DNA of 64,000 bases from Ruminococcus sp. (GTDB lineage: Bacteria > Bacillota > Clostridia > Oscillospirales > Ruminococcaceae), in the NCBI GenBank assembly GCA_017626015.1, contig JAGAJO010000009.1:62001-126000 (forward strand). Reading direction: 5' to 3'. Shown in pieces: positions 1-64,000 of the stretch. How positions within the stretch are numbered: position 1 is the stretch's first letter; each line of letters opens with the position of its first letter. A program made the translations under genes and the position numbers. The notes beneath the pieces were generated by a model. It worked only from the letters and a program-made list of their open reading frames with translations. It searched no databases and had not been told where the DNA came from.

Positions 1-2
1 CG

Positions 3-836
3 GCGGGAAACAGCGAGGCGTTTTCCGCAAAGTATAAAACTACGCTTCAGGCTCCCAGTTATCTTGAAGAAATGGGGCTTGACCACTATGAATATCAGTG
101 CGGCAGGGGAGTAAAGGTAAGCGATAAAATTGCCTTTGCCCTTAAAGACAAGGCGGCGGAGCATAACGTTACGCTGTCGCTCCATGCTCCGTACTTTATA
201 TCGCTTTCCAGCGTTGAGGAGGAAAAGCGTGACAACTCAATAAATTATATTTTACAGTCCTGCGATGCCGCAAGCCGAATGGGAGCGAGCCGTATCGTTA
301 TCCATTCGGGGAGCTGTGCTAAGATCAGCAGAGCCGAGGCTCTGGAGCTTGCAAAGGACACTCTGACAAGGGCGAGAAAAGCCGCTGTGGAGCAGGGCTA
401 CGGGCATATTATTTTTTGTCCCGAAACCATGGGCAAGGTCAACCAGCTTGGCAATCTCACCGAGGTGCTGGAGCTGTGCAGGCTTGACGACACGTTCCTG
501 CCTTGCATAGATTTCGGACATCTCAACGCCCGTGATTTCGGCTACATCAAGGGCAAGGCGGAGTACGAAAAAATGCTTGACGAAGTGGAAAATACGATCG
601 GCTCGGACAGACTGAAAATTTTCCACAGCCATTTTTCAAAGATAATGTTTACTGATCCGGGCGGAGAGAAAAAGCACCTTACCTTTGAGGACAATCAGGG
701 CTTCGGTCCCGACTACGAACCGCTTATGGAAATAGTTGCGAAGAAAGATCTTGCTCCCACATTTGTATGCGAAAGCGCAGGTACTCAGGACGCCGACGCT
801 CTTACAATGAAAAAGTATTATATGTCGTTGAAATGA
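3..836 (+). CDS. nfo: Deoxyribonuclease IV (AP endonuclease), 5' end outside window
   Basis: Zinc-dependent TIM-barrel endonuclease that cuts DNA 5' to abasic sites in base-excision repair. The reading frame is open from the left edge, and its first visible residues (AGNSEAF, then SLQAP-like TLQAPSYLEEMGL) match the region just after the N-terminus of the family, so only about five codons are missing; the ATG at 72 is internal. Metal-ligand motifs appear in family order: SLHAPY, IHSGS, CPETMGK, CIDFGHLNARDFG, FHSHFS and a late CESAG. The visible length (about 277 residues) fits the usual 275-285. It ends 17 bases before the Fic gene and may be co-transcribed with it. The family assignment is firm; the exact start lies outside the window. 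Confidence 0.88.
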   Translation, partial: AGNSEAFSAKYKTTLQAPSYLEEMGLDHYEYQCGRGVKVSDKIAFALKDKAAEHNVTLSLHAPYFISLSSVEEEKRDNSINYILQSCDAASRMGASRIVIHSGSCAKISRAEALELAKDTLTRARKAAVEQGYGHIIFCPETMGKVNQLGNLTEVLELCRLDDTFLPCIDFGHLNARDFGYIKGKAEYEKMLDEVENTIGSDRLKIFHSHFSKIMFTDPGGEKKHLTFEDNQGFGPDYEPLMEIVAKKDLAPTFVCESAGTQDADALTMKKYYMSLK

Positions 837-853
837 TCTGAGGGGTTTATGAT

Positions 854-1459
854 ATGACTTTGAAAAACAAACTGGGCATAACCAATTCCTTTGAGCTTGC
901 TGCAGCAGAGGAGAAAATAAGCAAGCGAAGGGCTCTTATGATGTTTGAAAGCGGAGCGTTTGATAAAATGTCCGCAGGAACTTTTTCCACTCTTGCCGAG
1001 ATACACAAAACGCTTTTCGAGGATATTTATTTTTTTGCAGGAAAGATAAGGAATGTAAATATTTCAAAAGGCGGATTCAGATTTGCGTCTGCACTGTATT
1101 TAAATTCCGCTTTGGAAAATATAGAAAAAATGCCTCAGTCTACTTTTGATGAAATAATCGAAAAGTACGTTGAAATGAACGTTGCGCACCCATTCATGGA
1201 GGGTAACGGCAGGAGTATGCGTATCTGGCTTGACCTTATGCTAAAAAAAGAATTGCACTGTGTGGTCGATTGGAGCAAGGTTGACAAGGAGGAATATCTC
1301 CTTGCGATGGAACGCAGTCCCATTAAGGACACGGAGATCAAGCTGATTTTAAAGCAGGCTCTGACGGACGATGTGGGCAGCAGAGAAATTTATATGAAAG
1401 GCGTTGACCGCAGTTATTATTACGAGGGATATGCTGCATACAGTACAGAAGAGCTTTAG
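854..1459 (+). CDS. Fic-domain adenylyltransferase, class III (C-terminal inhibitory helix)
   Basis: Fic enzymes transfer AMP or another nucleotide moiety from a nucleotide to hydroxyl side chains of target proteins. The core motif HPFMEGNGR lies at residues 112-120, with the catalytic His112 and the anion-binding GNGR loop intact. Near the C-terminus residues 187-192 read SYYYEG, matching the (S/T)xxxE(G/N) inhibitory motif; in class III Fic proteins such as Neisseria NmFic this motif sits at the C-terminus, and its Glu blocks productive ATP binding. At 201 residues it has the compact class III size. The start is preceded by GAGGGG. No antitoxin-like small ORF flanks it, which suits an enzyme that carries its own inhibitor. 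The target is unknown. Confidence 0.88.
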
Positions 1460-1556
1460 TAGTTTTTTGAAGTTTCTGACGGATAGTTTAAGAATGTTTG
1501 AGGTGTGATCCTTACAAAGAGCGTGCGACTTTTGAATCAGATAAAGGAGAAAACAG

Positions 1557-2078
1557 ATGAAGGAACCGATACTTGAAACCGAAAGGCTGATACTAAGACC
1601 CCTTACCGCAGACGATGCCGAAAGCGTTTTTGCATGGACAAGCGATGAGCGAGTTACTAAATATATGAGCTATCCGGGACATGAGAATATTGAGACCACA
1701 ACAGCGTGGCTCGAATCGTTGAAAGACCTGCCCGAAAATGATTTTAACTGGGGTTTTCTGTTAAAGGAAAACGGCAGACTTATCGGTTCGGGAGGCATAA
1801 ATTACAGCGATAACCAAAAGGCTTGGGTCTTCGGTTACAATATCAGCTATGACTGCTGGAATAAGGGCTATACGACCGAAGCTGCAAAACGAATGATAGA
1901 ATTTGCGTATAAGGAATGCGGAGCAAGGGATTTTATTGCCGACCATGCCATAGACAATCCCGCAAGCGGCAGAGTAATGGAAAAGTGCGGAATGAAGTTT
2001 TCTCATTACGGCGAATATTCCAAAATTGACGGAAGTCAGACTTTCAAGGCGAAATTTTACACTATGCATTTAGATTGA
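1557..2078 (+). CDS. GNAT N-acetyltransferase, RimJ/RimL-like
   Basis: A 173-residue acetyl-CoA-dependent N-acetyltransferase of the group that includes the ribosomal-protein acetylases RimJ/RimL. The N-terminus ETERLILRPLTADDAE is the typical first strand and helix of this group; the middle GSGGINYSDN and the segment WNKGYTTEAAKRMIEFAY correspond to the acetyl-CoA pyrophosphate-binding region, and NPASGRVMEKCGMKF is the usual late motif. An AAAGGAG ribosome site lies 7 bases before the ATG. The substrate cannot be read from sequence; members modify protein N-termini, drugs or small amines. It lies between the Fic gene and aroQ, with 16 bases to aroQ, so it may share that transcript. Confidence 0.85.
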   Translation: MKEPILETERLILRPLTADDAESVFAWTSDERVTKYMSYPGHENIETTTAWLESLKDLPENDFNWGFLLKENGRLIGSGGINYSDNQKAWVFGYNISYDCWNKGYTTEAAKRMIEFAYKECGARDFIADHAIDNPASGRVMEKCGMKFSHYGEYSKIDGSQTFKAKFYTMHLD

Positions 2079-2094
2079 TTTAAGAGGTGTTGAT

Positions 2095-2547
2095 ATGAAA
2101 AAAATACTTGTGATACACGGTCCTAACCTCAACCTGCTGGGAGAGCGTGAGCCGGGCGTTTACGGAAACGACTCGTTTGAGTCCATAAATAACGAGATAA
2201 TCGAACACGCACAGAAATATGATTTTGATTGCGAGATCTTTCAGTCGAACCACGAGGGAGAAATAATCGACCGGCTTCATATGGCACGCAAGGAATTTGA
2301 CGGCGTTGTGCTGAATGCAGGAGCGTATACTCATTACAGCTATGCCATCAGGGACGCTATTGCGGCGATAAAAATACCCGTTGTGGAGGTACATCTCAGC
2401 AATATTCACGCTCGTGACGAGTTCAGGGAAAAGTCTGTTATCGCTCCCGTGTGCAAGGGACAGATCTCCGGCTTTGGAAAGTTCTCATATCTGATGGCTG
2501 TGGACGCTCTGTACTACGGCTGGAAAGCAAGTGCTGAAAATGAATAA
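2095..2547 (+). CDS. aroQ: 3-dehydroquinate dehydratase, type II
   Basis: Catalyses the trans-dehydration of 3-dehydroquinate to 3-dehydroshikimate in the shikimate pathway, acting as a cytoplasmic dodecamer. At 150 residues it has the usual type II length. Family motifs are clear: HGPNLNLLGEREP at the N-terminus with the catalytic arginine/tyrosine loop, NAGAYTHYSYAIRDA in the middle, and VEVHLSNIHARDEFR with the catalytic histidine. It feeds chorismate to the tryptophan operon found 18 kb downstream. The stop overlaps the start of pepP by a few bases, so the two genes are translationally coupled. The assignment is essentially certain. Confidence 0.96.
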   Translation: MKKILVIHGPNLNLLGEREPGVYGNDSFESINNEIIEHAQKYDFDCEIFQSNHEGEIIDRLHMARKEFDGVVLNAGAYTHYSYAIRDAIAAIKIPVVEVHLSNIHARDEFREKSVIAPVCKGQISGFGKFSYLMAVDALYYGWKASAENE

Positions 2548-3607
2548 GCTCGAACGTTTGCAGAGCAGGATCGGCACTATTGCTGACTGCGGGATCATTA
2601 CCGACGACGTAAACCGCAGATATTTTACGGGTATGAAGTCCAGCGCAGGAATACTGCTGGTTTTTCCGGAGGAATCTGTTTTTGTTATAGATTTCCGTTA
2701 TATAGAAAAGGCGAAAAAGACGGTCAGGGATTGCAGGGTAGTGCTTGAAAGCTCCAGTCCCATGGAACAGATAAAGGAAATTCTTTCAACGCATAATGCG
2801 AAATCCGCCGCCGTTGACAGTGAGACCTGCACGGTATCTCAGCTTAATATGTACAGAGAAAAGCTTGGAGTTGATATTTCCGACAGCAATGAATTTGCAA
2901 AGGCGATACGTGAGATACGCCTTGTGAAAACTCAGGACGAGATCAATAAGATCATTTCCGCACAGCGTATCGCCGAGGCTGGTTTTGAATATATGCTTGA
3001 TTTTATCAAGGTCGGCAAGACAGAGAAGGAGGTCCGGCTAGCTCTGGACTTCTATATGCTGAGCCACGGCGCAGAGGCGCTGTCATTTGACACTATTGCG
3101 CTGTCGGGAAAGAATACCTCTCTGCCCCACGGTGTTCCATCGGATAAAGTTATCGAAAATGGCGATTTTGTTCTTATGGACTTCGGTGCCGTAGTTGATG
3201 GCTATCATTCCGATATGACCAGAACCGTATGCGTAGGCAGGCCAACAGAGGAAATGGAGCGTGTGTATAACATAGTCCTCAGAGCGCAGGAAGCGGCGCT
3301 TTCTCAGCTAAAGGCGGGTATGAGCGGGTATGATTTTGATAAAATAGCAAGGGATATTATTTCCGCCGAGGGGTACGGAGACAATTTCGGTCACTCTCTG
3401 GGGCACGGAGTTGGCGTGGAGATACACGAAAATCCCGTGGCGTCTCCGACACGTAAAAATATCATTCCCGAAAATTCCGTTATAACGGTTGAGCCGGGAA
3501 TTTATATCGAGGATAAATTCGGCGTGAGAATAGAGGATTTTGCCGTGGTCAAGGCTGACGGCTGTGAAGATCTTACGCTTGCAGACAAAAAATTAATTAT
3601 ATTATAG
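2531..3607 (+). CDS. pepP: Xaa-Pro aminopeptidase/dipeptidase (M24 family)
   Basis: A dinuclear metallopeptidase that removes N-terminal residues ahead of proline (aminopeptidase P/prolidase family), cytoplasmic. An N-terminal creatinase-like domain (about 1-130) precedes the pita-bread catalytic domain, whose five metal ligands are visible: Asp in LMDFGAVVDGYHSDMTRT (two Asp), His in GHSLGHGVGVEIHE, Glu in VEPGIYI and Glu in VRIEDFAVV. The 358-residue length is normal. Translation may begin at the GTG given or at an ATG nine bases later (2540); the ATG gives a conventional N-terminus (MNKLERLQ) while the GTG sits nearer the GGAAAG site. It overlaps the end of aroQ, a pairing common in Bacillota, where pepP often also precedes efp. 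Confidence 0.93.
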   Translation: MLKMNKLERLQSRIGTIADCGIITDDVNRRYFTGMKSSAGILLVFPEESVFVIDFRYIEKAKKTVRDCRVVLESSSPMEQIKEILSTHNAKSAAVDSETCTVSQLNMYREKLGVDISDSNEFAKAIREIRLVKTQDEINKIISAQRIAEAGFEYMLDFIKVGKTEKEVRLALDFYMLSHGAEALSFDTIALSGKNTSLPHGVPSDKVIENGDFVLMDFGAVVDGYHSDMTRTVCVGRPTEEMERVYNIVLRAQEAALSQLKAGMSGYDFDKIARDIISAEGYGDNFGHSLGHGVGVEIHENPVASPTRKNIIPENSVITVEPGIYIEDKFGVRIEDFAVVKADGCEDLTLADKKLIIL

Positions 3608-3618
3608 GAGTTTTCAAA

Positions 3619-4281
3619 ATGACATTAGATGAATTTAAGGCTAAAAAAGCCGCTGACGAAGAATGGGCTCCCGGCTGGGATGCGATAGAAAGCGTTTTCA
3701 ACGAGCTTTATCCGGATCAGAAACCAAAGCATTTTGCCAGCAATATGGCTAACAGGGCGATCTTCGGAGGAAATGAGTTTCTGGACGGATTCAGTATTTA
3801 CCAATCTCCCAACGGATACAAGCATCTTGTCACCTACGGTATGAGCCAGCTTTATGCTGATGAGAAGTCCTTCGGAGGAGAGTTCAGCAAATGGGGTTAT
3901 GAAATGACATTTAAGCTGAAAGAGGACAGTATAGAGGACTGTATGTGGGCGATAGATGTTTTGTCCAATATGGCGAGGTATACTTATCAGACCGAACGCT
4001 GGTTTGAGCCTTATCATTATGTTGCGGGCAACGGAACGTCCATTCGTCTTGACAAGCCTGAATGTAAAATAACCGCTCTTATGGTCGTTGCCGATACTGA
4101 GGCGGAGGGGCTTGACACAATTTACGGCAGACTTGATTTTATTCAGTTTGTGGGAATTACCACAGAGGAGATCAATGCGCTGAAGGAGGGTAAGATTTCC
4201 GCTGAAAAGCTTGCAAAACTTATAAAGGCGGATTATCCGAACCTTGAAACGGATATGAAAAGGACCCACAGTTATGTCTGA
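3619..4281 (+). CDS. Suppressor-of-fused (SUFU) domain protein
   Basis: A 220-residue protein matching the bacterial SUFU-like family. Typical features are the N-terminal WDAIESVFNELYP segment, the central YGMSQLYADE and FGGEFSKWGYEMTFKL stretch, and a late LDFIQFVGIT strand followed by a short helical tail. There is no signal peptide or membrane segment, so it is cytoplasmic. Bacterial members are widespread and often linked to toxin-immunity or stress loci, but the molecular role here is unknown. It starts 11 bases after pepP, behind a GGAG site, and is probably the last gene of the aroQ-pepP transcript, since a good promoter for efp follows it. Confidence 0.8.
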   Translation: MTLDEFKAKKAADEEWAPGWDAIESVFNELYPDQKPKHFASNMANRAIFGGNEFLDGFSIYQSPNGYKHLVTYGMSQLYADEKSFGGEFSKWGYEMTFKLKEDSIEDCMWAIDVLSNMARYTYQTERWFEPYHYVAGNGTSIRLDKPECKITALMVVADTEAEGLDTIYGRLDFIQFVGITTEEINALKEGKISAEKLAKLIKADYPNLETDMKRTHSYV

Positions 4282-4337
4282 TCGGCGTCCGTTTCAGAAA
4301 AAAATTTCTTGTTTTGACAGAAAAAATAAAAAAACAC

Positions 4338-4366
4338 TTGCAAAATATGATATTATATGTTAGAAT
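4338..4366 (+). promoter_or_regulatory. Sigma-A-type promoter of efp
   Basis: TTGCAA at 4338-4343 and TAGAAT at 4361-4366 are separated by exactly 17 bases. The -10 box matches the consensus at five of six positions and the -35 box at four of six. It lies about 70 bases before the efp start in an AT-rich gap. Confidence 0.6.
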
Positions 4367-4437
4367 ATTAATATGAGTATGCGTGTATGTTTGCTTGATA
4401 CATTCATACAGTTTAATAAATTTGGAGGTACTAAAAT

Positions 4438-4995
4438 ATGGTAACTGCTGGAGATTTCAGAAATGGTATGACTTTTGAGGAAGACGGCAACGTAATGCAG
4501 ATCGTTGAGTTCCAACACGTTAAGCCCGGTAAGGGAGCGGCGTTTGTAAGAGCAAAGGTAAAGAACGTTATTTCAGGTTCTGTTGTTGAAAAGACATACA
4601 ACCCTACCGCTAAATTCCCGACAGCATATGTTGAGAGAAAGGATATGGAGTATTCCTACAACGACGGCGATCTTTACTACTTCATGGATCCTGAGAGCTA
4701 TGAGCTTGTTCCTGTAAACAAGGGTGAGCTTTCGGATAACTTCAAATTCGTTAAAGAGAATATGATTTGTAAGATCCTTTCATACAAGGGTACCGTATTC
4801 GGCGTTGAGCCTCCTTATTTCGTAGATCTCGAGGTTACTGAGACCGAACCCGGTATCAAGGGCGATACTGCAACAAATGCAACAAAGCCCGCAACTGTTG
4901 AGACAGGAGCTGAGATCAGAGTTCCCCTCTTTATCAATACGGGCGACAAGATCAGGATCGATACCCGCACCTGCGAATATATGGAGCGTGCTTAA
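4438..4995 (+). CDS. efp: Translation elongation factor P
   Basis: Binds ribosomes stalled at polyproline stretches next to the peptidyl-tRNA and restores peptide-bond formation. The 185 residues cover the three beta-barrel domains: an N-terminal KOW-like domain with the modification loop [11 protein letters not shown], a central OB domain and a C-terminal OB domain ending [17 protein letters not shown], the standard signature. The loop-tip lysine is Lys32, the residue that carries 5-aminopentanol in Bacillus; no EpmA/EpmB genes are in view. A TTTGGAGG site precedes the ATG. It has its own promoter and is followed 34 bases later by a small zinc-ribbon gene. Confidence 0.97.
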
Positions 4996-5029
4996 TTTCC
5001 GCATTTATTTCTGAAACGGAGGTAATATT

Positions 5030-5431
5030 ATGGAGCTTTCAAAAAAAGCGGCTTATCTTAAAGGATTAATGGACGGTCTTAAGATCGATACTGAGACAAA
5101 CGAGGGTAAGATCCTTGCAGCAATGGCAGATCTTCTTGAGGAAATGGCAGCGTCTGTTGAGGATATTGCCGACGAGGTCAACGAAACGGTAGAGCTTGTG
5201 GACATTCTTGATGAGGATCTCGGCGAGCTTGAGGATGCAGTATATGGCGATTACGACGATGACGATGATGACGAGGATTTCGACGGCGATCTTTATGAGT
5301 GTGTATGTCCCAATTGCGGCGATACGATCTGTCTTGATGAGAATATAATTGCCGACGGCTCGATCGAGTGTCCCAACTGCGGAGAAAATCTGGAGTTTGA
5401 TTTTTCTGAGATCGAAGACGACGAGGAATAA
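5030..5431 (+). CDS. CD1247-type small acidic zinc-ribbon protein
   Basis: A 133-residue protein in three parts. Residues 1-60 form a helical domain (KKAAYLKGLMDGLKID) that resembles the CD1247 N-terminal domain known from Clostridia. Residues 70-85 form a nearly pure Asp/Glu linker. Residues 90-125 hold two CPNCG knuckles separated by about 23 residues, which should bind one zinc ion. No enzymatic motif is present and the function of the family is unknown to me. It follows efp after an ACGGAGGT ribosome site and probably shares its transcript. The acidic linker plus ribbon suggests a partner-binding role in transcription or translation, but that is inference only. Confidence 0.75.
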   Translation: MELSKKAAYLKGLMDGLKIDTETNEGKILAAMADLLEEMAASVEDIADEVNETVELVDILDEDLGELEDAVYGDYDDDDDDEDFDGDLYECVCPNCGDTICLDENIIADGSIECPNCGENLEFDFSEIEDDEE

Positions 5432-5471
5432 TTCCGGATCGTTTCATAGTTTGGCTTAAATTTAACATTGT

Positions 5472-5595
5472 GTTTCAGGGGTGGTGAAATTCCACACCGG
5501 AGGTGATTATGCTGCGGCATATAAGTCCTCGACCGCAGAAATGCGCTGATTCGGTGAAAATCCGAAACCGACGGTAAAGTCCGGACGGAAGAAAC
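5472..5595 (+). promoter_or_regulatory. FMN riboswitch (RFN element)
   Basis: The conserved RFN blocks occur in order: an outer helix GTTTC (5472-5476) pairing with GAAAC (5591-5595), GGGGTGGTGAAATTCCACACCGGAGGTGAT in pieces along 5479-5508, a variable arm with GACCGCAGAAATGCG, then GATTCGGTGAAAATCCGA and CCGACGGTAAAGTCCGGA. These are the hallmark segments of the FMN aptamer. It lies directly before ribU and is followed by an intrinsic terminator, so FMN binding should end transcription early. Confidence 0.95.
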
Positions 5596-5617
5596 GACAG
5601 TTTAATTTTGAATTGTG

Positions 5618-5647
5618 ATCCCCCGAATTGATTTTCGGGGGATTTTT
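5618..5647 (+). terminator. Intrinsic terminator of the FMN riboswitch
   Basis: ATCCCCCGAA (5618-5627) pairs perfectly with TTCGGGGGAT (5634-5643) across a six-base loop and is followed by a T run. It is the expression platform that decides whether ribU is transcribed. Confidence 0.92.
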
Positions 5648-5696
5648 ACAATATTTTCTGCTGTTTCTCCTAATTTTATAATTGGAGGAATTTTTT

Positions 5697-6374
5697 ATGA
5701 CTGATACTTCTGCAAAAAAAATTAATACTAAAAAGCTTACGGTGCTTGCAATGTTTGTGGCGCTGGGGTATATGTGCCTTTTCGTATTCAGATTTAAGGT
5801 GCAGTTCTTATCCTTTGAGATAAAGGACGTTTTCATAACAATGACCGGTTTTCTTTTCGGTCCGCTTACCGCTGTCGGGGTAGCTCTTACAGAGGCACTG
5901 CTCGAAATGATAACCCTTTCCGATACCGGGATTTACGGTGCGGTCATGAATTTTGCAGGCAGCGCATCCTTTGCTTTTACTGCCTCATTAATCTATAAGT
6001 ACAAAAAAAATCTTTACGGCGCAGTTTTTGGAATGCTCAGCGGAGTTGCTGTAATGACAGGTGTTATGATAATTATGAATATTCTTATTACGCCCTTTTA
6101 TATGAAAGCTCCCCGGGAAGTTGTTGTCGGAATGATACCGACCTTGTTGCTGCCGTTTAATCTTTTAAAGGGAATCTTCAATGCAGGAGTGCTGTTTATC
6201 ATATATAAGCCGTTATCTCAGGCGTTAAAAGCTATAGGAATGCTGCCAAAAGGTGATTCATTCAAGCTCGATAAGAGATCGGTTGTAGTTACCGCCGCTT
6301 CGATGGCTGTGATACTGTTGGCTATTGCAGGATTGCTGTTATTTATGCACGGAAGCGTTGAGTGGGGAAGATAG
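5697..6374 (+). CDS. ribU: Riboflavin ECF transporter S component
   Basis: Membrane-embedded substrate-binding subunit that captures riboflavin and works with a shared energy-coupling module (EcfA, EcfA', EcfT) encoded elsewhere. About six hydrophobic segments are visible, including LTVLAMFVALGYMCLFVF, TGFLFGPLTAVGVALTEALL and a C-terminal AASMAVILLAIAGLLLF. The segment IKDVFITMTGFLFGP resembles the conserved RibU stretch around the substrate pocket. The ATG at 5697 is preceded by GGAGG with eight bases of spacing and gives 225 residues; an in-frame TTG at 5682 lies inside the ribosome site and is unlikely. The FMN riboswitch immediately upstream supports riboflavin specificity. Confidence 0.92.
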   Translation: MTDTSAKKINTKKLTVLAMFVALGYMCLFVFRFKVQFLSFEIKDVFITMTGFLFGPLTAVGVALTEALLEMITLSDTGIYGAVMNFAGSASFAFTASLIYKYKKNLYGAVFGMLSGVAVMTGVMIIMNILITPFYMKAPREVVVGMIPTLLLPFNLLKGIFNAGVLFIIYKPLSQALKAIGMLPKGDSFKLDKRSVVVTAASMAVILLAIAGLLLFMHGSVEWGR

Positions 6375-6423
6375 CATACATAACAACGGATTTTAAAATA
6401 ATCATATTAATTTAAGCCAAACA

Positions 6424-6492
6424 AAAGCGGTGCGTTTCATTAAAGATCGCACCGTTTTATTAGACCTCCAAGGAAACTTCCGAGGAGGTCTA
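6424..6492. terminator. Two tandem hairpins between ribU and metK
   Basis: CGGTGCG (6428-6434) pairs with CGCACCG (6448-6454) and is followed by TTTTATT; TAGACCTCC (6461-6469) pairs with GGAGGTCTA (6484-6492) and is followed by TTATATTTTCTTTT. Both read best as terminators on the plus strand for ribU; being between converging genes they may also stop metK transcripts. Confidence 0.75.
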
Positions 6493-6523
6493 TTATATTT
6501 TCTTTTGCATTGATTTTCAGATA

Positions 6524-7693
6524 TCACTTCACTGCTTGAAGGAGAGCTTCAGTTTTATCCGTCTTTTCCCATGCAACGTCAAGATCCTCACGTCCCATGT
6601 GTCCATATGCTGCAAGCTTTTTATACTGGGGCTTTCTAAGATCAAGGGTTTCTATTATTGCAGAGGGTCTGAGGTCAAATACCTTGGCAACTGCCTCGGA
6701 AAGCCTTTCGTCGGAAACCTTTCCGGTGCCGAAGGTGTCAACCATTACCGAAACCGGGTTAGCTACCCCGATAGCATATGCAAGCTCTATCTCGCACTTG
6801 GAAGCAAGTCCTGCTGCAACAATATTTTTAGCAACATATCTTGCGGCGTATGTTGCGCTGCGGTCTACCTTTGTTGGGTCTTTTCCGGAAAAAGCTCCGC
6901 CGCCGTGTCTTGAATATCCGCCGTAGGTGTCTACGATTATTTTTCTTCCTGTAAGTCCGCTGTCACCCTGTGGTCCGCCGATAACAAATCTGCCTGTGGG
7001 ATTTACAAAATATGTGGTGTTTTCATCAAGAAGCTCAGAGGGAATAACAGCCTTGATCACCTTTTCGATTATGTCCGCCCTGATCTGCTCGAGACTTACA
7101 GCGTCATCATGCTGAGAGGAAACGACCACAGCGTCGATTCTAACCGGTTTTCCGTCATCATATTCTACAGTTACCTGAGTTTTTCCGTCCGGCCTGAGAT
7201 ATGGAAGAACGCCGCTTTTACGTACCTCCGTAAGTTTAAGCGCCAGCTTATGGGCAAGAGAGATCGGCATAGGCATAAGCTCCGGGGTCTCATCGCAGGC
7301 ATATCCGAACATGATACCCTGATCTCCTGCACCTGTGTCAAAAGCGTTTTCGTCCCTGCCCTCGAGAGCATTGTCAACGCCCATGGCAATATCCGGCGAT
7401 TGCTTGTCAATGGTAGTCATAACCGAGCAGGTATGTCCGTCAAAGCCGTATTTGGCTCTGTCATAGCCTATCTCAACAACTGTATCTCTCACTATCTGGG
7501 GAATATCCACCTGTGCCTTTGTTGTGATCTCTCCCATGCACATTACCATGCCTGTGGTAGTTACCGTTTCGCAGGCGACTCTTGACATAGGATCCTGCGC
7601 CAGCATAGCGTCGAGTATTGCGTCGGATATCTGATCACAGATCTTATCGGGGTGTCCCTCGGTAACGGATTCTGATGTAAACAAATATTTCAT
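6524..7693 (-). CDS. metK: S-adenosylmethionine synthetase
   Basis: Makes S-adenosylmethionine from methionine and ATP. The 389 residues show the three-part family fold with signature pieces: [20 protein letters not shown] at the N-terminus (His and Asp of the active site), [12 protein letters not shown] in the first third, and [16 protein letters not shown] in the P-loop-like second signature. The C-terminal [18 protein letters not shown] is also typical. An AGGTAA ribosome site precedes the ATG. A SAM-I riboswitch and terminator lie in its leader, so the product represses its own gene by feedback. It is monocistronic and ends against the ribU terminators. Confidence 0.98.
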
Positions 7694-7734
7694 ATTTTTA
7701 CCTCTTTCCTTGATTTTCGTTAGGCAAACAGCCG

Positions 7735-7765
7735 AAAAAAAGCTCTCACTCCGAAGAATGAGAGC
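7735..7765 (-). terminator. Intrinsic terminator of the SAM-I riboswitch
   Basis: On the minus strand GCTCTCATTCTTCGGAGTGAGAGC is a tight hairpin with an eight-base stem (complement of 7742-7765) followed by seven T. The 5' arm (CTCAT) can alternatively pair with the ATGAG of the riboswitch P1 3' strand, giving the antiterminator. Confidence 0.93.
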
Positions 7766-7784
7766 CGAAAATTCTTTAAAATTT

Positions 7785-7882
7785 CCTCATCTTTCGGAAA
7801 TAACCGCAGGATTTAGCACCTTGACTTTCATCAGGTTGCCGGGCTTCACAGGACCTGTTTCCTCCACCGCTCTTGATAAGGC
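7785..7882 (-). promoter_or_regulatory. SAM-I (S-box) riboswitch
   Basis: Read on the minus strand the conserved S-box segments follow in order: CTTATCAAGAG, GGTGGAGGAAACAGG, CCTGTGAAGCCCGGCAACC, AAGGTGCTAAATCCTGC and the closing GATGAG that pairs with CTTATC to form P1. It sits in the leader of metK ahead of a terminator, the classic arrangement in which SAM binding stabilises P1 and allows termination. Confidence 0.97.
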
Positions 7883-7900
7883 TATTTAATTAACGTAACT

Positions 7901-7929
7901 ATTATACTACATTATTGTATGATTGTCAA
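7901..7929 (-). promoter_or_regulatory. Promoter of the metK leader
   Basis: On the minus strand a perfect TTGACA (complement of 7924-7929) and a perfect TATAAT (complement of 7901-7906) are 17 bases apart, starting transcription about 20 bases ahead of the SAM aptamer. Confidence 0.85.
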
Positions 7930-8008
7930 CAGTAAAATACAAATTTTTAATGTAAAATTTATATTTTACGAACTGTTAAGTGGTTCTGAGTTAAATTGGA
8001 AGCTATAA

Positions 8009-8335
8009 CTATTCTCTATTTAACAAATAAAGTACATACGGAATATATTTTTGCGGTATTTCTTTTAAGTTTTCTTCAAAAATCCTATATGGAGCAGTTG
8101 TATAAGAACTCAACAGATGAAGTGCTTCTTTGATAATTTCATCTTCATTAGGCAGAATAACAATAGTTTGGAGAAATTCAATCAAGCCATGTTCAATGTC
8201 AGTAATATTACACTTGTAATATGGATTCATAAAGTAATCGAGATAAAATAATAATCGGATTTTTGCATTTGAATCATTTCCTAATAATATCGTACCTATT
8301 GAATGTATTCCGGATTTGACAATTTCTATTTCTTT
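8009..8335 (-). pseudogene. ORF remnant without start codon (or short 73-residue ORF)
   Basis: A minus-strand frame is open from 8335 to the stop at 8009 (about 108 codons) and reads like one continuous protein, with helical segments such as SIGTILLGNDSNAKIRLLFYL, HGLIEFLQTIVILPNEDEII and IPQKYIPYVLYLLNRE. The only ATG in it (8228-8230) falls in mid-domain and lacks a ribosome site, while the residues before it look equally protein-like; two in-frame stops close the frame upstream. I therefore read it as a 5'-truncated gene. The composition is more AT-rich than its neighbours, hinting at foreign origin. The hydrophobic helix-repeat pattern resembles small HEAT-like or immunity proteins, but I cannot name the family. 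Confidence 0.5.
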
Positions 8336-8384
8336 TCACTATAATTTACATCAAGCAGCATTACACACACCCTTAACTCCCGCT

Positions 8385-9098
8385 TTAAATTATATCATAA
8401 AGCTCTTCATCATCAAGAATAGCCCTACCGTTTCTTTTGGCAAATTCAGCGAAATCATTGTATTTTTTACATATAATATCAAATCCGTCCTTGACGGGAA
8501 CGTCACCTCTGTCAATTCGGTGGTAGTCAGAACCGAGCACCTGAACGAATCCGTCGCCGATAAGCTTCATACAGTTACGTTTGGAAGAAAATTTAGTCAG
8601 CGATTTAGCGTTTATCTGTCCCAGAACATCAAGCTGCATAAGCTTTTTCAGCTCTTTCATGGAAGTAAAATTAAGGTATCTTTCAATGTGAGCCACAAGC
8701 ACCTTAACATCGCCCCTGTCCACGATCTCAGCTACGCCGTTTATGATCCTGTCGGTAAGCTGTACATAGGGCATTTCCAGCAGCAGCCATTTTGTACCAC
8801 CGATACAAAGTTTTGAAAGACCTTCATGTCTTACCAATGCGGCGTCATAAAGTACCTCTGCCCCCAGTTCAATCTTAGGATATTCCGGCTTCAGGTGAGG
8901 TTTTAGTCTTTCATATGCGGCATTTCTCTTCCCGATAAATTCATCGATCGACTGCTCGTTGCAGTAAAAATGCGGCGTTGCAATAACCGCTCCAGTTTTG
9001 TTTTCTGCCATAATGTCCAGGATCTTGACCGACTCTTCAATGCTGCGTGAGCCGTCGTCGATCTGAGGCAGAAAATGCGAGTGAAAATCTATATACAT
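8385..9098 (-). CDS. CpsB/CapC-type tyrosine-protein phosphatase (PHP domain)
   Basis: Manganese-dependent phosphatase of the PHP superfamily; characterised relatives (CpsB, YwqE) dephosphorylate bacterial tyrosine kinases that control capsule or exopolysaccharide synthesis. The 237 residues begin MYIDFHSHFLPQIDDGSRS, the diagnostic first metal motif, followed by ATPHFY, a central LLLEMPY, the motif LVAHIERY and a C-terminal LGSDYHR; all are expected metal-binding positions. AGGAGATGAC precedes the ATG. Unlike typical loci, no Wzz-type chain regulator, tyrosine kinase or glycosyltransferase lies next to it here, so its kinase partner must be elsewhere or its substrate is different. Confidence 0.9.
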   Translation of the reverse strand: MYIDFHSHFLPQIDDGSRSIEESVKILDIMAENKTGAVIATPHFYCNEQSIDEFIGKRNAAYERLKPHLKPEYPKIELGAEVLYDAALVRHEGLSKLCIGGTKWLLLEMPYVQLTDRIINGVAEIVDRGDVKVLVAHIERYLNFTSMKELKKLMQLDVLGQINAKSLTKFSSKRNCMKLIGDGFVQVLGSDYHRIDRGDVPVKDGFDIICKKYNDFAEFAKRNGRAILDDEELYDII

Positions 9099-9397
9099 AC
9101 AGTCATCTCCTTGAAAATAATTATATCACAAATTTATTTTCAGGTCAACCGTGAGAGGATTATTTATAAAATCCAACGCATATAATTAATTATATTAACT
9201 TAAAAATCAAATGTAATATCTTTTAATCAATCAGCACAAAAAGTTTCCATTCTCTGACATACGGCAGAGAATGGAAACGGATATTGTATTGAATTTTGCT
9301 GAATATATAGTTTTTACATTAGGAAAGCACTGATCAAGTTGCTGCTTTAAAATTTACTGTTTCACAGATAACGCATTTAGGTGTATCTCCTCAGGTA
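9099..9397. other. Non-coding gap of about 300 bases with one terminator
   Basis: AT-rich stretch between the CpsB-type gene and the TtcA-like gene. Besides the hairpin at 9238-9278 I see no reading frame with a plausible start; the left part (9110-9230) presumably holds the promoter of the CpsB-type gene, but I could not fix its boxes. Confidence 0.5.
9238..9278 (-). terminator. Strong intrinsic terminator
   Basis: GTTTCCATTCTCTG (9243-9256) and CAGAGAATGGAAAC (9265-9278) are a perfect 14-base inverted repeat with an eight-base loop, followed on the minus strand by five T. It ends the minus-strand transcript of the TtcA-like gene. Confidence 0.9.
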
Positions 9398-10288
9398 TCA
9401 GTAGGTTTCGTCCGGCAGATCAAAGCCGTCCAGAAAATACCGTTCAGATCTGTTGTCCTTATACAGCATTACCTTGTCGAGATTGACGTTTTCGGTACTG
9501 TTGAAAATATTTGCACGTACATTGGGGTCTCTTTCGTTCAGCTCCGCTATCAAAGATTTGATCTCTTTCCTTTTGGATATATTTTCTTCTTCCTCACACT
9601 GCGATGCTTTTTCGGTAAATCGACAGGCACACTGTATAAATTTCAGTCCGCAGTGATCACGCCAGGCTATAATGTCTGATTCGTTAACAAGATAAAGAGG
9701 ACGGATAAGCTCCATGCCGGGGAAATTAGTGCTGTGGAGTTTTGGCATCATAGTCTGTATCTGTCCGCCGTAGACCATTCCCATAAGCGTAGTTTCTATA
9801 ATGTCGTCAAAATGATGTCCCAGTGCAATCTTATTGCAATCCAGATTTCCGGCATTTTTATAAAGATGTCCTCTTCTCATCCGTGCGCAAAGGTAGCAGG
9901 GATTTTTGTTGACGTTAAAAACTGATGAAAAAATATCCGTCTCAAAGATTTTTGCGGGTATAGATAAAATCGCTGCGTTATGTTCGATCATCTGTCGGTT
10001 AAGCGGAGAATATCCCGGATCCATTATGAGAAAGTCCAGCTTGAAATCAATTTCATTTTCCTTTCTGAACATCTGAAAAAGCTTTGCAAGCAGCATTGAA
10101 TCCTTTCCGCCTGAAATGCAGCAGCAAACGCTGTCGCCGTCCTGCACCAGTTCGTATCTGAAAACAGCCTCCTTGAATTTATCGTATATGCTTTCCTTGA
10201 AACGGGTCCGCAGTGCGTTTTCGGCAAAATCCGATACAGCGGCGTTTTCAGGGTCGTTTTTCAAGTTCAGTATTTTATATGCGTTCAT
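9398..10288 (-). CDS. TtcA-like tRNA thiolation PP-loop ATPase
   Basis: A 296-residue ATP-pyrophosphatase of the TtcA/TtuA group, which activates a tRNA base with ATP and inserts sulfur; TtcA makes 2-thiocytidine at position 32. The PP-loop CISGGKDSM is at about residues 57-65. A CYLCARMRRG motif (about 132-141) and a later CAC pair (about 220) fit the cysteines that hold the iron-sulfur cluster, and ALGHHFDDIIET is the second nucleotide-binding motif. The long N-terminal segment and the divergent C-terminus mean the precise base is uncertain. The start lies 20 bases after the stop of the phosphodiesterase gene, so the three genes from 12087 to 9398 could be one transcript. Confidence 0.72.
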   Translation of the reverse strand: MNAYKILNLKNDPENAAVSDFAENALRTRFKESIYDKFKEAVFRYELVQDGDSVCCCISGGKDSMLLAKLFQMFRKENEIDFKLDFLIMDPGYSPLNRQMIEHNAAILSIPAKIFETDIFSSVFNVNKNPCYLCARMRRGHLYKNAGNLDCNKIALGHHFDDIIETTLMGMVYGGQIQTMMPKLHSTNFPGMELIRPLYLVNESDIIAWRDHCGLKFIQCACRFTEKASQCEEEENISKRKEIKSLIAELNERDPNVRANIFNSTENVNLDKVMLYKDNRSERYFLDGFDLPDETY

Positions 10289-10308
10289 AGCAGTCCCCCG
10301 TACCGACG

Positions 10309-10824
10309 TTATTTAAGTGTGATAAAATTAAATTTCCCGTCCTCATAAATCAGACAGCTGTGATGGGAATTTTCCTTCGGGATAGAGACCGAACCGGGAT
10401 TTACGTAAGTAAAATATCCGCAGTCTCTTATAACAGGAACGTGTGTGTGACCACCGAGGAGTATATCTCCGCTGCAAAGGGGCGGAGGAGTCTCAGGGGT
10501 AAATTTGTGCCCGTGTGAGGTAAAAATTCTCTTTCCGTCGGCGCAGATATACGCATATTCCGCCATTATGGGGAATTCCAGTACCATCTGATCAACTTCC
10601 GTATCACAGTTGCCTTTTACGCAAAGTATTTTCACTTTGACCGAGTTCAGAGCGGCAGCCACCCTTTTGGGGGCGTAGTCCTCGGGCAGATCGTTTCTGG
10701 GACCGTGATATAAAATATCTCCCAGCAGCAGAAGCCGTTCAGCTCCGCTTTTTTCAAATGCGTCAAGCATTTTTTCACACCAGCAGGCGGAGCCGTGAAT
10801 ATCCGAAGCAATAAATATTTTCAT
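10309..10824 (-). CDS. YfcE/MJ0936-type phosphodiesterase
   Basis: A small (171 residues) calcineurin-like metallophosphoesterase; characterised members hydrolyse artificial phosphodiesters and possibly 2',3'-cyclic nucleotides in the cytoplasm. All metal motifs are seen: SDIHG (residues 8-12), GDILYHG (about 36-42), GNCD (about 73-76), SHGH (about 104-107) and GGHTHVP (about 127-133). It begins ten bases after the NYN-domain gene on the same strand and ends 20 bases before the TtcA-like gene, consistent with an operon. The physiological substrate is not known. Confidence 0.9.
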   Translation of the reverse strand: MKIFIASDIHGSACWCEKMLDAFEKSGAERLLLLGDILYHGPRNDLPEDYAPKRVAAALNSVKVKILCVKGNCDTEVDQMVLEFPIMAEYAYICADGKRIFTSHGHKFTPETPPPLCSGDILLGGHTHVPVIRDCGYFTYVNPGSVSIPKENSHHSCLIYEDGKFNFITLK

Positions 10825-10833
10825 GATTTTTTC

Positions 10834-12087
10834 CTACCCGTGCAGCGCAGTGTATTCGCCCTTGACGGCGTTGTAAAAACGGCAGCCCTTATCTTTTTTG
10901 AACGCTTTTACCATTCGTATATAAAGCTGCTGCTTTGTGGATGCGTTCTCAAAAAGCTCGTTTATCTTTTCAAATTCCTCGTCAGTACAAAGTCCGGTGA
11001 GCAGCTCTGCAAGTCTGGCGGAGATCACCCCGCTGTATACTGTTTGCTCCTGTGGAGCCGAGCTTTCCTCAGCGGCGGAATGTGCAGTCTCTTTTACCTG
11101 AGTATCCTGATGCGGATTTTCCTGCTCGTAGAGGGATTTCAGCTTAAGATATCTTGGTCTGAGAAGCTTGTAAAGCTCGGTAGCTTCCTGCTTGAAGGCC
11201 TTTGCAAGCGAATTGTGAAGCTCCTCCTTGGTCTCCGCTGAAATAAGCATTTGTGAAATAGCGTTAATATCATTTTCGCTGCATTTTGCTGGAGCAAGTA
11301 TTTCAGTCAGTTTTTCAGAATATCCGACAGAATAGGATCTTTTGGTTTTTGATTTTTTCTTTTCCCGCTGCTCATTTCTGTTTTCCTTGTACTCTTCTGC
11401 ATTTTCTTCTGCCTTGTGTTCTTCGTCGTTATCGGTGACGGGTGCTTGAACGGAAATTTCCGCAAAGGCAGCCGCACTCTGTTCCTCTGACGCTGCTTCG
11501 TCAGCCGGCAGCGTTTCCTCCGACGGGGTTGGCGTGGATATTTCTATGATCGGGATATCTTCCGGCTCTGCCGTTATTTCGGCAGCAGGCGATTCACAGG
11601 TTTCTGCAATATCCTCAACGGTGTCAACCGTAGCTTCTGAAACAGCCTCTTCCTGTCTGATCTCATCGACGGGCTCTGCGGTATTTTGCAGGCGCTTTTC
11701 TCCGCAGTAATTGATCGCAGCTGCAATGGTACGGGTTCTGTAAACAGTGCAGTCCGGGGCGGCAATGTATTTTCCGTGCCAGAAGTCGTGGAGAAAATCA
11801 AAGCCTTTGTCGTTGCTTATGACAAAAATATGGGTATATGCACGCCTTCCCACAAGATATCCAAGCAGCGTTGAAAGCTGAAAATCCAAAGCGTTTTTTC
11901 CGCCTACATTTACCTTGAAATACTCTACCTCCGCTTTTGAGCAAAGTACCTTCTGGTGCATTTCAAAACTGATAGTGTCCGAATTTTCGCTGTAAAAGAT
12001 AATAACGCTGTCGGTTTCGTTAAGGCTGTCGATGCCGGTAAGTCCTTTTGACTTTACGTTTTCAAAATCGACAAGATATGTTTTCAT
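10834..12087 (-). CDS. NYN/PIN-like domain protein with a duplicated C-terminal module
   Basis: The 417-residue protein has an N-terminal NYN-like (PIN-fold) domain of about 125 residues with the expected acidic residues: Asp7 in LVDFENV, Asp in NALDFQL and the pair in ISNDKGFD, arranged as in metal-dependent RNases. A low-complexity Glu/Ala/Thr-rich linker (about 130-250) follows. The C-terminal part contains two related helical modules, YSEKLTEILAPAKCSENDIN to LLRPRYLKLK and ISARLAELLTGLCTDEEFEK to YNAVKGEYTALHG, that look like an internal duplication. I cannot name this module. It is the first gene of a likely three-gene transcript with the phosphodiesterase and the TtcA-like thiolase, so a role in RNA metabolism is plausible but unproven. 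Confidence 0.75.
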   Translation of the reverse strand: MKTYLVDFENVKSKGLTGIDSLNETDSVIIFYSENSDTISFEMHQKVLCSKAEVEYFKVNVGGKNALDFQLSTLLGYLVGRRAYTHIFVISNDKGFDFLHDFWHGKYIAAPDCTVYRTRTIAAAINYCGEKRLQNTAEPVDEIRQEEAVSEATVDTVEDIAETCESPAAEITAEPEDIPIIEISTPTPSEETLPADEAASEEQSAAAFAEISVQAPVTDNDEEHKAEENAEEYKENRNEQREKKKSKTKRSYSVGYSEKLTEILAPAKCSENDINAISQMLISAETKEELHNSLAKAFKQEATELYKLLRPRYLKLKSLYEQENPHQDTQVKETAHSAAEESSAPQEQTVYSGVISARLAELLTGLCTDEEFEKINELFENASTKQQLYIRMVKAFKKDKGCRFYNAVKGEYTALHG

Positions 12088-12119
12088 ATATAAATTCCTT
12101 TCATGTAAATATGTTTGAA

Positions 12120-13106
12120 TTATTTATGCGCCCGCTTTTTGATTTTTACTGCAACAATGGCTGAAACAGTAATTACGATAACCGCCGACGCTGTAAGTAT
12201 CACGATCGCTTTAACGTCCGTCACCTCTTCGGTCGAAGGATACCGATAGCTTTTTGTTTTCAGAACTTCGTCGGCAAGCCTTGCAATTTCCTCATGTCCC
12301 TCTGCATTCGGGTGAATGTCAAAGCTTTTTATCGTGGTAAGCTCTCCGCATTTTCCCTTAAAATCGGAGGCAACATCTATCACCGTATAATTTTCCTTAT
12401 CTCCGTTGGCTGCGTTATCCCACACTGTACTGTTGATGCGCCCGATCTTTTCATCGGCAAACTTTACAAAAAAGTCGATCTTATCGTAGTATTCAAATGG
12501 ATTGTAGAGCGTTTGTACAAAAATTTCTCCCGATGTTTTTTTCTGAACCTGAGAGATTATTTCCTTGAATGTTGTTTCGTACTTGTCCAGAGCGGTGTCC
12601 AGCTTTTCCTCAAACTTGCCCAACGAATCAAGAGCTGTAAAAAAATTCACATCTCCGTTTTTCCAGTCCTCCTTGCCTTTTTCGGAAAGCCCCAGATCTT
12701 CCGACATAAAGTCAAGGAAAATTTCAAGTATATCGTTTCCGCCTATGGAAATGACAACGGCGTCGCTGCCCGCAAGATATTCATCAAATTCTCCTGCTTT
12801 CAGATGATCCAGCAGCTGTGTGGAGGTATCTCCTGTGACTGCGGCGTTTACCATTTCGTGTCCGCAGCTGTTTTTAAGCTCATCCTCGTATTTGTCACGG
12901 AGTATAACAGAGTATGAGCGGCAGTGATAGTTATCATCGTCAGTATATCCCTCCAGTCCGAATCCGGCGGGTATCGAGTCGCCAAGAAAGACAAGCTTCG
13001 GCGGTATCTTGGTTTCCAGCATGGTCTCGACTGTTTTTTTCATACAAGCCGTACAGCTTATCGCAGCGGCGCATACGGTGAGCAGTGCAATGATTTTCTT
13101 CAGCAT
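12120..13106 (-). CDS. GDSL/SGNH-family lipoprotein hydrolase with C-terminal membrane anchor
   Basis: Extracellular esterase or lipase-like enzyme. The N-terminus is a lipoprotein signal peptide ending in ISCTAC. Block I is FLGDSIPAG with the catalytic Ser, block III is GGNDIL with the oxyanion Asn, and block V is DIHPNAEGH with the catalytic Asp-His pair, in that order over about 290 residues. A hydrophobic segment near the C-terminus (VIVITVSAIVAV) followed by KIKKRAHK should anchor the protein a second time. An AGGAGG site precedes the ATG. The substrate is unknown; SGNH enzymes act on acyl or acetyl esters of polysaccharides, peptidoglycan or lipids. It starts 246 bases from the divergent AraC gene. 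Confidence 0.88.
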   Translation of the reverse strand: MLKKIIALLTVCAAAISCTACMKKTVETMLETKIPPKLVFLGDSIPAGFGLEGYTDDDNYHCRSYSVILRDKYEDELKNSCGHEMVNAAVTGDTSTQLLDHLKAGEFDEYLAGSDAVVISIGGNDILEIFLDFMSEDLGLSEKGKEDWKNGDVNFFTALDSLGKFEEKLDTALDKYETTFKEIISQVQKKTSGEIFVQTLYNPFEYYDKIDFFVKFADEKIGRINSTVWDNAANGDKENYTVIDVASDFKGKCGELTTIKSFDIHPNAEGHEEIARLADEVLKTKSYRYPSTEEVTDVKAIVILTASAVIVITVSAIVAVKIKKRAHK

Positions 13107-13206
13107 ATATCCATCCTCCTTATAGTGTAAAAATTATTCTGAATCTATATATATTGTATCATATTTTCTCTTGTTGTACAACTCCTTTTAAGAATTTTTT
13201 TACCGC

Positions 13207-13235
13207 TTGACTTTTTTTTGCTGTTGTGATATTAT
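13207..13235 (+). promoter_or_regulatory. Promoter of the AraC-family gene
   Basis: TTGACT (13207-13212) and TATTAT (13230-13235) are 17 bases apart, each matching the consensus at five of six positions. The transcript would have a leader of about 110 bases. Confidence 0.6.
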
Positions 13236-13352
13236 ATAATAGAAGAATATGAAATCATATTTCTGTGCATCTCTGAGTCTGTAACTCCTTGACTGCATAT
13301 TATCGGAGACGCTATGTGTTATCTTATATAAAGAAATGAGAGTGATTTTTTA

Positions 13353-14183
13353 ATGACCGACTATTATTATCCCGTGCTAAGCGATGAGGTCAATCTGCCT
13401 GTTTATGTTATGGGTGTAGGCGCAAGAGACAGAGAGTGGCATTTTATCCGTGACGAGGGATATCCCAACTATCAGATAATTTACTGTACCAGAGGGCAGG
13501 GGATACTTAAATTCGGCGGTGAAGAGCATACGATAAATGCAGGCGACGGTTTTTATCTTCCGCCTCATGTTCCGCATGAATATTACCCTGTGGGGGATAT
13601 TTGGGAAACGCATTGGCTCACTTTTGACGGCAGAGAGGCGGCTCAGATACTTACCCATATCAAGCTTGAGAAAGAAAAGGTCTTTCATATCAACGATCTC
13701 AATTCGGTGGACGCTATTTTCAAGAAGATACTTTATCTTATGAAAACAAATTACTATTACTGCGGGCATCAGTGCTCAGCGCATCTTTATCAGTTCCTTA
13801 TCGAGCTGCACAGAGTGGTCAATCTTCAGAACGGCAGTCAGGACGGTCAGAAGTTCAATCAGCTGCTTCCCGTTATTGATTATATCGATAAGAATTATCA
13901 GAAGGAGCTTACCCTTGTGGAGCTTGCGGAGCTGATAGATCTTTCTCCTCAGTATCTTTGCAGGCTTTTCAAGGAGTGTCTTAATCTGCGTCCCTTTGAG
14001 TTTCTCGCACGCAAAAGGATCCAGCAGGCAAAGCTTTTGCTGCTGGAGGATAAGCTTAATATCAACGAGATAGCCACAAAGGTAGGCTACAACGATTGCA
14101 GCTATTTCTGTGCGGTGTTCAAAAAGCATGAGATGCTGTCTCCCGCTGAGTTCCGGTCGCTGCATAAAAAGGCGGGAGTTTAA
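13353..14183 (+). CDS. AraC-family transcriptional regulator with cupin sensor domain
   Basis: A 276-residue regulator. Residues 1-150 form a cupin-like ligand domain (YCTRGQGILKFGGEEH, then HVPHEYYPVGDIWETHW). Residues 170-272 hold the two AraC helix-turn-helix units: LTLVELAELIDLSPQYLCRLFKE and the second INEIATKVGYNDCSYFCAVFKK with the classical closing segment SPAEFRSLH. Such proteins usually activate sugar-uptake or glycoside hydrolase genes when a sugar binds the cupin. No transporter or hydrolase is adjacent here; the orphan sugar-binding lipoprotein at 18315 is the nearest candidate target. A structured region and a terminator follow the stop codon. Confidence 0.92.
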   Translation: MTDYYYPVLSDEVNLPVYVMGVGARDREWHFIRDEGYPNYQIIYCTRGQGILKFGGEEHTINAGDGFYLPPHVPHEYYPVGDIWETHWLTFDGREAAQILTHIKLEKEKVFHINDLNSVDAIFKKILYLMKTNYYYCGHQCSAHLYQFLIELHRVVNLQNGSQDGQKFNQLLPVIDYIDKNYQKELTLVELAELIDLSPQYLCRLFKECLNLRPFEFLARKRIQQAKLLLLEDKLNINEIATKVGYNDCSYFCAVFKKHEMLSPAEFRSLHKKAGV

Positions 14184-14208
14184 AGATCCGGATATTTGAA
14201 ATTTTATT

Positions 14209-14315
14209 CAGAACTTGTCTTCATAAGTAACGAGTGCGGTATTGCCTTAACGCAGCTATCGGCAAAATTTGCCAAAAAGACGTGTGCATTTGCTTGTGAA
14301 GACAGGTTCTTAAAA
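14209..14315 (+). ncRNA. Long imperfect hairpin downstream of the AraC gene (structured RNA candidate)
   Basis: AGAACTTGTCTTCATAAGTAA (14210-14230) faces TTGCTTGTGAAGACAGGTTCT (about 14290-14310). The differences from perfect complementarity are U opposite G, so the plus-strand RNA forms a continuous helix of about 21 pairs with three wobbles, while the minus-strand RNA would have A opposite C. Inside it sits GGCAAAATTTGCC (14261-14273), a small symmetrical hairpin. Together with the terminator at 14329-14365 this could be the 3' end of the AraC mRNA or a separate small RNA. No known RNA family is recognised. Confidence 0.45.
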
Positions 14316-14328
14316 CTTTGGCATAAGC

Positions 14329-14366
14329 AAACGCCTCCGGGAATGTTTACGGAGGCGTTTATTTTA
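14329..14366 (+). terminator. Intrinsic terminator after the AraC gene
   Basis: AAACGCCTCC (14329-14338) pairs perfectly with GGAGGCGTTT (14351-14360) and is followed by ATTTTATT on the plus strand. On the minus strand, behind mnmA, the same hairpin lacks a T tract. Confidence 0.85.
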
Positions 14367-15437
14367 TTATTCTATGGTTCCTCCGCCGAGAACATATTCA
14401 CCGTCGTAGAATACGACTGCCTGTCCCTTTGAGATAGCCTTGTGAGGATCGTCAAATTCCACACGCACCCTGCCGTCCTCAACAGGATAGACCGTACACG
14501 GCACGTCCTGCTGATGATAACGTGTCTGTGCCGTGCATCTGAGCGGCTCGTCAATAGTATCAAATGGAATAAAATTCACGTTTTTTGCAGTAAGAAAGGG
14601 TCTGAAAATCTCTTCCGCCGTACCCATAACGAGCTTGTTATGACTGATGTCCTTGTCTATAACAAACAGCGGCTCACTGTATGAAACGCCTACGCCTCTT
14701 CGCTGTCCTACGGTGTAGTTTATAAGCCCTCTGTGCCGTCCCAGTACTGTGCCGTCGGAGAGGACGATATCGCCGGCAGGCTGTTCGCCGTTTCTTTCGG
14801 TGATAAACTTTCCGTAATCTCCGTCCGGAATAAAGCATATATCCTGTGAGTCGGGCTTGTCCGCATTGACAAGTCCGTTTTTCTCGGCAATGCTGCGGAT
14901 CTGTTCCTTGTTCATATCACCTACAGGGAAAAGGGTATGTTCAAGCTGATACTGATCAAGATGAAACAGCACATAGCTCTGATCCTTTTTTCGGTCAGGA
15001 GCACGTTTAAGCAGCCATCTGCCCTTGCTTTCACTGTATTCCTTTGTTACATAGTGTCCCGTAGCGATCATGTCGTAGCCTAACAGCCTTGCTCTTTCCA
15101 GAAATTTTCTGAATTTAAGATATCTGTTGCATTCTATGCATGGGTTTGGTGTGCCGCCTTCAAGATAGGTATTAACAAAGCTGTCTATGACCTTTTCCTT
15201 GAAAGCTGTTTCAAATCCGAAAACGTAAAAGTCTATCCCAAGTTTTAACGCCACAAGTCTTGCATCCTCAACATCGCTGAGAGAGCAGCAGGTTTTCGTG
15301 TCTTCAAGCCCTATATCCTCGTTGGAATATAAATGCATCGTTGCCCCTGCGACCTCGTAGCCCATTTCCTGAAGCAGCTTGACGGCAACTGAGCTGTCTA
15401 CTCCGCCGCTCATTGCGGCAAGTACTCTGTTATTCAT
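14367..15437 (-). CDS. mnmA: tRNA-specific 2-thiouridylase
   Basis: Installs the 2-thio group of uridine 34 in the Lys, Glu and Gln tRNAs, taking sulfur originally mobilised by IscS. The 356 residues start MNNRVLAAMSGGVDSSVAV, the PP-loop. The catalytic cysteine in NPCIECNRYLKF (about 98-109) and the persulfide cysteine in PDSQDICFIP (about 195) are present, as is GHYVT. The C-terminal beta-barrel ends with QAVVFYDGEYVLGGGTIE, the usual ending. It overlaps the 3' end of iscU by eight bases, so iscS, the EF-Tu-like gene, iscU and mnmA form one sulfur-transfer operon. Confidence 0.97.
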   Translation of the reverse strand: MNNRVLAAMSGGVDSSVAVKLLQEMGYEVAGATMHLYSNEDIGLEDTKTCCSLSDVEDARLVALKLGIDFYVFGFETAFKEKVIDSFVNTYLEGGTPNPCIECNRYLKFRKFLERARLLGYDMIATGHYVTKEYSESKGRWLLKRAPDRKKDQSYVLFHLDQYQLEHTLFPVGDMNKEQIRSIAEKNGLVNADKPDSQDICFIPDGDYGKFITERNGEQPAGDIVLSDGTVLGRHRGLINYTVGQRRGVGVSYSEPLFVIDKDISHNKLVMGTAEEIFRPFLTAKNVNFIPFDTIDEPLRCTAQTRYHQQDVPCTVYPVEDGRVRVEFDDPHKAISKGQAVVFYDGEYVLGGGTIE

Positions 15438-15879
15438 GGCAGCTTTCGCAGTCTTCGCAGTCAGAGATCTTTCCTACGAACGGAGCAGGATCTATGCCCT
15501 GCTTAACGTAATAATCCGAAACAGCAGCTTTGATCGCCTGTTCCGCCAGCACAGAGCAGTGAAGCTTTGCGGGCGGAAGTCCGTCAAGAGCCTCAACGAC
15601 CGCCTTGTTGGTAAGCTTTATGGCTTCGGAAAGCTCTTTTCCCTTTATCATTTCCGTAGCGATAGAAGATGTTGCCACAGCTGCACCGCAGCCGAAGGTC
15701 TTGAATTTGACATCGGAAATAATGTTTCCGTCAACCTTGATGTACATCTTCATAATATCTCCGCATTTGGCGTTTCCGACCTCGCCGACGCCGTCTGCGT
15801 CCTTTATTTCGCCTACGTTGCGTGGGTTTGCGAAATGATCCATAACTTTTTCACTGTATATCATTTTATATCCTCCCAA
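15430..15879 (-). CDS. iscU: Iron-sulfur cluster scaffold protein (IscU/NifU N-terminal type)
   Basis: Assembles [2Fe-2S] and [4Fe-4S] clusters from sulfur delivered by the cysteine desulfurase and passes them to target proteins. The three cluster cysteines lie in GNAKCGD (Cys39), FGCGAAVA (Cys64) and LHCSVLAEQA (about Cys107), with the Asp next to the first Cys. The 149-residue length matches the NifU-like scaffolds of Clostridia. The C-terminal tail CEDCESCHE adds three cysteines beyond the minimal scaffold; they could hold a metal or be a sulfur relay, which is inference. It sits between the EF-Tu-domain gene and mnmA, overlapping the latter. Confidence 0.94.
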   Translation of the reverse strand: MGGYKMIYSEKVMDHFANPRNVGEIKDADGVGEVGNAKCGDIMKMYIKVDGNIISDVKFKTFGCGAAVATSSIATEMIKGKELSEAIKLTNKAVVEALDGLPPAKLHCSVLAEQAIKAAVSDYYVKQGIDPAPFVGKISDCEDCESCHE

Positions 15880-15891
15880 TTATTTTTAAGA

Positions 15892-16275
15892 TTATTTTAC
15901 AAGAACGTCTCCTCGCATGAGCTGATTCCTATTTACGCTATTCAGGAGTATTCCTACATTTTCTCCCGTAACGGCTTTTTCACAGATCTTTCTGAACATT
16001 TCTATTCCGTTCACTCTCGATGAAAGTATTATCTGCCCGCTGCGGACGATCTGTACCGTATCGCCGACAGATATTTCTCCGGACGAGACGACTCCGGTTA
16101 CAACGGTACCTCTTCCGGCAATGGAAAATACGTCCTTGACTGTAAGCCGGAATCCGCTTTCCGTATAAGCGTAATCTGCTGAAATATCTGCATCGCCGCC
16201 GCTTATCTGAGAATCTATTTCCCTCTGAAATTCTTCTTCCGGACTGTTACGGAAAAGCCGTGAAAATATACCCAT
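15892..16275 (-). CDS. Stand-alone EF-Tu domain II-like protein
   Basis: A 127-residue protein with a short charged N-terminus (about 40 residues) followed by a complete translation-factor beta-barrel that closely resembles domain II of EF-Tu: KDVFSIAGRGTVVTGVV, SVGDTVQIV, VNGIEMFRK and TGENVGILL, ending RGDVLVK. In EF-Tu this domain contacts the aminoacyl end of tRNA. There is no GTPase domain before it and no domain III after it, and both ends are clean: a start codon 12 bases after iscS and a stop 13 bases before iscU. It is therefore a genuine small gene inside the sulfur-transfer operon, not a fragment. Function unknown; tRNA or GTPase binding is a reasonable guess. Confidence 0.85.
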   Translation of the reverse strand: MGIFSRLFRNSPEEEFQREIDSQISGGDADISADYAYTESGFRLTVKDVFSIAGRGTVVTGVVSSGEISVGDTVQIVRSGQIILSSRVNGIEMFRKICEKAVTGENVGILLNSVNRNQLMRGDVLVK

Positions 16276-16286
16276 TTCATATTACC

Positions 16287-17495
16287 TCATTTTTCAGTAT
16301 AATCCTCTATGCCTTCGGTTTTGCATATTCTTTCCCATAGAGGAGACATTTTTCTTAGTTTTTTTACTATCTCAGGAAGGACCTCCAGAATGTAATCAAC
16401 ATCCTCCTCTGTATTTTCTTCGTTTATAGAAAGTCTCAGAGATCCGTGCGCTATCTCGTGCGGAAGTCCTATTGCAAGCAGGACATGGGACGGATCGAGC
16501 GAACCGCTGGTGCAGGCGGAACCGGAGGAAGCCGCAATACCCTTAAGATCCAGAGTGAGAAGCAGGCTTTCACCCTCTATACCTCGGAACGATATATTCA
16601 CGTTGCCTGCAAGCCTGTGTTCGGTATCGCCGTTCAGCCTTGTCTGAGGAATTTTAAGAATACCCTCGATAAGCCTGTCACGCATTGCGGAGGTCTTTGA
16701 ATTTTTGATCTCTATGTCTGTAACTGCGTCTGTAATTGCCGCACCGAGCGCTGCTATTGAGGGGACGTTTTCTGTGCCTGCACGTCTGTTTCTTTCCTGC
16801 GCTCCGCCGTAGATCAGATTTGGCAGATTAATTCCCGTACGGCAGTACAGGGCGCCGATACCCTTCGGTGCGTGTATTTTATGTCCCGATAATGACAGCA
16901 TATCAATATTCATGGTCTGCACGTTTATATCGGTATGCCCGACAGCTTGAACTGCATCTGTATGGAAAAGCACGTTGTGGGCTTTGCAGACCTTTCCGAT
17001 CTCTTCAATAGGCATAATTGTTCCTATTTCGTTATTGGCAAACATAACGGTTACAAGGCAGGTATCCTCACGGATCGCTTTTTCGACCTGCTGTGCAGTG
17101 ATAAGTCCCTTGCTGCTGACAGGGAGATATGTGACCTCAAATCCCTGTTTTTCAAGATATTCACAGGTGTGGAGAACAGCATGATGCTCAAAAGCCGTTG
17201 TAATAATATGTTTTTTTCCCTTTTTTTCACCTAAAGCCGCCGCTCCTCTTATTGCCCAGTTATCGGATTCCGAGCCGCCGGAGGTAAAATAAATTTCGTT
17301 TACCCGTGCCGCACCCAGGGCGTTTGCGACCTGCTGACGTGCTGAAAGCACTGCCTTTGCAGCCTCCATGCCCAGCGAATATATGCTTGAAGGATTACCG
17401 TAATTCTGTGTGAAATAAGGTAATGCAGCTTTAAGCGCATTTTCAGAAACCTTTGTTGTCGCAGAGTTATCCGCATATACAAATCGTTTTGACAA
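16287..17495 (-). CDS. iscS: Cysteine desulfurase (IscS/NifS)
   Basis: PLP enzyme that converts cysteine to alanine and carries the sulfur as a persulfide for cluster and thionucleoside synthesis. In 402 residues the family signatures are all present: [15 protein letters not shown] at the N-terminus, [23 protein letters not shown], the PLP lysine in [17 protein letters not shown] (about 205) and the persulfide cysteine in [11 protein letters not shown] (about 330). The long mobile cysteine loop marks it as group I. It is the first gene of the operon with the EF-Tu-like gene, iscU and mnmA, which defines its sulfur acceptors. Confidence 0.97.
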
Positions 17496-17602
17496 TTAAA
17501 TCATACCTTTCATATATAATTAATCATAAATATATTATATACTAATAAGCTGGTAATTGCAATATCTTATAGACAAATTTAAAATTTTATACATAAAATA
17601 TA

Positions 17603-18043
17603 TTATTTTTTGAATTTATGAGAGTTCATAACTGCAAGCTCGTCGCAGCGTTCGTTCTCAGGATGTCCGGCGTGTCCTTTTACCCAGATAAATTCAACCT
17701 TGTGTATCTCCAGCAGAGCCAGCAGCTTTTCCCACAAATCGGAATTAAGGGCAGGCTTTTTATCCGACTTGATCCAGCCGTTTGCCTGCCACTTTGCCGC
17801 CCAGCCCTTTGTTACAGCGTCTATAATATATTTTGAATCGCTGTAGAGCTTTACGCAGCAAGGCTCTTTAAGGGCGGAAAGTCCGGTGATCACAGCGGTA
17901 AGCTCCATGCGGTTGTTGGTGGTCTTCGCAGCGCCTCCGCCAAGCTCCTTGGTCACGCCCTTGTATCTAAGTATAACTCCGTAGCCGCCGGGACCGGGAT
18001 TCCCCGAGCAAGCTCCGTCGGTAAATATTTCTATCTCTTTCAT
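17603..18043 (-). CDS. rnhA: Ribonuclease HI
   Basis: Cuts the RNA strand of RNA-DNA hybrids during replication and R-loop removal. The four catalytic acids are visible: Asp in [16 protein letters not shown], Glu in [10 protein letters not shown], Asp in [12 protein letters not shown] and Asp in [11 protein letters not shown], together with the histidine in KGHAGH. I choose the ATG at 18043 (146 residues, beginning [14 protein letters not shown]), which gives the family's usual length; in-frame ATGs at 18061 and 18100 would add an unconserved extension, and AAAGAG lies at a good distance before 18043. No basic N-terminal hybrid-binding domain is present. It stands alone on its strand, 108 bases upstream of iscS. 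Confidence 0.95.
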
Positions 18044-18233
18044 ATCCGTTTTCTCTTTCATAATTGATCTTGTCTTGTTAAACACATTTATATTATACAA
18101 TAAAATCCGTTCTTATGCAATAGATAAGATTAAATTAATTTCTATAATTTTTTTATCTTTTATACAAGTTTTAAAAGCTTTGTTTGTCATTAATGCACAA
18201 AAGAAGTTCTGATTAATGTGTAATTTGAGAATT

Positions 18234-18263
18234 GACAACGTTTTCATAAAGGTGATATAATTA
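18234..18263 (+). promoter_or_regulatory. Promoter of the sugar-binding lipoprotein gene
   Basis: A perfect TTGACA (18234-18239) and a perfect TATAAT (18258-18263) are 18 bases apart. The cre-like operator at 18235-18248 covers the -35 box and half of the spacer. Confidence 0.85.
18235..18248 (+). promoter_or_regulatory. cre-like operator (CcpA or other LacI-family repressor)
   Basis: TGACAACGTTTTCA matches the catabolite-response element TGWAANCGNTNWCA at every position but one (C for A at position 4) and is nearly palindromic around the central CG. It overlaps the -35 region of the promoter at 18234, so a bound repressor would block RNA polymerase. Confidence 0.6.
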
Positions 18264-18314
18264 AATTGCAACAAATAATTTCAAGCTATATCCAAAGAAA
18301 GGTAAGTGATCGAT

Positions 18315-19733
18315 ATGAAAAGTATAAAAAAGGCAATGGCTCTTGCAGTTTCCGTTATTTCGGTGATTGGTGTATGTTCATGCGGTTCTTCCGGAGAGGA
18401 AAGCTCTAAGGTTGAATCGGTGAAAAAGGTTGAAGTCGAGGATACTCAGGAGATCGAAAATATTCCTGACGACGCACAGAAAACCATAAGATGGATGGGC
18501 ACATATGATCTTAATCCTAACGAAAAAAAGGGTGAGGATAAATCGGTCGAGATGACTCTGTTCAACAACAAGGGCGGAAAGGTTGAATGGACGCAGGTAA
18601 CAGACAGTGAGAAATTCGATCAGCTTGCCAGTGCGATCATGTCTCAGAAGGACGTACCCGATATTTTCAAGTATGAATGGATGGCATTTCCGGCGCAGGT
18701 GCTTAAGGATATGTACCAGCCTGTAGACGACATTGTAAATTTTGACGATCCTCTCTGGGCGGATGTTAAGGCGTCTGCGGACCAGTTTGTGCTTAACGGA
18801 AAGCACTATGTCGCTCCTATCAACTTTACGGTAGGCACTATGATGATGTACGATAAGAGCCTTATTGACGCAAACGGTCTTTCAGATCCATATGAGGAAT
18901 ATCTGGACGGCAACTGGAACTGGGATACATGGGTGGAGATCATGACGGAGTTCTGCGAGAACGCTCCCGCTGACAGCGAGAGATACGGTATCAACGGCTG
19001 GTTCCAGACTCAGGTCATCCAGCAGACCGGTAAGACTATGGTTAATTATGAGGACGGAAAGTTTGTTTCAAACCTTAACGATCCCGACATTGAGCGTGCC
19101 GAGAATATGCTTTACGATATAGGCAAAAAGGGGTATGTAAACAACGATTGGCTCGGAAATGCAAAAATGGCTCTTAAGGACGGCAATGTGCTGTTCTATT
19201 GCATGGGTACATGGGCTATGACAGGCAACAACGGTCCTTCCGAAGGAGACGAATGGAGGGTAGTACCTGTTCCGTCCGATCCCAATAGTGATGAGAAGTA
19301 CATGACGGCAGATATGCTTGCGTATATGTGGGTGAGAGGATCTACAGCCAAAGAGGCAGTTAAGACATGGTATGAATGCTGCCGTATGGCAAACACCGAT
19401 GAGGAGTACAAGGCTAACGGCAAGGAGAAGTTCCTTAACGCCAACCCCAACTGGAATGAGGATATGTATCAGGTATTCCTGGACGCTTCCAGCAATGAAA
19501 ATAAGATGGTATTTGACTATGGCTACGGTATTTCCTCAACGATGTCCAGCGATAACGCTTCCGAGGACGGAAACTGCGTAACACGTAAGCTTTATGAGTT
19601 TACCAACAAGGAGGACGATTCCGGCAAGCAGTACTCATGGACAGAGCTTCGTCAGACATATTCCTCTACGGTAGATTCCGAGCTTAAGGCTATCAATGAG
19701 GCGGTTGAAGACTACATTAAAAAGAACAGCTGA
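18315..19733 (+). CDS. ABC transporter sugar-binding lipoprotein (orphan)
   Basis: Extracellular solute-binding protein of the carbohydrate uptake (CUT1-like) type, anchored by a lipid. The first 27 residues are a lipoprotein signal: KSIKKAMALAVSVISVIGVCSCGSS, with the lipid on the second cysteine of the CSC. An acidic, serine-rich linker leads into a two-lobe domain; KFDQLASAIMSQKDVPDIFKY, NGKHYVAPINFTVGTMMMYDK and WNWDTWVEIMTEF are typical of this cluster. I choose ATG 18315; an upstream in-frame GTG (18306) is too close to the AAAGG site. No permease or ATPase gene is adjacent, so its membrane partners are elsewhere. Its promoter carries a cre-like operator, implying repression by preferred sugars. 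Confidence 0.87.
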   Translation: MKSIKKAMALAVSVISVIGVCSCGSSGEESSKVESVKKVEVEDTQEIENIPDDAQKTIRWMGTYDLNPNEKKGEDKSVEMTLFNNKGGKVEWTQVTDSEKFDQLASAIMSQKDVPDIFKYEWMAFPAQVLKDMYQPVDDIVNFDDPLWADVKASADQFVLNGKHYVAPINFTVGTMMMYDKSLIDANGLSDPYEEYLDGNWNWDTWVEIMTEFCENAPADSERYGINGWFQTQVIQQTGKTMVNYEDGKFVSNLNDPDIERAENMLYDIGKKGYVNNDWLGNAKMALKDGNVLFYCMGTWAMTGNNGPSEGDEWRVVPVPSDPNSDEKYMTADMLAYMWVRGSTAKEAVKTWYECCRMANTDEEYKANGKEKFLNANPNWNEDMYQVFLDASSNENKMVFDYGYGISSTMSSDNASEDGNCVTRKLYEFTNKEDDSGKQYSWTELRQTYSSTVDSELKAINEAVEDYIKKNS

Positions 19734-19742
19734 TCATAATGA

Positions 19743-19780
19743 AAAAACGGCGGCGGATCTGATTTCCGCTGCCGTTTTTT
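19743..19780. terminator. Bidirectional terminator between the lipoprotein gene and trpA
   Basis: AAAAAACGGC...GCGGA pairs with TCCGC...GCCGTTTTTT around a seven-base loop. Because the arms end in A and T runs it works on both strands, stopping the lipoprotein transcript and the trp operon. Confidence 0.88.
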
Positions 19781-19829
19781 AGGCAATACGCATACTAAGC
19801 TGTCAGGCGGTGGTTGTGCGGTATTGCCT
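19781..19829. repeat. Small inverted-repeat element sharing a 14-mer with another intergenic site
   Basis: AGGCAATACGCA (19781-19792) and TGCGGTATTGCCT (19817-19829) form imperfect terminal inverted repeats around about 24 bases. GTGCGGTATTGCCT (19816-19829) recurs exactly at 14234-14247, and its complement with one change occurs at 30569-30582, always outside genes. This suggests a dispersed short repeat family, but three copies in one window are thin evidence. Confidence 0.4.
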
Positions 19830-20621
19830 CTATTCGTCCATTGCATTCCTTACCGACTTTATAAAGCTTCCCACATATTCGGGTGACTCGGGACCGTATT
19901 TTTCAATAATATTGACTACTGCGCTGCCCATTATCACGCCGTCGCTGAAGGACGCTGTTTCTCTTGCCTGCTTGCCGTTTGAGATACCGAAGCCTATGCA
20001 GCAGGGGCAGTGTACACAGTCCTTGAGCGGTTCGAGAAGATAGCTGAAATCGGTGCTTATCTTGTTACGTGCGCCTGTAACGCCAAGGGATGAAACGACA
20101 TACAGAAAGCCCTTTGACTGCGAGGCGATCATCTTTATTCTCTCATGGGAGGTCGGGGCGGCAAGGTATATACTGTATACGCCGTAACGGTCGGCGAAGT
20201 CCTGTATTTCGCCGCGTTCCTCATAAGGCATATCCGGAACAATCACGCCGTCGATCTCACATTCGTTACATAGGCTGAAAAACCTTTCAGTACCGAATTT
20301 GTACAGCGTGTTGAGATACATCATAAGCAGCAGAGGCTTGTCTGTTTTTTTTCTGAGCCTTTTTACCATGTCAAATATTTTATCCAGATTGATGCCGCCG
20401 TCCAGCGCACGCTTTGACGCCTTCTGGATAGTAGGACCCTCGGCTATCGGGTCGGAAAAGGCAACTCCGATCTCTATCATATCAGATCCGTTTTCAAACA
20501 TCTGCATGATGCATTTTTCGGTTGTCTCTATGTCAGGGTCGCCTGCTGTAAGAAAGGTTATCAGAGCCTTTTTGTTTTCTTTTTTTAATCTGTCAAAGCA
20601 GATATCTATTCTATTGCTCAT
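19830..20621 (-). CDS. trpA: Tryptophan synthase alpha chain
   Basis: Cleaves indole-3-glycerol phosphate to indole and glyceraldehyde 3-phosphate and passes indole through a tunnel to TrpB. The 263 residues form the TIM barrel with the catalytic Glu in [16 protein letters not shown] and the Asp in [22 protein letters not shown] and [10 protein letters not shown] are the phosphate-binding loops. It is the last gene of the trp operon, overlapping the end of trpB by 11 bases, and its stop abuts a small repeat and a bidirectional terminator. Confidence 0.97.
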
Positions 20622-21801
20622 CTAAATTCACTCCTCTGTAACGTGCAATGGCGTAAACGTCCTTGTCGCCGCGTCCCGAAAGATTGATGACGACGATCTG
20701 ATCCTTGTCCATTTGCGGTATTATTTTCATTGCCGCCGCAACTGCGTGGGCAGATTCTATCGCAGGGATGATCCCCTCGGTTTTTGAAAGATATTCAAAG
20801 GCTTTTACCGCTTCCTCATCGGTCACATCAACGTATTCCGCCCTGCCTGTATCGTGAAGATATGCATGCTCGGGACCTATTCCCGGATAGTCCAGTCCGG
20901 CTGATATTGAGTACACCGGATCTATCTGACCGTACTCGTTCTGAAGAAAAAGGGATTTCATACCGTGGAAGATACCGACAGAGCCTTTGGCTATCGTCGC
21001 TGCATGATCGGGAGTATCTATGCCTCTTCCGGCGGCTTCTGCTCCTATGAGTCTGACGCTTTTGTCTCCGATAAAGTCATAGAATGCTCCCATTGCGTTT
21101 GAACCGCCGCCTACGCAGGCGACAACGCAGTCGGGAAGTTTTCCCTCGGTCTCCGCAAGCTGACGCTTGATCTCTTCGCTTATGACCTTCTGAAAATCCC
21201 TTACCATTGTGGGATATGGGTGCGGTCCCATAACGGAGCCTATGCAGTAAAATGTAGTGTCTATATTTGAACACCAGTCACGGAAAGCCTCGTTTATTGC
21301 ATCTTTAAGCGTAGCGGTTCCGCTGCTCACTCCCGTGACCTTGGCTCCGAGAAGATTCATTCTGTAAACGTTCAGCGACTGTCTTTCCATATCGGTCTCG
21401 CCCATGTAGACCTCGCATTCAAGTCCCATAAGTGCGCATACGGTAGCGGTAGCTACACCGTGCTGACCGGCTCCTGTCTCTGCAATGATCCTCTTTTTTC
21501 CCATTTTCTTAGCCAGCAGCAGCTGACCGAGAACGTTGTTGATCTTATGCGCTCCTGTGTGATTCAGATCCTCACGTTTGATGTAAACCTTTGCGCCTCC
21601 CAGATCCTTTGTCATTTTTTCCGCATAATAGAGCATAGAGGGTCTGTTTGCATAATCACGGTAAAGCTGTGACAGCTCCTTCTTGAACTGTTCGTCGTCT
21701 TTGTATTTATTGTATGCCTCCTCCAGCTCGTGGACTGCCGTCATAACTGTTTCGGGGACATACTGTCCGCCGAAAGGTCCGAAACGACCTGTTTTATCCA
21801 T
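20611..21801 (-). CDS. trpB: Tryptophan synthase beta chain
   Basis: PLP enzyme that joins indole and serine to make tryptophan, in an alpha2-beta2 complex with TrpA. The 396 residues begin [16 protein letters not shown]; the PLP lysine is in [15 protein letters not shown] (about Lys89), and the phosphate-binding loop is GGGSNAMG. The motif LSGRGDKDV near the C-terminus holds the serine that contacts the pyridine nitrogen. It is the canonical TrpB1 type, consistent with a functional TrpA partner. It overlaps trpF upstream by eight bases and trpA downstream by 11, so translation is coupled. Confidence 0.98.
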
Positions 21802-22423
21802 TGTCTGTACCTCCTCTTATCGTATCGATTATTTTTCGTATTTTATTTCCGTCTTTAAATCCGTGCGTCTCCACCGAACCGGAAAGATCTACTCCCCAGG
21901 GTCGGATACGGTTTATCGCAGCGGTGACATTTTCGCTGTTAAGACCGCCGGCAAGCAGAAAATTCTTTGTAATGTGAGCATTTTCAATTATTCTAAGATC
22001 CGCAGCTTTTCCTGTTCCTCCCACAAGACCTTTTACATAGCTGTCTATCAGAAGCTTATCGCAGTCAAGCGCATTGGCTTTTTCAATATCCCCAGGTGAT
22101 CTTGCACGGACAGCCTTCCATATCTCGCAGGAACAGTTACGCCGCAGTATGCTGATATCGCTCTCGTCCTCATCGCCGTGAAGCTGGATCACGTCAAGCT
22201 TATCGGCGTAATATTTCAGGATATTTTCCGTAGGCTCGTTTACAAAAACTCCGACCCGACCTATGCCCCTGTCAAGGTATGATAAAAGCTCGCAGAAAAC
22301 GTCTGAGCTTATGCTGCGTTTAAAGCCGTCGGAAAGTATGAATCCCACATAATCGGGACGGAATCTGTTTACATAAAGAATGTCCTCGGCACGGCGCATA
22401 CCGCATATCTTTATTTTTGTCAT
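21794..22423 (-). CDS. trpF: Phosphoribosylanthranilate isomerase
   Basis: Performs the Amadori rearrangement of phosphoribosylanthranilate, the third step of tryptophan synthesis. The family start [15 protein letters not shown] carries the catalytic cysteine, and the catalytic Asp is in LIDSYVKG with phosphate-binding loops [10 protein letters not shown] and [11 protein letters not shown] choose ATG 22423 (209 residues), which is preceded by GCAGAGGAG and lies one base past the trpC stop; an upstream in-frame ATG at 22447 lies inside trpC and adds an unconserved octapeptide. trpC and trpF are separate here, not fused as in Escherichia coli. Confidence 0.96.
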
Positions 22424-22424
22424 A

Positions 22425-23204
22425 TCAGACTCCTCTGCGAAGCTCACTGAGCGTTTGTCCTATATCCCGGCTCCTCATAAGCGTTTCTCCAATAAGGACT
22501 GCGTCTGCGCCCAGACTGCGGGCTTTTTTCATATCGCTGTTGTTCCTTATACCGCTTTCCGAGACCAGTACGGATTGTTCTCCGATAATGCCTCTGAGAC
22601 GTCCCGTAGTTTCCAGATCCACCTCGAAGGTGTTAAGATCACGGTTGTTCACTCCCAGCATATCTGGGGTGAATCCCGATGTTTTTTCGTATTCCGCTTC
22701 ATTGTGGACCTCCACAAGGCATTCAAGACCAAGCTGGTGGGAAAGCTCGGAAAATTCCTTCATCTGTGCGGCGGAAAGTACAGCGGAGATCAGCAGCACG
22801 GCATTTGCTCCGATAACCTTTGCCTCGTAGATCTGATATTCGTCGAATATGAAGTCCTTGCGAAGGATCGGGATATTGACCTTTTTTCTTATTTCTGCGA
22901 GAAATTCAGACGAGCCTTGGAAGTAATATTCCTCCGTAAGGCAGGAGATCGCTTCCGCTCCGTTTTTTTCGTATTGTACCGCAATGCAGACAGGATCAAA
23001 ATTTTCACAGATAAGACCCTTTGAGGGAGAAGCTTTTTTTACCTCGCTTATAACCGAAAGAGTATTTTTTTTGATCGCTGCCGAAAACGACATATGGGAA
23101 AATGCGGCATCTGCTGCTCTTGCTTTCATATCGGCAGGGGAGCAGATATATTTTTCATGTTCCAGCTGTTCTCTTCGTCTGTCGAGAATATTGTCTAATA
23201 TCAT
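22425..23204 (-). CDS. trpC: Indole-3-glycerol phosphate synthase
   Basis: Closes the indole ring from the rearranged phosphoribosylanthranilate product with loss of CO2. The 259-residue TIM barrel shows the family pieces FSAAIKKNTLSVISEVKKASPSKG (catalytic lysines, in two halves), ILRKDFIFDEYQIYEA with another catalytic Lys, VEVHNEAE, GVNNRDLNTFEVD and VSESGIRN, and a closing GADAVLIGETLMRS. It follows trpGD by 11 bases and runs directly into trpF. The long N-terminal helix (residues 1-40) is the usual extension that covers the active site. Confidence 0.97.
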   Translation of the reverse strand: MILDNILDRRREQLEHEKYICSPADMKARAADAAFSHMSFSAAIKKNTLSVISEVKKASPSKGLICENFDPVCIAVQYEKNGAEAISCLTEEYYFQGSSEFLAEIRKKVNIPILRKDFIFDEYQIYEAKVIGANAVLLISAVLSAAQMKEFSELSHQLGLECLVEVHNEAEYEKTSGFTPDMLGVNNRDLNTFEVDLETTGRLRGIIGEQSVLVSESGIRNNSDMKKARSLGADAVLIGETLMRSRDIGQTLSELRRGV

Positions 23205-23215
23205 TATCTCACCCG

Positions 23216-24850
23216 TTACCTGTTTGTAAATTCGATCAGCCTGTTAAGCTGTTCCAATGCTCTGCCGCTGTCAATAGTCTGTCCTGCAAGCTTTACTCCC
23301 TCTGCAATGCTCTCAGCCTTGCCCGATACATAAAGCGCTGCGCCTGAATTAAGCAGTACGATATCTCGCTTTGCGTCGGTAATTTCGCCTTTAAGAATAC
23401 CAAGGGTGATAGCGGCGTTTTCCTTTGCGTTGCCTCCTACAATATCATCCTTTTGCGCTCTTTTCAGTCCTACGGACTCGGGAGTTACATTGTATTTAGT
23501 GATCTCTCCGTTATATATCTCACATACGGTAGTGCCCGCAGAAATTGAGAACTCGTCAAGTCCGTCGTCGCCGTGAACAACAAGCGAATGCTTGACTCCG
23601 AGATTCTTCAGTACGTTTGCAACTATTTCAAGAAGCCTTTCTTCGTAAACTCCGATAACGTTATATTCGGCTCTTGCAGGATTGGTAAGAGGTCCGAGAA
23701 TATTGAACACCGTGCGTATTCCGATCTGTCCTCTTACAGGACCTACAAAACGCATAGCCTTGTGATAGCTCTGTGCAAAAAGGAATGAGATACCGATCTC
23801 GTTGATACAAGCCGAAGCAATATCAGGTGTGGAGGTTATCTTTACTCCCAAAGCCTCCAGAACGTCAGCTGCACCGCTCTTTGAGGAAACGCTCCTGTTG
23901 CCATGCTTTGCAACAGGCTGACCGCAAGCTGAAATAACGAATGCGGACGTAGTTGAAATATTAAAGCTGTTTGCGAGGTCTCCGCCTGTTCCGACTATCT
24001 CAAGTACGGGCATATCGTGGGGAACTACCGCCATTTTACCTCTCATACCGAGTGCGCAGCCGGTTATCTCCTCGGGTGTTTCTACATTCATTCTCATAGC
24101 AGTGAGCAAAGCCGCTGTCTGGGCGTTGGTAGCTCTGTCGCTCATAATGATGTCTACCGCCTGACGAGCCTCTTCCTGCGTAAGATGATTTCCGTCTATG
24201 ACCTTAGCAATAAACGGTTTTAGCTCAACTCTTTCGTTGTCGGGGAGCGATGCAGCGGCTGTATAAGCCACGTCGATTCCCGCAATATCGTGAAGAAAGT
24301 TTTTGATGATTACCGTACCTACATCGGTAAGGATCGACTCGGGGTGGAACTGTACGCCGTAGGTCTTATGCTCTTTGTGGCAAAGAGCCATGATCTGTCC
24401 CATATCGTCTGTTGCAATGACCTCAAGGCACTCCGGGAACGTTTCGTTCTCAATTATCAGCGAATGATATCTTGCCGCCTTGATAACAGGCTTCAGGTCT
24501 TTGAACAGGGGATTTGTATTGTTGATCTTAATATCGGTCTGCTTTCCGTGGAGCTGTTTCTTTGCGTGTACGATTTTTCCTCCGAAAGCCTCTCCGATAG
24601 ACTGATGACCCAGGCAAACGCCGAGGATCGGTATTTTTCCGCTGAAGTGTTTTATTGTCTCAATCGAAATTCCTGCGTCCTTAGGGTAGCAGGGCCCCGG
24701 TGAAATAATAATTGCCTGCGGTGCCATTTTTTCGATCTCTTCAATAGTTATTTCGTCGTTTCTGACAACGGTGATATTATTGTTAAGAACTCCTATCGTC
24801 TGATAGAGATTATAGGTAAAGCTGTCGTAATTATCGATCAGTAAAATCAT
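23216..24850 (-). CDS. trpGD: Fused anthranilate synthase glutaminase / anthranilate phosphoribosyltransferase
   Basis: A 544-residue bifunctional protein. Residues 1-190 are a class I glutamine amidotransferase that gives ammonia to TrpE: SPGPCYPKDAG, the nucleophile in LGVCLGHQ (about Cys79) and the HPES pair in GVQFHPESI. Residues about 205-540 are TrpD, which transfers phosphoribose to anthranilate: GTGGDLANSFNISTTSA holds the PRPP loop, followed by KHGNRSVSSKSGAADVLEALG. The same domain fusion is known from Escherichia coli, but many Bacillota have separate genes, so it is a useful lineage marker. It lies 19 bases after trpE. Confidence 0.97.
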   Translation of the reverse strand: MILLIDNYDSFTYNLYQTIGVLNNNITVVRNDEITIEEIEKMAPQAIIISPGPCYPKDAGISIETIKHFSGKIPILGVCLGHQSIGEAFGGKIVHAKKQLHGKQTDIKINNTNPLFKDLKPVIKAARYHSLIIENETFPECLEVIATDDMGQIMALCHKEHKTYGVQFHPESILTDVGTVIIKNFLHDIAGIDVAYTAAASLPDNERVELKPFIAKVIDGNHLTQEEARQAVDIIMSDRATNAQTAALLTAMRMNVETPEEITGCALGMRGKMAVVPHDMPVLEIVGTGGDLANSFNISTTSAFVISACGQPVAKHGNRSVSSKSGAADVLEALGVKITSTPDIASACINEIGISFLFAQSYHKAMRFVGPVRGQIGIRTVFNILGPLTNPARAEYNVIGVYEERLLEIVANVLKNLGVKHSLVVHGDDGLDEFSISAGTTVCEIYNGEITKYNVTPESVGLKRAQKDDIVGGNAKENAAITLGILKGEITDAKRDIVLLNSGAALYVSGKAESIAEGVKLAGQTIDSGRALEQLNRLIEFTNR

Positions 24851-24869
24851 GATTATTCCTCCTCAGTAT

Positions 24870-26345
24870 TTATATTTTATTGGCTTCTTTAATAGCATTG
24901 ATAACAGCAGCTGCCTTATTGCAGGATTCCATATATTCGTTTTCCGGGATCGAATCCGCAACAACTCCGCCGCCCGCCTGAACGTATGCTTTGTTGTTTT
25001 TGAAAAGTACCGTTCTGATAGCTATACAGGTATCCAGCGAGCCGTCAAACGCAAGGTAGCCCACCGTTCCGCCGTAAAGACCTCTCTTGGTAGTTTCAAG
25101 CTCGTCGATGATCTCCATTGCCCTTACCTTAGGTGCGCCGGAAAGCGTACCCGCAGGCAGTACTGCCATAAGAGCGTCCAGCGGCTTTTTGTCAGCTCTC
25201 AAAGTACCCTTGACGTTGGATACAATATGCATGACCTTTGAATACCTTTCGATAACCATAAGATCCGTGACATCGACGCTGCCAAATTCGGAGACCTTTC
25301 CGATATCGTTTCTTCCGAGATCCACCAGCATTGTGTGCTCAGCTCTTTCCTTGGGGTCGTTTATAAGCTGCTTTTCGTTTTTTATATCTTCGTCCTGAGT
25401 TGCTCCTCGCTTGATAGTTCCTGCAATAGGTCTTGTTATGACTGTGCCGTTTTCAACACTGACGAGCATTTCTGGGGACGCTCCCGCAACAGCGTAATCG
25501 TTATGCTTAAAATAATAGAGATACGGAGAAGGGTTTGTGGAACGCAGCAGTCTGTAAACGTCGAAGCTGTCAGGCGGATTGTCGATCTCAAATCTCTGAG
25601 AGGGAACTATCTGGAAGATGTCTCCGTCCTTGATATATTCCTTAGCTTTTTCAACATTTTTAAGGTACTGCTCCTTAGTGATGTTTGACTTTACGGTAAG
25701 CTCCCTGTCGGGATTCTGAGGTTTTTTCAGAACAGGATTGTAATTTCTGAGGATTTCGACTATTTCCTCGCTTACTCTTTCGCACTCAGCGTATTTTTCT
25801 TCAATGTTATCGTCTTTGTTTATGTTAAGGATAATTACAGCCTTGTTTGACAGATGATCGTAAGCTACAATTTTTTCAAAAAGGTGCAGATCTGCGTCCG
25901 GCAGCTGTAAATCGTCCTTAGGAATATTAACAAGAGTTTTCTCGAAATATCTTATCATATCATAGGCGAAGAAACCGATAAGTCCGCCTGTGAGTTTAGG
26001 ATAATTGTTAAATCTGGGTGACTTGTGTTCCTCAATAATATCAGACAGAAATTCTATCGGATTTTCAACTTTTGTTTCCTTGACAGTTCCGTCCGCATAC
26101 TTTACAGTTGCAATATGATCTTTCAGTTTGATCTCAGCCTTCGGATCGATACCTACATAGGAATATCTGCCCCATTTGTCCTTGTTGTCTACCGACTCAA
26201 GGATAAAACAGTCGTCATAAGTTTCATGCAGACAGTTAAAAAGCTGAATAGGAGTATAGGAGTCCATAAGCAGCTCGTAGAATACCGGAACTGTTTTGTA
26301 ATCCTTAAAATACTCTTTAACGGTTTCGATTGACGGATAAAGCAT
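24870..26345 (-). CDS. trpE: Anthranilate synthase component I
   Basis: Converts chorismate plus ammonia (from the TrpG domain) into anthranilate, the committed step. I choose the ATG at 26345, preceded by GGAGG, giving 491 residues that begin MLYPSIETVKEYF; longer versions upstream read into the T-box leader. The N-terminal tryptophan-feedback domain includes FILESVDNKDKWGRYSYVG, a LLES-type site for the allosteric inhibitor. The chorismate-binding half contains FQIVPSQRFEI, PSPYLYYFK, TRPIAGTIKRG, DLGRNDIGKV and YGGTVGYLAFDG. It is the first gene of the operon and is controlled by the tryptophan T-box. Confidence 0.97.
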   Translation of the reverse strand: MLYPSIETVKEYFKDYKTVPVFYELLMDSYTPIQLFNCLHETYDDCFILESVDNKDKWGRYSYVGIDPKAEIKLKDHIATVKYADGTVKETKVENPIEFLSDIIEEHKSPRFNNYPKLTGGLIGFFAYDMIRYFEKTLVNIPKDDLQLPDADLHLFEKIVAYDHLSNKAVIILNINKDDNIEEKYAECERVSEEIVEILRNYNPVLKKPQNPDRELTVKSNITKEQYLKNVEKAKEYIKDGDIFQIVPSQRFEIDNPPDSFDVYRLLRSTNPSPYLYYFKHNDYAVAGASPEMLVSVENGTVITRPIAGTIKRGATQDEDIKNEKQLINDPKERAEHTMLVDLGRNDIGKVSEFGSVDVTDLMVIERYSKVMHIVSNVKGTLRADKKPLDALMAVLPAGTLSGAPKVRAMEIIDELETTKRGLYGGTVGYLAFDGSLDTCIAIRTVLFKNNKAYVQAGGGVVADSIPENEYMESCNKAAAVINAIKEANKI

Positions 26346-26409
26346 AAAAAACCTCCTAAATAAAGTAAATTCAAGACCGAAACGGGGAAAGGTTCTTGCT
26401 TTTGACAAT

Positions 26410-26705
26410 AAAAAAAGCTCTATTGCCGCATAACAAACGTTATGGGACGATAGAACCGTGGTGCCACCCAATTTCCCGACAGAAAACCTGTCGGCTCACA
26501 GATACGCATTTCTCAATGGAAAATCAATATCCTGTCACACTAACGTAGGAAACACGGCGAATGATACTCGTTTCAAAACCGAAACTTTCACACTGCTCCT
26601 CACAAATCCATTCACCGAAAAAACTTGTACTGTCTCACACCACCCGACAGCTCTCTGAAACGCATTTGATCAGCTACTTACTTTTGATCAACGGATTTAT
26701 TATAT
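26410..26705 (-). promoter_or_regulatory. Tryptophan-specific T-box leader with terminator
   Basis: On the minus strand the leader shows the stem I apical motif (CAGAGAGCTGTCGGGTGGTG), then GAA followed by TGG (complement of 26608-26610), the predicted specifier codon for tryptophan, and the T-box core GGGTGGCACCACGG (complement of 26456-26469). The bulge reads TGGC, whose C would pair with the G73 discriminator of tRNA-Trp. A terminator with stem GTTCTATCGTCCCATAAC/GTTATGCGGCAATAGAGC and seven T follows (26410-26456). Uncharged tRNA-Trp should allow transcription of trpE-A. Confidence 0.95.
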
Positions 26706-26717
26706 TCAATTTCTTAT

Positions 26718-26746
26718 ATTATATTCCAATAAAACGGATTTGTCAA
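26718..26746 (-). promoter_or_regulatory. Promoter of the trp operon
   Basis: On the minus strand a perfect TTGACA (complement of 26741-26746) and a perfect TATAAT (complement of 26718-26723) are 17 bases apart, just ahead of the T-box leader. Confidence 0.88.
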
Positions 26747-26894
26747 GTATTTATATTAAGTTATATTTAATAAAAAGTAAATATATATTGAATTAAATGC
26801 AGAAAATAATTAATTTAAATGTCAATAAGAGGTTGCATTTATTTTTTTTATGATGTATAATATAAGTAATTCATATAGTCTGAGAGGTTTTTCT

Positions 26895-28205
26895 ATGAAA
26901 TTATATACAAACAGAAGATACGCTACCATTGCTTTTTATGCGGCGGTTGTTATTGCTATCAACGTTCTGTTGGTGCTTGCACTGTTTAATCTGCCGGATA
27001 TACTTGAAATTACGGGGAACATAATAACTGTGCTTAATCCTGTTATCTGGGGTCTGGTCATTGCTTTTCTGATAAACCCGATAATGGTAAAGATAGAGAA
27101 AGCGAGCGGCAGAATTTTTTCAAAATCGGACAAGCCGCAAAAGGGTAAGCTTATGAGGGCCTGCTCGGTGACGATATCTTCTATAATTTTTCTGGGGATC
27201 GTCTTTGGATTGATCTCAGTCGTAGTGCCTGAGCTGATAAATTCCGTAATAGATATTTTTAATAACGCCGCCAATATCGTTGCAAACGTTCAGTCGTGGA
27301 TCAATAAGGTGTTTCGCAATTATCCTGAGATCGAAAAGCAGGCTACCAGACTGCTGTCGGATTTCAGCACGAATTTCGGCGCTGTAATTGAGAAGATACA
27401 GCCGATGCTGGAAAATATCCTTTCCGGCGCCTGGGGAGTAGTTACCCTTGTAAAGAACTTTCTGCTGGGCTTTATAGTTTCTGTATATATGCTTTGCAGT
27501 AAGGAAAAGCTTCTGGCGCAGATCAAGAAAATGATAATTTCAATAACGAGAAAGAGGACCTGCGAGCGGATAATGAATGTCTGTTCGGAGGCGAACAAGA
27601 TATTTTCGGGCTTTATTTCCGGAAAGATCGTGGACTCGATAATTATCGGTATGCTTTGCTTCATAGGTATGACGATAATGGAAATGCCGTATAATATCAT
27701 GATCAGCGTGCTTATCGGCGTGACGAATATCATTCCGTTTTTCGGACCGTTTATCGGAGCGATACCGTCAGCGATACTTATTTTGCTGATAGAACCAAAA
27801 AAGGTGTTGTTCTTCCTCATATTTATATTCATTCTACAACAGTTTGACGGAAATATTCTTGGACCTAAAATTCTTGGGGATTCCACCGGACTTCCGGGCT
27901 TCTGGGTGCTTATCTCACTGCTTGTATTCGGCGGAATGTTCGGGTTTATGGGAATGGTTCTTGCCGTGCCTGCCTTTGCGCTGATATACAGCTTTACACG
28001 AAGCTTTGTGGAATCGAGGCTGCACAAGAAAAAGCTTCCTGTCTCCACAAGCTATTATATGAACGACGTTGCTCATCTTTACCGCAAGGCTGACCGCAAA
28101 GATCCTCTTACGCCGGAGCAGCTCGAAAGCTTTGAGATCCCTTCCGCTGAGGAAGTCAACGAGGCTGATGACGAGGAATATTCCGATAACGAAAACGATG
28201 ACTGA
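26895..28205 (+). CDS. AI-2E family transporter (PerM/UPF0118)
   Basis: Polytopic membrane protein of a family whose members export or transport varied solutes (autoinducer-2 in one case, sodium/proton exchange in others). About eight hydrophobic segments are visible: two near the N-terminus, IFLGIVFGLISVVVPELI, a long amphipathic stretch around 130-200, VTLVKNFLLGFIVSVYML, IVDSIIIGMLCFIGMTI, and the conserved LIGVTNIIPFFGPFIGAIPSAIL and LPGFWVLISLLVFGGMFGF. An acidic tail ends the protein. The ATG at 26895, behind GAGAGG, gives 436 residues and a natural N-terminus; an in-frame ATG at 26850 is less likely. The substrate is unknown. Confidence 0.88.
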   Translation: MKLYTNRRYATIAFYAAVVIAINVLLVLALFNLPDILEITGNIITVLNPVIWGLVIAFLINPIMVKIEKASGRIFSKSDKPQKGKLMRACSVTISSIIFLGIVFGLISVVVPELINSVIDIFNNAANIVANVQSWINKVFRNYPEIEKQATRLLSDFSTNFGAVIEKIQPMLENILSGAWGVVTLVKNFLLGFIVSVYMLCSKEKLLAQIKKMIISITRKRTCERIMNVCSEANKIFSGFISGKIVDSIIIGMLCFIGMTIMEMPYNIMISVLIGVTNIIPFFGPFIGAIPSAILILLIEPKKVLFFLIFIFILQQFDGNILGPKILGDSTGLPGFWVLISLLVFGGMFGFMGMVLAVPAFALIYSFTRSFVESRLHKKKLPVSTSYYMNDVAHLYRKADRKDPLTPEQLESFEIPSAEEVNEADDEEYSDNENDD

Positions 28206-28227
28206 CGAAAGATTACCGTATAAACAG

Positions 28228-28260
28228 AAAAGCGGGTGAACGCTGAGTTCGCCCGCTTTT
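28228..28260. terminator. Terminator between converging genes
   Basis: AAAAGCGGGTGAAC (28228 onward) pairs with GTTCGCCCGCTTTT around a short loop with one wobble. A and T runs at its ends allow it to serve both the AI-2E-family gene and dacA. Confidence 0.85.
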
Positions 28261-28277
28261 AAATTTATCTGTCCCGA

Positions 28278-29690
28278 TCATTTTCTGAGGTATTTTTTCT
28301 GTATACATATAAAGTAGATCACGCCGTACAGAACAATTCCCGAAACAATAATTATAACCGTGTATTTGAAAACGCCCGAGTGAAAATATGATTTTACGAT
28401 TTTCATTTTTGCTTTTGCCGCTGAGCGTTCAACCTTTGTTGTAGATACAAGGTCTATTGAAGCAAGGGTCTCACCGTTGTACACAAGCTTCATTTCTCCC
28501 AGCACATCGCCGACCTCAATGGGAGCGATAATGTTTTCCTTGACGGTTATTACCTTTTCTACGTCCTTGACGGAAATATTTACGGGCCACATTCTTGAAA
28601 AACCGTTTGCCGGCTTCAGATTTGCATAGTCAAGCTCCTTGCCGTAGGCAACGGCAACGTCTCTTACCTCGCTGTTTTCGTTGATAAAATCGGTTGATTC
28701 CAGCATTGAAAACGCCCAGTCATACAGATTTGCATGATCCAGCAGATTATAGTAAACGTAATCTCCGCCGTAAATCGAGTCTGGATCCTCTTCGCCTTTT
28801 TTTATGTCCTCGGAAAGCTTTTCCATAGGAGCGCCGAGGGTAACGATCAGATATTTTGTCCCGTCGTATTCCGCATATGACGACAGGCAGCGTCCCGCAG
28901 CGTCGGCAGTACCGGTTTTGATACCCTTGCAGGAAGCATAATAATAATCCGTATAGCTGTTGAGCATAAGGTTTGTATTAATAATAGTCGAACCTGAGGG
29001 ATGATAGTCTGTTGACTCCATTTCGTAGGACGGCATTGCAATAATATCTCTGAACACAGAAAAGCTTTCAACAGCGTATTTGCTGAGTACCGCAATGTCA
29101 TGCGCCGTGGAGTAATTCTGCTGGGTAAACAGTCCGTGTGCGTTGGAGAAATGGGTGTGGTCGAGTCCCAGCTTTTCGGCTTTTTTATTCATAAGGTCGC
29201 AGAAACCGTCGATCGAACCGCCAACATTTATTGCAATGATGTTGGCGGCTTCGCAGGCGGAAGGTATCAGCAGGGCAGCAAGCAGATCATAGTACGAGAC
29301 CTTTTCACCCGGCTGAATGTCGGCTGTAGCCGCTCCCGTATCGTAAAGCTCGTCAAAAGCTTCCGTTCCGGCAGAGACATAGGTGTTTTTAAGTGTTTCC
29401 TCATCATATCCTATCTCCTCAAGCATGACTACAGCGGTCATTATCTTTGTAAGAGATGCAATCGGGCGTTCATCGTCGCTGTTTATTTCCACTACAGGCT
29501 CTTCCGTGTCCATATTCATCATAAACACGCTTTCCGAATAAAACTCCAGCTCCTGAAGCTTTCCGTCATCGTCATAATATGTAGGAGAAAAATTAAGCGC
29601 ACCTGCCGAAAAGCAGGTCAGCAGTGAAAAAATCAGTGCGAGAGCCGCACTCATGCAGATAATGCGGCGTATTTTATGGGTATTTGTCAT
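28278..29690 (-). CDS. dacA: D-alanyl-D-alanine carboxypeptidase (DacA/PBP5 type)
   Basis: Low-molecular-weight penicillin-binding protein that trims the terminal D-Ala from peptidoglycan stem peptides outside the membrane. An N-terminal signal peptide (MSAALALIFSLLTCFSAGA) precedes the S11-type transpeptidase fold with all three motifs: SLTKIMTAVVML (SxxK, catalytic Ser), SACEAAN (SxN) and CKGIKTGTADAAG (KTG). A beta-rich C-terminal domain and a final transmembrane helix (IIIVSGIVLYGVIYFICI) anchor it. At 470 residues it is slightly longer than PBP5. It is monocistronic. Confidence 0.92.
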   Translation of the reverse strand: MTNTHKIRRIICMSAALALIFSLLTCFSAGALNFSPTYYDDDGKLQELEFYSESVFMMNMDTEEPVVEINSDDERPIASLTKIMTAVVMLEEIGYDEETLKNTYVSAGTEAFDELYDTGAATADIQPGEKVSYYDLLAALLIPSACEAANIIAINVGGSIDGFCDLMNKKAEKLGLDHTHFSNAHGLFTQQNYSTAHDIAVLSKYAVESFSVFRDIIAMPSYEMESTDYHPSGSTIINTNLMLNSYTDYYYASCKGIKTGTADAAGRCLSSYAEYDGTKYLIVTLGAPMEKLSEDIKKGEEDPDSIYGGDYVYYNLLDHANLYDWAFSMLESTDFINENSEVRDVAVAYGKELDYANLKPANGFSRMWPVNISVKDVEKVITVKENIIAPIEVGDVLGEMKLVYNGETLASIDLVSTTKVERSAAKAKMKIVKSYFHSGVFKYTVIIIVSGIVLYGVIYFICIQKKYLRK

Positions 29691-29784
29691 TTATATGTGA
29701 TCCTTTCAGGTGTAATATGCGTTTTCAGCTAATATAATTATATATAATACAAACCGTTTTGTAAAGACATTTTGAAAAATTTTT

Positions 29785-30519
29785 TCACAGCTTTTCGTAA
29801 AGTATCGTATTTCCCTTTCTGCCTGTCCTTCTGACCGCATGAGTATAGGTCATAACATTAAGCGCAGTTTGGGCGGTCCGGATATTTATATTAAATGCTT
29901 CTGCAATATCCCGTGAGGTAAATGATTCCGGAACAGCGTCGGTAAGCAGCATTTTATAATCATCGGAGCAGGAGATATAGATCTCCTCCAGTATCCTGAC
30001 GGGTATTCTGTCAAATCGTGAAGATCCCTTCTTTCCATCCTGCGACCAGCCGTTAAGCAGACGTATCTCATTTATCTCCATAAGGCACAGACAAATGCGC
30101 AGCCGCTCGCTATTCAGCAGACCCTTGATCCTGTAAAGCTCGGCTATTCCGTCCCATACGGTCATTTTTCTTGGAGATCTCCGTTTTTTTGAAAGCTCTC
30201 CTGTTTCTTCGTTCAGCCACATAAGATTTTTTACTGCTGCCATAGGGTAAACTACTGTAACGCTGCAAAACTCCAGCAGAGTTTCAAGCTTTTTTCTTAA
30301 TCTGCCAAGGTCACCCGTCTGAATTTCCATAACGCCGTTTTCACCGACAATATCGCATACATATCCTCCGATCTTTACCTCTCGGCTTTCGCAATACGGC
30401 TCAAAATATTCTTTCAGTACGGCGTGCAGAGTTTTTTCTCCGATAGTGCCAATGGAGTTCCTTTTTCTGGGTATACCTATTATTTTTTTACAGGCTTCGT
30501 TAAATCTCAGCTGATCCAT
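29785..30519 (-). CDS. Uncharacterised protein: possible PD-(D/E)XK nuclease fold plus winged helix
   Basis: I do not recognise a named family. The ATG at 30519, behind GGAGAGG, gives 244 residues; upstream in-frame codons lack a ribosome site. Residues 25-95 contain GTIGEKTLHAVLKEYF, then YVCDIVGENGVMEIQTGDLGR, an E...D...ExQ spacing that recalls the catalytic core of PD-(D/E)XK nucleases (a Glu in the first helix, Asp, then Glu-x-Gln). The C-terminal third (TSRDIAEAFNINIRTAQTALNVMTYTHAVRR) looks like a winged helix with the final wing RKGNTILYEKL. A DNA- or RNA-cutting role is inferred from pattern only. It stands alone between dacA and the parvulin gene, and has no signal peptide. Confidence 0.6.
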   Translation of the reverse strand: MDQLRFNEACKKIIGIPRKRNSIGTIGEKTLHAVLKEYFEPYCESREVKIGGYVCDIVGENGVMEIQTGDLGRLRKKLETLLEFCSVTVVYPMAAVKNLMWLNEETGELSKKRRSPRKMTVWDGIAELYRIKGLLNSERLRICLCLMEINEIRLLNGWSQDGKKGSSRFDRIPVRILEEIYISCSDDYKMLLTDAVPESFTSRDIAEAFNINIRTAQTALNVMTYTHAVRRTGRKGNTILYEKL

Positions 30520-30616
30520 AACAGCCTCTCCGTTTCCGTAACTAAATTTATTATTCCCTATGCTTTTAAGGCAATAGCGCACAGTCAGACTGCATAGCTG
30601 AACGCCGGATAGCAAT

Positions 30617-30640
30617 AACGGGCGGAGTGATCCGCCCGTT
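30617..30640. terminator. Hairpin behind the parvulin gene
   Basis: AACGGGCGGA (30617-30626) pairs perfectly with TCCGCCCGTT (30631-30640) around a four-base loop. The T run lies on the plus strand (AGTTTTT); on the minus strand, where the neighbouring gene ends, the hairpin is followed by ATTGCT, so it would be a weak terminator there. Confidence 0.55.
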
Positions 30641-30645
30641 AGTTT

Positions 30646-31902
30646 TTAGGTTATGCTGTCAATTGTTATCTTATCCCAGTTATCGCAGTAGGTTACCGAC
30701 ATTTCCTCGATCTTCTTACTGAAAACGTCCTCCATTGCGGGCTGGTCGTAATTGGATATCATGCTGTCAATGTTTTTCTCTACATAATCCATATCCACCT
30801 TAAGCCTTTTAATGATAAAATAGCCGTAGGTCGTGTTTTCCACCAGCTCGGAGGTGATCTCGTTTTCCTTAAGAGCGAATGCTCCGTCCATAAGCTCCTG
30901 CGGATAACCGCCGGTATTTCCCTTGTTTATATAGTATCCGCTTGTAGGATCCTCAAGACCGGTATCCCATCCGTACTGTTCGATCAGCGATTCAAAATCC
31001 TCGCCGTCCTTGGCTTTTTTCAGTACCTCCTCAGCAACAGCCTTTGCGTCTTCCTTAGCCTTTTTCTGTCCGTCCTCGTCAAGTGCGGCGTATGCGTTTT
31101 GCTTAATGCCTGCTTTCTGGGAAAGGGACATATCATCGTAACCCTCCGCCGAGCTGTCGTCAAGCTCTACCTGAGAATAGTAGGGGATCATAACATGGAT
31201 CTCACGGCAGTATTCCTCGGGATCCTGTACCAGTTTTCTGAAATCGTCATGCTTTGTGGCATATTTTCCGTCGTTTGCGAAAAGGGTAGTCATTACCTTT
31301 TGATAGATCTGCGCACGCTCCAGCATGGTTCTGTAAAGATCCTCGGTAAGATATGCTTTTTTCAGATCGGTAAGGTAGGCTTCTTCATTTTCGTAGTTGC
31401 TTTTTGCTTTTTCATAGTTGTTGTCGATCGCTTTTTGATCCTCTTCGTCAAGCTTAAGGTCGTTTTCCTCGGCAAGCTTGGGAGCAACCAGCTCCTGCTT
31501 GATGCAAAGGACAACATCGTCCATAAAGGTTTTGAATCCGTCCTCGGTTTCCGAAAGCGCATCCATTGTAATACCGTAGTTAGATGCGTACTTGTCCATA
31601 TTATAGTAGTAATAAAAGCGGAACTCGTCAAAGGTTATGTCGACTCCGTCAATGGTACACATAATATAATCGGTCGTGTCGATCTTATTACCGTCGATCG
31701 TAAGGGACGGTTCGATAATTTGGGCTTCCTGAGTATCCTGCTGAGAAGGTCCAGCTGCTCCGCCGGAGCTTTCATCGGAAGAAGAAACGCTGCTATCTTT
31801 TTTTGAAGAACCGGAATTCTTTTTATCGCTGTTTGCGCAGCCGCTCAGAGAGACTATTGCCAAGGTAAGCGACAGAATTACGGCAGATATTTTTTTTATC
31901 AT
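30646..31902 (-). CDS. Parvulin-type peptidyl-prolyl isomerase lipoprotein (PrsA/SurA-like)
   Basis: Extracellular foldase anchored in the membrane by a lipid; the signal ends in the lipobox LSGC. A serine-rich linker and a SurA-N-like helical domain (ITFDEFRFYYYYNMDKYASNYGI and following, about 80-220) precede the parvulin domain. The latter begins REIHVMI, then has GEDFESLIEQYGWDTG and GGYPQELMDGAFALKENEITSELV (in parts) and ends YGYFIIKRL. The 418 residues fit PrsA-like proteins of Clostridia. It helps secreted proteins fold at the outer face of the membrane; clients are not indicated. A weak hairpin follows it. Confidence 0.87.
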   Translation of the reverse strand: MIKKISAVILSLTLAIVSLSGCANSDKKNSGSSKKDSSVSSSDESSGGAAGPSQQDTQEAQIIEPSLTIDGNKIDTTDYIMCTIDGVDITFDEFRFYYYYNMDKYASNYGITMDALSETEDGFKTFMDDVVLCIKQELVAPKLAEENDLKLDEEDQKAIDNNYEKAKSNYENEEAYLTDLKKAYLTEDLYRTMLERAQIYQKVMTTLFANDGKYATKHDDFRKLVQDPEEYCREIHVMIPYYSQVELDDSSAEGYDDMSLSQKAGIKQNAYAALDEDGQKKAKEDAKAVAEEVLKKAKDGEDFESLIEQYGWDTGLEDPTSGYYINKGNTGGYPQELMDGAFALKENEITSELVENTTYGYFIIKRLKVDMDYVEKNIDSMISNYDQPAMEDVFSKKIEEMSVTYCDNWDKITIDSIT

Positions 31903-32096
31903 TAAAATTACCCTTTCATTGCTATAAAATTATATCAGACCCGCCCGGCACTATCCGGAACCGTCTGACAAAAAGACTTTTGAAAACAAATTATCAAACA
32001 CCTTTAATTATAAAATACAATTGTGATGAATGTGTGTCTTTAATTATAAATTTTATGTTAAATAATTAAAATTCTAAAGCTATTGGAAAGGATTTG

Positions 32097-32125
32097 TTGA
32101 CACTTACAAATATTTATGCTATAAT
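32097..32125 (+). promoter_or_regulatory. Promoter of the FnIII-VanY gene
   Basis: A perfect TTGACA (32097-32102) and a perfect TATAAT (32120-32125) are separated by 17 bases, about 30 bases before the ribosome site. Confidence 0.88.
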
Positions 32126-32167
32126 TTATGTAGGTAATGGACCGGTGGAATGAAAGGAGCTGATCTG

Positions 32168-33673
32168 ATGAAAAGGAAAATAATTTCTGCTTCTGTTGCT
32201 TTGGCAATGATCCTTTCGGCTTCGATAATTTTGCCTCATTCAGAAAATGTTCTTTATGCGGCTTCCGTTGAAACGATCCAGGAGACTGCGCCGGAATTTA
32301 AGATCAGGAATGCAAGCTGCGGTAGGGTTTCAGCAAACCTGTTTTGGAACGGTATTCCATGCGACGGTTACAACGTATATATTATGACCTCCGGCGGATA
32401 TTTCAGACTTGCGTCCGTGAACGGCAATGTAAATGCATATACGGTAAAAAATCTTGCTCCGTCTACCGAATATACCTTTAAGATAAGCGCTTTCAGATAT
32501 GACGGTGAGGGGCGGAAGATCAGCTTTGAGACCTCCCCGGACTATACGCTTACTACTAAGGAGGCACCGCCGTCAAATGAGGGTTTTACGTCTGCCGAGA
32601 TCTCCAAAAACGTTGTAAGGCTGCATTGGAAAAAGGTCCGTTGTGACGGATACAGAATATATATGCTCGGCAGCAGCGGAACGTGGCGCAGTGCTAAGAC
32701 CGTTGAATCTGAGGATATCAACAGCTATCTTATACGGGGACTTGAACCGCTTACCACATACACCTTTCGGTTAAGAGCGTTCAATTACGATAATAACGGC
32801 AGAAGGAATTTCGGAAAATATTCTGAGGATTATGTTGTTACAACAAAAACGGCTGCTGTACGTCCTGAAACTGTTTCAGGTATATCTGCGACGGCAGACA
32901 GCGGCTCCGCTGCATTAAGCTGGAACGGAGTAAAATGCGACGGATATGAGGTGTATATGCTTCAATGCGGAAGCTGGAGCCTTGCGAAGAGCATTTCAGG
33001 AAAAACGTCATGTGTAATCAACTTACCTGACAACTCGGGGGATCTCAGCTTTAAGGTCAGGGCATATAACCTGAATGAAAAGGGAGACCGTATCGCAGGC
33101 GGTTACTCAAAGACGGTCAGTGTAAAAACAGGACCGGTAATAGAAGTCAGAAACGGTATTACATACGTTGACGGGATCCTTATAGCAAATAAGACCTATA
33201 GCTTGCCGGAAGGTTATGCACCGGGAGGATTAACGGCAGAGACAGTCAGCGCATTCAGAGAAATGCAGAATGCCGCATCAAAGGACGGGATAAGTCTTTG
33301 GATAGTTTCCGGCTATCGGTCATACGGTTATCAGAGTACGCTTTACAGCAATTATGTCTGGCGTGACGGAAAAGCGGCAGCAGACAGATATTCCGCCAGA
33401 CCGGGGCACAGCGAACATCAGACGGGACTTGCGATAGATGTGAACAACGCATCAAGCTCCTTTAATAATACCGCAGAAGCGAAATGGCTTGCTGCTCACT
33501 GCGATGAGTACGGGTTTATAATCCGTTATCCGGACGGAAAGGAAAGCGTTACCGGATTTAAATATGAGCCGTGGCATGTGCGTTATTTAGGCAAGGATCT
33601 TGCGAAAAAAGTCACTGACAGCGGTTTGACCCTAGAGGAATATCTTGGTATTGACTCTGTTTATAAAAAATAA
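32168..33673 (+). CDS. Secreted D-Ala-D-Ala carboxypeptidase (VanY/M15) with three fibronectin type III domains
   Basis: Exported peptidoglycan hydrolase. The ATG at 32168, behind AAAGGAG, starts a signal peptide (KRKIISASVALAMILSAS) and gives 501 residues. Three fibronectin type III repeats follow at about 40-135, 140-230 and 240-325; each has a GYNVY/GYRIY/GYEVY strand and a TYTFRLRAF-like strand. Residues 330-495 are the VanY zinc peptidase: SGYRSYGYQSTLYSNYVW, RPGHSEHQTGLAIDVN with the His and Asp ligands, and EPWHVRYLG with the catalytic Glu and third His ligand. The repeats probably bind wall polymers or spread the enzyme along the surface. No resistance genes are nearby, so a role in cell-wall turnover is most likely. 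Confidence 0.9.
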   Translation: MKRKIISASVALAMILSASIILPHSENVLYAASVETIQETAPEFKIRNASCGRVSANLFWNGIPCDGYNVYIMTSGGYFRLASVNGNVNAYTVKNLAPSTEYTFKISAFRYDGEGRKISFETSPDYTLTTKEAPPSNEGFTSAEISKNVVRLHWKKVRCDGYRIYMLGSSGTWRSAKTVESEDINSYLIRGLEPLTTYTFRLRAFNYDNNGRRNFGKYSEDYVVTTKTAAVRPETVSGISATADSGSAALSWNGVKCDGYEVYMLQCGSWSLAKSISGKTSCVINLPDNSGDLSFKVRAYNLNEKGDRIAGGYSKTVSVKTGPVIEVRNGITYVDGILIANKTYSLPEGYAPGGLTAETVSAFREMQNAASKDGISLWIVSGYRSYGYQSTLYSNYVWRDGKAAADRYSARPGHSEHQTGLAIDVNNASSSFNNTAEAKWLAAHCDEYGFIIRYPDGKESVTGFKYEPWHVRYLGKDLAKKVTDSGLTLEEYLGIDSVYKK

Positions 33674-33679
33674 AATAAT

Positions 33680-33721
33680 AATATCGGGCGGATACAGCAA
33701 TTTATCCGTCCGATATTTATT
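33680..33721. terminator. Bidirectional terminator
   Basis: AATATCGGGCGGATA (33680-33694) faces TATCCGTCCGATATT (33703-33717) with one wobble and is followed by TATTTTAT. It separates the VanY gene from the converging pentapeptide gene, whose stop codon lies in the second arm. Confidence 0.85.
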
Positions 33722-34367
33722 TTATCGTTATTCCCAGAAGAGTGGCAAGCTCTAATGCCTGGGCGGGAGATACGATAGCCCCTTTTAGCTCTCTGAAGCT
33801 GTCGGAAACCTTTATCCCAGTCAGTTCGCTGTCTGTAAAATTTATTCCCGAAAGGGGAGTTCGGAAAAAGCTTGTTCCGGAAAATCTGCATTCGCACGGA
33901 GAAAAAGCTTTGAAGGACGAGTCTGTTATTTCCGCTGAGGAAAAATCACAGTATTCGCAGCGTACTGGTGAAAATTTGCAGTTTTCCCATGCGGAATAAT
34001 TGAGGACGCAATTTTCAAATTTTACGTCCTTTATAATATTTCCTGTAAAAGCCGCTCCTGTCAGACGGCATGAGGAGAAAATACATCTGTTGAAATAACC
34101 GTCATCAAGTCTGCAATTGGATAGATCGCATCTTATAAATACAGCATCGCAGAACGATATCCTTTCAAGCGCTCTTTGATCGAAACGGCAGTTTTCGAGT
34201 ATCACCCTTTCAAACGGCAGCCCGAAAATTTCCTTGCTTTCCGGTACGGCATTTTTAAAGTGCAGGTCGCTTATCGTAATATCGTCTTGCGTTGCGCTTA
34301 GGATATATCTGTCAATATCAGTTGTTTCCGTCAGACCGTCTCTGATCCTTGGTGCGGATAATTTCAT
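33717..34367 (-). CDS. Pentapeptide-repeat protein
   Basis: A 216-residue protein dominated by A(D/N)LXX-type pentapeptide repeats between about 40 and 195: for example FENCRFDQRAL, FIRCDLSNCRLDDGYFNRC and FSGTSFFRTPLSGINFTDSEL, forming a right-handed quadrilateral beta-helix. Cysteine is often found at the repeat's second position, as in many clostridial members. There is no signal peptide, so it is cytoplasmic. Such helices can mimic DNA or serve as scaffolds; no gyrase-protection feature can be assigned. It ends 17 bases before the glycerophosphodiesterase gene's end region in the same direction and follows it in a likely two-gene transcript. Confidence 0.85.
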   Translation of the reverse strand: MKLSAPRIRDGLTETTDIDRYILSATQDDITISDLHFKNAVPESKEIFGLPFERVILENCRFDQRALERISFCDAVFIRCDLSNCRLDDGYFNRCIFSSCRLTGAAFTGNIIKDVKFENCVLNYSAWENCKFSPVRCEYCDFSSAEITDSSFKAFSPCECRFSGTSFFRTPLSGINFTDSELTGIKVSDSFRELKGAIVSPAQALELATLLGITIK

Positions 34368-34384
34368 TGCATTTCCTCCCTTAC

Positions 34385-35131
34385 TCAGCGGTTGTCAGAC
34401 AGATCGTATGAAAGTCCGTCATAGTTTTCAAAAATAATTTTATCTGTAAAATATGAGGACATTTTTATATCTGCGTCGGAACGTGCAGTCCACAGAACAT
34501 ATTTCGCGTTTATATCAGAAGCGGCAAGCATTTTCTTTACGGATACGCACCTAAGATCGTCTGCAATAAAATCCGGTGAAGAAATAAGCTTCCATACTAT
34601 TGACAGTGCGCAGATCCTTCTGGCAATGTACTTCAGATCGGTTTTGTTTCTGCGGACGGAGATAAGCTGACCTCTCCTGACCTCAGGCGCATATATCCTG
34701 AACCACATGACCGAAAAGGGATTAAAGCTTTCTATTGCATAGCTTTGATCTGTTTTGCAGCTCCTCATAAGTTTGTACACTCTTTTTTCAAGAGAGCCGA
34801 CAGGGGAGCCGTCCTTGATCTCAATAAGCAACGGTATCCTGCCGTTTACAGCCTTTAGCACGTCCTTTAAAAGTGGGATCCTTTCGTTGCTGTTACCCAG
34901 TCTGAACGCTGTCAGCTGGCGGTAGGTAAAGTCGGATATCCTTCCCTCAACACCGCACATACGCATGAGGTCGCTGTCGTGAAAAACAACTATTTTACCG
35001 TCTTTTGAAAGCCTTACGTCAAGTTCAGCCGCAAAGCCCTTTTCTGCTGCACGGACAAAAGCCGGAATTGAATTTTCGGGAATATTTTTTCCGTAAAGAC
35101 CTCTGTGAGCTATATATTTTCCAAATTCCAT
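34385..35131 (-). CDS. Glycerophosphodiester phosphodiesterase
   Basis: Hydrolyses glycerophosphodiesters from phospholipid turnover into glycerol 3-phosphate and an alcohol. The ATG at 35131, behind AGGAGG, gives 248 residues beginning MEFGKYIAHRGLYG, the typical GDPD start with the catalytic His-Arg. AAELDVRLSKDGKIVVFHDSDL carries the metal-binding Glu-Asp pair and the second catalytic His (in two halves), and PLLIEIKDG the third metal Glu. It lacks a signal peptide, so it is cytoplasmic. The C-terminal WTARSD and YFTDKIIFENYDGL are weakened versions of the usual WTVN motif and ending. The pentapeptide gene follows after 17 bases. Confidence 0.92.
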   Translation of the reverse strand: MEFGKYIAHRGLYGKNIPENSIPAFVRAAEKGFAAELDVRLSKDGKIVVFHDSDLMRMCGVEGRISDFTYRQLTAFRLGNSNERIPLLKDVLKAVNGRIPLLIEIKDGSPVGSLEKRVYKLMRSCKTDQSYAIESFNPFSVMWFRIYAPEVRRGQLISVRRNKTDLKYIARRICALSIVWKLISSPDFIADDLRCVSVKKMLAASDINAKYVLWTARSDADIKMSSYFTDKIIFENYDGLSYDLSDNR

Positions 35132-35247
35132 ACAATACCTCCTATGCATTTGATTTAAGAGAATGCTGATTAATATATCTGATAGGCAGTGAATTTTAAA
35201 ATAACGATTTAATCGGTTTTTACTTAATATATGCTGAGCAATATAAC

Positions 35248-35273
35248 AAACAGGGCGGATAAGCTCCGCCCGT
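35248..35273 (-). terminator. Terminator of the arginine cluster
   Basis: On the minus strand AACGGGCGGA pairs with TCCGCCCTGTT (one bulged base) and a T-rich tail (TGTTTGTTAT) follows. It lies 29 bases after the argF stop codon. Confidence 0.7.
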
Positions 35274-35301
35274 TAATGCTTATGATCTGTAAGAAAATCA
35301 G

Positions 35302-36219
35302 TTATTTGTCTGCTTCGCCCATTACCTTTACCATAACGGCTTTCTGAGCGTGAAGTCTGTTTTCAGCCTCCTCAAAGATCTCGTCGGCGTGAGCCTCGAA
35401 TACCTTTTCGGTGATCTCCTCCTCACGGTGAGCGGGGAGGCAGTGCTGAACCATAGCGTCCGGCTTTGCAGCCGACATGATCTCATCGTTGATCTGATAA
35501 CCGGCAAATGCGATCTTTCTCTTTTCCGTTTCAGCCTCTTCACCCATTGATGTCCATACGTCGGTAAAGAGTACGTCGGCATCCTTGGCGGCCTCCAGCG
35601 GTTTGTCGGTCATAAAGAATTTATCTCCGTACTGCTTTGTAAATTCCAGCACCTCGGCGGCAGGACGATATCCCTCCGGGCAGGCAATTGAAACGTTCAT
35701 TCCAACCTTGAGTCCGCCTACTATGAGAGAATTTGCCATATTGTTTCCGTCGCCGATGTAACACATTTTCAGACCGTCAAACTGCCCCTTGAATTCTCTT
35801 ATCGTCATAAGATCGGCAAGTACCTGACAAGGGTGGCAGAAATCGGTAAGACCGTTGATTATAGGAATAGAACCGTAGGCTGCCAGATCTTCGACCTCCT
35901 TCTGCTCAAAGGTACGGATCATTATTCCGTCAAGATAGCGGGAAAGCACCCTTGCTGTGTCCTGAACAGGCTCGCCTCTGCCTATCTGAAGATCACGGTT
36001 TGAGAGAAACAGCGCCTGTCCTCCCAGCTGATACATGCCTGTTTCAAATGAAACTCTGGTTCTTGTGGAAGACTTCTGGAATATCATTCCCAGCGTTTTT
36101 CCCTTTAATATTTTATGCTCGATCCCGTTTTTGTTTTCGTACTTGAGCTGGTCGGCAAGATTGAGGATGTCTATGATCTCCTCCTTGGACAAGTCAAGCA
36201 TTTTAAGTAAGTGGTTCAT
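35302..36219 (-). CDS. argF: Ornithine carbamoyltransferase
   Basis: Transfers the carbamoyl group to ornithine to give citrulline, the sixth step of arginine synthesis. The 305 residues show the carbamoyl-phosphate loop SSTRTRVSFE, DLQIGRGEPVQDTARVLSRYLD, the HPCQ motif in LTDFCHPCQVLADL, the ornithine-binding DVWTSMGEE and the loop HCLPAHREEE, all expected for an anabolic or catabolic OTCase. The anabolic role follows from its place as the last gene of the argG-H-C-J-B-D-F cluster; no arcA or arcC is present. An AGGTAAT site precedes the ATG. Confidence 0.97.
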   Translation of the reverse strand: MNHLLKMLDLSKEEIIDILNLADQLKYENKNGIEHKILKGKTLGMIFQKSSTRTRVSFETGMYQLGGQALFLSNRDLQIGRGEPVQDTARVLSRYLDGIMIRTFEQKEVEDLAAYGSIPIINGLTDFCHPCQVLADLMTIREFKGQFDGLKMCYIGDGNNMANSLIVGGLKVGMNVSIACPEGYRPAAEVLEFTKQYGDKFFMTDKPLEAAKDADVLFTDVWTSMGEEAETEKRKIAFAGYQINDEIMSAAKPDAMVQHCLPAHREEEITEKVFEAHADEIFEEAENRLHAQKAVMVKVMGEADK

Positions 36220-36279
36220 TTTAATTACCTCCGTTATATATTGATAAACGAATTATATCCGTTTAGGTTTACTGTGATC

Positions 36280-36657
36280 TCATACCGTTATTTCTATAGG
36301 ATTTCCGTCAGGGTCGGCAATAACGCTTTCATAATAGCCGTCTCCCGTAATACGGGGAGCGGAAATAACGTCATATCCGTCTTTCTCAAAACGTTCTGTA
36401 AGCTCGTTCACACATTGTACAGAACCTACCGATACTGCAATGTGAGCATAGCCAAAGCAGGGGAGCTCTCCCGGACGGTTTAATTTGGGACGAGACATTA
36501 TTTCCAGCCTTGCGCCGTCCTCAAATGTAAGAAAGTAAGACGAAAACCCTTTTGCATTGGTGTATTTTTCATTGCTCTTCGCAAAAAAATATTTCATATA
36601 GAAATTCTTTGTCACTTCAATGTCTCTGACATACAGCGCAATATGCTCTATTTTCAT
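36280..36657 (-). CDS. VOC-family (glyoxalase/bleomycin-resistance-like) protein
   Basis: A 125-residue single-module protein of the vicinal oxygen chelate superfamily. It begins MKIEHIALYVRDIEVTKNFYMKYF, with the metal-ligand His in the first strand, then has FEDGARLEIMSRP (ligand Glu region), HIAVSVGSVQCVNELTERF with a second His and a final YYESVIADPDGNPIEIT with the last Glu. Members act as lyases, dioxygenases or binding proteins; DPDGNPIEI is typical of lactoylglutathione lyase-like proteins. The start overlaps the argD stop by four bases (ATGA), so it is expressed with the arginine genes, though no arginine step needs such an enzyme. Confidence 0.88.
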   Translation of the reverse strand: MKIEHIALYVRDIEVTKNFYMKYFFAKSNEKYTNAKGFSSYFLTFEDGARLEIMSRPKLNRPGELPCFGYAHIAVSVGSVQCVNELTERFEKDGYDVISAPRITGDGYYESVIADPDGNPIEITV

Positions 36658-37841
36658 GCTAGGACCCTTTTGAGTATCTCCATTCCCTTATCGATCTCTT
36701 CATAGGTGATAGTAAGGGGCGGGAGAAATCTCAGCTTGTTTTTAGCAGTAAGGATAAGAAGTCCGTTTTCAAGGCATTTCTTGCAGACGTCTCCGGCTTT
36801 TTTTGTTTTAAGACGAACGCCTATCATAAGTCCCAGACCGTCAACGCCTTCTACCTCGGGTATTTCCACAAGCCTGCTGCGGAAATATTCTGCTTTTTTT
36901 CCGACCTCTGAAAGAAATTCCGGATCTGTTACTTTGTTGAGAACAGCTATTCCTCCGGCGCAGCAAATGGGATTTCCGCCGAATGTCGATCCGTGTGTAC
37001 CGGGCGTAAGAACATCGGCGCACTTTTCGTCGGCAAGGCATACGCCTATGGGAATCCCTCCGGCAAGACCCTTGGCAAGTGTACAGATATTTGGACGCTT
37101 TCCATAACACTGTCCTGCAAGAAGCTTACCTGTTCTGCCAACTCCGGTCTGTACTTCGTCTGCAACCGTGAGAATATCACGCTTTTCACACTCTTCAAAA
37201 ATTGCGTCTACAAACTCCTGCGTAAGGGGTATAACTCCTCCCTCTCCCTGTACAAATTCGAACATAACAGCACAGATCCTGCCGTCATATTCTTCAAGCT
37301 TAGCCTTAAGGTCGGAAATATTATTAGCCTCCACATTTACAAAGCCATCGATAAAAGGAAAGAAATAATTGTGGAAAACCTCCTGCCCGGTAGCTGAAAG
37401 CGTAGCTAAGGTCCTGCCGTGAAAGCTATTTACAAGGGTGATGATGATATTTCTTTCGGATTCTTTTCCGTATTTGTCAAAGCTGTATTTTCTTGCAAGC
37501 TTGATCGCACACTCGTTTGCTTCTGCTCCGGAATTCCCAAAAAACATCTTACTGTATCCGGTGGCGTCGCAGAGCTTTTTTGCGAAATCTGCCTGGACCT
37601 TGGTGTAATAGTAATTTGACGTATGCTGTATCCTGTGAGCCTGCTCGCATATAGCGTTGACCCAGCTTTCGTCGCAGAAGCCCAGACTGTTTGTGCCTAT
37701 ACCGGAGCCGAAATCTATATACTGTTTTCCGTCCTCCGAAAGAGCGGTTCGGTTTTCGCCGCTGTCCAGCACCAGATCGTAGCGACCGTAGGTACCCATA
37801 ACGTGTTGGTTGAATTGTTCAATAGTATTCATTTTACTCAC
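36654..37841 (-). CDS. argD: Acetylornithine aminotransferase
   Basis: PLP transaminase that makes N-acetylornithine from the semialdehyde and glutamate. In 395 residues, class III aminotransferase motifs are clear: FGNSGAEANECAIKLARKY, NSFHGRTLATLSATGQ, FVQGEGGVIPL, ADEVQTGVGRTGK and the PLP lysine in CTLAKGLAGGIPIG (about Lys250), then TPGTHGSTFGGNPICCAGG. It may also act on succinyl-diaminopimelate intermediates, as in other bacteria. It starts 85 bases after the membrane-protein gene and overlaps the VOC gene. Confidence 0.96.
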   Translation of the reverse strand: MSKMNTIEQFNQHVMGTYGRYDLVLDSGENRTALSEDGKQYIDFGSGIGTNSLGFCDESWVNAICEQAHRIQHTSNYYYTKVQADFAKKLCDATGYSKMFFGNSGAEANECAIKLARKYSFDKYGKESERNIIITLVNSFHGRTLATLSATGQEVFHNYFFPFIDGFVNVEANNISDLKAKLEEYDGRICAVMFEFVQGEGGVIPLTQEFVDAIFEECEKRDILTVADEVQTGVGRTGKLLAGQCYGKRPNICTLAKGLAGGIPIGVCLADEKCADVLTPGTHGSTFGGNPICCAGGIAVLNKVTDPEFLSEVGKKAEYFRSRLVEIPEVEGVDGLGLMIGVRLKTKKAGDVCKKCLENGLLILTAKNKLRFLPPLTITYEEIDKGMEILKRVLA

Positions 37842-37926
37842 TCCTGATCGTTAAAAAGTGTCTGAATAAACTGTTACCTGTTTTTCGTAACAGTTTTGTT
37901 TTCAAATATCGTTTCCATTGTGATCC

Positions 37927-38589
37927 TCAGAATTGTCCTATATACAGCTCTACCCGTATGCCTTTGTCTTCCATGATCCTAGTAAATTCCTTGTGAGACT
38001 TTGAAAAGCCTTTTTTGTCCAGAGTGTATTTTTCAAGGTCGCAGTATATATAGTACGCCGACTCGTCCTCTGCCGCACGCATTCCATTGTATCTCAGGAC
38101 CTTGCTGTCATATTCTGTTTTCATAAGGATATATTCGTCCATAAACCGATAATTGTAGTTGATAACATCATTTGGCTGGGGACAATTGTTTTTTTGTGTC
38201 ATTTTAGCGATGATATTTCCCACAATGGTTCCGACAAAGAGGCAGAATACCAATCCTATCTCAAAGGCGATCCTGTCCAGATCCAAACATATCCCTACAA
38301 CGCAAAGTATTATCGAAAAAAATATATTACTGAAAAGAACGCAATTTGCTTTGTGCTTTTTATACGCACGAACAGCGTCTAATTTTTTTGAGTCCACATT
38401 TCCTACAGCGCTTGCACGCAAAATATTAAAATCTGACTTGAAATGATCCACATCGGGAATATTATTGCTGAAAGGGTTGTTGCGCCTGTATGAATACTGT
38501 CTGTTTAAAGCAACTGCCGTTGCATCCTCATAGGCGATGTTATCATCAAGAGCTTTGAGCCTTGTGTTATTTTCAAGTAATAGTCCCAT
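37927..38589 (-). CDS. Uncharacterised protein with two membrane helices
   Basis: No family recognised. The 220 residues have a hydrophilic N-terminal half, two adjacent hydrophobic segments (about 83-105, FSNIFFSIILCVVGICL, and about 112-132, IGLVFCLFVGTIVGNII) and a charged C-terminal half of about 85 residues with several tyrosines (YNYRFMDEYILMKTEYDSK). With the short hairpin between the two helices, both soluble parts should face the cytoplasm. It starts 11 bases after the next membrane-protein gene upstream, so the pair was probably acquired together, inside the arginine cluster between argB and argD. Confidence 0.65.
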   Translation of the reverse strand: MGLLLENNTRLKALDDNIAYEDATAVALNRQYSYRRNNPFSNNIPDVDHFKSDFNILRASAVGNVDSKKLDAVRAYKKHKANCVLFSNIFFSIILCVVGICLDLDRIAFEIGLVFCLFVGTIVGNIIAKMTQKNNCPQPNDVINYNYRFMDEYILMKTEYDSKVLRYNGMRAAEDESAYYIYCDLEKYTLDKKGFSKSHKEFTRIMEDKGIRVELYIGQF

Positions 38590-38600
38590 TTTTATTCCCC

Positions 38601-39722
38601 CTATATTCTCATATTTGTGTTCATGTTTATAATTCTGACCAGCAGATTTTCGTTGTCATAGCTGTCAGGTATCCCGGTCAGACCGACTACGATGTCTTTA
38701 CAGTTCCCGTCTATCAGGTTTATTCTTATGCAGATCGGGTTCGGTCTGTCTTTATAAGCGTTTTCCTTTTCAAACAGAAATGCATTCTTTATGTTTGAAT
38801 ACAGATATTTCTGTGATTTTTCCCTATTCTCTCTTTTTACTGTAAATCCTTCTGCGGTAAAATTCAGCGTCATGATTCCCGAATAAAGGGAAAAGGCAAT
38901 GTACGGTCTGACCATAAAAAGCATTGCTCCCGACATGAAAATACTGCACCCGACACCGAGGAGGATAAGTCTTGCTTTTAAGCTGTCAAAGCACTCTCCG
39001 AGCGGTATGAGCATGATTACTGCGGCGCAAGTCATAACTGCAAGAAATACCTTGTTTACTTTTTTGTATACCCTTTTGCATTCCAGTACAGAGACTTCTG
39101 CCGGTTTATCTGCTGTCTGAACAGCGGAATCCTCCGTATGAACACCGAAACAGTTTTTTTGTTTCCCACCGAGAGCGCACATGACATTGTACAGTCCGCT
39201 TATTTCAAAAATTCCGTGATATTCATCGTGAGGAGTATACAGATAAATTTTTCGTCCGCTGTTAAATTTTATTTTAAGCACAAAGCCGTATATGTAGCTC
39301 GGAGAATATCTGGAACCCCATTTGCGTCTGCTTTTCGGTATGCATCTGACTTCCGCAATGTCCGAATAATAAATTTCCCTTATCCGATTTTTTCTTATAA
39401 GTGTAATTTTATTTTCTCCGTACTTTACAATAAGAGTGTAGTTAAAAAGCTTCCGGTACGGTCTGCATATAAGCATTACAAAAAGATATATTATTGCAGC
39501 CGTCTTAAAGTAGACGCTCATAAACCGGAACAGTACGGGATATCCTTCCCAGAAGCTTCTGTCCATAGACAGCGTTGTATCCGTATATATAGCTATAATT
39601 CCATGGAACACTAAAAATAATGTATTTACCGTCCAGAACAGCAGTTTGTCTGTACATCGGATCATTTCCTGTCTGACGGCTGACGAAGCGGTCATATGCT
39701 CCCGGGGTTGTTTATCTTCCAT
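38601..39722 (-). CDS. Uncharacterised membrane protein with two soluble beta-rich segments
   Basis: No family recognised. The 373 residues have two pairs of hydrophobic segments: WTVNTLFLVFHGIIAIY and AAIIYLFVMLICRPY in the first third, AVMTCAAVIMLIPL and LILLGVGCSIFMSGAMLF in the second half. Each pair is followed by a beta-rich soluble stretch: TLIVKYGENKITLIRKNRIREIYYSD with KIKFNSGRKIYLYT, and TLNFTAEGFTVKRENREK with FLFEKENAY. This repeated order of two helices followed by a PH-like sheet suggests internal duplication. It lies 20 bases behind argB's stop region and ahead of the two-helix protein, so it is carried in the arginine transcript. Confidence 0.65.
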   Translation of the reverse strand: MEDKQPREHMTASSAVRQEMIRCTDKLLFWTVNTLFLVFHGIIAIYTDTTLSMDRSFWEGYPVLFRFMSVYFKTAAIIYLFVMLICRPYRKLFNYTLIVKYGENKITLIRKNRIREIYYSDIAEVRCIPKSRRKWGSRYSPSYIYGFVLKIKFNSGRKIYLYTPHDEYHGIFEISGLYNVMCALGGKQKNCFGVHTEDSAVQTADKPAEVSVLECKRVYKKVNKVFLAVMTCAAVIMLIPLGECFDSLKARLILLGVGCSIFMSGAMLFMVRPYIAFSLYSGIMTLNFTAEGFTVKRENREKSQKYLYSNIKNAFLFEKENAYKDRPNPICIRINLIDGNCKDIVVGLTGIPDSYDNENLLVRIINMNTNMRI

Positions 39723-39742
39723 TTTGTCCCTCTGTTATTTCG

Positions 39743-40600
39743 CTACATGAATTGCGTTCCGATTCCTTCATTGGTAAGCAGTTCGATCAGAATGGAGTGC
39801 GGAACTCTGCCGTCTATAATAGATGTCTTTTTTACGCCTCGTCTTACCGCTTCCACGCAGCAGTCGATCTTAGGTATCATTCCTCCGCTTATTATCCCTG
39901 TCTTTTTTAGGAAGGACACTTCGCTTACGTTTACATACGGAATAAGCGTAGAATCGTCGTCCTTATCCTTGAGAAGTCCTACGATATCAGTCATAAGGAT
40001 AAGATTTTCGGCTCTCAGGCAGGAGGCGATCCTTGCTGCCGCAGTGTCGGCGTTTATGTTGTAGGATTGTCCGTCCTCACCGACGCCTACTGTGGAAATA
40101 ATAGGCACATATCCATTGTTAAGAGCGTCGATAATAGGTTTTGTAGTGATCTTCTTTATCTCGCCCACATAGCCGTAATCAATGTCTCCGCCCATTTTCT
40201 CGGCTAAGATCATCTGTCCGTCACAGCCGCACAGCCCCAGAGCTTTTCCTCCGTGTAGCTGGAGAGCGGATACAAGCTCTTTATTTACCTTTCCGCAGAG
40301 AACCATTTTAACAATGTCTATGGTTTCCTTGTCGGTATATCTAAGTCCGTTGATAAATTTGCTTTCGATGCCGACACGCTTCAGCATTGCGTTTATTTCC
40401 GGTCCTCCGCCGTGAACAAGCACAACCTTTATACCGACCTCGGTAAGAAGTACGATATCGCTCATGACCGCCTCTTTTAGTTGTGCGTTTGTCATTGCGT
40501 TTCCGCCGTATTTTACCACCACGATCTTGTCGTGATACTTCTGAATATAGGGGAGCGCATCAATGAGTATCTGACTTCTTATGCTGTTGCTTATTTCCAT
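39743..40600 (-). CDS. argB: Acetylglutamate kinase
   Basis: Phosphorylates N-acetylglutamate, the second step of arginine synthesis and often its feedback point. The 285-residue amino-acid kinase fold shows VVVKYGGNAMTN at the N-terminus, LVHGGGPEINAML, GLRYTDKETIDIV, the nucleotide loop GVGEDGQSYNINADTAAARIA and SGGMIPKIDCCVEAVRRGV. The last stretch is HSILIELLTNEGIGTQF. An N-terminal helix (residues 1-18, SNSIRSQILIDALPYIQ) is the extension typical of the arginine-sensitive hexameric type, so feedback inhibition by arginine is likely (inference). Confidence 0.97.
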   Translation of the reverse strand: MEISNSIRSQILIDALPYIQKYHDKIVVVKYGGNAMTNAQLKEAVMSDIVLLTEVGIKVVLVHGGGPEINAMLKRVGIESKFINGLRYTDKETIDIVKMVLCGKVNKELVSALQLHGGKALGLCGCDGQMILAEKMGGDIDYGYVGEIKKITTKPIIDALNNGYVPIISTVGVGEDGQSYNINADTAAARIASCLRAENLILMTDIVGLLKDKDDDSTLIPYVNVSEVSFLKKTGIISGGMIPKIDCCVEAVRRGVKKTSIIDGRVPHSILIELLTNEGIGTQFM

Positions 40601-40627
40601 TTTTTCATCTTCCTTTAAAATAATATA

Positions 40628-41068
40628 TCAGGTATCAATTCTTATCAGTTTTTCTATTTCCTTATTACGGTAAATCAAGTCGTTTCTTTTGGAAAAACCA
40701 ATAGTTTCCCAGAATTTATTTCCGCCCTCATTTTTGTCAAAAACCACAAGAGCGCATTTTTTTATTCCCTCGGACTTCAGCGCAGACAGCGCATTTTTCA
40801 CAAGCCTTGTACCTATTCCATGATGACGGTATTTTTCCGCAACTGCCGTGTGGTAAATGTAACCCCGCCTGCCGTCGTGCCCCGCAATTATTGCGCCGAC
40901 GATCTCCTTATCTTCCACAGCCACAAAACAGGTTTTGGGATTTCTTTCAAGAAATCTGCTGATACCCTCATAGCTGTCATCAAGGTTGTTAAGTCCCATA
41001 CCCTTGGTGTTTATCCAAAGCTCATAGACCTTGCCGTAATCTTTGGACGTCATATTCCTTATCGTCAT
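40628..41068 (-). CDS. GNAT N-acetyltransferase
   Basis: A 146-residue acetyltransferase. MTIRNMTSKDYGKVYELW is the usual first strand and helix, VAVEDKEIVGAIIAGHDGRRGYIYHTAV the central sheet, and EKYRHHGIGTRLVKNALSAL the acetyl-CoA loop with its R-x-x-G-x-G pattern. The C-terminus GGNKFWETIGFSKRNDL is the late N-x-x-F-Y-x-x-x-G-F-like element. It is small and single-domain, so it is not a full ArgA synthase; since ArgJ supplies acetylglutamate, an arginine role is possible but not needed. It lies 15 bases after argJ and 28 before argB, firmly inside the operon. Confidence 0.87.
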   Translation of the reverse strand: MTIRNMTSKDYGKVYELWINTKGMGLNNLDDSYEGISRFLERNPKTCFVAVEDKEIVGAIIAGHDGRRGYIYHTAVAEKYRHHGIGTRLVKNALSALKSEGIKKCALVVFDKNEGGNKFWETIGFSKRNDLIYRNKEIEKLIRIDT

Positions 41069-41082
41069 TTTATTTTACTGAA

Positions 41083-42369
41083 TCAACTGCGGTAATCGCC
41101 GTTGATCTTTACATAGTCGTAGGTCATATCACAGCCCCATGCAGTTGCCTGAGATGTTCCTCTGTGCAAATCTATAAAAATCTCGATTTCTTCCTCAGTG
41201 AGAATTTCTTTTGCCTTGTCCTCATCAAAGCTAAGTCCCTTTCCATTTTCGCAAACCATAATTTTGCCCGCATTTGATGTGTAATATACGTCAGCCTCGG
41301 TGACATCGCAATCAGTTTCGGAATAGCCCATAGCGCACATTATACGTCCGCAGTTTGCATCCGCACCGTACATTGCACATTTTACAAGCGGTGAACGGAT
41401 AACGCTTTTTGCAATGATTATGGCTGTATCAAGGTCGGGTGCAGAGGAACATACGCAAGTTATCAGCTTGGTAGCTCCCTCGCCGTCCTTTGCAAGCATT
41501 TTCGTCATATTCATCATTACGATATAGAGAGCCTTTTTGAATACCTCAAAATCCTCGCCCTCTGCGGTAATTTCCTCATTTCCCGCCATACCGTTGGACA
41601 TCAGCGCAACCATATCGTTGGTGGACTGATCTCCGTCAACCGACAGACAGTTGTATGTGATCTTGACTACCTCGCTCAGAGCCTTCTGGAGCATTTCGGA
41701 GGATACAGCGCAGTCGGTCGTAATAAAATTAAGGGTAGTAGCCATATTTGGGTGTATCATACCGCTGCCCTTAGCCATTCCGCCCAGACGGCAGAGCTTT
41801 CCGTCGCAGTTAAATTCAACTGCAACCTCTTTCTTTACCGTGTCGGTAGTCATAATAGCAGTTGCTGCTCTTTCGTTTCCGTCGTAGGTAAGTCCTGTCG
41901 CAAGCTCCTCAATGCAAGCTTCTATGGGCTCAATGGGAAGAACCTGACCGATAACTCCTGTGGAGGCAACGATAACTTCCTCGGGCTTTATGTTAAGCTG
42001 ACCTGCCGCAAGCTCGCACATTCTGGTAGCTTTCTGCTCGCCGTCTGCATTGCAGGTGTTGGCATTTTTGGAGTTTACAATAACAGCCTGAGCCTTGCCG
42101 CCCGTCTTGGCAAGGTTTGATTTGGTCACTGTTACAGGCGCACCCTTGACCTTGTTCTGCGTGTAAACCGCCGCCGCATTGCACATAACGTCGGACATAA
42201 CCATTCCTATATCGTTTTTCTTGTTGCCGAAAGGACTTTCATTGCCGTCGGGAACCTCCGACTTCTTGATACCACAGTAAAGTCCGTTAGCCTTAAAGCC
42301 CTTTGCGGCGCACACTCCGCCCTCTATGTAGGTATAGCCCTCAAAGGCTGTTTTAGTTATTTCTTTCAT
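41083..42369 (-). CDS. argJ: Glutamate N-acetyltransferase / amino-acid acetyltransferase
   Basis: Moves the acetyl group from N-acetylornithine to glutamate, giving ornithine and recycling acetylglutamate; bifunctional forms also use acetyl-CoA to start the cycle. In 428 residues the self-cleavage site is in KGSGMIHPNMATTLNF, where the Thr becomes the nucleophile of the beta chain. Other motifs are NAAAVYTQNKVKGAPV, ANTCNADGEQKA and NDMVALMSNG, ending with AWGCDMTYDYVKIN. Absence of argA and argE from the cluster fits the cyclic pathway. It lies between the histidine phosphatase gene and the GNAT gene. Confidence 0.97.
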   Translation of the reverse strand: MKEITKTAFEGYTYIEGGVCAAKGFKANGLYCGIKKSEVPDGNESPFGNKKNDIGMVMSDVMCNAAAVYTQNKVKGAPVTVTKSNLAKTGGKAQAVIVNSKNANTCNADGEQKATRMCELAAGQLNIKPEEVIVASTGVIGQVLPIEPIEACIEELATGLTYDGNERAATAIMTTDTVKKEVAVEFNCDGKLCRLGGMAKGSGMIHPNMATTLNFITTDCAVSSEMLQKALSEVVKITYNCLSVDGDQSTNDMVALMSNGMAGNEEITAEGEDFEVFKKALYIVMMNMTKMLAKDGEGATKLITCVCSSAPDLDTAIIIAKSVIRSPLVKCAMYGADANCGRIMCAMGYSETDCDVTEADVYYTSNAGKIMVCENGKGLSFDEDKAKEILTEEEIEIFIDLHRGTSQATAWGCDMTYDYVKINGDYRS

Positions 42370-42441
42370 ATGAATTTCTCCTTTAACCGTTAGTTTTTGA
42401 ATAACGGCTCAAAAATTTTAAAGGTAACAAAGGCTGACATA

Positions 42442-43020
42442 TTATTTATACATCTTATGTATGACCAGCTCGACCTGCGCTTTTACAGCACTCCCGTTTT
42501 CAAAATCAACTCTGATCACAAACGGCATAAAATCTATTATTTTCATAAAACAGCTATAGTCATATTCGGGATAATAATAGTTAAGTATGGTACTGAGCGC
42601 AGTACCATGGGTTGCAAGTACAATATTTTTGTCCTCATTTTCCGAAAGCAGTTTTTTCAGAGTTGAGACATTCCTTGCCTGTACCTCACGCAGATTTTCG
42701 CCGTTCATAATGCGGTAGTCAAAATCCGTCCATTGTTTTTTTATAAATTCAAGGAAATTATCTCCGTGCCAGCCGCCTGCATTTCTCTCTCTGAAATTTT
42801 CGTCGGTGTGTATCTCCATTCCCAGACGCTTTGAAAGCACGCCGATAGTGTCCATGCTTCTTTTATATGGACTTGACATAAGCAGGTCGATATTACATCC
42901 CTGCAACAGGTCTGCCACAGCTATGCTGTCACGCAGACCCTCAGCTGTCAGAGGTCTTGTTCTGTCATCGTGAACCGTTTTGTCGGGCTGTGCGTGTCTT
43001 ACAAAATATACGCTTGTCAT
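42442..43020 (-). CDS. Histidine phosphatase family protein
   Basis: A 192-residue phosphatase of the branch that includes phosphoglycerate mutases and broad-specificity phosphatases. The catalytic motif is FVRHAQPDKT (His9, with Ala in place of the usual Gly of RHG), the second arginine is in MSSPYKRSMDTIGVLS, FRERNAG carries the acidic partner and ATHGTALS the second His. The substrate is unknown; small size and divergent ends exclude a confident mutase call. It starts ten bases after the GH3 gene and ends 73 bases before argJ, another non-arginine gene carried in the cluster. Confidence 0.9.
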   Translation of the reverse strand: MTSVYFVRHAQPDKTVHDDRTRPLTAEGLRDSIAVADLLQGCNIDLLMSSPYKRSMDTIGVLSKRLGMEIHTDENFRERNAGGWHGDNFLEFIKKQWTDFDYRIMNGENLREVQARNVSTLKKLLSENEDKNIVLATHGTALSTILNYYYPEYDYSCFMKIIDFMPFVIRVDFENGSAVKAQVELVIHKMYK

Positions 43021-43029
43021 TGTTTCACC

Positions 43030-44373
43030 TTATTTTATCAGTCCGTATTCAGCTTTGAGCGTCAGGATCCTTTTAACGCTTTCGTCAAGCCTTTCTTCGC
43101 TGATCGTACCGCTTTCAACAGCTTCAAAAACTGCCGTATAAGCCTCGTTCAGATCGTAAGGGGCAAGTATTATATCCACGCCTGCATTGATCGCCCTGAC
43201 CGCTGCTTCGCCTGAGTTATAGGAGTTTATTATTGAGGATGCCGACATTGAATCTGTTATGACAACGCCGTCGTATCCAAGCTCCTTTCTCAGCTTTCCG
43301 CTGACCATTTCCTTTGAAAGGGAAGCGGGCAGACCGTCGTCCGCTACCTTTGGTGCGGTTATATGTCCTACCATTACCATATCCGTTACGTTGAACGTCT
43401 CGGTAAACGGGATTATTTCACATTGCATAAGCTCCACCCAGTTTTTGGAGGTGCTGGCAATCACGCCGTTTGTTCCTCCGCTTACGTCGCCGTGACCGGG
43501 GAAGTGTTTAACGGCGCTCATAATCTTTTTTTCCTTAAGACCCTTTATTTCGGCTACGACCAGCTTTGCGGCAGTCTCAGGTTCTGAGGAAAAAGCTCTG
43601 TCGCCTATTATTGTGTTTTCGGGATTCGAGTAAACGTCGGCAACGGGGGCGAAATTAAGGTTGAAGCCAAGCTTGTTAAGATATCCGCCGATAGTTTTTC
43701 CCACCGATTTAGCTGAGTCTGCGTCCTCAGATTTTCCTACGGAATTCATGCTTTCATATTTTTTTACATCAAAATTGTCATTGTTTGAGATCGTTGAAAT
43801 GCGTCCGCCTTCCTCTTCAACTCCTACAAACAAGGGAAGCTTGCTTTCCGACTGGAGATCCTCTATAAGCGTTTTAAGCTGGCTTTCGTCGGTTATGTTT
43901 TTATTGTAGACAGCCACTCCGCCCACATAGTATTTGTCCAGATTTACCTTCATCTGATCGTCCACATATGTAACTCCGACAGCTTTGTCGTCATTTACAG
44001 TAGCCGCAGAAAAATCCGTTTCAAGCGCATCGGGGCGGACTATGAACAGCTGTCCAACCTTTTCCTCTGCGGACATTTTTTTCATTGTCTTTTCAACTGT
44101 TTTCTCTATTTTCTCCTTCTGCTCCTGCTCTTTTTTCTCTTTTTCGATCAGTTCCTCCGACTTTTCCGCCTGAGAGCTGTCGTCAGACGAGGAATCAGAC
44201 GATGGATCCGTCATAACGTCAGTAGCTTCGGATATATCCTCAAATTCTGAATAAGACGAGTTCCCTTCATTCCTTTTTGTAATAGTTGTCGGATCCGGTT
44301 TTCCCACCGCTCCGCAGGCTGTGAAAACAAGCGCCGCTGCGGCAAGAGCCGATAAAAGTAATTTTCTGTTCAT
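43030..44373 (-). CDS. GH3-family NagZ-like lipoprotein, Asp-His dyad not conserved
   Basis: Glycoside hydrolase family 3 protein related to beta-N-acetylhexosaminidase NagZ/YbbD. The signal peptide ends in the lipobox FTACG, and an acidic, serine-rich linker (about 35-100) precedes the TIM barrel. Barrel motifs: PLFVGVEEEGGRIS, LNFAPVADVYSN, IGDRAFSS, VKHFPGHGD and the nucleophile Asp in VVITDSMSAS. In NagZ enzymes an Asp-x-His dyad follows KHFPGHG as acid/base; here that loop reads DVSGGTNGVIAST with neither. The enzyme may therefore be altered or inactive. It lies between argC and the histidine phosphatase gene, 23 bases after the argC stop. Confidence 0.85.
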   Translation of the reverse strand: MNRKLLLSALAAAALVFTACGAVGKPDPTTITKRNEGNSSYSEFEDISEATDVMTDPSSDSSSDDSSQAEKSEELIEKEKKEQEQKEKIEKTVEKTMKKMSAEEKVGQLFIVRPDALETDFSAATVNDDKAVGVTYVDDQMKVNLDKYYVGGVAVYNKNITDESQLKTLIEDLQSESKLPLFVGVEEEGGRISTISNNDNFDVKKYESMNSVGKSEDADSAKSVGKTIGGYLNKLGFNLNFAPVADVYSNPENTIIGDRAFSSEPETAAKLVVAEIKGLKEKKIMSAVKHFPGHGDVSGGTNGVIASTSKNWVELMQCEIIPFTETFNVTDMVMVGHITAPKVADDGLPASLSKEMVSGKLRKELGYDGVVITDSMSASSIINSYNSGEAAVRAINAGVDIILAPYDLNEAYTAVFEAVESGTISEERLDESVKRILTLKAEYGLIK

Positions 44374-44395
44374 TGCTTTGTCCTCTTACTTTATT

Positions 44396-45343
44396 TTAGT
44401 CAAGACCTGTTGCTTCGTCTATTCCCAGCATGATGTTCATACACTGCACTGCTGCTCCGCTGGCGCCTTTGCCCAGGTTGTCAAATCTGGAGCAAAGGAG
44501 TATCTGTTCGTCGTTTCCGAAAACGAACAGCTGCATATTGTTGGTGTCCGCAAGTGTGTTTGCGGCAAGAAAACCGTCCGGAAGTGTTTTTTCTCCGCCA
44601 AGCTCCATTACCTTTACAAAATGCTGTCCCGCATAATGCTCCGAAAGTATCTCATGTATATCTGTCGGAGTATATTTTTTTGCAAGACATCTTGAGATAA
44701 GCGGAACACTTACCACCATTCCGCTGAAATAGTCGTCAACTATGGGATTGAACATGGGGGGATATTTAAGCCCGCATACAGCCTGCATTTCCGGCAGATG
44801 CTTGTGACGCTGTCCCAATGCATACTGACGGGGTGAAAACATTTCGTCTGTCTTGTCATTTCCTTCAATTGCGGCGATCATTTTATTTCCTCCACCGCTG
44901 TATCCCGATACCGCATGACAGGTCAGGGGATAATCCTCCGGCAGAACGCCCGCCCTGACAAGAGGATAAACCAGAGAAATAAACCCGCTGGCATAGCAGC
45001 CGGGATTTGCTACCCGCTTTGAATTTCTGATGTTCTCACGGTGCTTTTCCGAAAGCTCAGGAAAGCCGTAATCCCAGTCAGGATTTATCCTGTGTGCAGT
45101 GGAGGCGTCGATGATCTTTACCTCCGGATTTGTGCAGAGGCTTACCGCTTCCTTTGCTGCTGCGTCCGGAAGACACAGAAAAACAATGTCCGAGCTGTTT
45201 ATAAGCTTTGATCGTTCGGCGTTGTCCTTTCTCTTGTCCTCGTCGATAAGAAGTATTTCTATATCGTCACGGCTGCCCAGTCTTTCGAATATTTTCAAAC
45301 CGGTGGTGCCTGCTTTTCCGTCAATGAACACCTTTTTTTTCAT
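44396..45343 (-). CDS. argC: N-acetyl-gamma-glutamyl-phosphate reductase, type 2
   Basis: NADPH-dependent reduction of acetylglutamyl phosphate to the semialdehyde, third step of arginine synthesis. The 315-residue length and the N-terminus KKKVFIDGKAGTTGLKIFERL mark the shorter type 2 form (AGPR 2), not the 345-residue type 1 of Bacillus. DIVFLCLPDAAAKE is the middle of the Rossmann domain, VANPGCYASGFISLVYPL holds the catalytic cysteine (about 113) and AVSGYSGGGNKMI follows. It lies 40 bases after the small membrane-protein gene. Confidence 0.95.
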   Translation of the reverse strand: MKKKVFIDGKAGTTGLKIFERLGSRDDIEILLIDEDKRKDNAERSKLINSSDIVFLCLPDAAAKEAVSLCTNPEVKIIDASTAHRINPDWDYGFPELSEKHRENIRNSKRVANPGCYASGFISLVYPLVRAGVLPEDYPLTCHAVSGYSGGGNKMIAAIEGNDKTDEMFSPRQYALGQRHKHLPEMQAVCGLKYPPMFNPIVDDYFSGMVVSVPLISRCLAKKYTPTDIHEILSEHYAGQHFVKVMELGGEKTLPDGFLAANTLADTNNMQLFVFGNDEQILLCSRFDNLGKGASGAAVQCMNIMLGIDEATGLD

Positions 45344-45383
45344 ATTTACACGTCCTTACAAATGATATTGCATACGAGCAAGT

Positions 45384-45866
45384 TTATTTTCTTTTCCCGT
45401 TTCTTTTATCAGATTTATTTCGATTCGTATCAAGGATCCCGGTATATGCCTTGTCCTCGTGCAGCTTTTTCAGCCTTCGCTGTTCTTTTTCACTGTCGAT
45501 AAGCGCTTTGTCGGCAAAGCAGTTTCCTATCCCGCACCCGAAAATTAAACAGAGCAAGGTCAGAACGATAATGTTTGGTATGATAGACTTAAAATGCGGT
45601 ACGGCGGCGTATTCCGCAGCTGTTACTAAGATCACCGCTGTATAGTAATACCAGAGAATTCCGTGGCGTTTTGCCACCTTGAAGCACAGAAATGTCATAA
45701 ATACAGGGTAGATAAGTCCGAAGCACAGCATTAACGTTATGAGGCTTACCAACAGCCTGTCGGATATGAGAAAGAGTCCGTTTGTTACGGCAGCCCATAT
45801 GATAAGCGCCAACGCAGCAGTTTTTAACGGACTGTCGGTTATCCGGCTAAATTTTTGATTTAACAT
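45384..45866 (-). CDS. Small membrane protein, uncharacterised
   Basis: No family recognised. The 160 residues have four hydrophobic segments ([60 protein letters not shown] and [18 protein letters not shown]) followed by a basic, charged tail of about 45 residues ([18 protein letters not shown] to [11 protein letters not shown]). The start lies 20 bases inside the 3' end of argH, so translation is coupled to it. Position between argH and argC suggests co-expression with the arginine genes; an exporter or channel role cannot be read from the sequence. Confidence 0.7.
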
Positions 45867-47220
45867 ATTCGATCTGTGCCTTTACCGATTCGGGAGCGGG
45901 ACCGCCCGGAACCTTTCTCTGCATAACACACGCATCAAGGCTGATAGCCTCGTAAACGTCGCTGCCGAATTTATCGGTAAGCTTTTTGTATTCCTCGAGA
46001 GGAAGAGTTTCAAGTGTACAGCTCTTTTCAATGCAGGTATGTACAAGCGTACCTGTGATCTTATATGCGTCTCTGAAAGGCATACCTTTTTTTACAAGAT
46101 AATCTGCGCAGTCGGTAGCGTTTATAAAGCCTTTTGCAGCTGCCGCTCTCATATTTTCTGGAATAACTGTCATTGTGGCAAGCATTGGATCGAAGGTCTT
46201 AAGGCAGAGCTTAACGGTGTCGATCGCATCGAAGATCGCCTCCTTGTCCTCCTGCATATCCTTATTATATGCCAGAGGTATACCCTTCATCATGACCAGC
46301 AGAGTGTTCAGATCCCCGTAAACACGTCCGGTCTTTCCTCTGATAAGCTCGGTCACGTCGGGATTTTTCTTCTGAGGCATAATCGATGAGCCGGTAGCGT
46401 AGGCATCGTCAAGCTCGATAAATTTAAATTCCCACGAGCACCACATAATGATCTCCTCTGAGAACCGGGAAAGATGCATCATAAGTATCGATATAGCCGA
46501 AGCAAGCTCTATGCAGAAATCTCTGTCGGAAACTCCGTCAAGGGAGTTCTGCGTGATCTCGTCAAAACCGAGAAGTCCGCAGACCTTTTGTCTGTCGATA
46601 GGGTAGGTAGTAGAGGCAAGTGCGCCGCTGCCAAGAGGCATGACGTTCATTCTGCTGCGGCAGTCCTCAAGTCTGCCGATATCTCTCAGCAGCATATTTG
46701 AATATGCCATGAGGTGGTGCGCAAAGGTTATAGGCTGCGCTCTCTGCATATGGGTATAGCCCGGCATGACCGTGTTAAGATTCCGGTCTGCAAGGGTAAG
46801 TATAGTCTTTTCAAGCGTCTTTACAAGGCCGATTATTTCTGCCGTTTCTTCACGCAGATACATTCTTATATCAAGTGCGACCTGATCGTTCCTTGAACGG
46901 GCGGTATGAAGTCTTTTGCCCGTATCTCCGAGACGGGCTGTAAGCTCCGCCTCCACAAACATATGAATGTCCTCGGCTGTGGAGTCGAACTTAAGCTTTC
47001 CGCTGTCAATGTCTTCAAGGATCGACTTCAGACCTCCAATTATTTTTTTGCTCTCCTCAATGTTGATTATTCCGCATTCGCCCAGCATCTGAGCGTGCGC
47101 CATAGAACCCTGGATATCCTGCCTGTACATTCTTGCATCAAAGGAAATTGACGAATTGAAATCGTTCACTCTTTCGTCTACTTCCTTCGTGAATCTTCCT
47201 GCCCACATTTTACCTGCCAT
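45847..47220 (-). CDS. argH: Argininosuccinate lyase
   Basis: Splits argininosuccinate into arginine and fumarate, the final step. The 457 residues show the fumarase/aspartase superfamily regions: [20 protein letters not shown] at the start, [20 protein letters not shown] (second region), [18 protein letters not shown] with the catalytic His and the signature [16 protein letters not shown] with the catalytic serine loop. [16 protein letters not shown] ends the protein. It starts 23 bases after the membrane protein with the glutamine-rich tail and overlaps the small membrane protein at its 3' end. Confidence 0.97.
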
Positions 47221-47243
47221 TTTATTAATACCGTCCTTTGTAA

Positions 47244-48050
47244 TTAGTAGCGATTCTGGTTGTCGTTCCGGGGATCGTAATACTGTCCCTGATCGTATGT
47301 GCCGGGCGCATTGTTATATGCGTTCGGCGGAATATAGTTTCCGTTTGACGGAGCGCCGTACTGACCGTTCTGCATATTTGCGTCCGTAGGAACGAACTGT
47401 CCGTTCTGTCCGTACATATTGTTCTGCTGATAGGGCATATATTGGTTGTTATACTGATTATACTGACCATAGGGATTATATAGATTTTGGGGTTTGTCGG
47501 ATTTTACAAGGCTGTGGATCGATGTCAGAGAAAGGACAAAGAAAATGAATGCTGAGAAAAACATTCCGCAAAGCAGAAAGATAATTCCTTCTTCCTTTTC
47601 CAGTATATCAGTATTCTTGTTTATCTCGATCGCAGAGTATCCGTAGGACGACAGAAGCTTTTCGTTTTCCAGCGAGCTGAAATCCTCTTTGCCTATCTTC
47701 ACGAGGATATCACTTAAATAGAGAAAAGCGTTGACGAATTTAAGCCCCATAAATTGCAGTACCGCAGCTGCCGCAAGATTGAACGTTCTGAAGAAAATGC
47801 TTATCCCGGAAGAACCCCTTCTTGCGATAAAGCTGAGGGCAAGACCGAGCAGTGTGCCGAAAAACACGATCCTGAACGCTTTGAACGACGCCATCATGCT
47901 TTTTACCATTCCAATTGTTATACTGTCGACGTTGACCTCTGCAGCGTCGATCGCCAATGTGATGGTCTCAAAGCATGCGTATACGGACAGTGCTGCGCAT
48001 ATAAAAATTACGATCCTGAATATGATATTCAGCACTTTTGAATTACCCAT
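47244..48050 (-). CDS. Membrane protein with Tyr/Asn/Gln/Pro-rich tail
   Basis: No family recognised. Residues 1-180 hold four hydrophobic segments: [53 protein letters not shown] and [19 protein letters not shown]. Residues about 190-268 form a low-complexity tail built from Tyr, Asn, Gln, Gly and Pro (for instance [20 protein letters not shown]), lacking charges except near the end. Such tails occur in bacterial envelope proteins and can drive assembly, but no role is known here. It lies in the arginine cluster between the second pentapeptide gene and argH, with 24 bases to argH. Confidence 0.65.
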
Positions 48051-48167
48051 AATTTATCCCCCATAGTTATAGTTTCGTTTTTGAAGCACAGAATAAAAAC
48101 GTATGGGCAAAATAACCCGTAAATCGGATTATCCTGCCCTATGTACGCCGTTATTGAGCTTGTGAAG

Positions 48168-48602
48168 CTAAACTTCCTTTTCGTGCTGCTCAAGAAGCTT
48201 CTGAATATCTACTCCGTTGATCTTCAGACCGTCTATTTTGCAGTCGTTGATCTCAACTCCTGATAGATCGCAGTGAACAAACTGTGAATTTTTCAGATCC
48301 GGGTTTTTGAACTCAACGTTATTCATAATAGAGCATCCGAAGCGCGAGCCGCTTATATTGATCCCCAAAAATCTTGAGTTGACCATATACATATCGGTGA
48401 ATTTGCCGTTCTGCATACTTACGTTGTCGAAATTTGCATTGTCCATGTTAACGTCCTCGAAGTTTGCATCCTTGAGATTAACGTTGCTGAACTTTGCTCC
48501 TCCGAGGTTAACGTCCTCAAAGGAAGAATTCGGCAGGCTGTCATAGGAAATTTCCACCTTTTTATCGAAGCCGGCTTCAAAAATGTTTGATGTGTCTGAC
48601 AT
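48168..48602 (-). CDS. Pentapeptide-repeat protein (small)
   Basis: A 144-residue protein whose residues 25-130 are almost entirely pentapeptide repeats: SFEDVNLGGAKFSNVNLKDA, NFEDVNMDNANFDNVSMQNG and following, with the central Phe/Leu at each fifth position. No cysteine-rich variant and no signal peptide are present, in contrast to the larger pentapeptide protein at 33717-34367. The short charged C-terminus (KLLEQHEKEV) may form a helix for dimerisation. It follows argG by 36 bases and belongs to the arginine transcript; function unknown. Confidence 0.85.
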   Translation of the reverse strand: MSDTSNIFEAGFDKKVEISYDSLPNSSFEDVNLGGAKFSNVNLKDANFEDVNMDNANFDNVSMQNGKFTDMYMVNSRFLGINISGSRFGCSIMNNVEFKNPDLKNSQFVHCDLSGVEINDCKIDGLKINGVDIQKLLEQHEKEV

Positions 48603-48638
48603 ATTAAAAACCTCCCAAATACTGTAATAATGTTTTAT

Positions 48639-49871
48639 TTACTTGTTGGCGTTTCTCTTCTGCTCAAGTTTTGCACGAACCTTTATAGGCAGACCGAATA
48701 GATTGATAAATCCTGCCGAATCAGCCTGATTGTAAACGTCGTCCTCGTCAAATGTTGCGACCTCTTCATCATAAAGGGTGTAAGGCGAAGTAACGCCGGC
48801 ATTTATGATGTTGCCCTTGTACAGCTTAAGCTTAACATCGCCGGTAACGGTTTTCTGCGTTTCGGTAACGAATGCGCTCATGGCCTCTCTGAGAGGAGTG
48901 AACCACTGACCGTTGTATACGATGTCGGCAAACTTTATGCCGAGATACTGCTTGATCCTTGCTGTTTCCTTATCAATCGTAATAGTTTCAAGGATCTCAT
49001 GAGCCTTATAAAGAATTGTTCCGCCGGGAGTTTCGTACACGCCTCTGGACTTCATGCCCACCAGTCTGTTTTCAACCAGATCGGCAAGACCGATACCGTT
49101 TGCTCCTCCAAGCTCGTTAAGCTTTGTAACAAGCTCCTTGCCGTTCATCTCAACGCCGTCGATGGATGTAGGTATGCCCTTTTCAAAATGAATGGTGATA
49201 TAGGTAGGCTTATCTGGAGCCATGATAGGTGAAACACCCATTTCCAGGAAACCTGGCTTTTCATACTGCGGCTCGTTTGCGGGATCCTCAAGATCCAGTC
49301 CCTCGTGGGAAAGGTGCCACAGGTTCTTGTCCTTGGAATAGTTGGTCTCTCTGTTGATCTTAAGAGGAATGTTGTGAGCCTCTGCATACTCGATCTCCTG
49401 CTCTCTGGACTTAAGATCCCAGATCCTCCAAGGAGCGATGATCTGCATATCGGGAGCGAACGCCTTTATAGCCAGCTCAAATCTTACCTGATCGTTTCCC
49501 TTTCCGGTGCAGCCGTGGCATATAGCGTCGGCGCCCTCCTTGAGAGCGATCTCGGCGATCCTTTTTGCGATAATAGGACGTGCAAAGGAAGTACCGAGCA
49601 GATACTGATTTTCATAAACGGCGCCTGCCTGAACGGTAGGATATACATAATCCTCGATAAATTCTTCAGTAAGGTCTTCTATGTAGAGCTTTGAAGCGCC
49701 TGTTTTGATAGCCTTTTCCTCAAGACCGTCAAGCTCAGTACCCTGACCTACGTTTCCCGAAACAGCGATGACCTCGCAGTTGTTGTAGTTTTCCTTAAGC
49801 CACGGAATAATAATAGAAGTGTCAAGTCCGCCGGAATAAGCAAGCACAACCTTTTTGATTTCTTTTGCCAT
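48639..49871 (-). CDS. argG: Argininosuccinate synthase
   Basis: Condenses citrulline and aspartate using ATP. The ATG at 49871, behind GGAGGAG, gives 410 residues beginning [19 protein letters not shown], the N-type PP-loop; an upstream in-frame ATG at 49904 adds an unconserved decapeptide before the ribosome site. Further motifs: [54 protein letters not shown] (in two halves) and [11 protein letters not shown]. It is the first gene of the arginine cluster, preceded by a near-perfect promoter. A downstream small pentapeptide gene follows within 36 bases. Confidence 0.97.
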
Positions 49872-49933
49872 AATATACTCCTCCATGATGTGAATTTCAG
49901 GCATAAGGTTTTTAATATAATCAGATAATATAT

Positions 49934-49961
49934 ATTATACACCATTATGCATTATTGTCAA
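49934..49961 (-). promoter_or_regulatory. Promoter of the arginine cluster
   Basis: On the minus strand a perfect TTGACA (complement of 49956-49961) and a perfect TATAAT (complement of 49934-49939) are 16 bases apart, about 65 bases ahead of argG. The spacer contains TGCATAAT, one of several similar motifs nearby. Confidence 0.85.
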
Positions 49962-50048
49962 GGGCTTTTGCATAAATTTTCAGAAAATATGCAAAATATT
50001 ATGCTTATCAATGAATAAAAATCATAAATATGCATAATTCTATTCATT
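49945..50048. promoter_or_regulatory. Possible ArgR binding region upstream of argG
   Basis: The AT-rich stretch carries several TGCATAA/TGAATAA-like half-sites: TATGCATTATT inside the promoter spacer, TTGCATAAAT, ATATGCAAAATATTATGC, ATGAATAAAAATCAT (50011-50025) and TGCATAATTCTATTCA (50031-50046). They resemble the ARG-box half-site TGAAT/ATTCA, but spacing varies and no copy is a full consensus. The cluster at an arginine promoter makes ArgR control plausible. Confidence 0.35.
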
Positions 50049-50172
50049 CGCAGCGTTTCACGCTGCATTTTACAGGTAAAGCCGGTGTTTTTTTACGTCA
50101 AAAAACAACATCTTGTTTCAATACCTGATATCATTATACCATATATTCCGAAAAAAAGCAATAACAAAAAGG

Positions 50173-50201
50173 TTGCATTTTTTGAATTTTTATAGTATAA
50201 T
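50173..50201 (+). promoter_or_regulatory. Promoter of the flavin reductase-like gene
   Basis: TTGCAT (50173-50178) and a perfect TATAAT (50196-50201) are separated by 17 bases, 26 bases before the start codon. Confidence 0.7.
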
Positions 50202-50227
50202 TAAATAAGCAATCAGGAAAGGCGGTT

Positions 50228-50812
50228 ATGGTCATGACGAAAAACGAACTTGAAGCTATAGGATTTACAAAGGTATCTCCAATAATACTTGATACAATGG
50301 ATTTCAATCCGTATCGTAAGGTCGGCAAGGACTGGTTTCTGGTCACGGCAGGGAACGAAAGCGGCTGGAACACAATGACGGCGTCATGGGGATTTGCAGG
50401 CGTAATGTGGGGAAAGAACACCTTCACCACAGTAATCAGACCCCAGAGATACACAAAGGAGTTTATTGACAAGGAAGAATACTTTACAATTTCATTTTTT
50501 GGTGAGGAAATGAAAAAAGCGTTAAGCTATTGCGGTTCGCACAGCGGCAGAGATTGCGACAAGGCAAAGGAAACGGGACTTACCCCCATGTTCATCAATG
50601 ACAGCAGCGAGGTTTACGATGGTGAACACAGTTTTGATGTTACTTCATTCGAGCAGGCGGAGCTTGTGCTGGTGTGCAGAAAGGCATATGTTCAGGAGAT
50701 GAGACCGGAGTGCTTCACCGTTAAGGAAAACGACGAAAAGTGGTACGCCGAAAAGGACTACCATGTTCAGTATATCGGTGAAGTTCGGGCGGCATACATT
50801 CGGGAAAAGTAG
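50228..50812 (+). CDS. Flavin reductase-like (FMN-binding split barrel) protein
   Basis: A 194-residue protein of the flavin reductase-like family, which binds FMN in a split beta-barrel and often reduces flavin or another substrate with NAD(P)H. WFLVTAGNESGWNTMTASWG is the typical FMN phosphate strand, followed by MWGKNTFTTVIRPQRYTKEFI and YFTISFFGEEMKKALSYCGSHSGRD, which matches the family's second conserved stretch. The C-terminus YHVQYIGEVRAAYI closes the barrel. AGGAAAGG precedes the start; an alternative ATG lies two codons on (50234). It stands alone behind its own promoter. The physiological substrate is unknown. Confidence 0.88.
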   Translation: MVMTKNELEAIGFTKVSPIILDTMDFNPYRKVGKDWFLVTAGNESGWNTMTASWGFAGVMWGKNTFTTVIRPQRYTKEFIDKEEYFTISFFGEEMKKALSYCGSHSGRDCDKAKETGLTPMFINDSSEVYDGEHSFDVTSFEQAELVLVCRKAYVQEMRPECFTVKENDEKWYAEKDYHVQYIGEVRAAYIREK

Positions 50813-50887
50813 ATATATCGGACTTTAAGAGGGAGCAGCAGATGCTGCTCTCTTAATTTTTTTATGTTAAATTTGTGCAATATGCCT

Positions 50888-50917
50888 ATGACAAAATCAA
50901 AAAAAATATGTTATAAT
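50888..50917 (+). promoter_or_regulatory. Likely promoter of the CarD gene
   Basis: ATGACA (50888-50893) and a perfect TATAAT (50912-50917) are 18 bases apart in an AT-rich gap before the CarD-family gene. Confidence 0.6.
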
Positions 50918-50978
50918 TATTATACTAATTAAAATAATCATTATATTGACGTTATCTTAAGGAAAGGTGTGGGATTTT

Positions 50979-51488
50979 ATGTATAAGACGGGAAGCGTCG
51001 TTTCATACGGGTCATCGGGCGTTTGCAGGATAGACGGCGAGATACGGCAGAGAGTAAAGGGCGAAATGAAGCAATATCTTGTTCTGAAGCCTGTTTTCAG
51101 AGACAATTCTACCGTATATATCCCGTTGGATAACAATAAGCTTATGTCAAGACTTAAGCCGGTCATAACAGATACCGAGGCTGAAGAAGTGATCTCGGCA
51201 ATGTCTGATTGCGATGAACGCTGGATATCCGATGACGGGCAGAGAACGGTCCTTTTCCGGGAGATCCTTTCCGAAGGGGATGTCAAGCGTGTTGCCATGA
51301 TGGTGCATTCTCTTTATATGCACAGGAAGTCGCAGCTTGCCAAGGGCAGAAAGCTCCATGCATCTGACGAGCATTTTTTTAAGGATGCCGAGCAGCTGCT
51401 GTTCGATCAGCTTGCCCACGCTCTGGGGATACAGCCTGACGAGGTCGGGGGATATCTCACACGCCGTCTGGCAGCACGGCTTGCATGA
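50979..51488 (+). CDS. CarD-family transcriptional regulator
   Basis: Binds the RNA polymerase beta subunit and adjusts promoter opening. The ATG at 50979 has AGGAAAGG at a suitable distance and gives 169 residues; a GTG at 50967 is possible but lies inside that site. The N-terminal Tudor-like RNA polymerase-interaction domain (residues 1-60) reads YKTGSVVSYGSSGVCRIDGE, then KQYLVLKPVFRDNSTVYIPLDN, the typical CarD_CdnL_TRCF pattern. The C-terminal helical domain ends EQLLFDQLAHALGIQPDEVGGYL. Clostridial CarD proteins of this size are common; targets are unknown. Confidence 0.92.
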   Translation: MYKTGSVVSYGSSGVCRIDGEIRQRVKGEMKQYLVLKPVFRDNSTVYIPLDNNKLMSRLKPVITDTEAEEVISAMSDCDERWISDDGQRTVLFREILSEGDVKRVAMMVHSLYMHRKSQLAKGRKLHASDEHFFKDAEQLLFDQLAHALGIQPDEVGGYLTRRLAARLA

Positions 51489-51536
51489 CGGACTGGCAGA
51501 CCGGGATATGATTTGTGTAATTTTTCTTTTAAGGAC

Positions 51537-51565
51537 TTGACAAATCCGACACGGTATGATATACT
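51537..51565 (+). promoter_or_regulatory. Promoter of the tyrosine T-box transcript
   Basis: A perfect TTGACA (51537-51542) and TATACT (51560-51565) are 17 bases apart, just before the T-box leader. Confidence 0.82.
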
Positions 51566-51579
51566 TCACATAATGTGTA

Positions 51580-51849
51580 AATGCAGTGACGGGAATAAGT
51601 AGCGTCGTTCCGGCGTTTCAGAGAGCTTTCGGGCGGTGGAAGAAAGTACGGCGGACGAAGTGCGAATACCTCTCCGAGCGGATCTTGCGAATGTGTGCAG
51701 TGTTGTACAGTAGTGAGATACGGGTGCGCCCGTTAAAGCGCAGAGGCTTAGCTTTTTGCCGAGCCGTAAAGGTCGGGATATTCCGATAAACTGAGGTGGT
51801 ACCACGATAATTCGTCCTCTGATAAGCTTAGGCTTGTCGGAGGATTTTT
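51580..51849 (+). promoter_or_regulatory. Tyrosine-specific T-box leader with terminator
   Basis: The stem I apical segment TTTCAGAGAGCTTTCGGGCG (from about 51618) parallels that of the trp leader. GAA followed by TAC (51667-51669) is the predicted specifier, a tyrosine codon, in the same context as the GAA-TGG of the trp leader. The T-box core is AGGTGGTACCACG (51794-51806); its bulge TGGT would pair with an ACCA end, matching the A73 discriminator of tRNA-Tyr. The terminator TCCTCTGATAAGC/GCTTGTCGGAGGA (51815-51843) with five T follows. tyrS lies 2.2 kb downstream. Confidence 0.94.
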
Positions 51850-51871
51850 ATTTTTGAATTTCGGAGGAAAA

Positions 51872-52185
51872 ATGAAAATTCTGACTGGATAGTTGAGGGA
51901 ACATACCGTGAAAGTCAGAGATCTCTTTATGATTATGCCGATAAGATAATTTTTCTTGATACGCCGCTACGTAAGAGATATTTCAGGATTGTTTTCAGAT
52001 TTATCAGGCAAAAACTGGGCGTAGAGAGGTGTCATTATAGATCCGATCTTAATATGCTGAAAATGATGTTCAAGTGGACTTCTGAATTTGAGAGATACCG
52101 TGAGTCTCACGAACGCAGATTGATGCAGTATAAGGATAAGCTGATCTGGATAAAAAGTCCCGAAGAGCTGAAAGACAGACTTTAA
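51872..52185 (+). pseudogene. Broken P-loop nucleotide kinase-like gene (FlaR/adenylate kinase-like)
   Basis: Right after the T-box a CGGAGGAAAA ribosome site leads into ATG at 51872, but this frame stops after six codons (MKILTG). In another frame, from about 51871 to the stop at 52183-52185, lies the C-terminal part of a P-loop kinase-like protein: DWIVEGTYRESQRSLYDYAD, KIIFLDTPLRKRYFRIVFRF, FERYRESHERRLMQY and LIWIKSPEELKDRL. This resembles the second half of FlaR/adenylate kinase-like proteins. The P-loop half is missing, so an internal deletion with frame change probably removed it while keeping the gene's start. The only in-frame ATG would give 44 residues. Confidence 0.7.
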
Positions 52186-52198
52186 CAGGAGTGATGCT

Positions 52199-53083
52199 AT
52201 GCAGACGGTTCCCTGCAAGACAATTTTACAGAAAAATAAGTCTTCAGAATGGTTCGGCAACGACTATAATATGAATCTGTACCGAGGCTGCTGTCATGGC
52301 TGTATTTACTGCGACAGCAGGAGCGAATGCTACCGCATTGATAATTTCGATACGGTTAGAGCAAAGGAAAACTGCATAGAGATCCTCCGTGATGAGCTGA
52401 GACGAAAGGTGAGAACAGGCGTTATCGGAACGGGAGCAATGAGCGATCCGTACAATCCCTTTGAGAAAACGGAACGGCTGACAGAGAAAGCGCTTATGCT
52501 TATCGACGCTTATAATTTCGGCGTAACGGTGATCACAAAGTCCGATCTGATCACAAGGGATATCGACCTGTACAAGCAGATCTCGGAGCATTCTCCCGTG
52601 CTTTGCAAAATGACAGTAACGACCTGTGACGACAGACTGTGCCGTATGATCGAACCCAATGTCAGCGTTTCAAGCGAACGTTTTGACGCTCTTGCGAAAA
52701 TGTCCTCTGCGGGACTTAAAACAGGGATAACCTTAATGCCAGTCCTGCCTTTTATAGAGGATACAGCAGAAAACATTCTGGGGATCGTGCGAAAGGCTTA
52801 CCAATGCGGAGTAAATTACATATATCCTGCGTTTGGAATGACCACTCGTCAGAACCAGCGGGAGTACTACTACAGCAAGCTAGACAAGCTTTTTCCGGGA
52901 CTGTCGGATAAGTACCGCTCATACTACGGAGAACGCTACGAATGCGCTTCCCCCAATGCAAGAAAGCTGTGGGGAATATTCACCAGAGAGTGCAAACAGT
53001 ACGGAATTTTGTACAATATGAGAGAGATAATAGCCGATTACAAGCGTGGCTACGGCGATATGCAGTTAAGCTTTTTTGATTAG
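52199..53083 (+). CDS. Radical SAM protein, SPL-like (Rv2578c-type)
   Basis: A 294-residue radical S-adenosylmethionine protein. The cluster motif is CCHGCIYCDSR (about residues 31-41), with the three cysteines of CxxxCxxC that bind [4Fe-4S]. Around it are FGNDYNMNLYRGC and IGTGAMSDPYNPFEK, a stretch typical of the spore photoproduct lyase-like family, and VTVITKSDLITRDIDLY further on. Members are widespread, mostly of unknown substrate; this one lacks the DNA-lesion features of true spore photoproduct lyase. AGGAG lies before the start. It is the first intact gene after the tyrosine T-box and shares the transcript with the nitrilase-family gene and tyrS. Confidence 0.85.
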   Translation: MQTVPCKTILQKNKSSEWFGNDYNMNLYRGCCHGCIYCDSRSECYRIDNFDTVRAKENCIEILRDELRRKVRTGVIGTGAMSDPYNPFEKTERLTEKALMLIDAYNFGVTVITKSDLITRDIDLYKQISEHSPVLCKMTVTTCDDRLCRMIEPNVSVSSERFDALAKMSSAGLKTGITLMPVLPFIEDTAENILGIVRKAYQCGVNYIYPAFGMTTRQNQREYYYSKLDKLFPGLSDKYRSYYGERYECASPNARKLWGIFTRECKQYGILYNMREIIADYKRGYGDMQLSFFD

Positions 53084-53121
53084 ATAGTTTTTTATATATT
53101 ATGTGAAAGACGGTTGAATTT

Positions 53122-54000
53122 ATGATAAACAAAGATATTTTTACTGCAGCACTTTTGCAGCTTCTGCCTGAAAAAAGCCTTGAAGAAAACAAGGTCAAGG
53201 GTATCGAAGCCTGTAGAAAGGCAAAGCAGATGGGTGCGGATATAGCCGTGTTTCCGGAAATGTGGAGCATAGGGTATGATCCTGATAAGTTTTCAAACGA
53301 CTTTGCGGTATCTCCCGACGACGGTTTTGTCAAAGCGTTCGGAGAGCTTGCAAAAGAGCTTGATATGGCGATAGCGGTTACGTATCTTGAAAAATTTCAG
53401 CCCGCTCCCAGAAATACTGTCGAGATATTCGACAGATCCGGCAATTCTGTCATGAGGTATGCAAAGGTCCACACCTGCGATTTTGGAGACGAAAGGGTCC
53501 TGACTCCCGGAGAGGATTTTTATTCCGTCGGGCTTGATACAAAAAACGGCGTCATAAAAATTGGAGCAATGATCTGCTACGACAGGGAGTTTCCCGAAAG
53601 TGCAAGAATTTTAATGCTTAAAGGCGCAGAAATAATTCTTGTACCCAACGCCTGTCCTATGGAGATAAACAGACTTTCACAGCTCAGAGCAAGAGCGTAT
53701 GAAAATATGATCGGTATCGCTACCGTAAATTATCCGAAGGGTCAGCCTGACTGCAACGGGCATTCCTCCGCATTTGACGGAGTTGCTTACAGACCGGATG
53801 AATGCGGCTCAAGAGATACCCTGATCATCGAGGCAGGCGAACAGGAGGGAATCTATCTTGCTAGCTTCCCGATAGACGAAATACGTGAATACCGAAGCCG
53901 TGAGGTACACGGAAACGCTTACCGCCGTCCGAATAAATATACTATTATAGTATCGGAGGAAAAGAACGATCCCTTTATAAGAGAGGATCACAGAAACTGA
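53122..54000 (+). CDS. Carbon-nitrogen hydrolase (nitrilase superfamily)
   Basis: Cytoplasmic amidase-type enzyme of 292 residues. The Glu-Lys-Cys triad is present: Glu in IAVFPEMWSIGYD (about Glu46), Lys in RYAKVHTCDFGDE (about Lys115) and Cys in GAMICYDREFPESARIL (about Cys153). Other signatures: AVTYLEKFQP, VPNACPMEINRLSQLRARAYENM and NGHSSAFDGVAY. The superfamily cleaves amides, nitriles or carbamoyl compounds; ranges such as N-carbamoylputrescine amidase or omega-amidase cannot be told apart here. It has no own promoter and follows the radical SAM gene by 38 bases and precedes tyrS by 27, so it belongs to the tyrosine-controlled unit. Confidence 0.88.
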   Translation: MINKDIFTAALLQLLPEKSLEENKVKGIEACRKAKQMGADIAVFPEMWSIGYDPDKFSNDFAVSPDDGFVKAFGELAKELDMAIAVTYLEKFQPAPRNTVEIFDRSGNSVMRYAKVHTCDFGDERVLTPGEDFYSVGLDTKNGVIKIGAMICYDREFPESARILMLKGAEIILVPNACPMEINRLSQLRARAYENMIGIATVNYPKGQPDCNGHSSAFDGVAYRPDECGSRDTLIIEAGEQEGIYLASFPIDEIREYRSREVHGNAYRRPNKYTIIVSEEKNDPFIREDHRN

Positions 54001-54027
54001 TAATTAATTAAATTGGAGGAATATAAA

Positions 54028-55248
54028 ATGACATTATTTGAGGAACTTCAGAGACGAGGACTTCTCGCACAGCTTACCGACGAGGAAGAGATCAAGGAGC
54101 TTATAAACGCAGGAAAGGCGACATTCTATATAGGCTTTGACCCTACGGCTGACAGTCTCCATGTCGGACACTTTATGGCGCTCTGCCTTATGAAACGTCT
54201 GCAAATGGCTGGAAACAAGCCTATCGTCCTTATCGGCGGAGGCACAGCTATGATAGGCGACCCCTCGGGCAAGACCGATATGCGTAAGATGATGACAAAG
54301 GAAACTATCAACCACAATGTTGAATGCTTTAAAAAGCAGATGTCTCATTTCATTGACTTTTCAGAGGACAAGGCTATCATTGTAAACAACGGCGACTGGC
54401 TGCTTGATCTTAACTATGTTGACGTTCTCCGTGATGTGGGTGCCTGCTTCTCGGTAAACAAAATGCTTACATTTGAGTGCTACAAGCAGAGAATGGAAAG
54501 GGGACTGACTTTCCTTGAGTTCAACTACATGATAATGCAGTCCTACGATTTCTATAAGCTGTTTACCGATTACGGCTGCAATATGCAGTTCGGCGGCGAC
54601 GATCAGTGGGCGAATATGCTTGGCGGTACCGAGCTTATCAGAAAGAAGCTGGGCAAGGACGCTTACGCTATGACAATTACGCTCCTGCTCAATTCAGAGG
54701 GAAAGAAAATGGGCAAGACGGAAAAGGGCGCAGTATGGCTTGATCCGGAAAAGACTTCACCCTACGATTTTTACCAGTACTGGAGAAACGTTGCGGACGC
54801 AGACGTTATCAAGTGCCTGAAAATGCTTACCTTTGTTCCTATAGAGGAGATCGAGGAAATGGAAAAGCACATGGAGGGTGCTGAATACAACAAGGCTAAA
54901 GAGCTGCTTGCTTACGAGCTTACAAAGCTTGTTCACGGCAAAGAGGAGGCAGACAAGGCTGACGCAGCCGCTAAAGCTATCTTTGCAGGCGGCGGGGACA
55001 GCGCAGATATGCCTACAACAACGCTTACCGCAGACGACGTTGATGCAGACAACAAGATCGGGATCCTTACAATGCTGGTAAAAGCGGGTCTTTGCTCTTC
55101 AAACGGTGAGGCGAGACGTCTTGTAACGCAGAACGGCATTGCCGTAAACGGTGAAAAGTTTACCGACCCCAAGGGAATGATCGATCTTTCTGAACCGGTA
55201 ACGGTAAAAAAAGGCAAGAAGGTTTTCCATAAGGTAATGCTGGGATAA
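54028..55248 (+). CDS. tyrS: Tyrosyl-tRNA synthetase
   Basis: Charges tRNA-Tyr with tyrosine. The ATG at 54028, behind TTGGAGG, gives 406 residues beginning MTLFEELQRRGLLAQLTD; an ATG at 54013 lies before the ribosome site. The class I signatures are HVGHF (residues 45-49, HIGH type) and KKMGKTEKG (KMSKS type), with YDFYKLFTDYGCNMQFGGDDQWANM between them. An S4-like RNA-binding domain closes the protein (about 345-406, CSSNGEARRLVTQNGIAVNG). It is the last gene of the T-box transcript and is followed by a terminator. No second T-box lies directly upstream. Confidence 0.97.
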   Translation: MTLFEELQRRGLLAQLTDEEEIKELINAGKATFYIGFDPTADSLHVGHFMALCLMKRLQMAGNKPIVLIGGGTAMIGDPSGKTDMRKMMTKETINHNVECFKKQMSHFIDFSEDKAIIVNNGDWLLDLNYVDVLRDVGACFSVNKMLTFECYKQRMERGLTFLEFNYMIMQSYDFYKLFTDYGCNMQFGGDDQWANMLGGTELIRKKLGKDAYAMTITLLLNSEGKKMGKTEKGAVWLDPEKTSPYDFYQYWRNVADADVIKCLKMLTFVPIEEIEEMEKHMEGAEYNKAKELLAYELTKLVHGKEEADKADAAAKAIFAGGGDSADMPTTTLTADDVDADNKIGILTMLVKAGLCSSNGEARRLVTQNGIAVNGEKFTDPKGMIDLSEPVTVKKGKKVFHKVMLG

Positions 55249-55253
55249 GATCA

Positions 55254-55290
55254 TAAATGCAGCGGATATTCCGTCCGCTGCATTTTTTTG
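55254..55290 (+). terminator. Terminator of tyrS
   Basis: AAATGCAGCGGA pairs with TCCGCTGCATTT around a short loop and is followed by a run of seven T. Confidence 0.9.
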
Positions 55291-55332
55291 TGTGCAGAAT
55301 GTTATGTTTTTGTAAATTTTGATTTTCGTTAC

Positions 55333-55361
55333 TTGACGTTCAATTACACAGCTGATATAAA
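55333..55361 (+). promoter_or_regulatory. Promoter of the GH42 gene
   Basis: TTGACG (55333-55338) and TATAAA (55356-55361) are 17 bases apart; each differs from the consensus at one position. The start codon is about 60 bases downstream behind AGGGGG. Confidence 0.78.
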
Positions 55362-55422
55362 GTATATAAGTAAATGGCTCTGCGTCAATTAATGCAGATA
55401 TTATTTTTCAGGGGGTTTATTT

Positions 55423-57378
55423 ATGATCATTGGTGTTGACTATTATCCCGAGCATTGGGACGAGGATATGTGGGAAAAGGACATACGTCTTATGGCGGAA
55501 ACAGGCGTAAGTGTTGTAAGGATCGCCGAATTTGCATGGTGCAGGATCGAGCCGCAGGAGGGTTGCTTCGATTTTGAATGGCTTGACAGAGCAGTGGATC
55601 TGCTTGAAAAATATGGATTGGATATAATTATGTGTACGCCTACAAACTGTCCGCCCTTATGGCTTTACGAAAAATATCCTTCGGCAGTGATCAAGGATCA
55701 CAGCGGAAGACCCATTGAGACAGGGATAAGGGGACACAGATGCTATAACGATCCTGATTTTGTAAGGCTTAGCAGCAGAGTAGTCGATGTTATGACAAAG
55801 CGCTACGGCAAAAGAAAGTCCGTCAAGGCATGGCAGATCGACAATGAGCTTGAATCAAATATATGCGGCTGTGATACCTGCACGCAAAGATACCGCAGCT
55901 GGCTCAAGGACAGGTACGGAAGCCTTAAAGAGCTCAACAACGCATACGGAAACACCGTGTGGAGCGGGGAGTTTTCTTCGTGGGAGCAGATAAAGCCTCC
56001 GGCTGAAGGCTACAACAGGGCATGGCTCAATCCGGGATATATGCTTGATTATCTCCGTTTTGCCTCCGACGACATGATAGAGTTTGTCAGAACTCAGGCT
56101 GAAATAATACGCAGAAACTGTCCGGAAACAGTGATAACTACCAACAGCTGGTTCTGCGAGAAAATGCCGGATCTTCACAAAACCTTTAAGGAGCTTGATT
56201 TTGTTTCCTACGACAACTATCCTCCGTTGAGGCTGCCCGATAACGGAGAGGAATACTACTCTCATTCCTTTCATCTTGACTTCATGAGGGGAATTTCAAA
56301 CAAGAATTTCTGCATTATGGAGCAGCTTAGCGGAGCAATGGGTTGCTGGATGCCTATGACGCATACTGTTTATCCCGGAATGATAAAGGGATATTCTCTT
56401 CAGGCATTTGCTCATGGAGCGGATGCAGTTTTACACTTTCGCTGGAGAACTGCCTGCAAGGGCGCCGAAATGCACTGGCATGGTCTTATCGACCACAGCA
56501 ACGTTCCCGGAAGGAGATTTTACGAATTTGCCGATCTTTGCAAGGAGGCCCGCAGTCTGGAAAGGATAAGGGGTACCGGTATCAGGTCGGACGTGGCAGT
56601 GCTTTACTCATACGATTCGGATATGGCTCTAAGGCTTCAGCCTCAGACAGACGGTTTTTATTATTATGATCAGCTTAAGGCTTATCACGGCGGCTTTTCA
56701 TCGTGCGGTGTCAACGTTGATATTATTTCGGCGGAATGTGATCTTTCAAAATATAAAATTGTCTGCGCTCCTGCGCTGTACGTCTGCCCGGAGAACCTCC
56801 GCAGGCGGCTGGAGGAATATGTTGAGCAGGGCGGAACGCTTATTATTACCTGCCGCAGTCTGGTCAAGGATGAAAACAACAACTGCATAATGTCACAGCT
56901 TCCTGCCGGATTTGACGGAATTTCAGGCTGCTGCGTTTCTGAATACGACCCTGTAGGCTATGACAGAATGACAGTAGAAGGCAATGACGGAAACGTATAT
57001 CAGTGTACATGCTGGTGCGATATACTGAACTGCACCGGAGCGGAGCCGATACTCACATACCGTGACGGATTTTATAAGAACAGCGCAGCAGCGTCTGTCA
57101 ACTGCTTCGGCAAGGGGAATTGTTATTACATAGGAACTGTGCTTTTTAGGGATTTCTACCGTCGCCTCGCACAGAAGATCCTAAGCGATCGTAAAATTGA
57201 ATTTTTCCCGCAGCTGCCGGGATCAGTGGAAATAACCGTCCGTGAAAATGAATATTCGACATACTATTTCTGCTTTAATAATTCGTACAAGCAGGTAAAA
57301 TTTGTTTTTAAGGGCGAATGTCTGGAGCTTGCACCGTTTGAAATGAAGGTCAGGGAAGTAACAAAAAATCAGCTTTAA
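55423..57378 (+). CDS. Beta-galactosidase, glycoside hydrolase family 42
   Basis: Cytoplasmic retaining hydrolase that removes galactose from short oligosaccharides imported by transporters. The 651-residue protein starts IIGVDYYPEHWDEDMWEKDI, the usual GH42 start. The acid/base Glu is Glu142 in WQIDNELESN and the nucleophile is Glu300 in FCIMEQLSG; CGCDTC supplies cysteines of the trimer's zinc site. A trimerisation domain (about 380-590) and a small C-terminal domain follow. No signal peptide is present. It heads a three-gene group with an rRNA methyltransferase and GH113, so galactose release may accompany mannan use. Confidence 0.95.
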   Translation: MIIGVDYYPEHWDEDMWEKDIRLMAETGVSVVRIAEFAWCRIEPQEGCFDFEWLDRAVDLLEKYGLDIIMCTPTNCPPLWLYEKYPSAVIKDHSGRPIETGIRGHRCYNDPDFVRLSSRVVDVMTKRYGKRKSVKAWQIDNELESNICGCDTCTQRYRSWLKDRYGSLKELNNAYGNTVWSGEFSSWEQIKPPAEGYNRAWLNPGYMLDYLRFASDDMIEFVRTQAEIIRRNCPETVITTNSWFCEKMPDLHKTFKELDFVSYDNYPPLRLPDNGEEYYSHSFHLDFMRGISNKNFCIMEQLSGAMGCWMPMTHTVYPGMIKGYSLQAFAHGADAVLHFRWRTACKGAEMHWHGLIDHSNVPGRRFYEFADLCKEARSLERIRGTGIRSDVAVLYSYDSDMALRLQPQTDGFYYYDQLKAYHGGFSSCGVNVDIISAECDLSKYKIVCAPALYVCPENLRRRLEEYVEQGGTLIITCRSLVKDENNNCIMSQLPAGFDGISGCCVSEYDPVGYDRMTVEGNDGNVYQCTCWCDILNCTGAEPILTYRDGFYKNSAAASVNCFGKGNCYYIGTVLFRDFYRRLAQKILSDRKIEFFPQLPGSVEITVRENEYSTYYFCFNNSYKQVKFVFKGECLELAPFEMKVREVTKNQL

Positions 57379-57433
57379 ATTATTTTCTTGAAAAAATTCA
57401 GTATCTGTGTTATAATTATACGGGTGATAGATC

Positions 57434-58267
57434 ATGTATGTATGTCCCGTATGCGGAAAAAAACTAAAGCGGCATGAAAAAAGCTGGCACTGTCAGAACG
57501 GTCACAGCTTTGACATTGCCAAAAAAGGATATGTAAATCTTCTTACCACGGCAGGAAGAAATCCAAGGAATTCAGGCGATAACCCTCAGATGGTAAAGGC
57601 GAGAACAGAGTTTCTGGACAGAGGATATTATACTCCGCTTGCCGAAAAGACTGCGGATATTATGTCGGAGCTGGTAAAAAACATAGACAGACCGGTTATA
57701 ATCGACAGCGGCTGCGGCGAGGGTTTTTACACATCGGCGTACGCAAAAAGGCTCGGGAAATGCAGCTTCTGGGGTATTGATATTTCAAAAACCGCCGTAG
57801 CGCACTGCATGACGAGGGTCCATACGGAAAATATCGTAAACTGTCAGTTTGCGGTAGCATCGTCATTCAGCTTGCCGTTCAAGGATAAGTTTGCGGATAT
57901 TATTGTATGCACCTTCGCTCCGGTATCCAATGACGAGTATGCCCGTAAGCTTAAGGATAACGGACGGCTTGTGGTTGTGTCGCCGTCTCCGAGGCATTTG
58001 TTCGAGATGAAAAGCGTGCTTTACGATATGCCGTATGAAAACAAGCCTAACGTATACGGTCTGAATAAATTTGATCTGACGGATGAAACCTTTCTTGAAT
58101 ATACCGTTAGGCTTGAGACCAAGGAGGATATATGCAGCCTTTTTGCGATGACGCCGTATTTTTATAAAACGTCGGAGGCTGCGGCGAAAAGGCTGAACAC
58201 CCTTGAATATCTTGACATTACCTGCGGATTTGTAATTCAGACATATACTAAGAAAAGAGGTTTTTAA
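57434..58267 (+). CDS. 23S rRNA guanine-N1 methyltransferase, RlmA type
   Basis: SAM-dependent methyltransferase for a guanine in hairpin 33-35 of 23S rRNA (G745 or G748, depending on the subfamily). The N-terminus MYVCPVCGKKLKRHEKSWHC is the characteristic zinc finger with Cys4, Cys7, Cys20 and His24. GYVNLLT follows as in RlmA, then motif I IIDSGCGEGFYTSAYA and the segment ADIIVCTFAPV. In 277 residues it has normal length. RlmAII-type enzymes confer tylosin resistance in producers, but the subfamily cannot be settled here. It sits between two glycoside hydrolase genes and ends one base before the GH113 start. Confidence 0.88.
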   Translation: MYVCPVCGKKLKRHEKSWHCQNGHSFDIAKKGYVNLLTTAGRNPRNSGDNPQMVKARTEFLDRGYYTPLAEKTADIMSELVKNIDRPVIIDSGCGEGFYTSAYAKRLGKCSFWGIDISKTAVAHCMTRVHTENIVNCQFAVASSFSLPFKDKFADIIVCTFAPVSNDEYARKLKDNGRLVVVSPSPRHLFEMKSVLYDMPYENKPNVYGLNKFDLTDETFLEYTVRLETKEDICSLFAMTPYFYKTSEAAAKRLNTLEYLDITCGFVIQTYTKKRGF

Positions 58268-58268
58268 T

Positions 58269-59237
58269 GTGAACAGAAATGTATTCTGCAAAGGCTATAC
58301 ATGGGGATTTTTTTCAAAGGATGGTGAACTGCTTACTGATGCCGCTGAGGAGTCCATGAAAAGGCTTGCCTCCAACGGTCTTGACTGGATATGTATACCG
58401 GTCAACGGCTGGCAGGAGACCTTTGCAAGTACCACAATTTTTTCCCTTTACGGATCAACTCAGACTGATGAGGAGATCGTTCATGCTGTTGAAATGGCTA
58501 AATCACTGGGACTTAAGGTGTGCCTTAAGCCGATGGTAAACTGTCTTGACAGGGCGTGGAGGGCAAGGATCGATTTTCCCACGGAGGAGTGCGGTTACTG
58601 GGAAAAGTGGTTCAGGTCATATAATAATTTCATGCTGCACTATGCGAAAATAGCAGAAAAAACAGGCTGTGAGATGCTTTGCACAGGCTGTGAAATGGCG
58701 GGAATGGATAAGCAGTCCGCATACTGTCTGGATATGATCTCAAAGGTGCGGAAGGTCTACAGCGGACTTATTATGCATAATATAAATCACGGTGACGAAT
58801 TCAGATTTGACTGGCTCGGCGCAGTGGATATAATAGGAATAAGCGCATATTATCCTGTGACTGACACGAAAAACAAGGGAATAGAAACAATGCGCAGAAA
58901 GTGGTCAGAGGCAGTTAAGGTACTGGAAAAATGCCATGAGCATTATGGCAAGCCTCTTATGTTTGCAGAGATCGGTGTGAGAAATGAGCAAGGCTGCACC
59001 ATGTACCCGTGGGATTTTCATTACAGAACGGAGCTTCCGAAGGATGAACAGGAGCAGTCTGATTTTTATGAGACTGCTATGGAGGCGACATGGGATAAGG
59101 AATGGTTCTGCGGTTATTTCTGGTGGGACTGGAAGGCTGTTCTTCCACCGATAGAAAAGGCTAAGGAAAACAGGGATTTTACTGTTTACGGTAAGCTTGC
59201 AGAGCAAACGCTGAAAAAGTGGTATACAACAAAATAA
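58269..59237 (+). CDS. Glycoside hydrolase family 113-like protein (probable beta-mannanase)
   Basis: The 322-residue TIM barrel resembles GH113 enzymes that cut beta-1,4-mannan or manno-oligosaccharides. The proposed acid/base is Glu142 in CTGCEMAG and the nucleophile Glu234 in MFAEIGVRNEQ; FFWWDWKAVL-like YFWWDWKAVLPP is the typical final strand. LKPMVNCLDRAWRARI also matches the clan A conserved strand. It lacks a signal peptide and thus would act on imported manno-oligosaccharides. Translation starts with GTG at 58269, behind AAAGAGG and one base past the methyltransferase stop, so the two are coupled. A strong terminator follows. Confidence 0.85.
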   Translation: MNRNVFCKGYTWGFFSKDGELLTDAAEESMKRLASNGLDWICIPVNGWQETFASTTIFSLYGSTQTDEEIVHAVEMAKSLGLKVCLKPMVNCLDRAWRARIDFPTEECGYWEKWFRSYNNFMLHYAKIAEKTGCEMLCTGCEMAGMDKQSAYCLDMISKVRKVYSGLIMHNINHGDEFRFDWLGAVDIIGISAYYPVTDTKNKGIETMRRKWSEAVKVLEKCHEHYGKPLMFAEIGVRNEQGCTMYPWDFHYRTELPKDEQEQSDFYETAMEATWDKEWFCGYFWWDWKAVLPPIEKAKENRDFTVYGKLAEQTLKKWYTTK

Positions 59238-59240
59238 AAT

Positions 59241-59287
59241 AAATATCGGGACTGCTGCATTTCAGAATGCGGCGGTCCCGATATTTT
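59241..59287. terminator. Bidirectional terminator
   Basis: AAATATCGGGAC...GCATT faces AATGC...GTCCCGATATTT over about 20 pairs with two mismatches and is followed by TATTATC. It ends the GH113 transcript and lies beyond pcrA's 3' end. Confidence 0.85.
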
Positions 59288-59312
59288 ATTATCTGAGCGG
59301 TATTGCGGGGAG

Positions 59313-59334
59313 TCGGATTTCCCGGGAAATCCGA
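59313..59334. repeat. 22-base perfect palindrome
   Basis: TCGGATTTCCC/GGGAAATCCGA is an uninterrupted perfect palindrome between the terminator of the GH113 gene and the pcrA stop. It has no loop and no adjacent T tract on either strand, so it is not a standard terminator; it could be a protein-binding site. Another copy is not seen in the window. Confidence 0.5.
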
Positions 59335-59397
59335 AATATTTTCAGACAAATTACCGCAAGACAAGCTGCTTTTCCGGTAATCGCCGGGTCTGCTATA

Positions 59398-61752
59398 TTA
59401 TACCTTTGTGATTTTTGCGTAATTTGCCATGACCTTTTTTGTTCCCTTTTTGTCGAAAGCAATTTCAAGCAGAGTGTCACCAGACATTGGGGTCGCTTTT
59501 AAAACGGTACCTTCTCCGAAGATCTTATGGCTGATCCTGTCGCCTGCTTTAAAGCTTTGTGCAGCAGGACTGTTTTTGTTTTCCATAGCTCTGAAAACAG
59601 CCATCTGCCGTTTAAGGCTGATGTTGTTGGGCTGTCCGGATAAAGCATCAGTATTGCCGGACAAAGCTTCTTTAATTACAGTATTTTCCTTGGGAAGCTC
59701 CTTTACAAATCTGGATACCCTGTTACGGTTTGTCTGTCCGTACAGCATTCTTTCTCCGGAATAGGTAAGTACGAGCCTGCTCTTGGCTCTGGTTATTGCA
59801 ACGTAAGCAAGTCTGCGCTCCTCCTCCACATCGGCTTCGGATTCCATGCTTCTTGACGACGGAAAAATATTTTCCTCCATGCCCGCCGCAAAAACGCACG
59901 GAAATTCAAGTCCCTTGGCTGAATGCACCGTCATCATCATAACGCAGTCGCCGCTCTCGTCCATGGTATCTATATCGGTATAAAGTGATATCTCCTCAAG
60001 GAAGCCCCAGAGAGTCGGTTCTTCCTCTTCCTCCTCGTATTTTGCCATGGTAGACTTTAGCTCCTCAATATTTTCAAGTCTGCCTTCACCCTCTATACCC
60101 TGCAGTTTCAGTTGGTTAGCGTAGCCTGTTTTTTCCATTATCTCGTCCAGCAGCTCGGGAAGGGATACCTCTTCGGAAAGCTCTGTAAGCTCGTCGATCA
60201 TTTCAGCAAAATTCTTTAATGCTTTGGATCTTTTAGCCAGAGGGACATATTCGTCCGAACGGCGCATAACGTTGATAGGGTTTTCTCCAAGATCTGACGA
60301 GACCTGTTCCAGTGTATTTACCGTTGCTTCACCGATACCCCGTTTAGGTTCGTTTATGATTCTTCTTAATCTGAGAAGATCGGAATGATTGTCAATGACC
60401 TGCAAATATGCAAGTATGTCCTTTATCTCCTTGCGATCGTAAAATTTCAGACCTCCGAAAATGCGGTAGGGTATACCTGCTTTTATCAATGCCTGTTCTA
60501 TGGCGTTGGACTGCGCATTCATACGGTACAGAACGGCATGATCGCTGTACTTGGCGCCTTTTTCCACGTTTTCCAGCACAGTATCGGAAATGAATTTAGC
60601 TTCGTCACGTTCGTTGTCCGCTCTGTATATCATTACCTTTTCGCCGTCTCCCGCCGATGTCCACAGATTTTTTCCCTTGCGTCCCTGATTGTTTTTGATA
60701 AGCTCGTTGGCGCAGGTTAGAATATTCTGCGTGGATCGGTAATTTTGTTCCAGCTTTATCACTACGGAGCCTCCGGCGTCTGAAAATTCGTTTTCAAAGT
60801 TAAGTATATTTTCAATAGTTGCACCTCTGAATTTATATATACTCTGATCGTCATCGCCCACAACACAAAGATTCCCGTATTTTTTAGACAGCATTGAAAC
60901 AAGCTTGAACTGCACCTTATTGGTATCTTGATATTCGTCCACCATTATGTATTTATATAGGTTCTGGTAATGGTCAAGAACATCCGGATTTTCTTCAAAC
61001 AGCCTGACCGTGTTGCAGATTATATCATCGAAGTCCATTGCGTTTGAGGAGAAAAGCGTCTGCTGATATCTTTTATATACCTTGCCGATAGTTATCATCC
61101 TGTAATCGCCGGCGGCGTCGGCAATGTAATCCTCGGGAGAGACCATGGAATCCTTGCTGTGTGAAATTTCACCGAGGATCGACTTTGGCGGAAACATTTT
61201 TTCCGGGATATCCATTTCGGAAAGTATTCTTTTGACAGTTCTGCGGGAATCGTCCGAGTCGTAAATGGTAAAGCTTGACGTGTATCCGAGCCTGTCCGCT
61301 TCTCGTCTGAGAATACGCACACAGGCGGAATGGAAGGTAGCCGCAGTAAGTCCCTGACCTGATTCTCCCAGCATAGCGGATATCCTGTCCTTAAGCTCTC
61401 CGGCAGCCTTGTTTGTAAAGGTTATGGCGAGAATGTTCCACGGTCTCACACAGTCATAGGAAACAATGTCCGCAAGCTTTCCGCTGTCTGTTTCCGTACC
61501 TTCCGCATAATCACGCAGGAACTGTATATCCTCCTGAGACGGGTCGCCGTAGGATCTGTCGCTGTTATAAGCGTTGCCGAAGAATATCATATTTGCGATG
61601 CGGTTAACAAGCACTGTGGTTTTTCCGCTGCCAGCCCCTGCAAGTATGAGCAGGGGACCTTTTATTTTAAATACGGCCTGCCGCTGCTGCGGATTCATTT
61701 TTGAAAAATACTTTTCAAGTGCCGCTTTCTTTAATGTTATAAATTCATCCAT
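59398..61752 (-). CDS. pcrA: ATP-dependent DNA helicase PcrA/UvrD
   Basis: Superfamily 1A 3'-5' helicase for nucleotide-excision repair and removal of RecA. The ATG at 61752, behind GGAGGT, gives 784 residues beginning MDEFITLKKAALEKYF; an upstream ATG at 61830 lies before the ribosome site and adds an unconserved 26-residue extension. Motifs in order: MNPQQRQAV (Q), AGAGSGKTTVLV (Walker A), LAITFTNKAA (Ia), VDEYQDTN (II), VGDDDQSIYKFRGA (III), LEQNYRST (IV), VHSAKGLEFPCVFAAG (V) and EEERRLAYVAITRAK (VI). The C-terminal 60 residues (GDRISHKIFGEGTVL) form the RNA-polymerase-binding Tudor domain typical of PcrA. Confidence 0.96.
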   Translation of the reverse strand: MDEFITLKKAALEKYFSKMNPQQRQAVFKIKGPLLILAGAGSGKTTVLVNRIANMIFFGNAYNSDRSYGDPSQEDIQFLRDYAEGTETDSGKLADIVSYDCVRPWNILAITFTNKAAGELKDRISAMLGESGQGLTAATFHSACVRILRREADRLGYTSSFTIYDSDDSRRTVKRILSEMDIPEKMFPPKSILGEISHSKDSMVSPEDYIADAAGDYRMITIGKVYKRYQQTLFSSNAMDFDDIICNTVRLFEENPDVLDHYQNLYKYIMVDEYQDTNKVQFKLVSMLSKKYGNLCVVGDDDQSIYKFRGATIENILNFENEFSDAGGSVVIKLEQNYRSTQNILTCANELIKNNQGRKGKNLWTSAGDGEKVMIYRADNERDEAKFISDTVLENVEKGAKYSDHAVLYRMNAQSNAIEQALIKAGIPYRIFGGLKFYDRKEIKDILAYLQVIDNHSDLLRLRRIINEPKRGIGEATVNTLEQVSSDLGENPINVMRRSDEYVPLAKRSKALKNFAEMIDELTELSEEVSLPELLDEIMEKTGYANQLKLQGIEGEGRLENIEELKSTMAKYEEEEEEPTLWGFLEEISLYTDIDTMDESGDCVMMMTVHSAKGLEFPCVFAAGMEENIFPSSRSMESEADVEEERRLAYVAITRAKSRLVLTYSGERMLYGQTNRNRVSRFVKELPKENTVIKEALSGNTDALSGQPNNISLKRQMAVFRAMENKNSPAAQSFKAGDRISHKIFGEGTVLKATPMSGDTLLEIAFDKKGTKKVMANYAKITKV

Positions 61753-61897
61753 TTCAATACCTCCGCATTTGATTATAGCATAAAAGAGGAAATTTGAAAA
61801 GCCCTCTGAAAAAGTTTTTTTGCTGTACAAAAAAATGGACGAATAAAACCTCTCTTACCGTCCAATAATTACATAAAATATATTTGGAGGTAATTTT

Positions 61898-64000
61898 ATG
61901 CAGGCTATTATTTTATGCGGCGGCAGGGGAGAACGGCTTATGCCCCTTACGTCGGAGAATCCGGCATCTATGCTCAGATTTGCGGGAAAGGAGCTTATTT
62001 ATTACAATATAGAGCAGCTTGTAAAAGCCGGAGCTGACAGGATCACGCTGGCGTTAGGCTACGGGGGCAGCAGGATAAAGGAGCTTTTTGAGGACGGAAC
62101 CTTTCAGGGGGTTCCTGTGGATTTTTCCGGCTGCTCCGATGAGGGGACTGCGGCGGCGATAGCTTATGCAGCCGATCGAAATGAGAAAAATATCATTATT
62201 GCAGAGGGGAACAGTCTTTTTATGGGAGATCTGACCGGGCTTGTAAAGCAGCATACAGACAGGAATGCAGTTTGTACTGCTCTGGTGACTGAAAATGCTG
62301 TCGGCGGCTGTAAAAGGGTATGCAGTGACGAAAACGGCGAAATAACTGCGCTGACAGAAGATCCCTCGGCTGAAACGATCGGCTGCGAATTGTCACTTAC
62401 AGGCGTTTATATGTTGGACACAGCGGTATTTTCACAGGTGAATTTCGGCGGGAGACGTGATTTTGTCTGTGATATCCTTCCGGAGCTTTCTGAGCTCGGC
62501 GGAAGGCTTTACGCTTGCGAGTCGGATATTTATTGCGCAAAGATACTGACTCCATGCGGGTTTCTTGAAGCACAGCAGAATATTTTGTATTCCGGCGGCG
62601 TAAGAATTATAAACAACACTTCCGATAATTTTAATGGCGTAACATTTATTCCTCCGGTATATATCGGCAGAAATGTTTCCGTACAACCGGGTTCGGTGAT
62701 AGGTAAGGGAACTGTTCTGGATGACGGCGCAAGAATTGGTGCAAGATGCAGGCTTATCGGTTCGTATGCAGGCGTCAATTCGTCATTGTCAGACTTTTGC
62801 GAGGCTGACGGAACGGTTATTTGCGGCGGAGCTTCGGCAGGACGGTATGTGAAATTCGGATTCCACTCTGTTGCCGGCAGCGGCTGTATTATAGAGGACG
62901 AATGCGAGCTTGCGCACGGTGCGGCGATATGGTCGGGAACTTCTGTAAAAGGAGGGACAACGGTAAGGGACACCATTGACCGTGGGTCGGAGTCAAGGGT
63001 GTTGATCGACGATGACGGAATATTTACCTTGCCTCACATCTCGGGCTCGGCGGTATCGGCAGTGAGCTTTGCGCTTGCCTGCGGTTCGTCGCTTAAGCCG
63101 TGCAGCAGGGTCGTTGTTGGATGCAGCGATAAAGAGGGAGCTGCTCTTTATTTGCAGGAAGTAAAATGCGGACTCGCAAACACCGGCATCGATGTATTCG
63201 ATATAGGGGAAAGCACTCCTCAGCAGACGGCGTATGCTGTAAACTTTTTCAAAGCTGAAATAGGTATATACGCCGATCTTAATTCTCACTGTACCTTCAG
63301 GCTTATGTCCCGGGGGGGACTTCCGCTGGAGCGGAGATCTGAGCATACCATAGAGCAGATCTATCAGAACCGCCGTTTCAGAAGCTGTCCTCCGGATGGA
63401 TTCGGAAAAATTTACAGCGGAAATTCCGCAGTGTCTCTTTACGAAAGCTTTGTTAGATCACTCATGCCGCACAGATTGAAGGGCGTTAATCCTCAGATAA
63501 GAGCCTGTAGTAAAACAGCGGCGGGATCCGCCGACAGGATCTTCAGAGGCATAAACGATATAAACGGTGAAAGAATAACATTTCACATTTCAGCAGACGG
63601 TTCAAAATGTACGGCTTATTCTCAGGACTCGGGAAATATAGGAAGCGAAGCTATGCTTTGTCTTGGAATATTTGCGGCTTTCAGCAAAGGAATATCCGTG
63701 TCGGTGCCTTACTGCTTTCCGTCGTCCGCCGACAGGATAGCTGAAAATCTTTGCGGCAGACTTTACAGGTATTATAACTGTACCTGCGGTACGGAGGATT
63801 CTGAAGCAAGAAAAATAGCCGCAGGTGAGGATAATTCTTTTGTAAGGGACGGTCTGTGTCTGTGCGCAGCGGTTTGCAGCTATCTCAGCGAACGTAAGAT
63901 AAGTCTTAAAAAGGCGCTAGAGGATATCCCTACGATATTTTCTTCGCAGAGATTTGTTGTAAGTAACTGCGAGCCGCAGACGGTAATAAGAAAGCTTTGC
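61898..64000 (+). CDS. Nucleotidyltransferase/phosphomannomutase fusion, catalytic residues replaced; 3' end outside window
   Basis: The frame is open from ATG 61898 (after TTTGGAGG) to the right edge, 701 codons. Residues 1-235 form a sugar-phosphate nucleotidyltransferase domain (ILCGGRGERLMPLT), 245-360 a hexapeptide left-handed helix (PPVYIGRNVSVQPGSVIGKG), and 375 onward phosphohexomutase domains (GLANTGIDVFDIGESTPQQT). Family key residues differ: the signature Lys of the PxxxPK motif is Ala23, the metal-ligand Asp of the GDxL motif is Asn105 (EGNSLF), the Lys of the EKP motif is Asp155, and the mutase phosphoserine loop TASHNP reads ADLNSHCTF at 459-467. The architecture matches GDP-mannose-type fusions, but both activities look lost. 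Divergent from pcrA. Confidence 0.82.
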   Translation, partial: MQAIILCGGRGERLMPLTSENPASMLRFAGKELIYYNIEQLVKAGADRITLALGYGGSRIKELFEDGTFQGVPVDFSGCSDEGTAAAIAYAADRNEKNIIIAEGNSLFMGDLTGLVKQHTDRNAVCTALVTENAVGGCKRVCSDENGEITALTEDPSAETIGCELSLTGVYMLDTAVFSQVNFGGRRDFVCDILPELSELGGRLYACESDIYCAKILTPCGFLEAQQNILYSGGVRIINNTSDNFNGVTFIPPVYIGRNVSVQPGSVIGKGTVLDDGARIGARCRLIGSYAGVNSSLSDFCEADGTVICGGASAGRYVKFGFHSVAGSGCIIEDECELAHGAAIWSGTSVKGGTTVRDTIDRGSESRVLIDDDGIFTLPHISGSAVSAVSFALACGSSLKPCSRVVVGCSDKEGAALYLQEVKCGLANTGIDVFDIGESTPQQTAYAVNFFKAEIGIYADLNSHCTFRLMSRGGLPLERRSEHTIEQIYQNRRFRSCPPDGFGKIYSGNSAVSLYESFVRSLMPHRLKGVNPQIRACSKTAAGSADRIFRGINDINGERITFHISADGSKCTAYSQDSGNIGSEAMLCLGIFAAFSKGISVSVPYCFPSSADRIAENLCGRLYRYYNCTCGTEDSEARKIAAGEDNSFVRDGLCLCAAVCSYLSERKISLKKALEDIPTIFSSQRFVVSNCEPQTVIRKLC

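Follow-up and report, generated by a model that had tools for sequence, protein, structure and literature searches.

Tyrosine T-boxes usually lie directly before tyrS, as the leader does in Bacillus subtilis, and the switching of such leaders between charged and uncharged tRNA is established. The B. subtilis tyrS leader is named as the original T-box in PMC7583486. It resembles the locus described here in its Tyr specifier, its UGGN bulge, its terminator/antiterminator switch and its tyrS target; in contrast, our locus has leader and tyrS separated by 2.2 kb that contain a gene remnant and two intact genes. Operons that begin with a T-box but carry the tRNA ligase behind other genes are already known (Wels 2008; PMC2494555). 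They likewise combine a leader of the ligase's own specificity with a ligase further down the operon, but the passages of that paper examined here mention neither a radical SAM gene nor slot contents that differ from one close relative to the next. In the literature searched, no title or abstract beginning described a Tyr T-box, a radical SAM gene and tyrS in this arrangement. What our analysis adds to the known operons is the slot with changing contents and its link to the radical SAM gene. The locus, which lies in a window of 64,000 nucleotides (the whole stretch of Ruminococcus sp. DNA analysed), is probably a tRNA-Tyr-controlled operon in which an old slot between leader and tyrS has been gaining, breaking and losing genes, and in which a captured radical SAM gene has often been kept.

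The Tyr T-box leader and the genes behind it

An earlier note on this DNA had reported a T-box with specifier TAC and bulge TGGT right after a strong promoter, and our scans bore this out (Table 1). Neither motif varied among 22 aligned Tyr T-boxes of the genus, and both match a tRNA-Tyr of the same genome (anticodon GTA, 3' end ACCA; ARAGORN, run on 8 of 30 tRNA loci). A -35 TTGACA at spacing 17 was found in 22/22 aligned congeneric Tyr leaders, and the leader promoters scored 10-12/12. Folding energies in the window leader were -21.5 kcal/mol for the terminator hairpin and -6.5 kcal/mol for the antiterminator; by position the two are mutually exclusive, both helices needing CCTC at 51816-51819, and all 22 aligned congeneric leaders fold a stable terminator hairpin.

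Table 1. Features of the tyrS locus, numbered from the first letter of the window
Feature	Position	Strand	Evidence
Promoter TTGACA-17-TATACT, TG before -10	51537..51565	+	Score 11/12
Tyr T-box leader, transcriptional	51577..51822	+	RF00230, 115.6 bits vs gathering score 93
Specifier TAC	51667-51669		
T-box bulge TGGT	51797-51800		
Leader intrinsic terminator, competing with antiterminator	51814..51855	+	14 pairs and T run
Broken P-loop kinase-like gene	51872..52185	+	Intact relatives; RBS and start codon kept
Radical SAM gene, 294 aa	52199..53083	+	PF04055; CxxxCxxC present
Carbon-nitrogen hydrolase gene (nitrilase superfamily, CN_hydrolase), 292 aa	53122..54000	+	PF00795; Glu/Lys/Cys motifs present
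tyrS, tyrosine--tRNA ligase	54028..55248	+	TIGR00234, 413.5 bits vs equivalog cut-off 113.8
Intrinsic terminator after tyrS	55255..55285	+	13 pairs, then T run

The next intact genes do encode, as had been claimed, a radical SAM protein and a nitrilase-family hydrolase, and tyrS follows about 2.2 kb on (2206 nt from the T-box end), with no second T-box ahead of it by Rfam. The description of tyrS as the fourth gene holds only if the broken kinase-like gene is counted. This gene keeps its RBS and start codon, now followed by a six-codon frame, and has its C-terminal half in another frame: its open stretch of 98 residues aligns over residues 1-90 with residues 65-154 of an intact P-loop protein (176 aa), and the P-loop half is missing. 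Three intact relatives that were read have 176-182 aa, and L156 gave an AAA_18 match.

Comparison with named families left both intact passengers unassigned. The radical SAM protein, its CxxxCxxC motif notwithstanding, reached 139.6 bits against PA0069 (NF033668; curated cut-off 360) and 129.6 bits against Rv2578c (NF038135; curated cut-off 430), and so was not filed in either family; it had no solved relative at E 0.01. The best NCBIfam match of the nitrilase-family protein was N-carbamoylputrescine amidase (TIGR03381), to which it is not assignable at 91.3 bits against a cut-off of 410.25, and its best solved relative was 5h8i (62.3 bits; 43 sequences at E 0.001), with none at E 1e-20.

Predicted transcription from the leader through tyrS

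We predict that a single transcription unit starts at the T-box promoter and extends to the end of tyrS, which is supported by the sequence: the genes share one strand with short gaps (27 nt directly before tyrS), and, in agreement with the earlier note, our scans showed in the interval neither an internal terminator nor a promoter-like site above shuffles. No + strand terminator-like site was found between 51856 and 54028. The best promoter-like site of the whole interval, 10/12 at 52243-52270 inside the radical SAM gene, has a score that 26/100 shuffles reach, and the best in the 250 nt preceding tyrS (8/12) was equalled by 128/200 shuffles. Across 21 displaced congeneric loci, top scores in the corresponding 250 nt were 7-9, which between 23 and 200 of 200 shuffles equalled, and a terminator between leader and tyrS was not found. 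Both tests covered 22 of 23 genomes (without G025). The promoter scans recognise sigma-70-type sites and miss other promoter types, and the shuffles preserve base composition only; the terminator finder recovered 20/22 T-box terminators but at only 5/21 loci did it place one in the 300 nt that follow tyrS, so it misses some.

On this prediction, RNA polymerase would start at the 51537 promoter and then transcribe the T-box. Charged tRNA-Tyr would let transcription be stopped at the 51814 terminator; with uncharged tRNA-Tyr, the GUA anticodon would pair with the UAC specifier and the ACCA end with UGGU, giving the antiterminator, and the radical SAM gene, the nitrilase gene and tyrS would then be co-transcribed. 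If the unit is indeed single, tRNA-Tyr should also control the radical SAM and nitrilase genes, which fits the earlier proposal that both are expressed when tRNA-Tyr is uncharged, and tyrS would have retained its own control because it remains last on the same transcript. A second tyrS that freed the window copy from this control was ruled out, the window tyrS being the sole copy detected in the genome (one match in G000).

We considered whether a hidden internal promoter might drive tyrS, leaving the T-box to control the passengers only, and judge this improbable. Two congeners, G011 and G019, keep a passenger before tyrS but gave no T-box at gathering score over roughly 10 kb of upstream sequence, which means that their tyrS can be expressed by other means, and the 10/12 site at 52243 as well as the confinement of our scans to sigma-70-type promoters would leave room for such an element. 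However, the sites before tyrS were within shuffle range in 21/21 displaced loci (lowest 23/200), the gap ahead of the window tyrS is 27 nt, and the leader has been kept in 23 genomes with tyrS ending the run.

Leader-to-tyrS distance and slot contents across the genus

Of 29 congeneric genomes surveyed, 23 had leader and tyrS on one contig, with G008 included although its tyrS is split; omitted from the distance count were G005 and G026 (contig ends), G007 and G018 (no tyrS match) and G011 and G019 (no T-box). The gap between leader and tyrS measured 520-2695 nt in 22/23 congeners, G001 being the one with the leader directly before tyrS. The open frames of 29 leader-tyrS intervals formed 22 families, grouped mechanically, so that in L138 a PNPOx-like match was masked by a shadow frame on the minus strand. 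Broken gene copies were present in the slot of the window, L192, L129 and L136. Among the 29 intervals, the nitrilase gene was found only in the window and in G254, which also have the kinase remnant in common. Gene order thus indicates that the gap is old and common in the genus and that its contents are changing.

The earlier note had attributed the arrangement to insertions that separated leader and tyrS, and had proposed surveying this gene order in relatives. The survey showed displacement in 22/23 congeners, so a split by insertions in this lineage is not supported; an insertion does fit the nitrilase gene and the kinase remnant, but not the split as such, nor the radical SAM gene, which lies behind a Tyr T-box in 11/11 of the congeners that have an orthologue, as well as in eight genomes of six other genera, a distribution that speaks against its recent insertion. 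In its strict form, with nitrilase, radical SAM and kinase genes entering a normal leader-tyrS pair in this lineage only, the idea could appeal to the decay of the kinase gene, to the narrow occurrence of the nitrilase gene and to the direct order in the named relatives L011 and L012 and the congener G001. On the TyrS tree (31 rows; L140, L142 and L146 absent), however, G001 neighbours the window genome and G014 (86/92), among relatives that bear the radical SAM gene, so its direct order looks derived. We give the recent-insertion account very little credence, and lineage-specific insertion of all three genes was rejected on the radical SAM distribution and the TyrS tree. Under the older history that we prefer, the radical SAM gene would have entered the slot, in the simplest case a single time, in an ancestor shared by several genera and would often have been retained, and the nitrilase gene and the now broken kinase gene would be more restricted occupants of the slot.

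Linkage and history of the radical SAM gene

Outside the genus, 60 of 64 radical SAM regions were fetched, linkage being read from the T-box motif and tblastn. The gene lay behind a Tyr T-box in 8/60, distributed over six genera, and no T-box link was found in 52/60, several of which end early at contig ends; L206, L210, L223 and L235 had less than 1 kb of upstream sequence. On a 72-row tree the 20 linked rows need one change (support 95/76), and a single origin of the linkage thus has modest support. Mapped on the TyrS tree, presence of the gene needs five changes, and in L193 the radical SAM protein is close (79%) whereas TyrS is distant (68%), so genes may have been exchanged.

The earlier note had also allowed both enzymes a tyrosine- or peptide-linked role. 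Nothing favours this for the nitrilase-family protein; for the radical SAM protein it is conceivable, the proposal being that the enzyme works with tyrosine, a tyrosine-containing peptide or Tyr-tRNA and owes its retention under the Tyr T-box to this, the other passengers being neutral. One origin, a long stay at the leader amid changing neighbours, and a low dN/dS (dN 0.044, dS 0.726 against G014) are compatible with such a role. We nevertheless think it rather unlikely, as the linkage might simply reflect inherited gene order, 18/29 congeners and the 52 unlinked outside regions (with the early contig ends noted above) go without the orthologue or the link, respectively, the closest named families carry no stated function in the match tables, and a solved relative is wanting at the E 0.01 threshold.

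T-box specifiers are used in annotating the genes that follow them, an aim stated in the abstract of PMC2494555. Between species of this genus the first gene after the Tyr T-box differs, so the specifier alone is a weak annotation guide there. The radical SAM gene, retained in at least seven genera, stands out against this turnover as one that may have a genuine function linked to tyrosine.

Displacement behind other synthetase T-boxes

A broader and, to us, doubtful reading is that the position behind synthetase T-boxes (Tyr most, Ala and His too) acts as a gene-capture slot, in which incoming genes would be starvation-inducible without a promoter of their own and useful ones would be kept, the radical SAM gene for a role with tyrosine or tRNA-Tyr. 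Among the matches listed, alaS lay more than 250 nt from its own T-box in 19/27 genomes (8/27 alaS leaders were recognised by motif alone) and hisS in 6/16, and a Tyr-only oddity was ruled out by these displacements. A + strand frame of at least 90 aa was called in 11/19 of the displaced alaS gaps and in 5/6 of the hisS gaps.

Leader and genes of the tyrosine T-box unit

The earlier note described a Tyr T-box, a tRNA-Tyr-sensing leader RNA with specifier TAC and a TGGT bulge, behind a strong promoter, followed by a broken kinase-like gene and by radical SAM and nitrilase-family genes before tyrS; motif, profile and coordinate searches bore out each of these elements, and this tyrS is the sole match in its genome. 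Both the leader terminator hairpin (-21.5 kcal/mol) and the antiterminator (-6.5 kcal/mol; each folded alone) require the CCTC strand at 51816-51819. The tRNA-Tyr gene of the genome (anticodon GTA, encoded 3' end ACCA; 8/30 tRNA loci scanned) would fit both leader contacts, specifier and bulge.

Features of the window, including its other regulatory RNAs
Feature	Position	Strand	Basis
FMN riboswitch	5467-5600	+	above gathering score
SAM riboswitch	7784-7882	-	above gathering score
T-box of trpE (name read from translation)	26440-26700	-	114.1 bits; directly before gene
Promoter TTGACA-17-TATACT	51537-51565	+	promoter scan; T-box begins 11 bases after
Tyr T-box leader	51577-51822	+	Rfam, 115.6 bits vs. 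gathering score 93
Specifier TAC	51667-51669	+	read in sequence
Bulge TGGT	51797-51800	+	read in sequence
Leader terminator hairpin	51814-51845	+	terminator scan
Broken kinase-like gene (ribosome-binding site and start codon)	start codon at 51872	+	reading frames
Radical SAM gene	52199-53083	+	gene call and profile match
Nitrilase-superfamily gene	53122-54000	+	gene call and profile match
tyrS	54028-55248	+	profile match; 27-nt gap in front
Terminator after tyrS	55255-55285	+	terminator scan

The kinase-like frame spans only six codons from its start, after which the C-terminal half of a P-loop protein continues in a different frame. Relatives in open frames of 174-221 aa were found in six other genomes of the 197 of the family searched; in one (L156), the remnant corresponds to residues 65-154 of 176, and this protein has an AAA_18 match. 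The remnant itself has no Pfam match, and the label 'kinase' is based on that AAA_18 match and a P-loop recognised by eye. Another decayed piece of the same gene occupies the same position in G254, a genome of another genus (locus L192).

A probable single transcription unit

The earlier note saw no promoter or terminator between T-box and tyrS, and we likewise found none standing out. At 22 of 23 loci, the best promoter-like site ahead of the T-box was set against the best one in the 250 nt leading up to tyrS: leader sites score 10-12 of 12 (22 loci), and in the 21 displaced loci the sites before tyrS score 7-9, a level that 23 to 200 of 200 shuffles of unchanged base composition reach. Over the full interval in the window, the top score (10 of 12) belongs to a site at 52243 inside the radical SAM gene, and 26/100 shuffles reach it. 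The terminator search gave no hit between leader and tyrS in any of the 21 displaced loci; the finder recovers 20/22 T-box terminators but is not exhaustive, since in the 300 nt downstream of tyrS it picked one up in just 5/21 loci. As far as promoter and terminator scans can tell, a single transcript from leader to tyrS is supported, and T-box control of the whole unit, tyrS included, is likely.

An old, changing slot between leader and tyrS

tyrS was detected in 27 of the 29 congeneric genomes, and it shares a contig with a Tyr T-box in 23; left out of the distance count were G005 and G026 (contig ends), G007 and G018 (tyrS match absent), and G011 and G019 (tyrS present, T-box undetected). 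The gene-order survey that the earlier note had proposed returned the tyrS-first order in G001 only, 65 nt behind the T-box end; the remaining 22 have 520 to 2695 nt. Across 22 aligned congeneric leaders, TTGACA, the specifier TAC and the bulge TGGT do not vary. In G011 and G019, neighbours on the TyrS tree, no T-box at gathering score was found within ~10 kb upstream of tyrS, an apparent leader loss, and a frame resembling a PNPOx-like passenger still precedes tyrS (L132 and L130, respectively). In G008 (L140), tyrS is split into two matches ~67 nt apart and is therefore broken or misassembled there.

Three genes precede the window's T-box (48639-51488): argG (- strand), a flavin reductase-like gene and a CarD-like gene. 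The first two are found upstream in 10 congener loci as well, which makes the site syntenic even though the slot's contents differ.

The radical SAM gene has an orthologue in 11 of 29 congeners (64-100% identity), every one behind the Tyr T-box; three more matches in the genus (46% identity) sit elsewhere. With tyrS displaced this widely and the radical SAM gene linked throughout, the insertion in this lineage that the earlier note inferred is not supported for the unit as a whole, and gene order argues for an old, changing passenger slot. In the family, a match at E 1e-80 turned up in 66/297 genomes; among 60 regions fetched out of 64 outside the genus, 8, from six genera, lie behind a Tyr T-box, and in seven of these tyrS shares the contig. 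Seven of the eight T-boxes pass the Rfam gathering score; the eighth, at L197, has the motif only. The specifier is TAC in 19 T-boxes examined (six read by eye: five escaped the search pattern, which in L024 matched another site).

In a 72-protein radical SAM tree, one change explains the 20 linked rows (support 95/76; 94% of 200 bootstrap trees); on a 31-row TyrS tree, presence of the gene requires five changes, and G001, the tyrS-first congener, neighbours the pair formed by the window's genome and G014 (86/92). The simplest reading would be one capture at the Tyr T-box, long retention and several losses. L193, which pairs a close radical SAM protein with a distant TyrS, hints at exchange between lineages. 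The radical SAM gene is an old resident of the slot. Between the window and G014, its dN is 0.044 and dS 0.726; other pairs tried were saturated.

The nitrilase gene occurs in the slot only in the window and G254 (75% identity); its relatives in eight other genomes of the genus (57-60%) are never on the tyrS contig. On the TyrS tree, G254 and G012 form a group near the window (96/91), and either shared ancestry with losses or lineage-to-lineage exchange would account for nitrilase and kinase remnant in the slot.

Open frames (+ strand, at least 60 aa) were collected from 23 intervals of the genus and six of other genera; by mechanical count they group into 22 families, and the radical SAM gene is present in 15 of the 29 intervals. 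A Pfam scan of one representative each for 15/22 families (the window's own two plus 13) identified a PNPOx-like protein, several GNAT acetyltransferases, a methyltransferase, CrcB, glyoxalase, NUDIX and DUF1963, plus frames without Pfam match. More distant named relatives carry other genes in the slot, among them a dCTP deaminase (L027) and an AMP-binding enzyme (L078); the L025 slot holds UvrA and a protein matching a Zeta_toxin-family kinase domain. Broken gene pieces lie in the window, L192, L129 and L136.

Relation to known T-box operons

Wels et al., 2008 (PMC2494555) already mark tRNA ligases that come later in an operon whose T-box matches them in specificity, so the window's arrangement is a variation on a known kind; they also state that >75% of T-box operons contain genes of a single functional class. 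In TBDB (PMC7778990), the downstream gene helps to assign specifiers. The literature searched yielded no published description of a radical SAM gene linked to a Tyr T-box.

Other T-boxes

Seven of the nine other T-boxes in the window's genome lie directly before trpE, hisS, alaS, ilvA, cysE-cysS, pheS or ileS (names read from translations). At L010 (C17:27089-27304), a 117-aa membrane-like frame separates the T-box from thrS (likewise read from translation), and at L004 (C11:184127-184378) small frames and a methyltransferase-like gene of 256 aa follow a 96.2-bit T-box. Across the genus, among the matches listed, a gap of >250 nt separates the T-box from alaS in 19 of the 27 genomes with one recognised and from hisS in 6 of 16; a frame of at least 90 aa was called in 11/19 and 5/6 of these gaps. 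The tendency to accrete sequence between leader and synthetase is therefore a wider one in the genus. Of the three genes compared (tyrS, alaS, hisS), tyrS shows it most strongly, and Tyr is in part special. In nine congeners (L313-L319, L322, L323), alaS lies ~930-1020 nt behind its T-box, and seven of the nine gaps have a called frame of 280-315 aa that starts alike.
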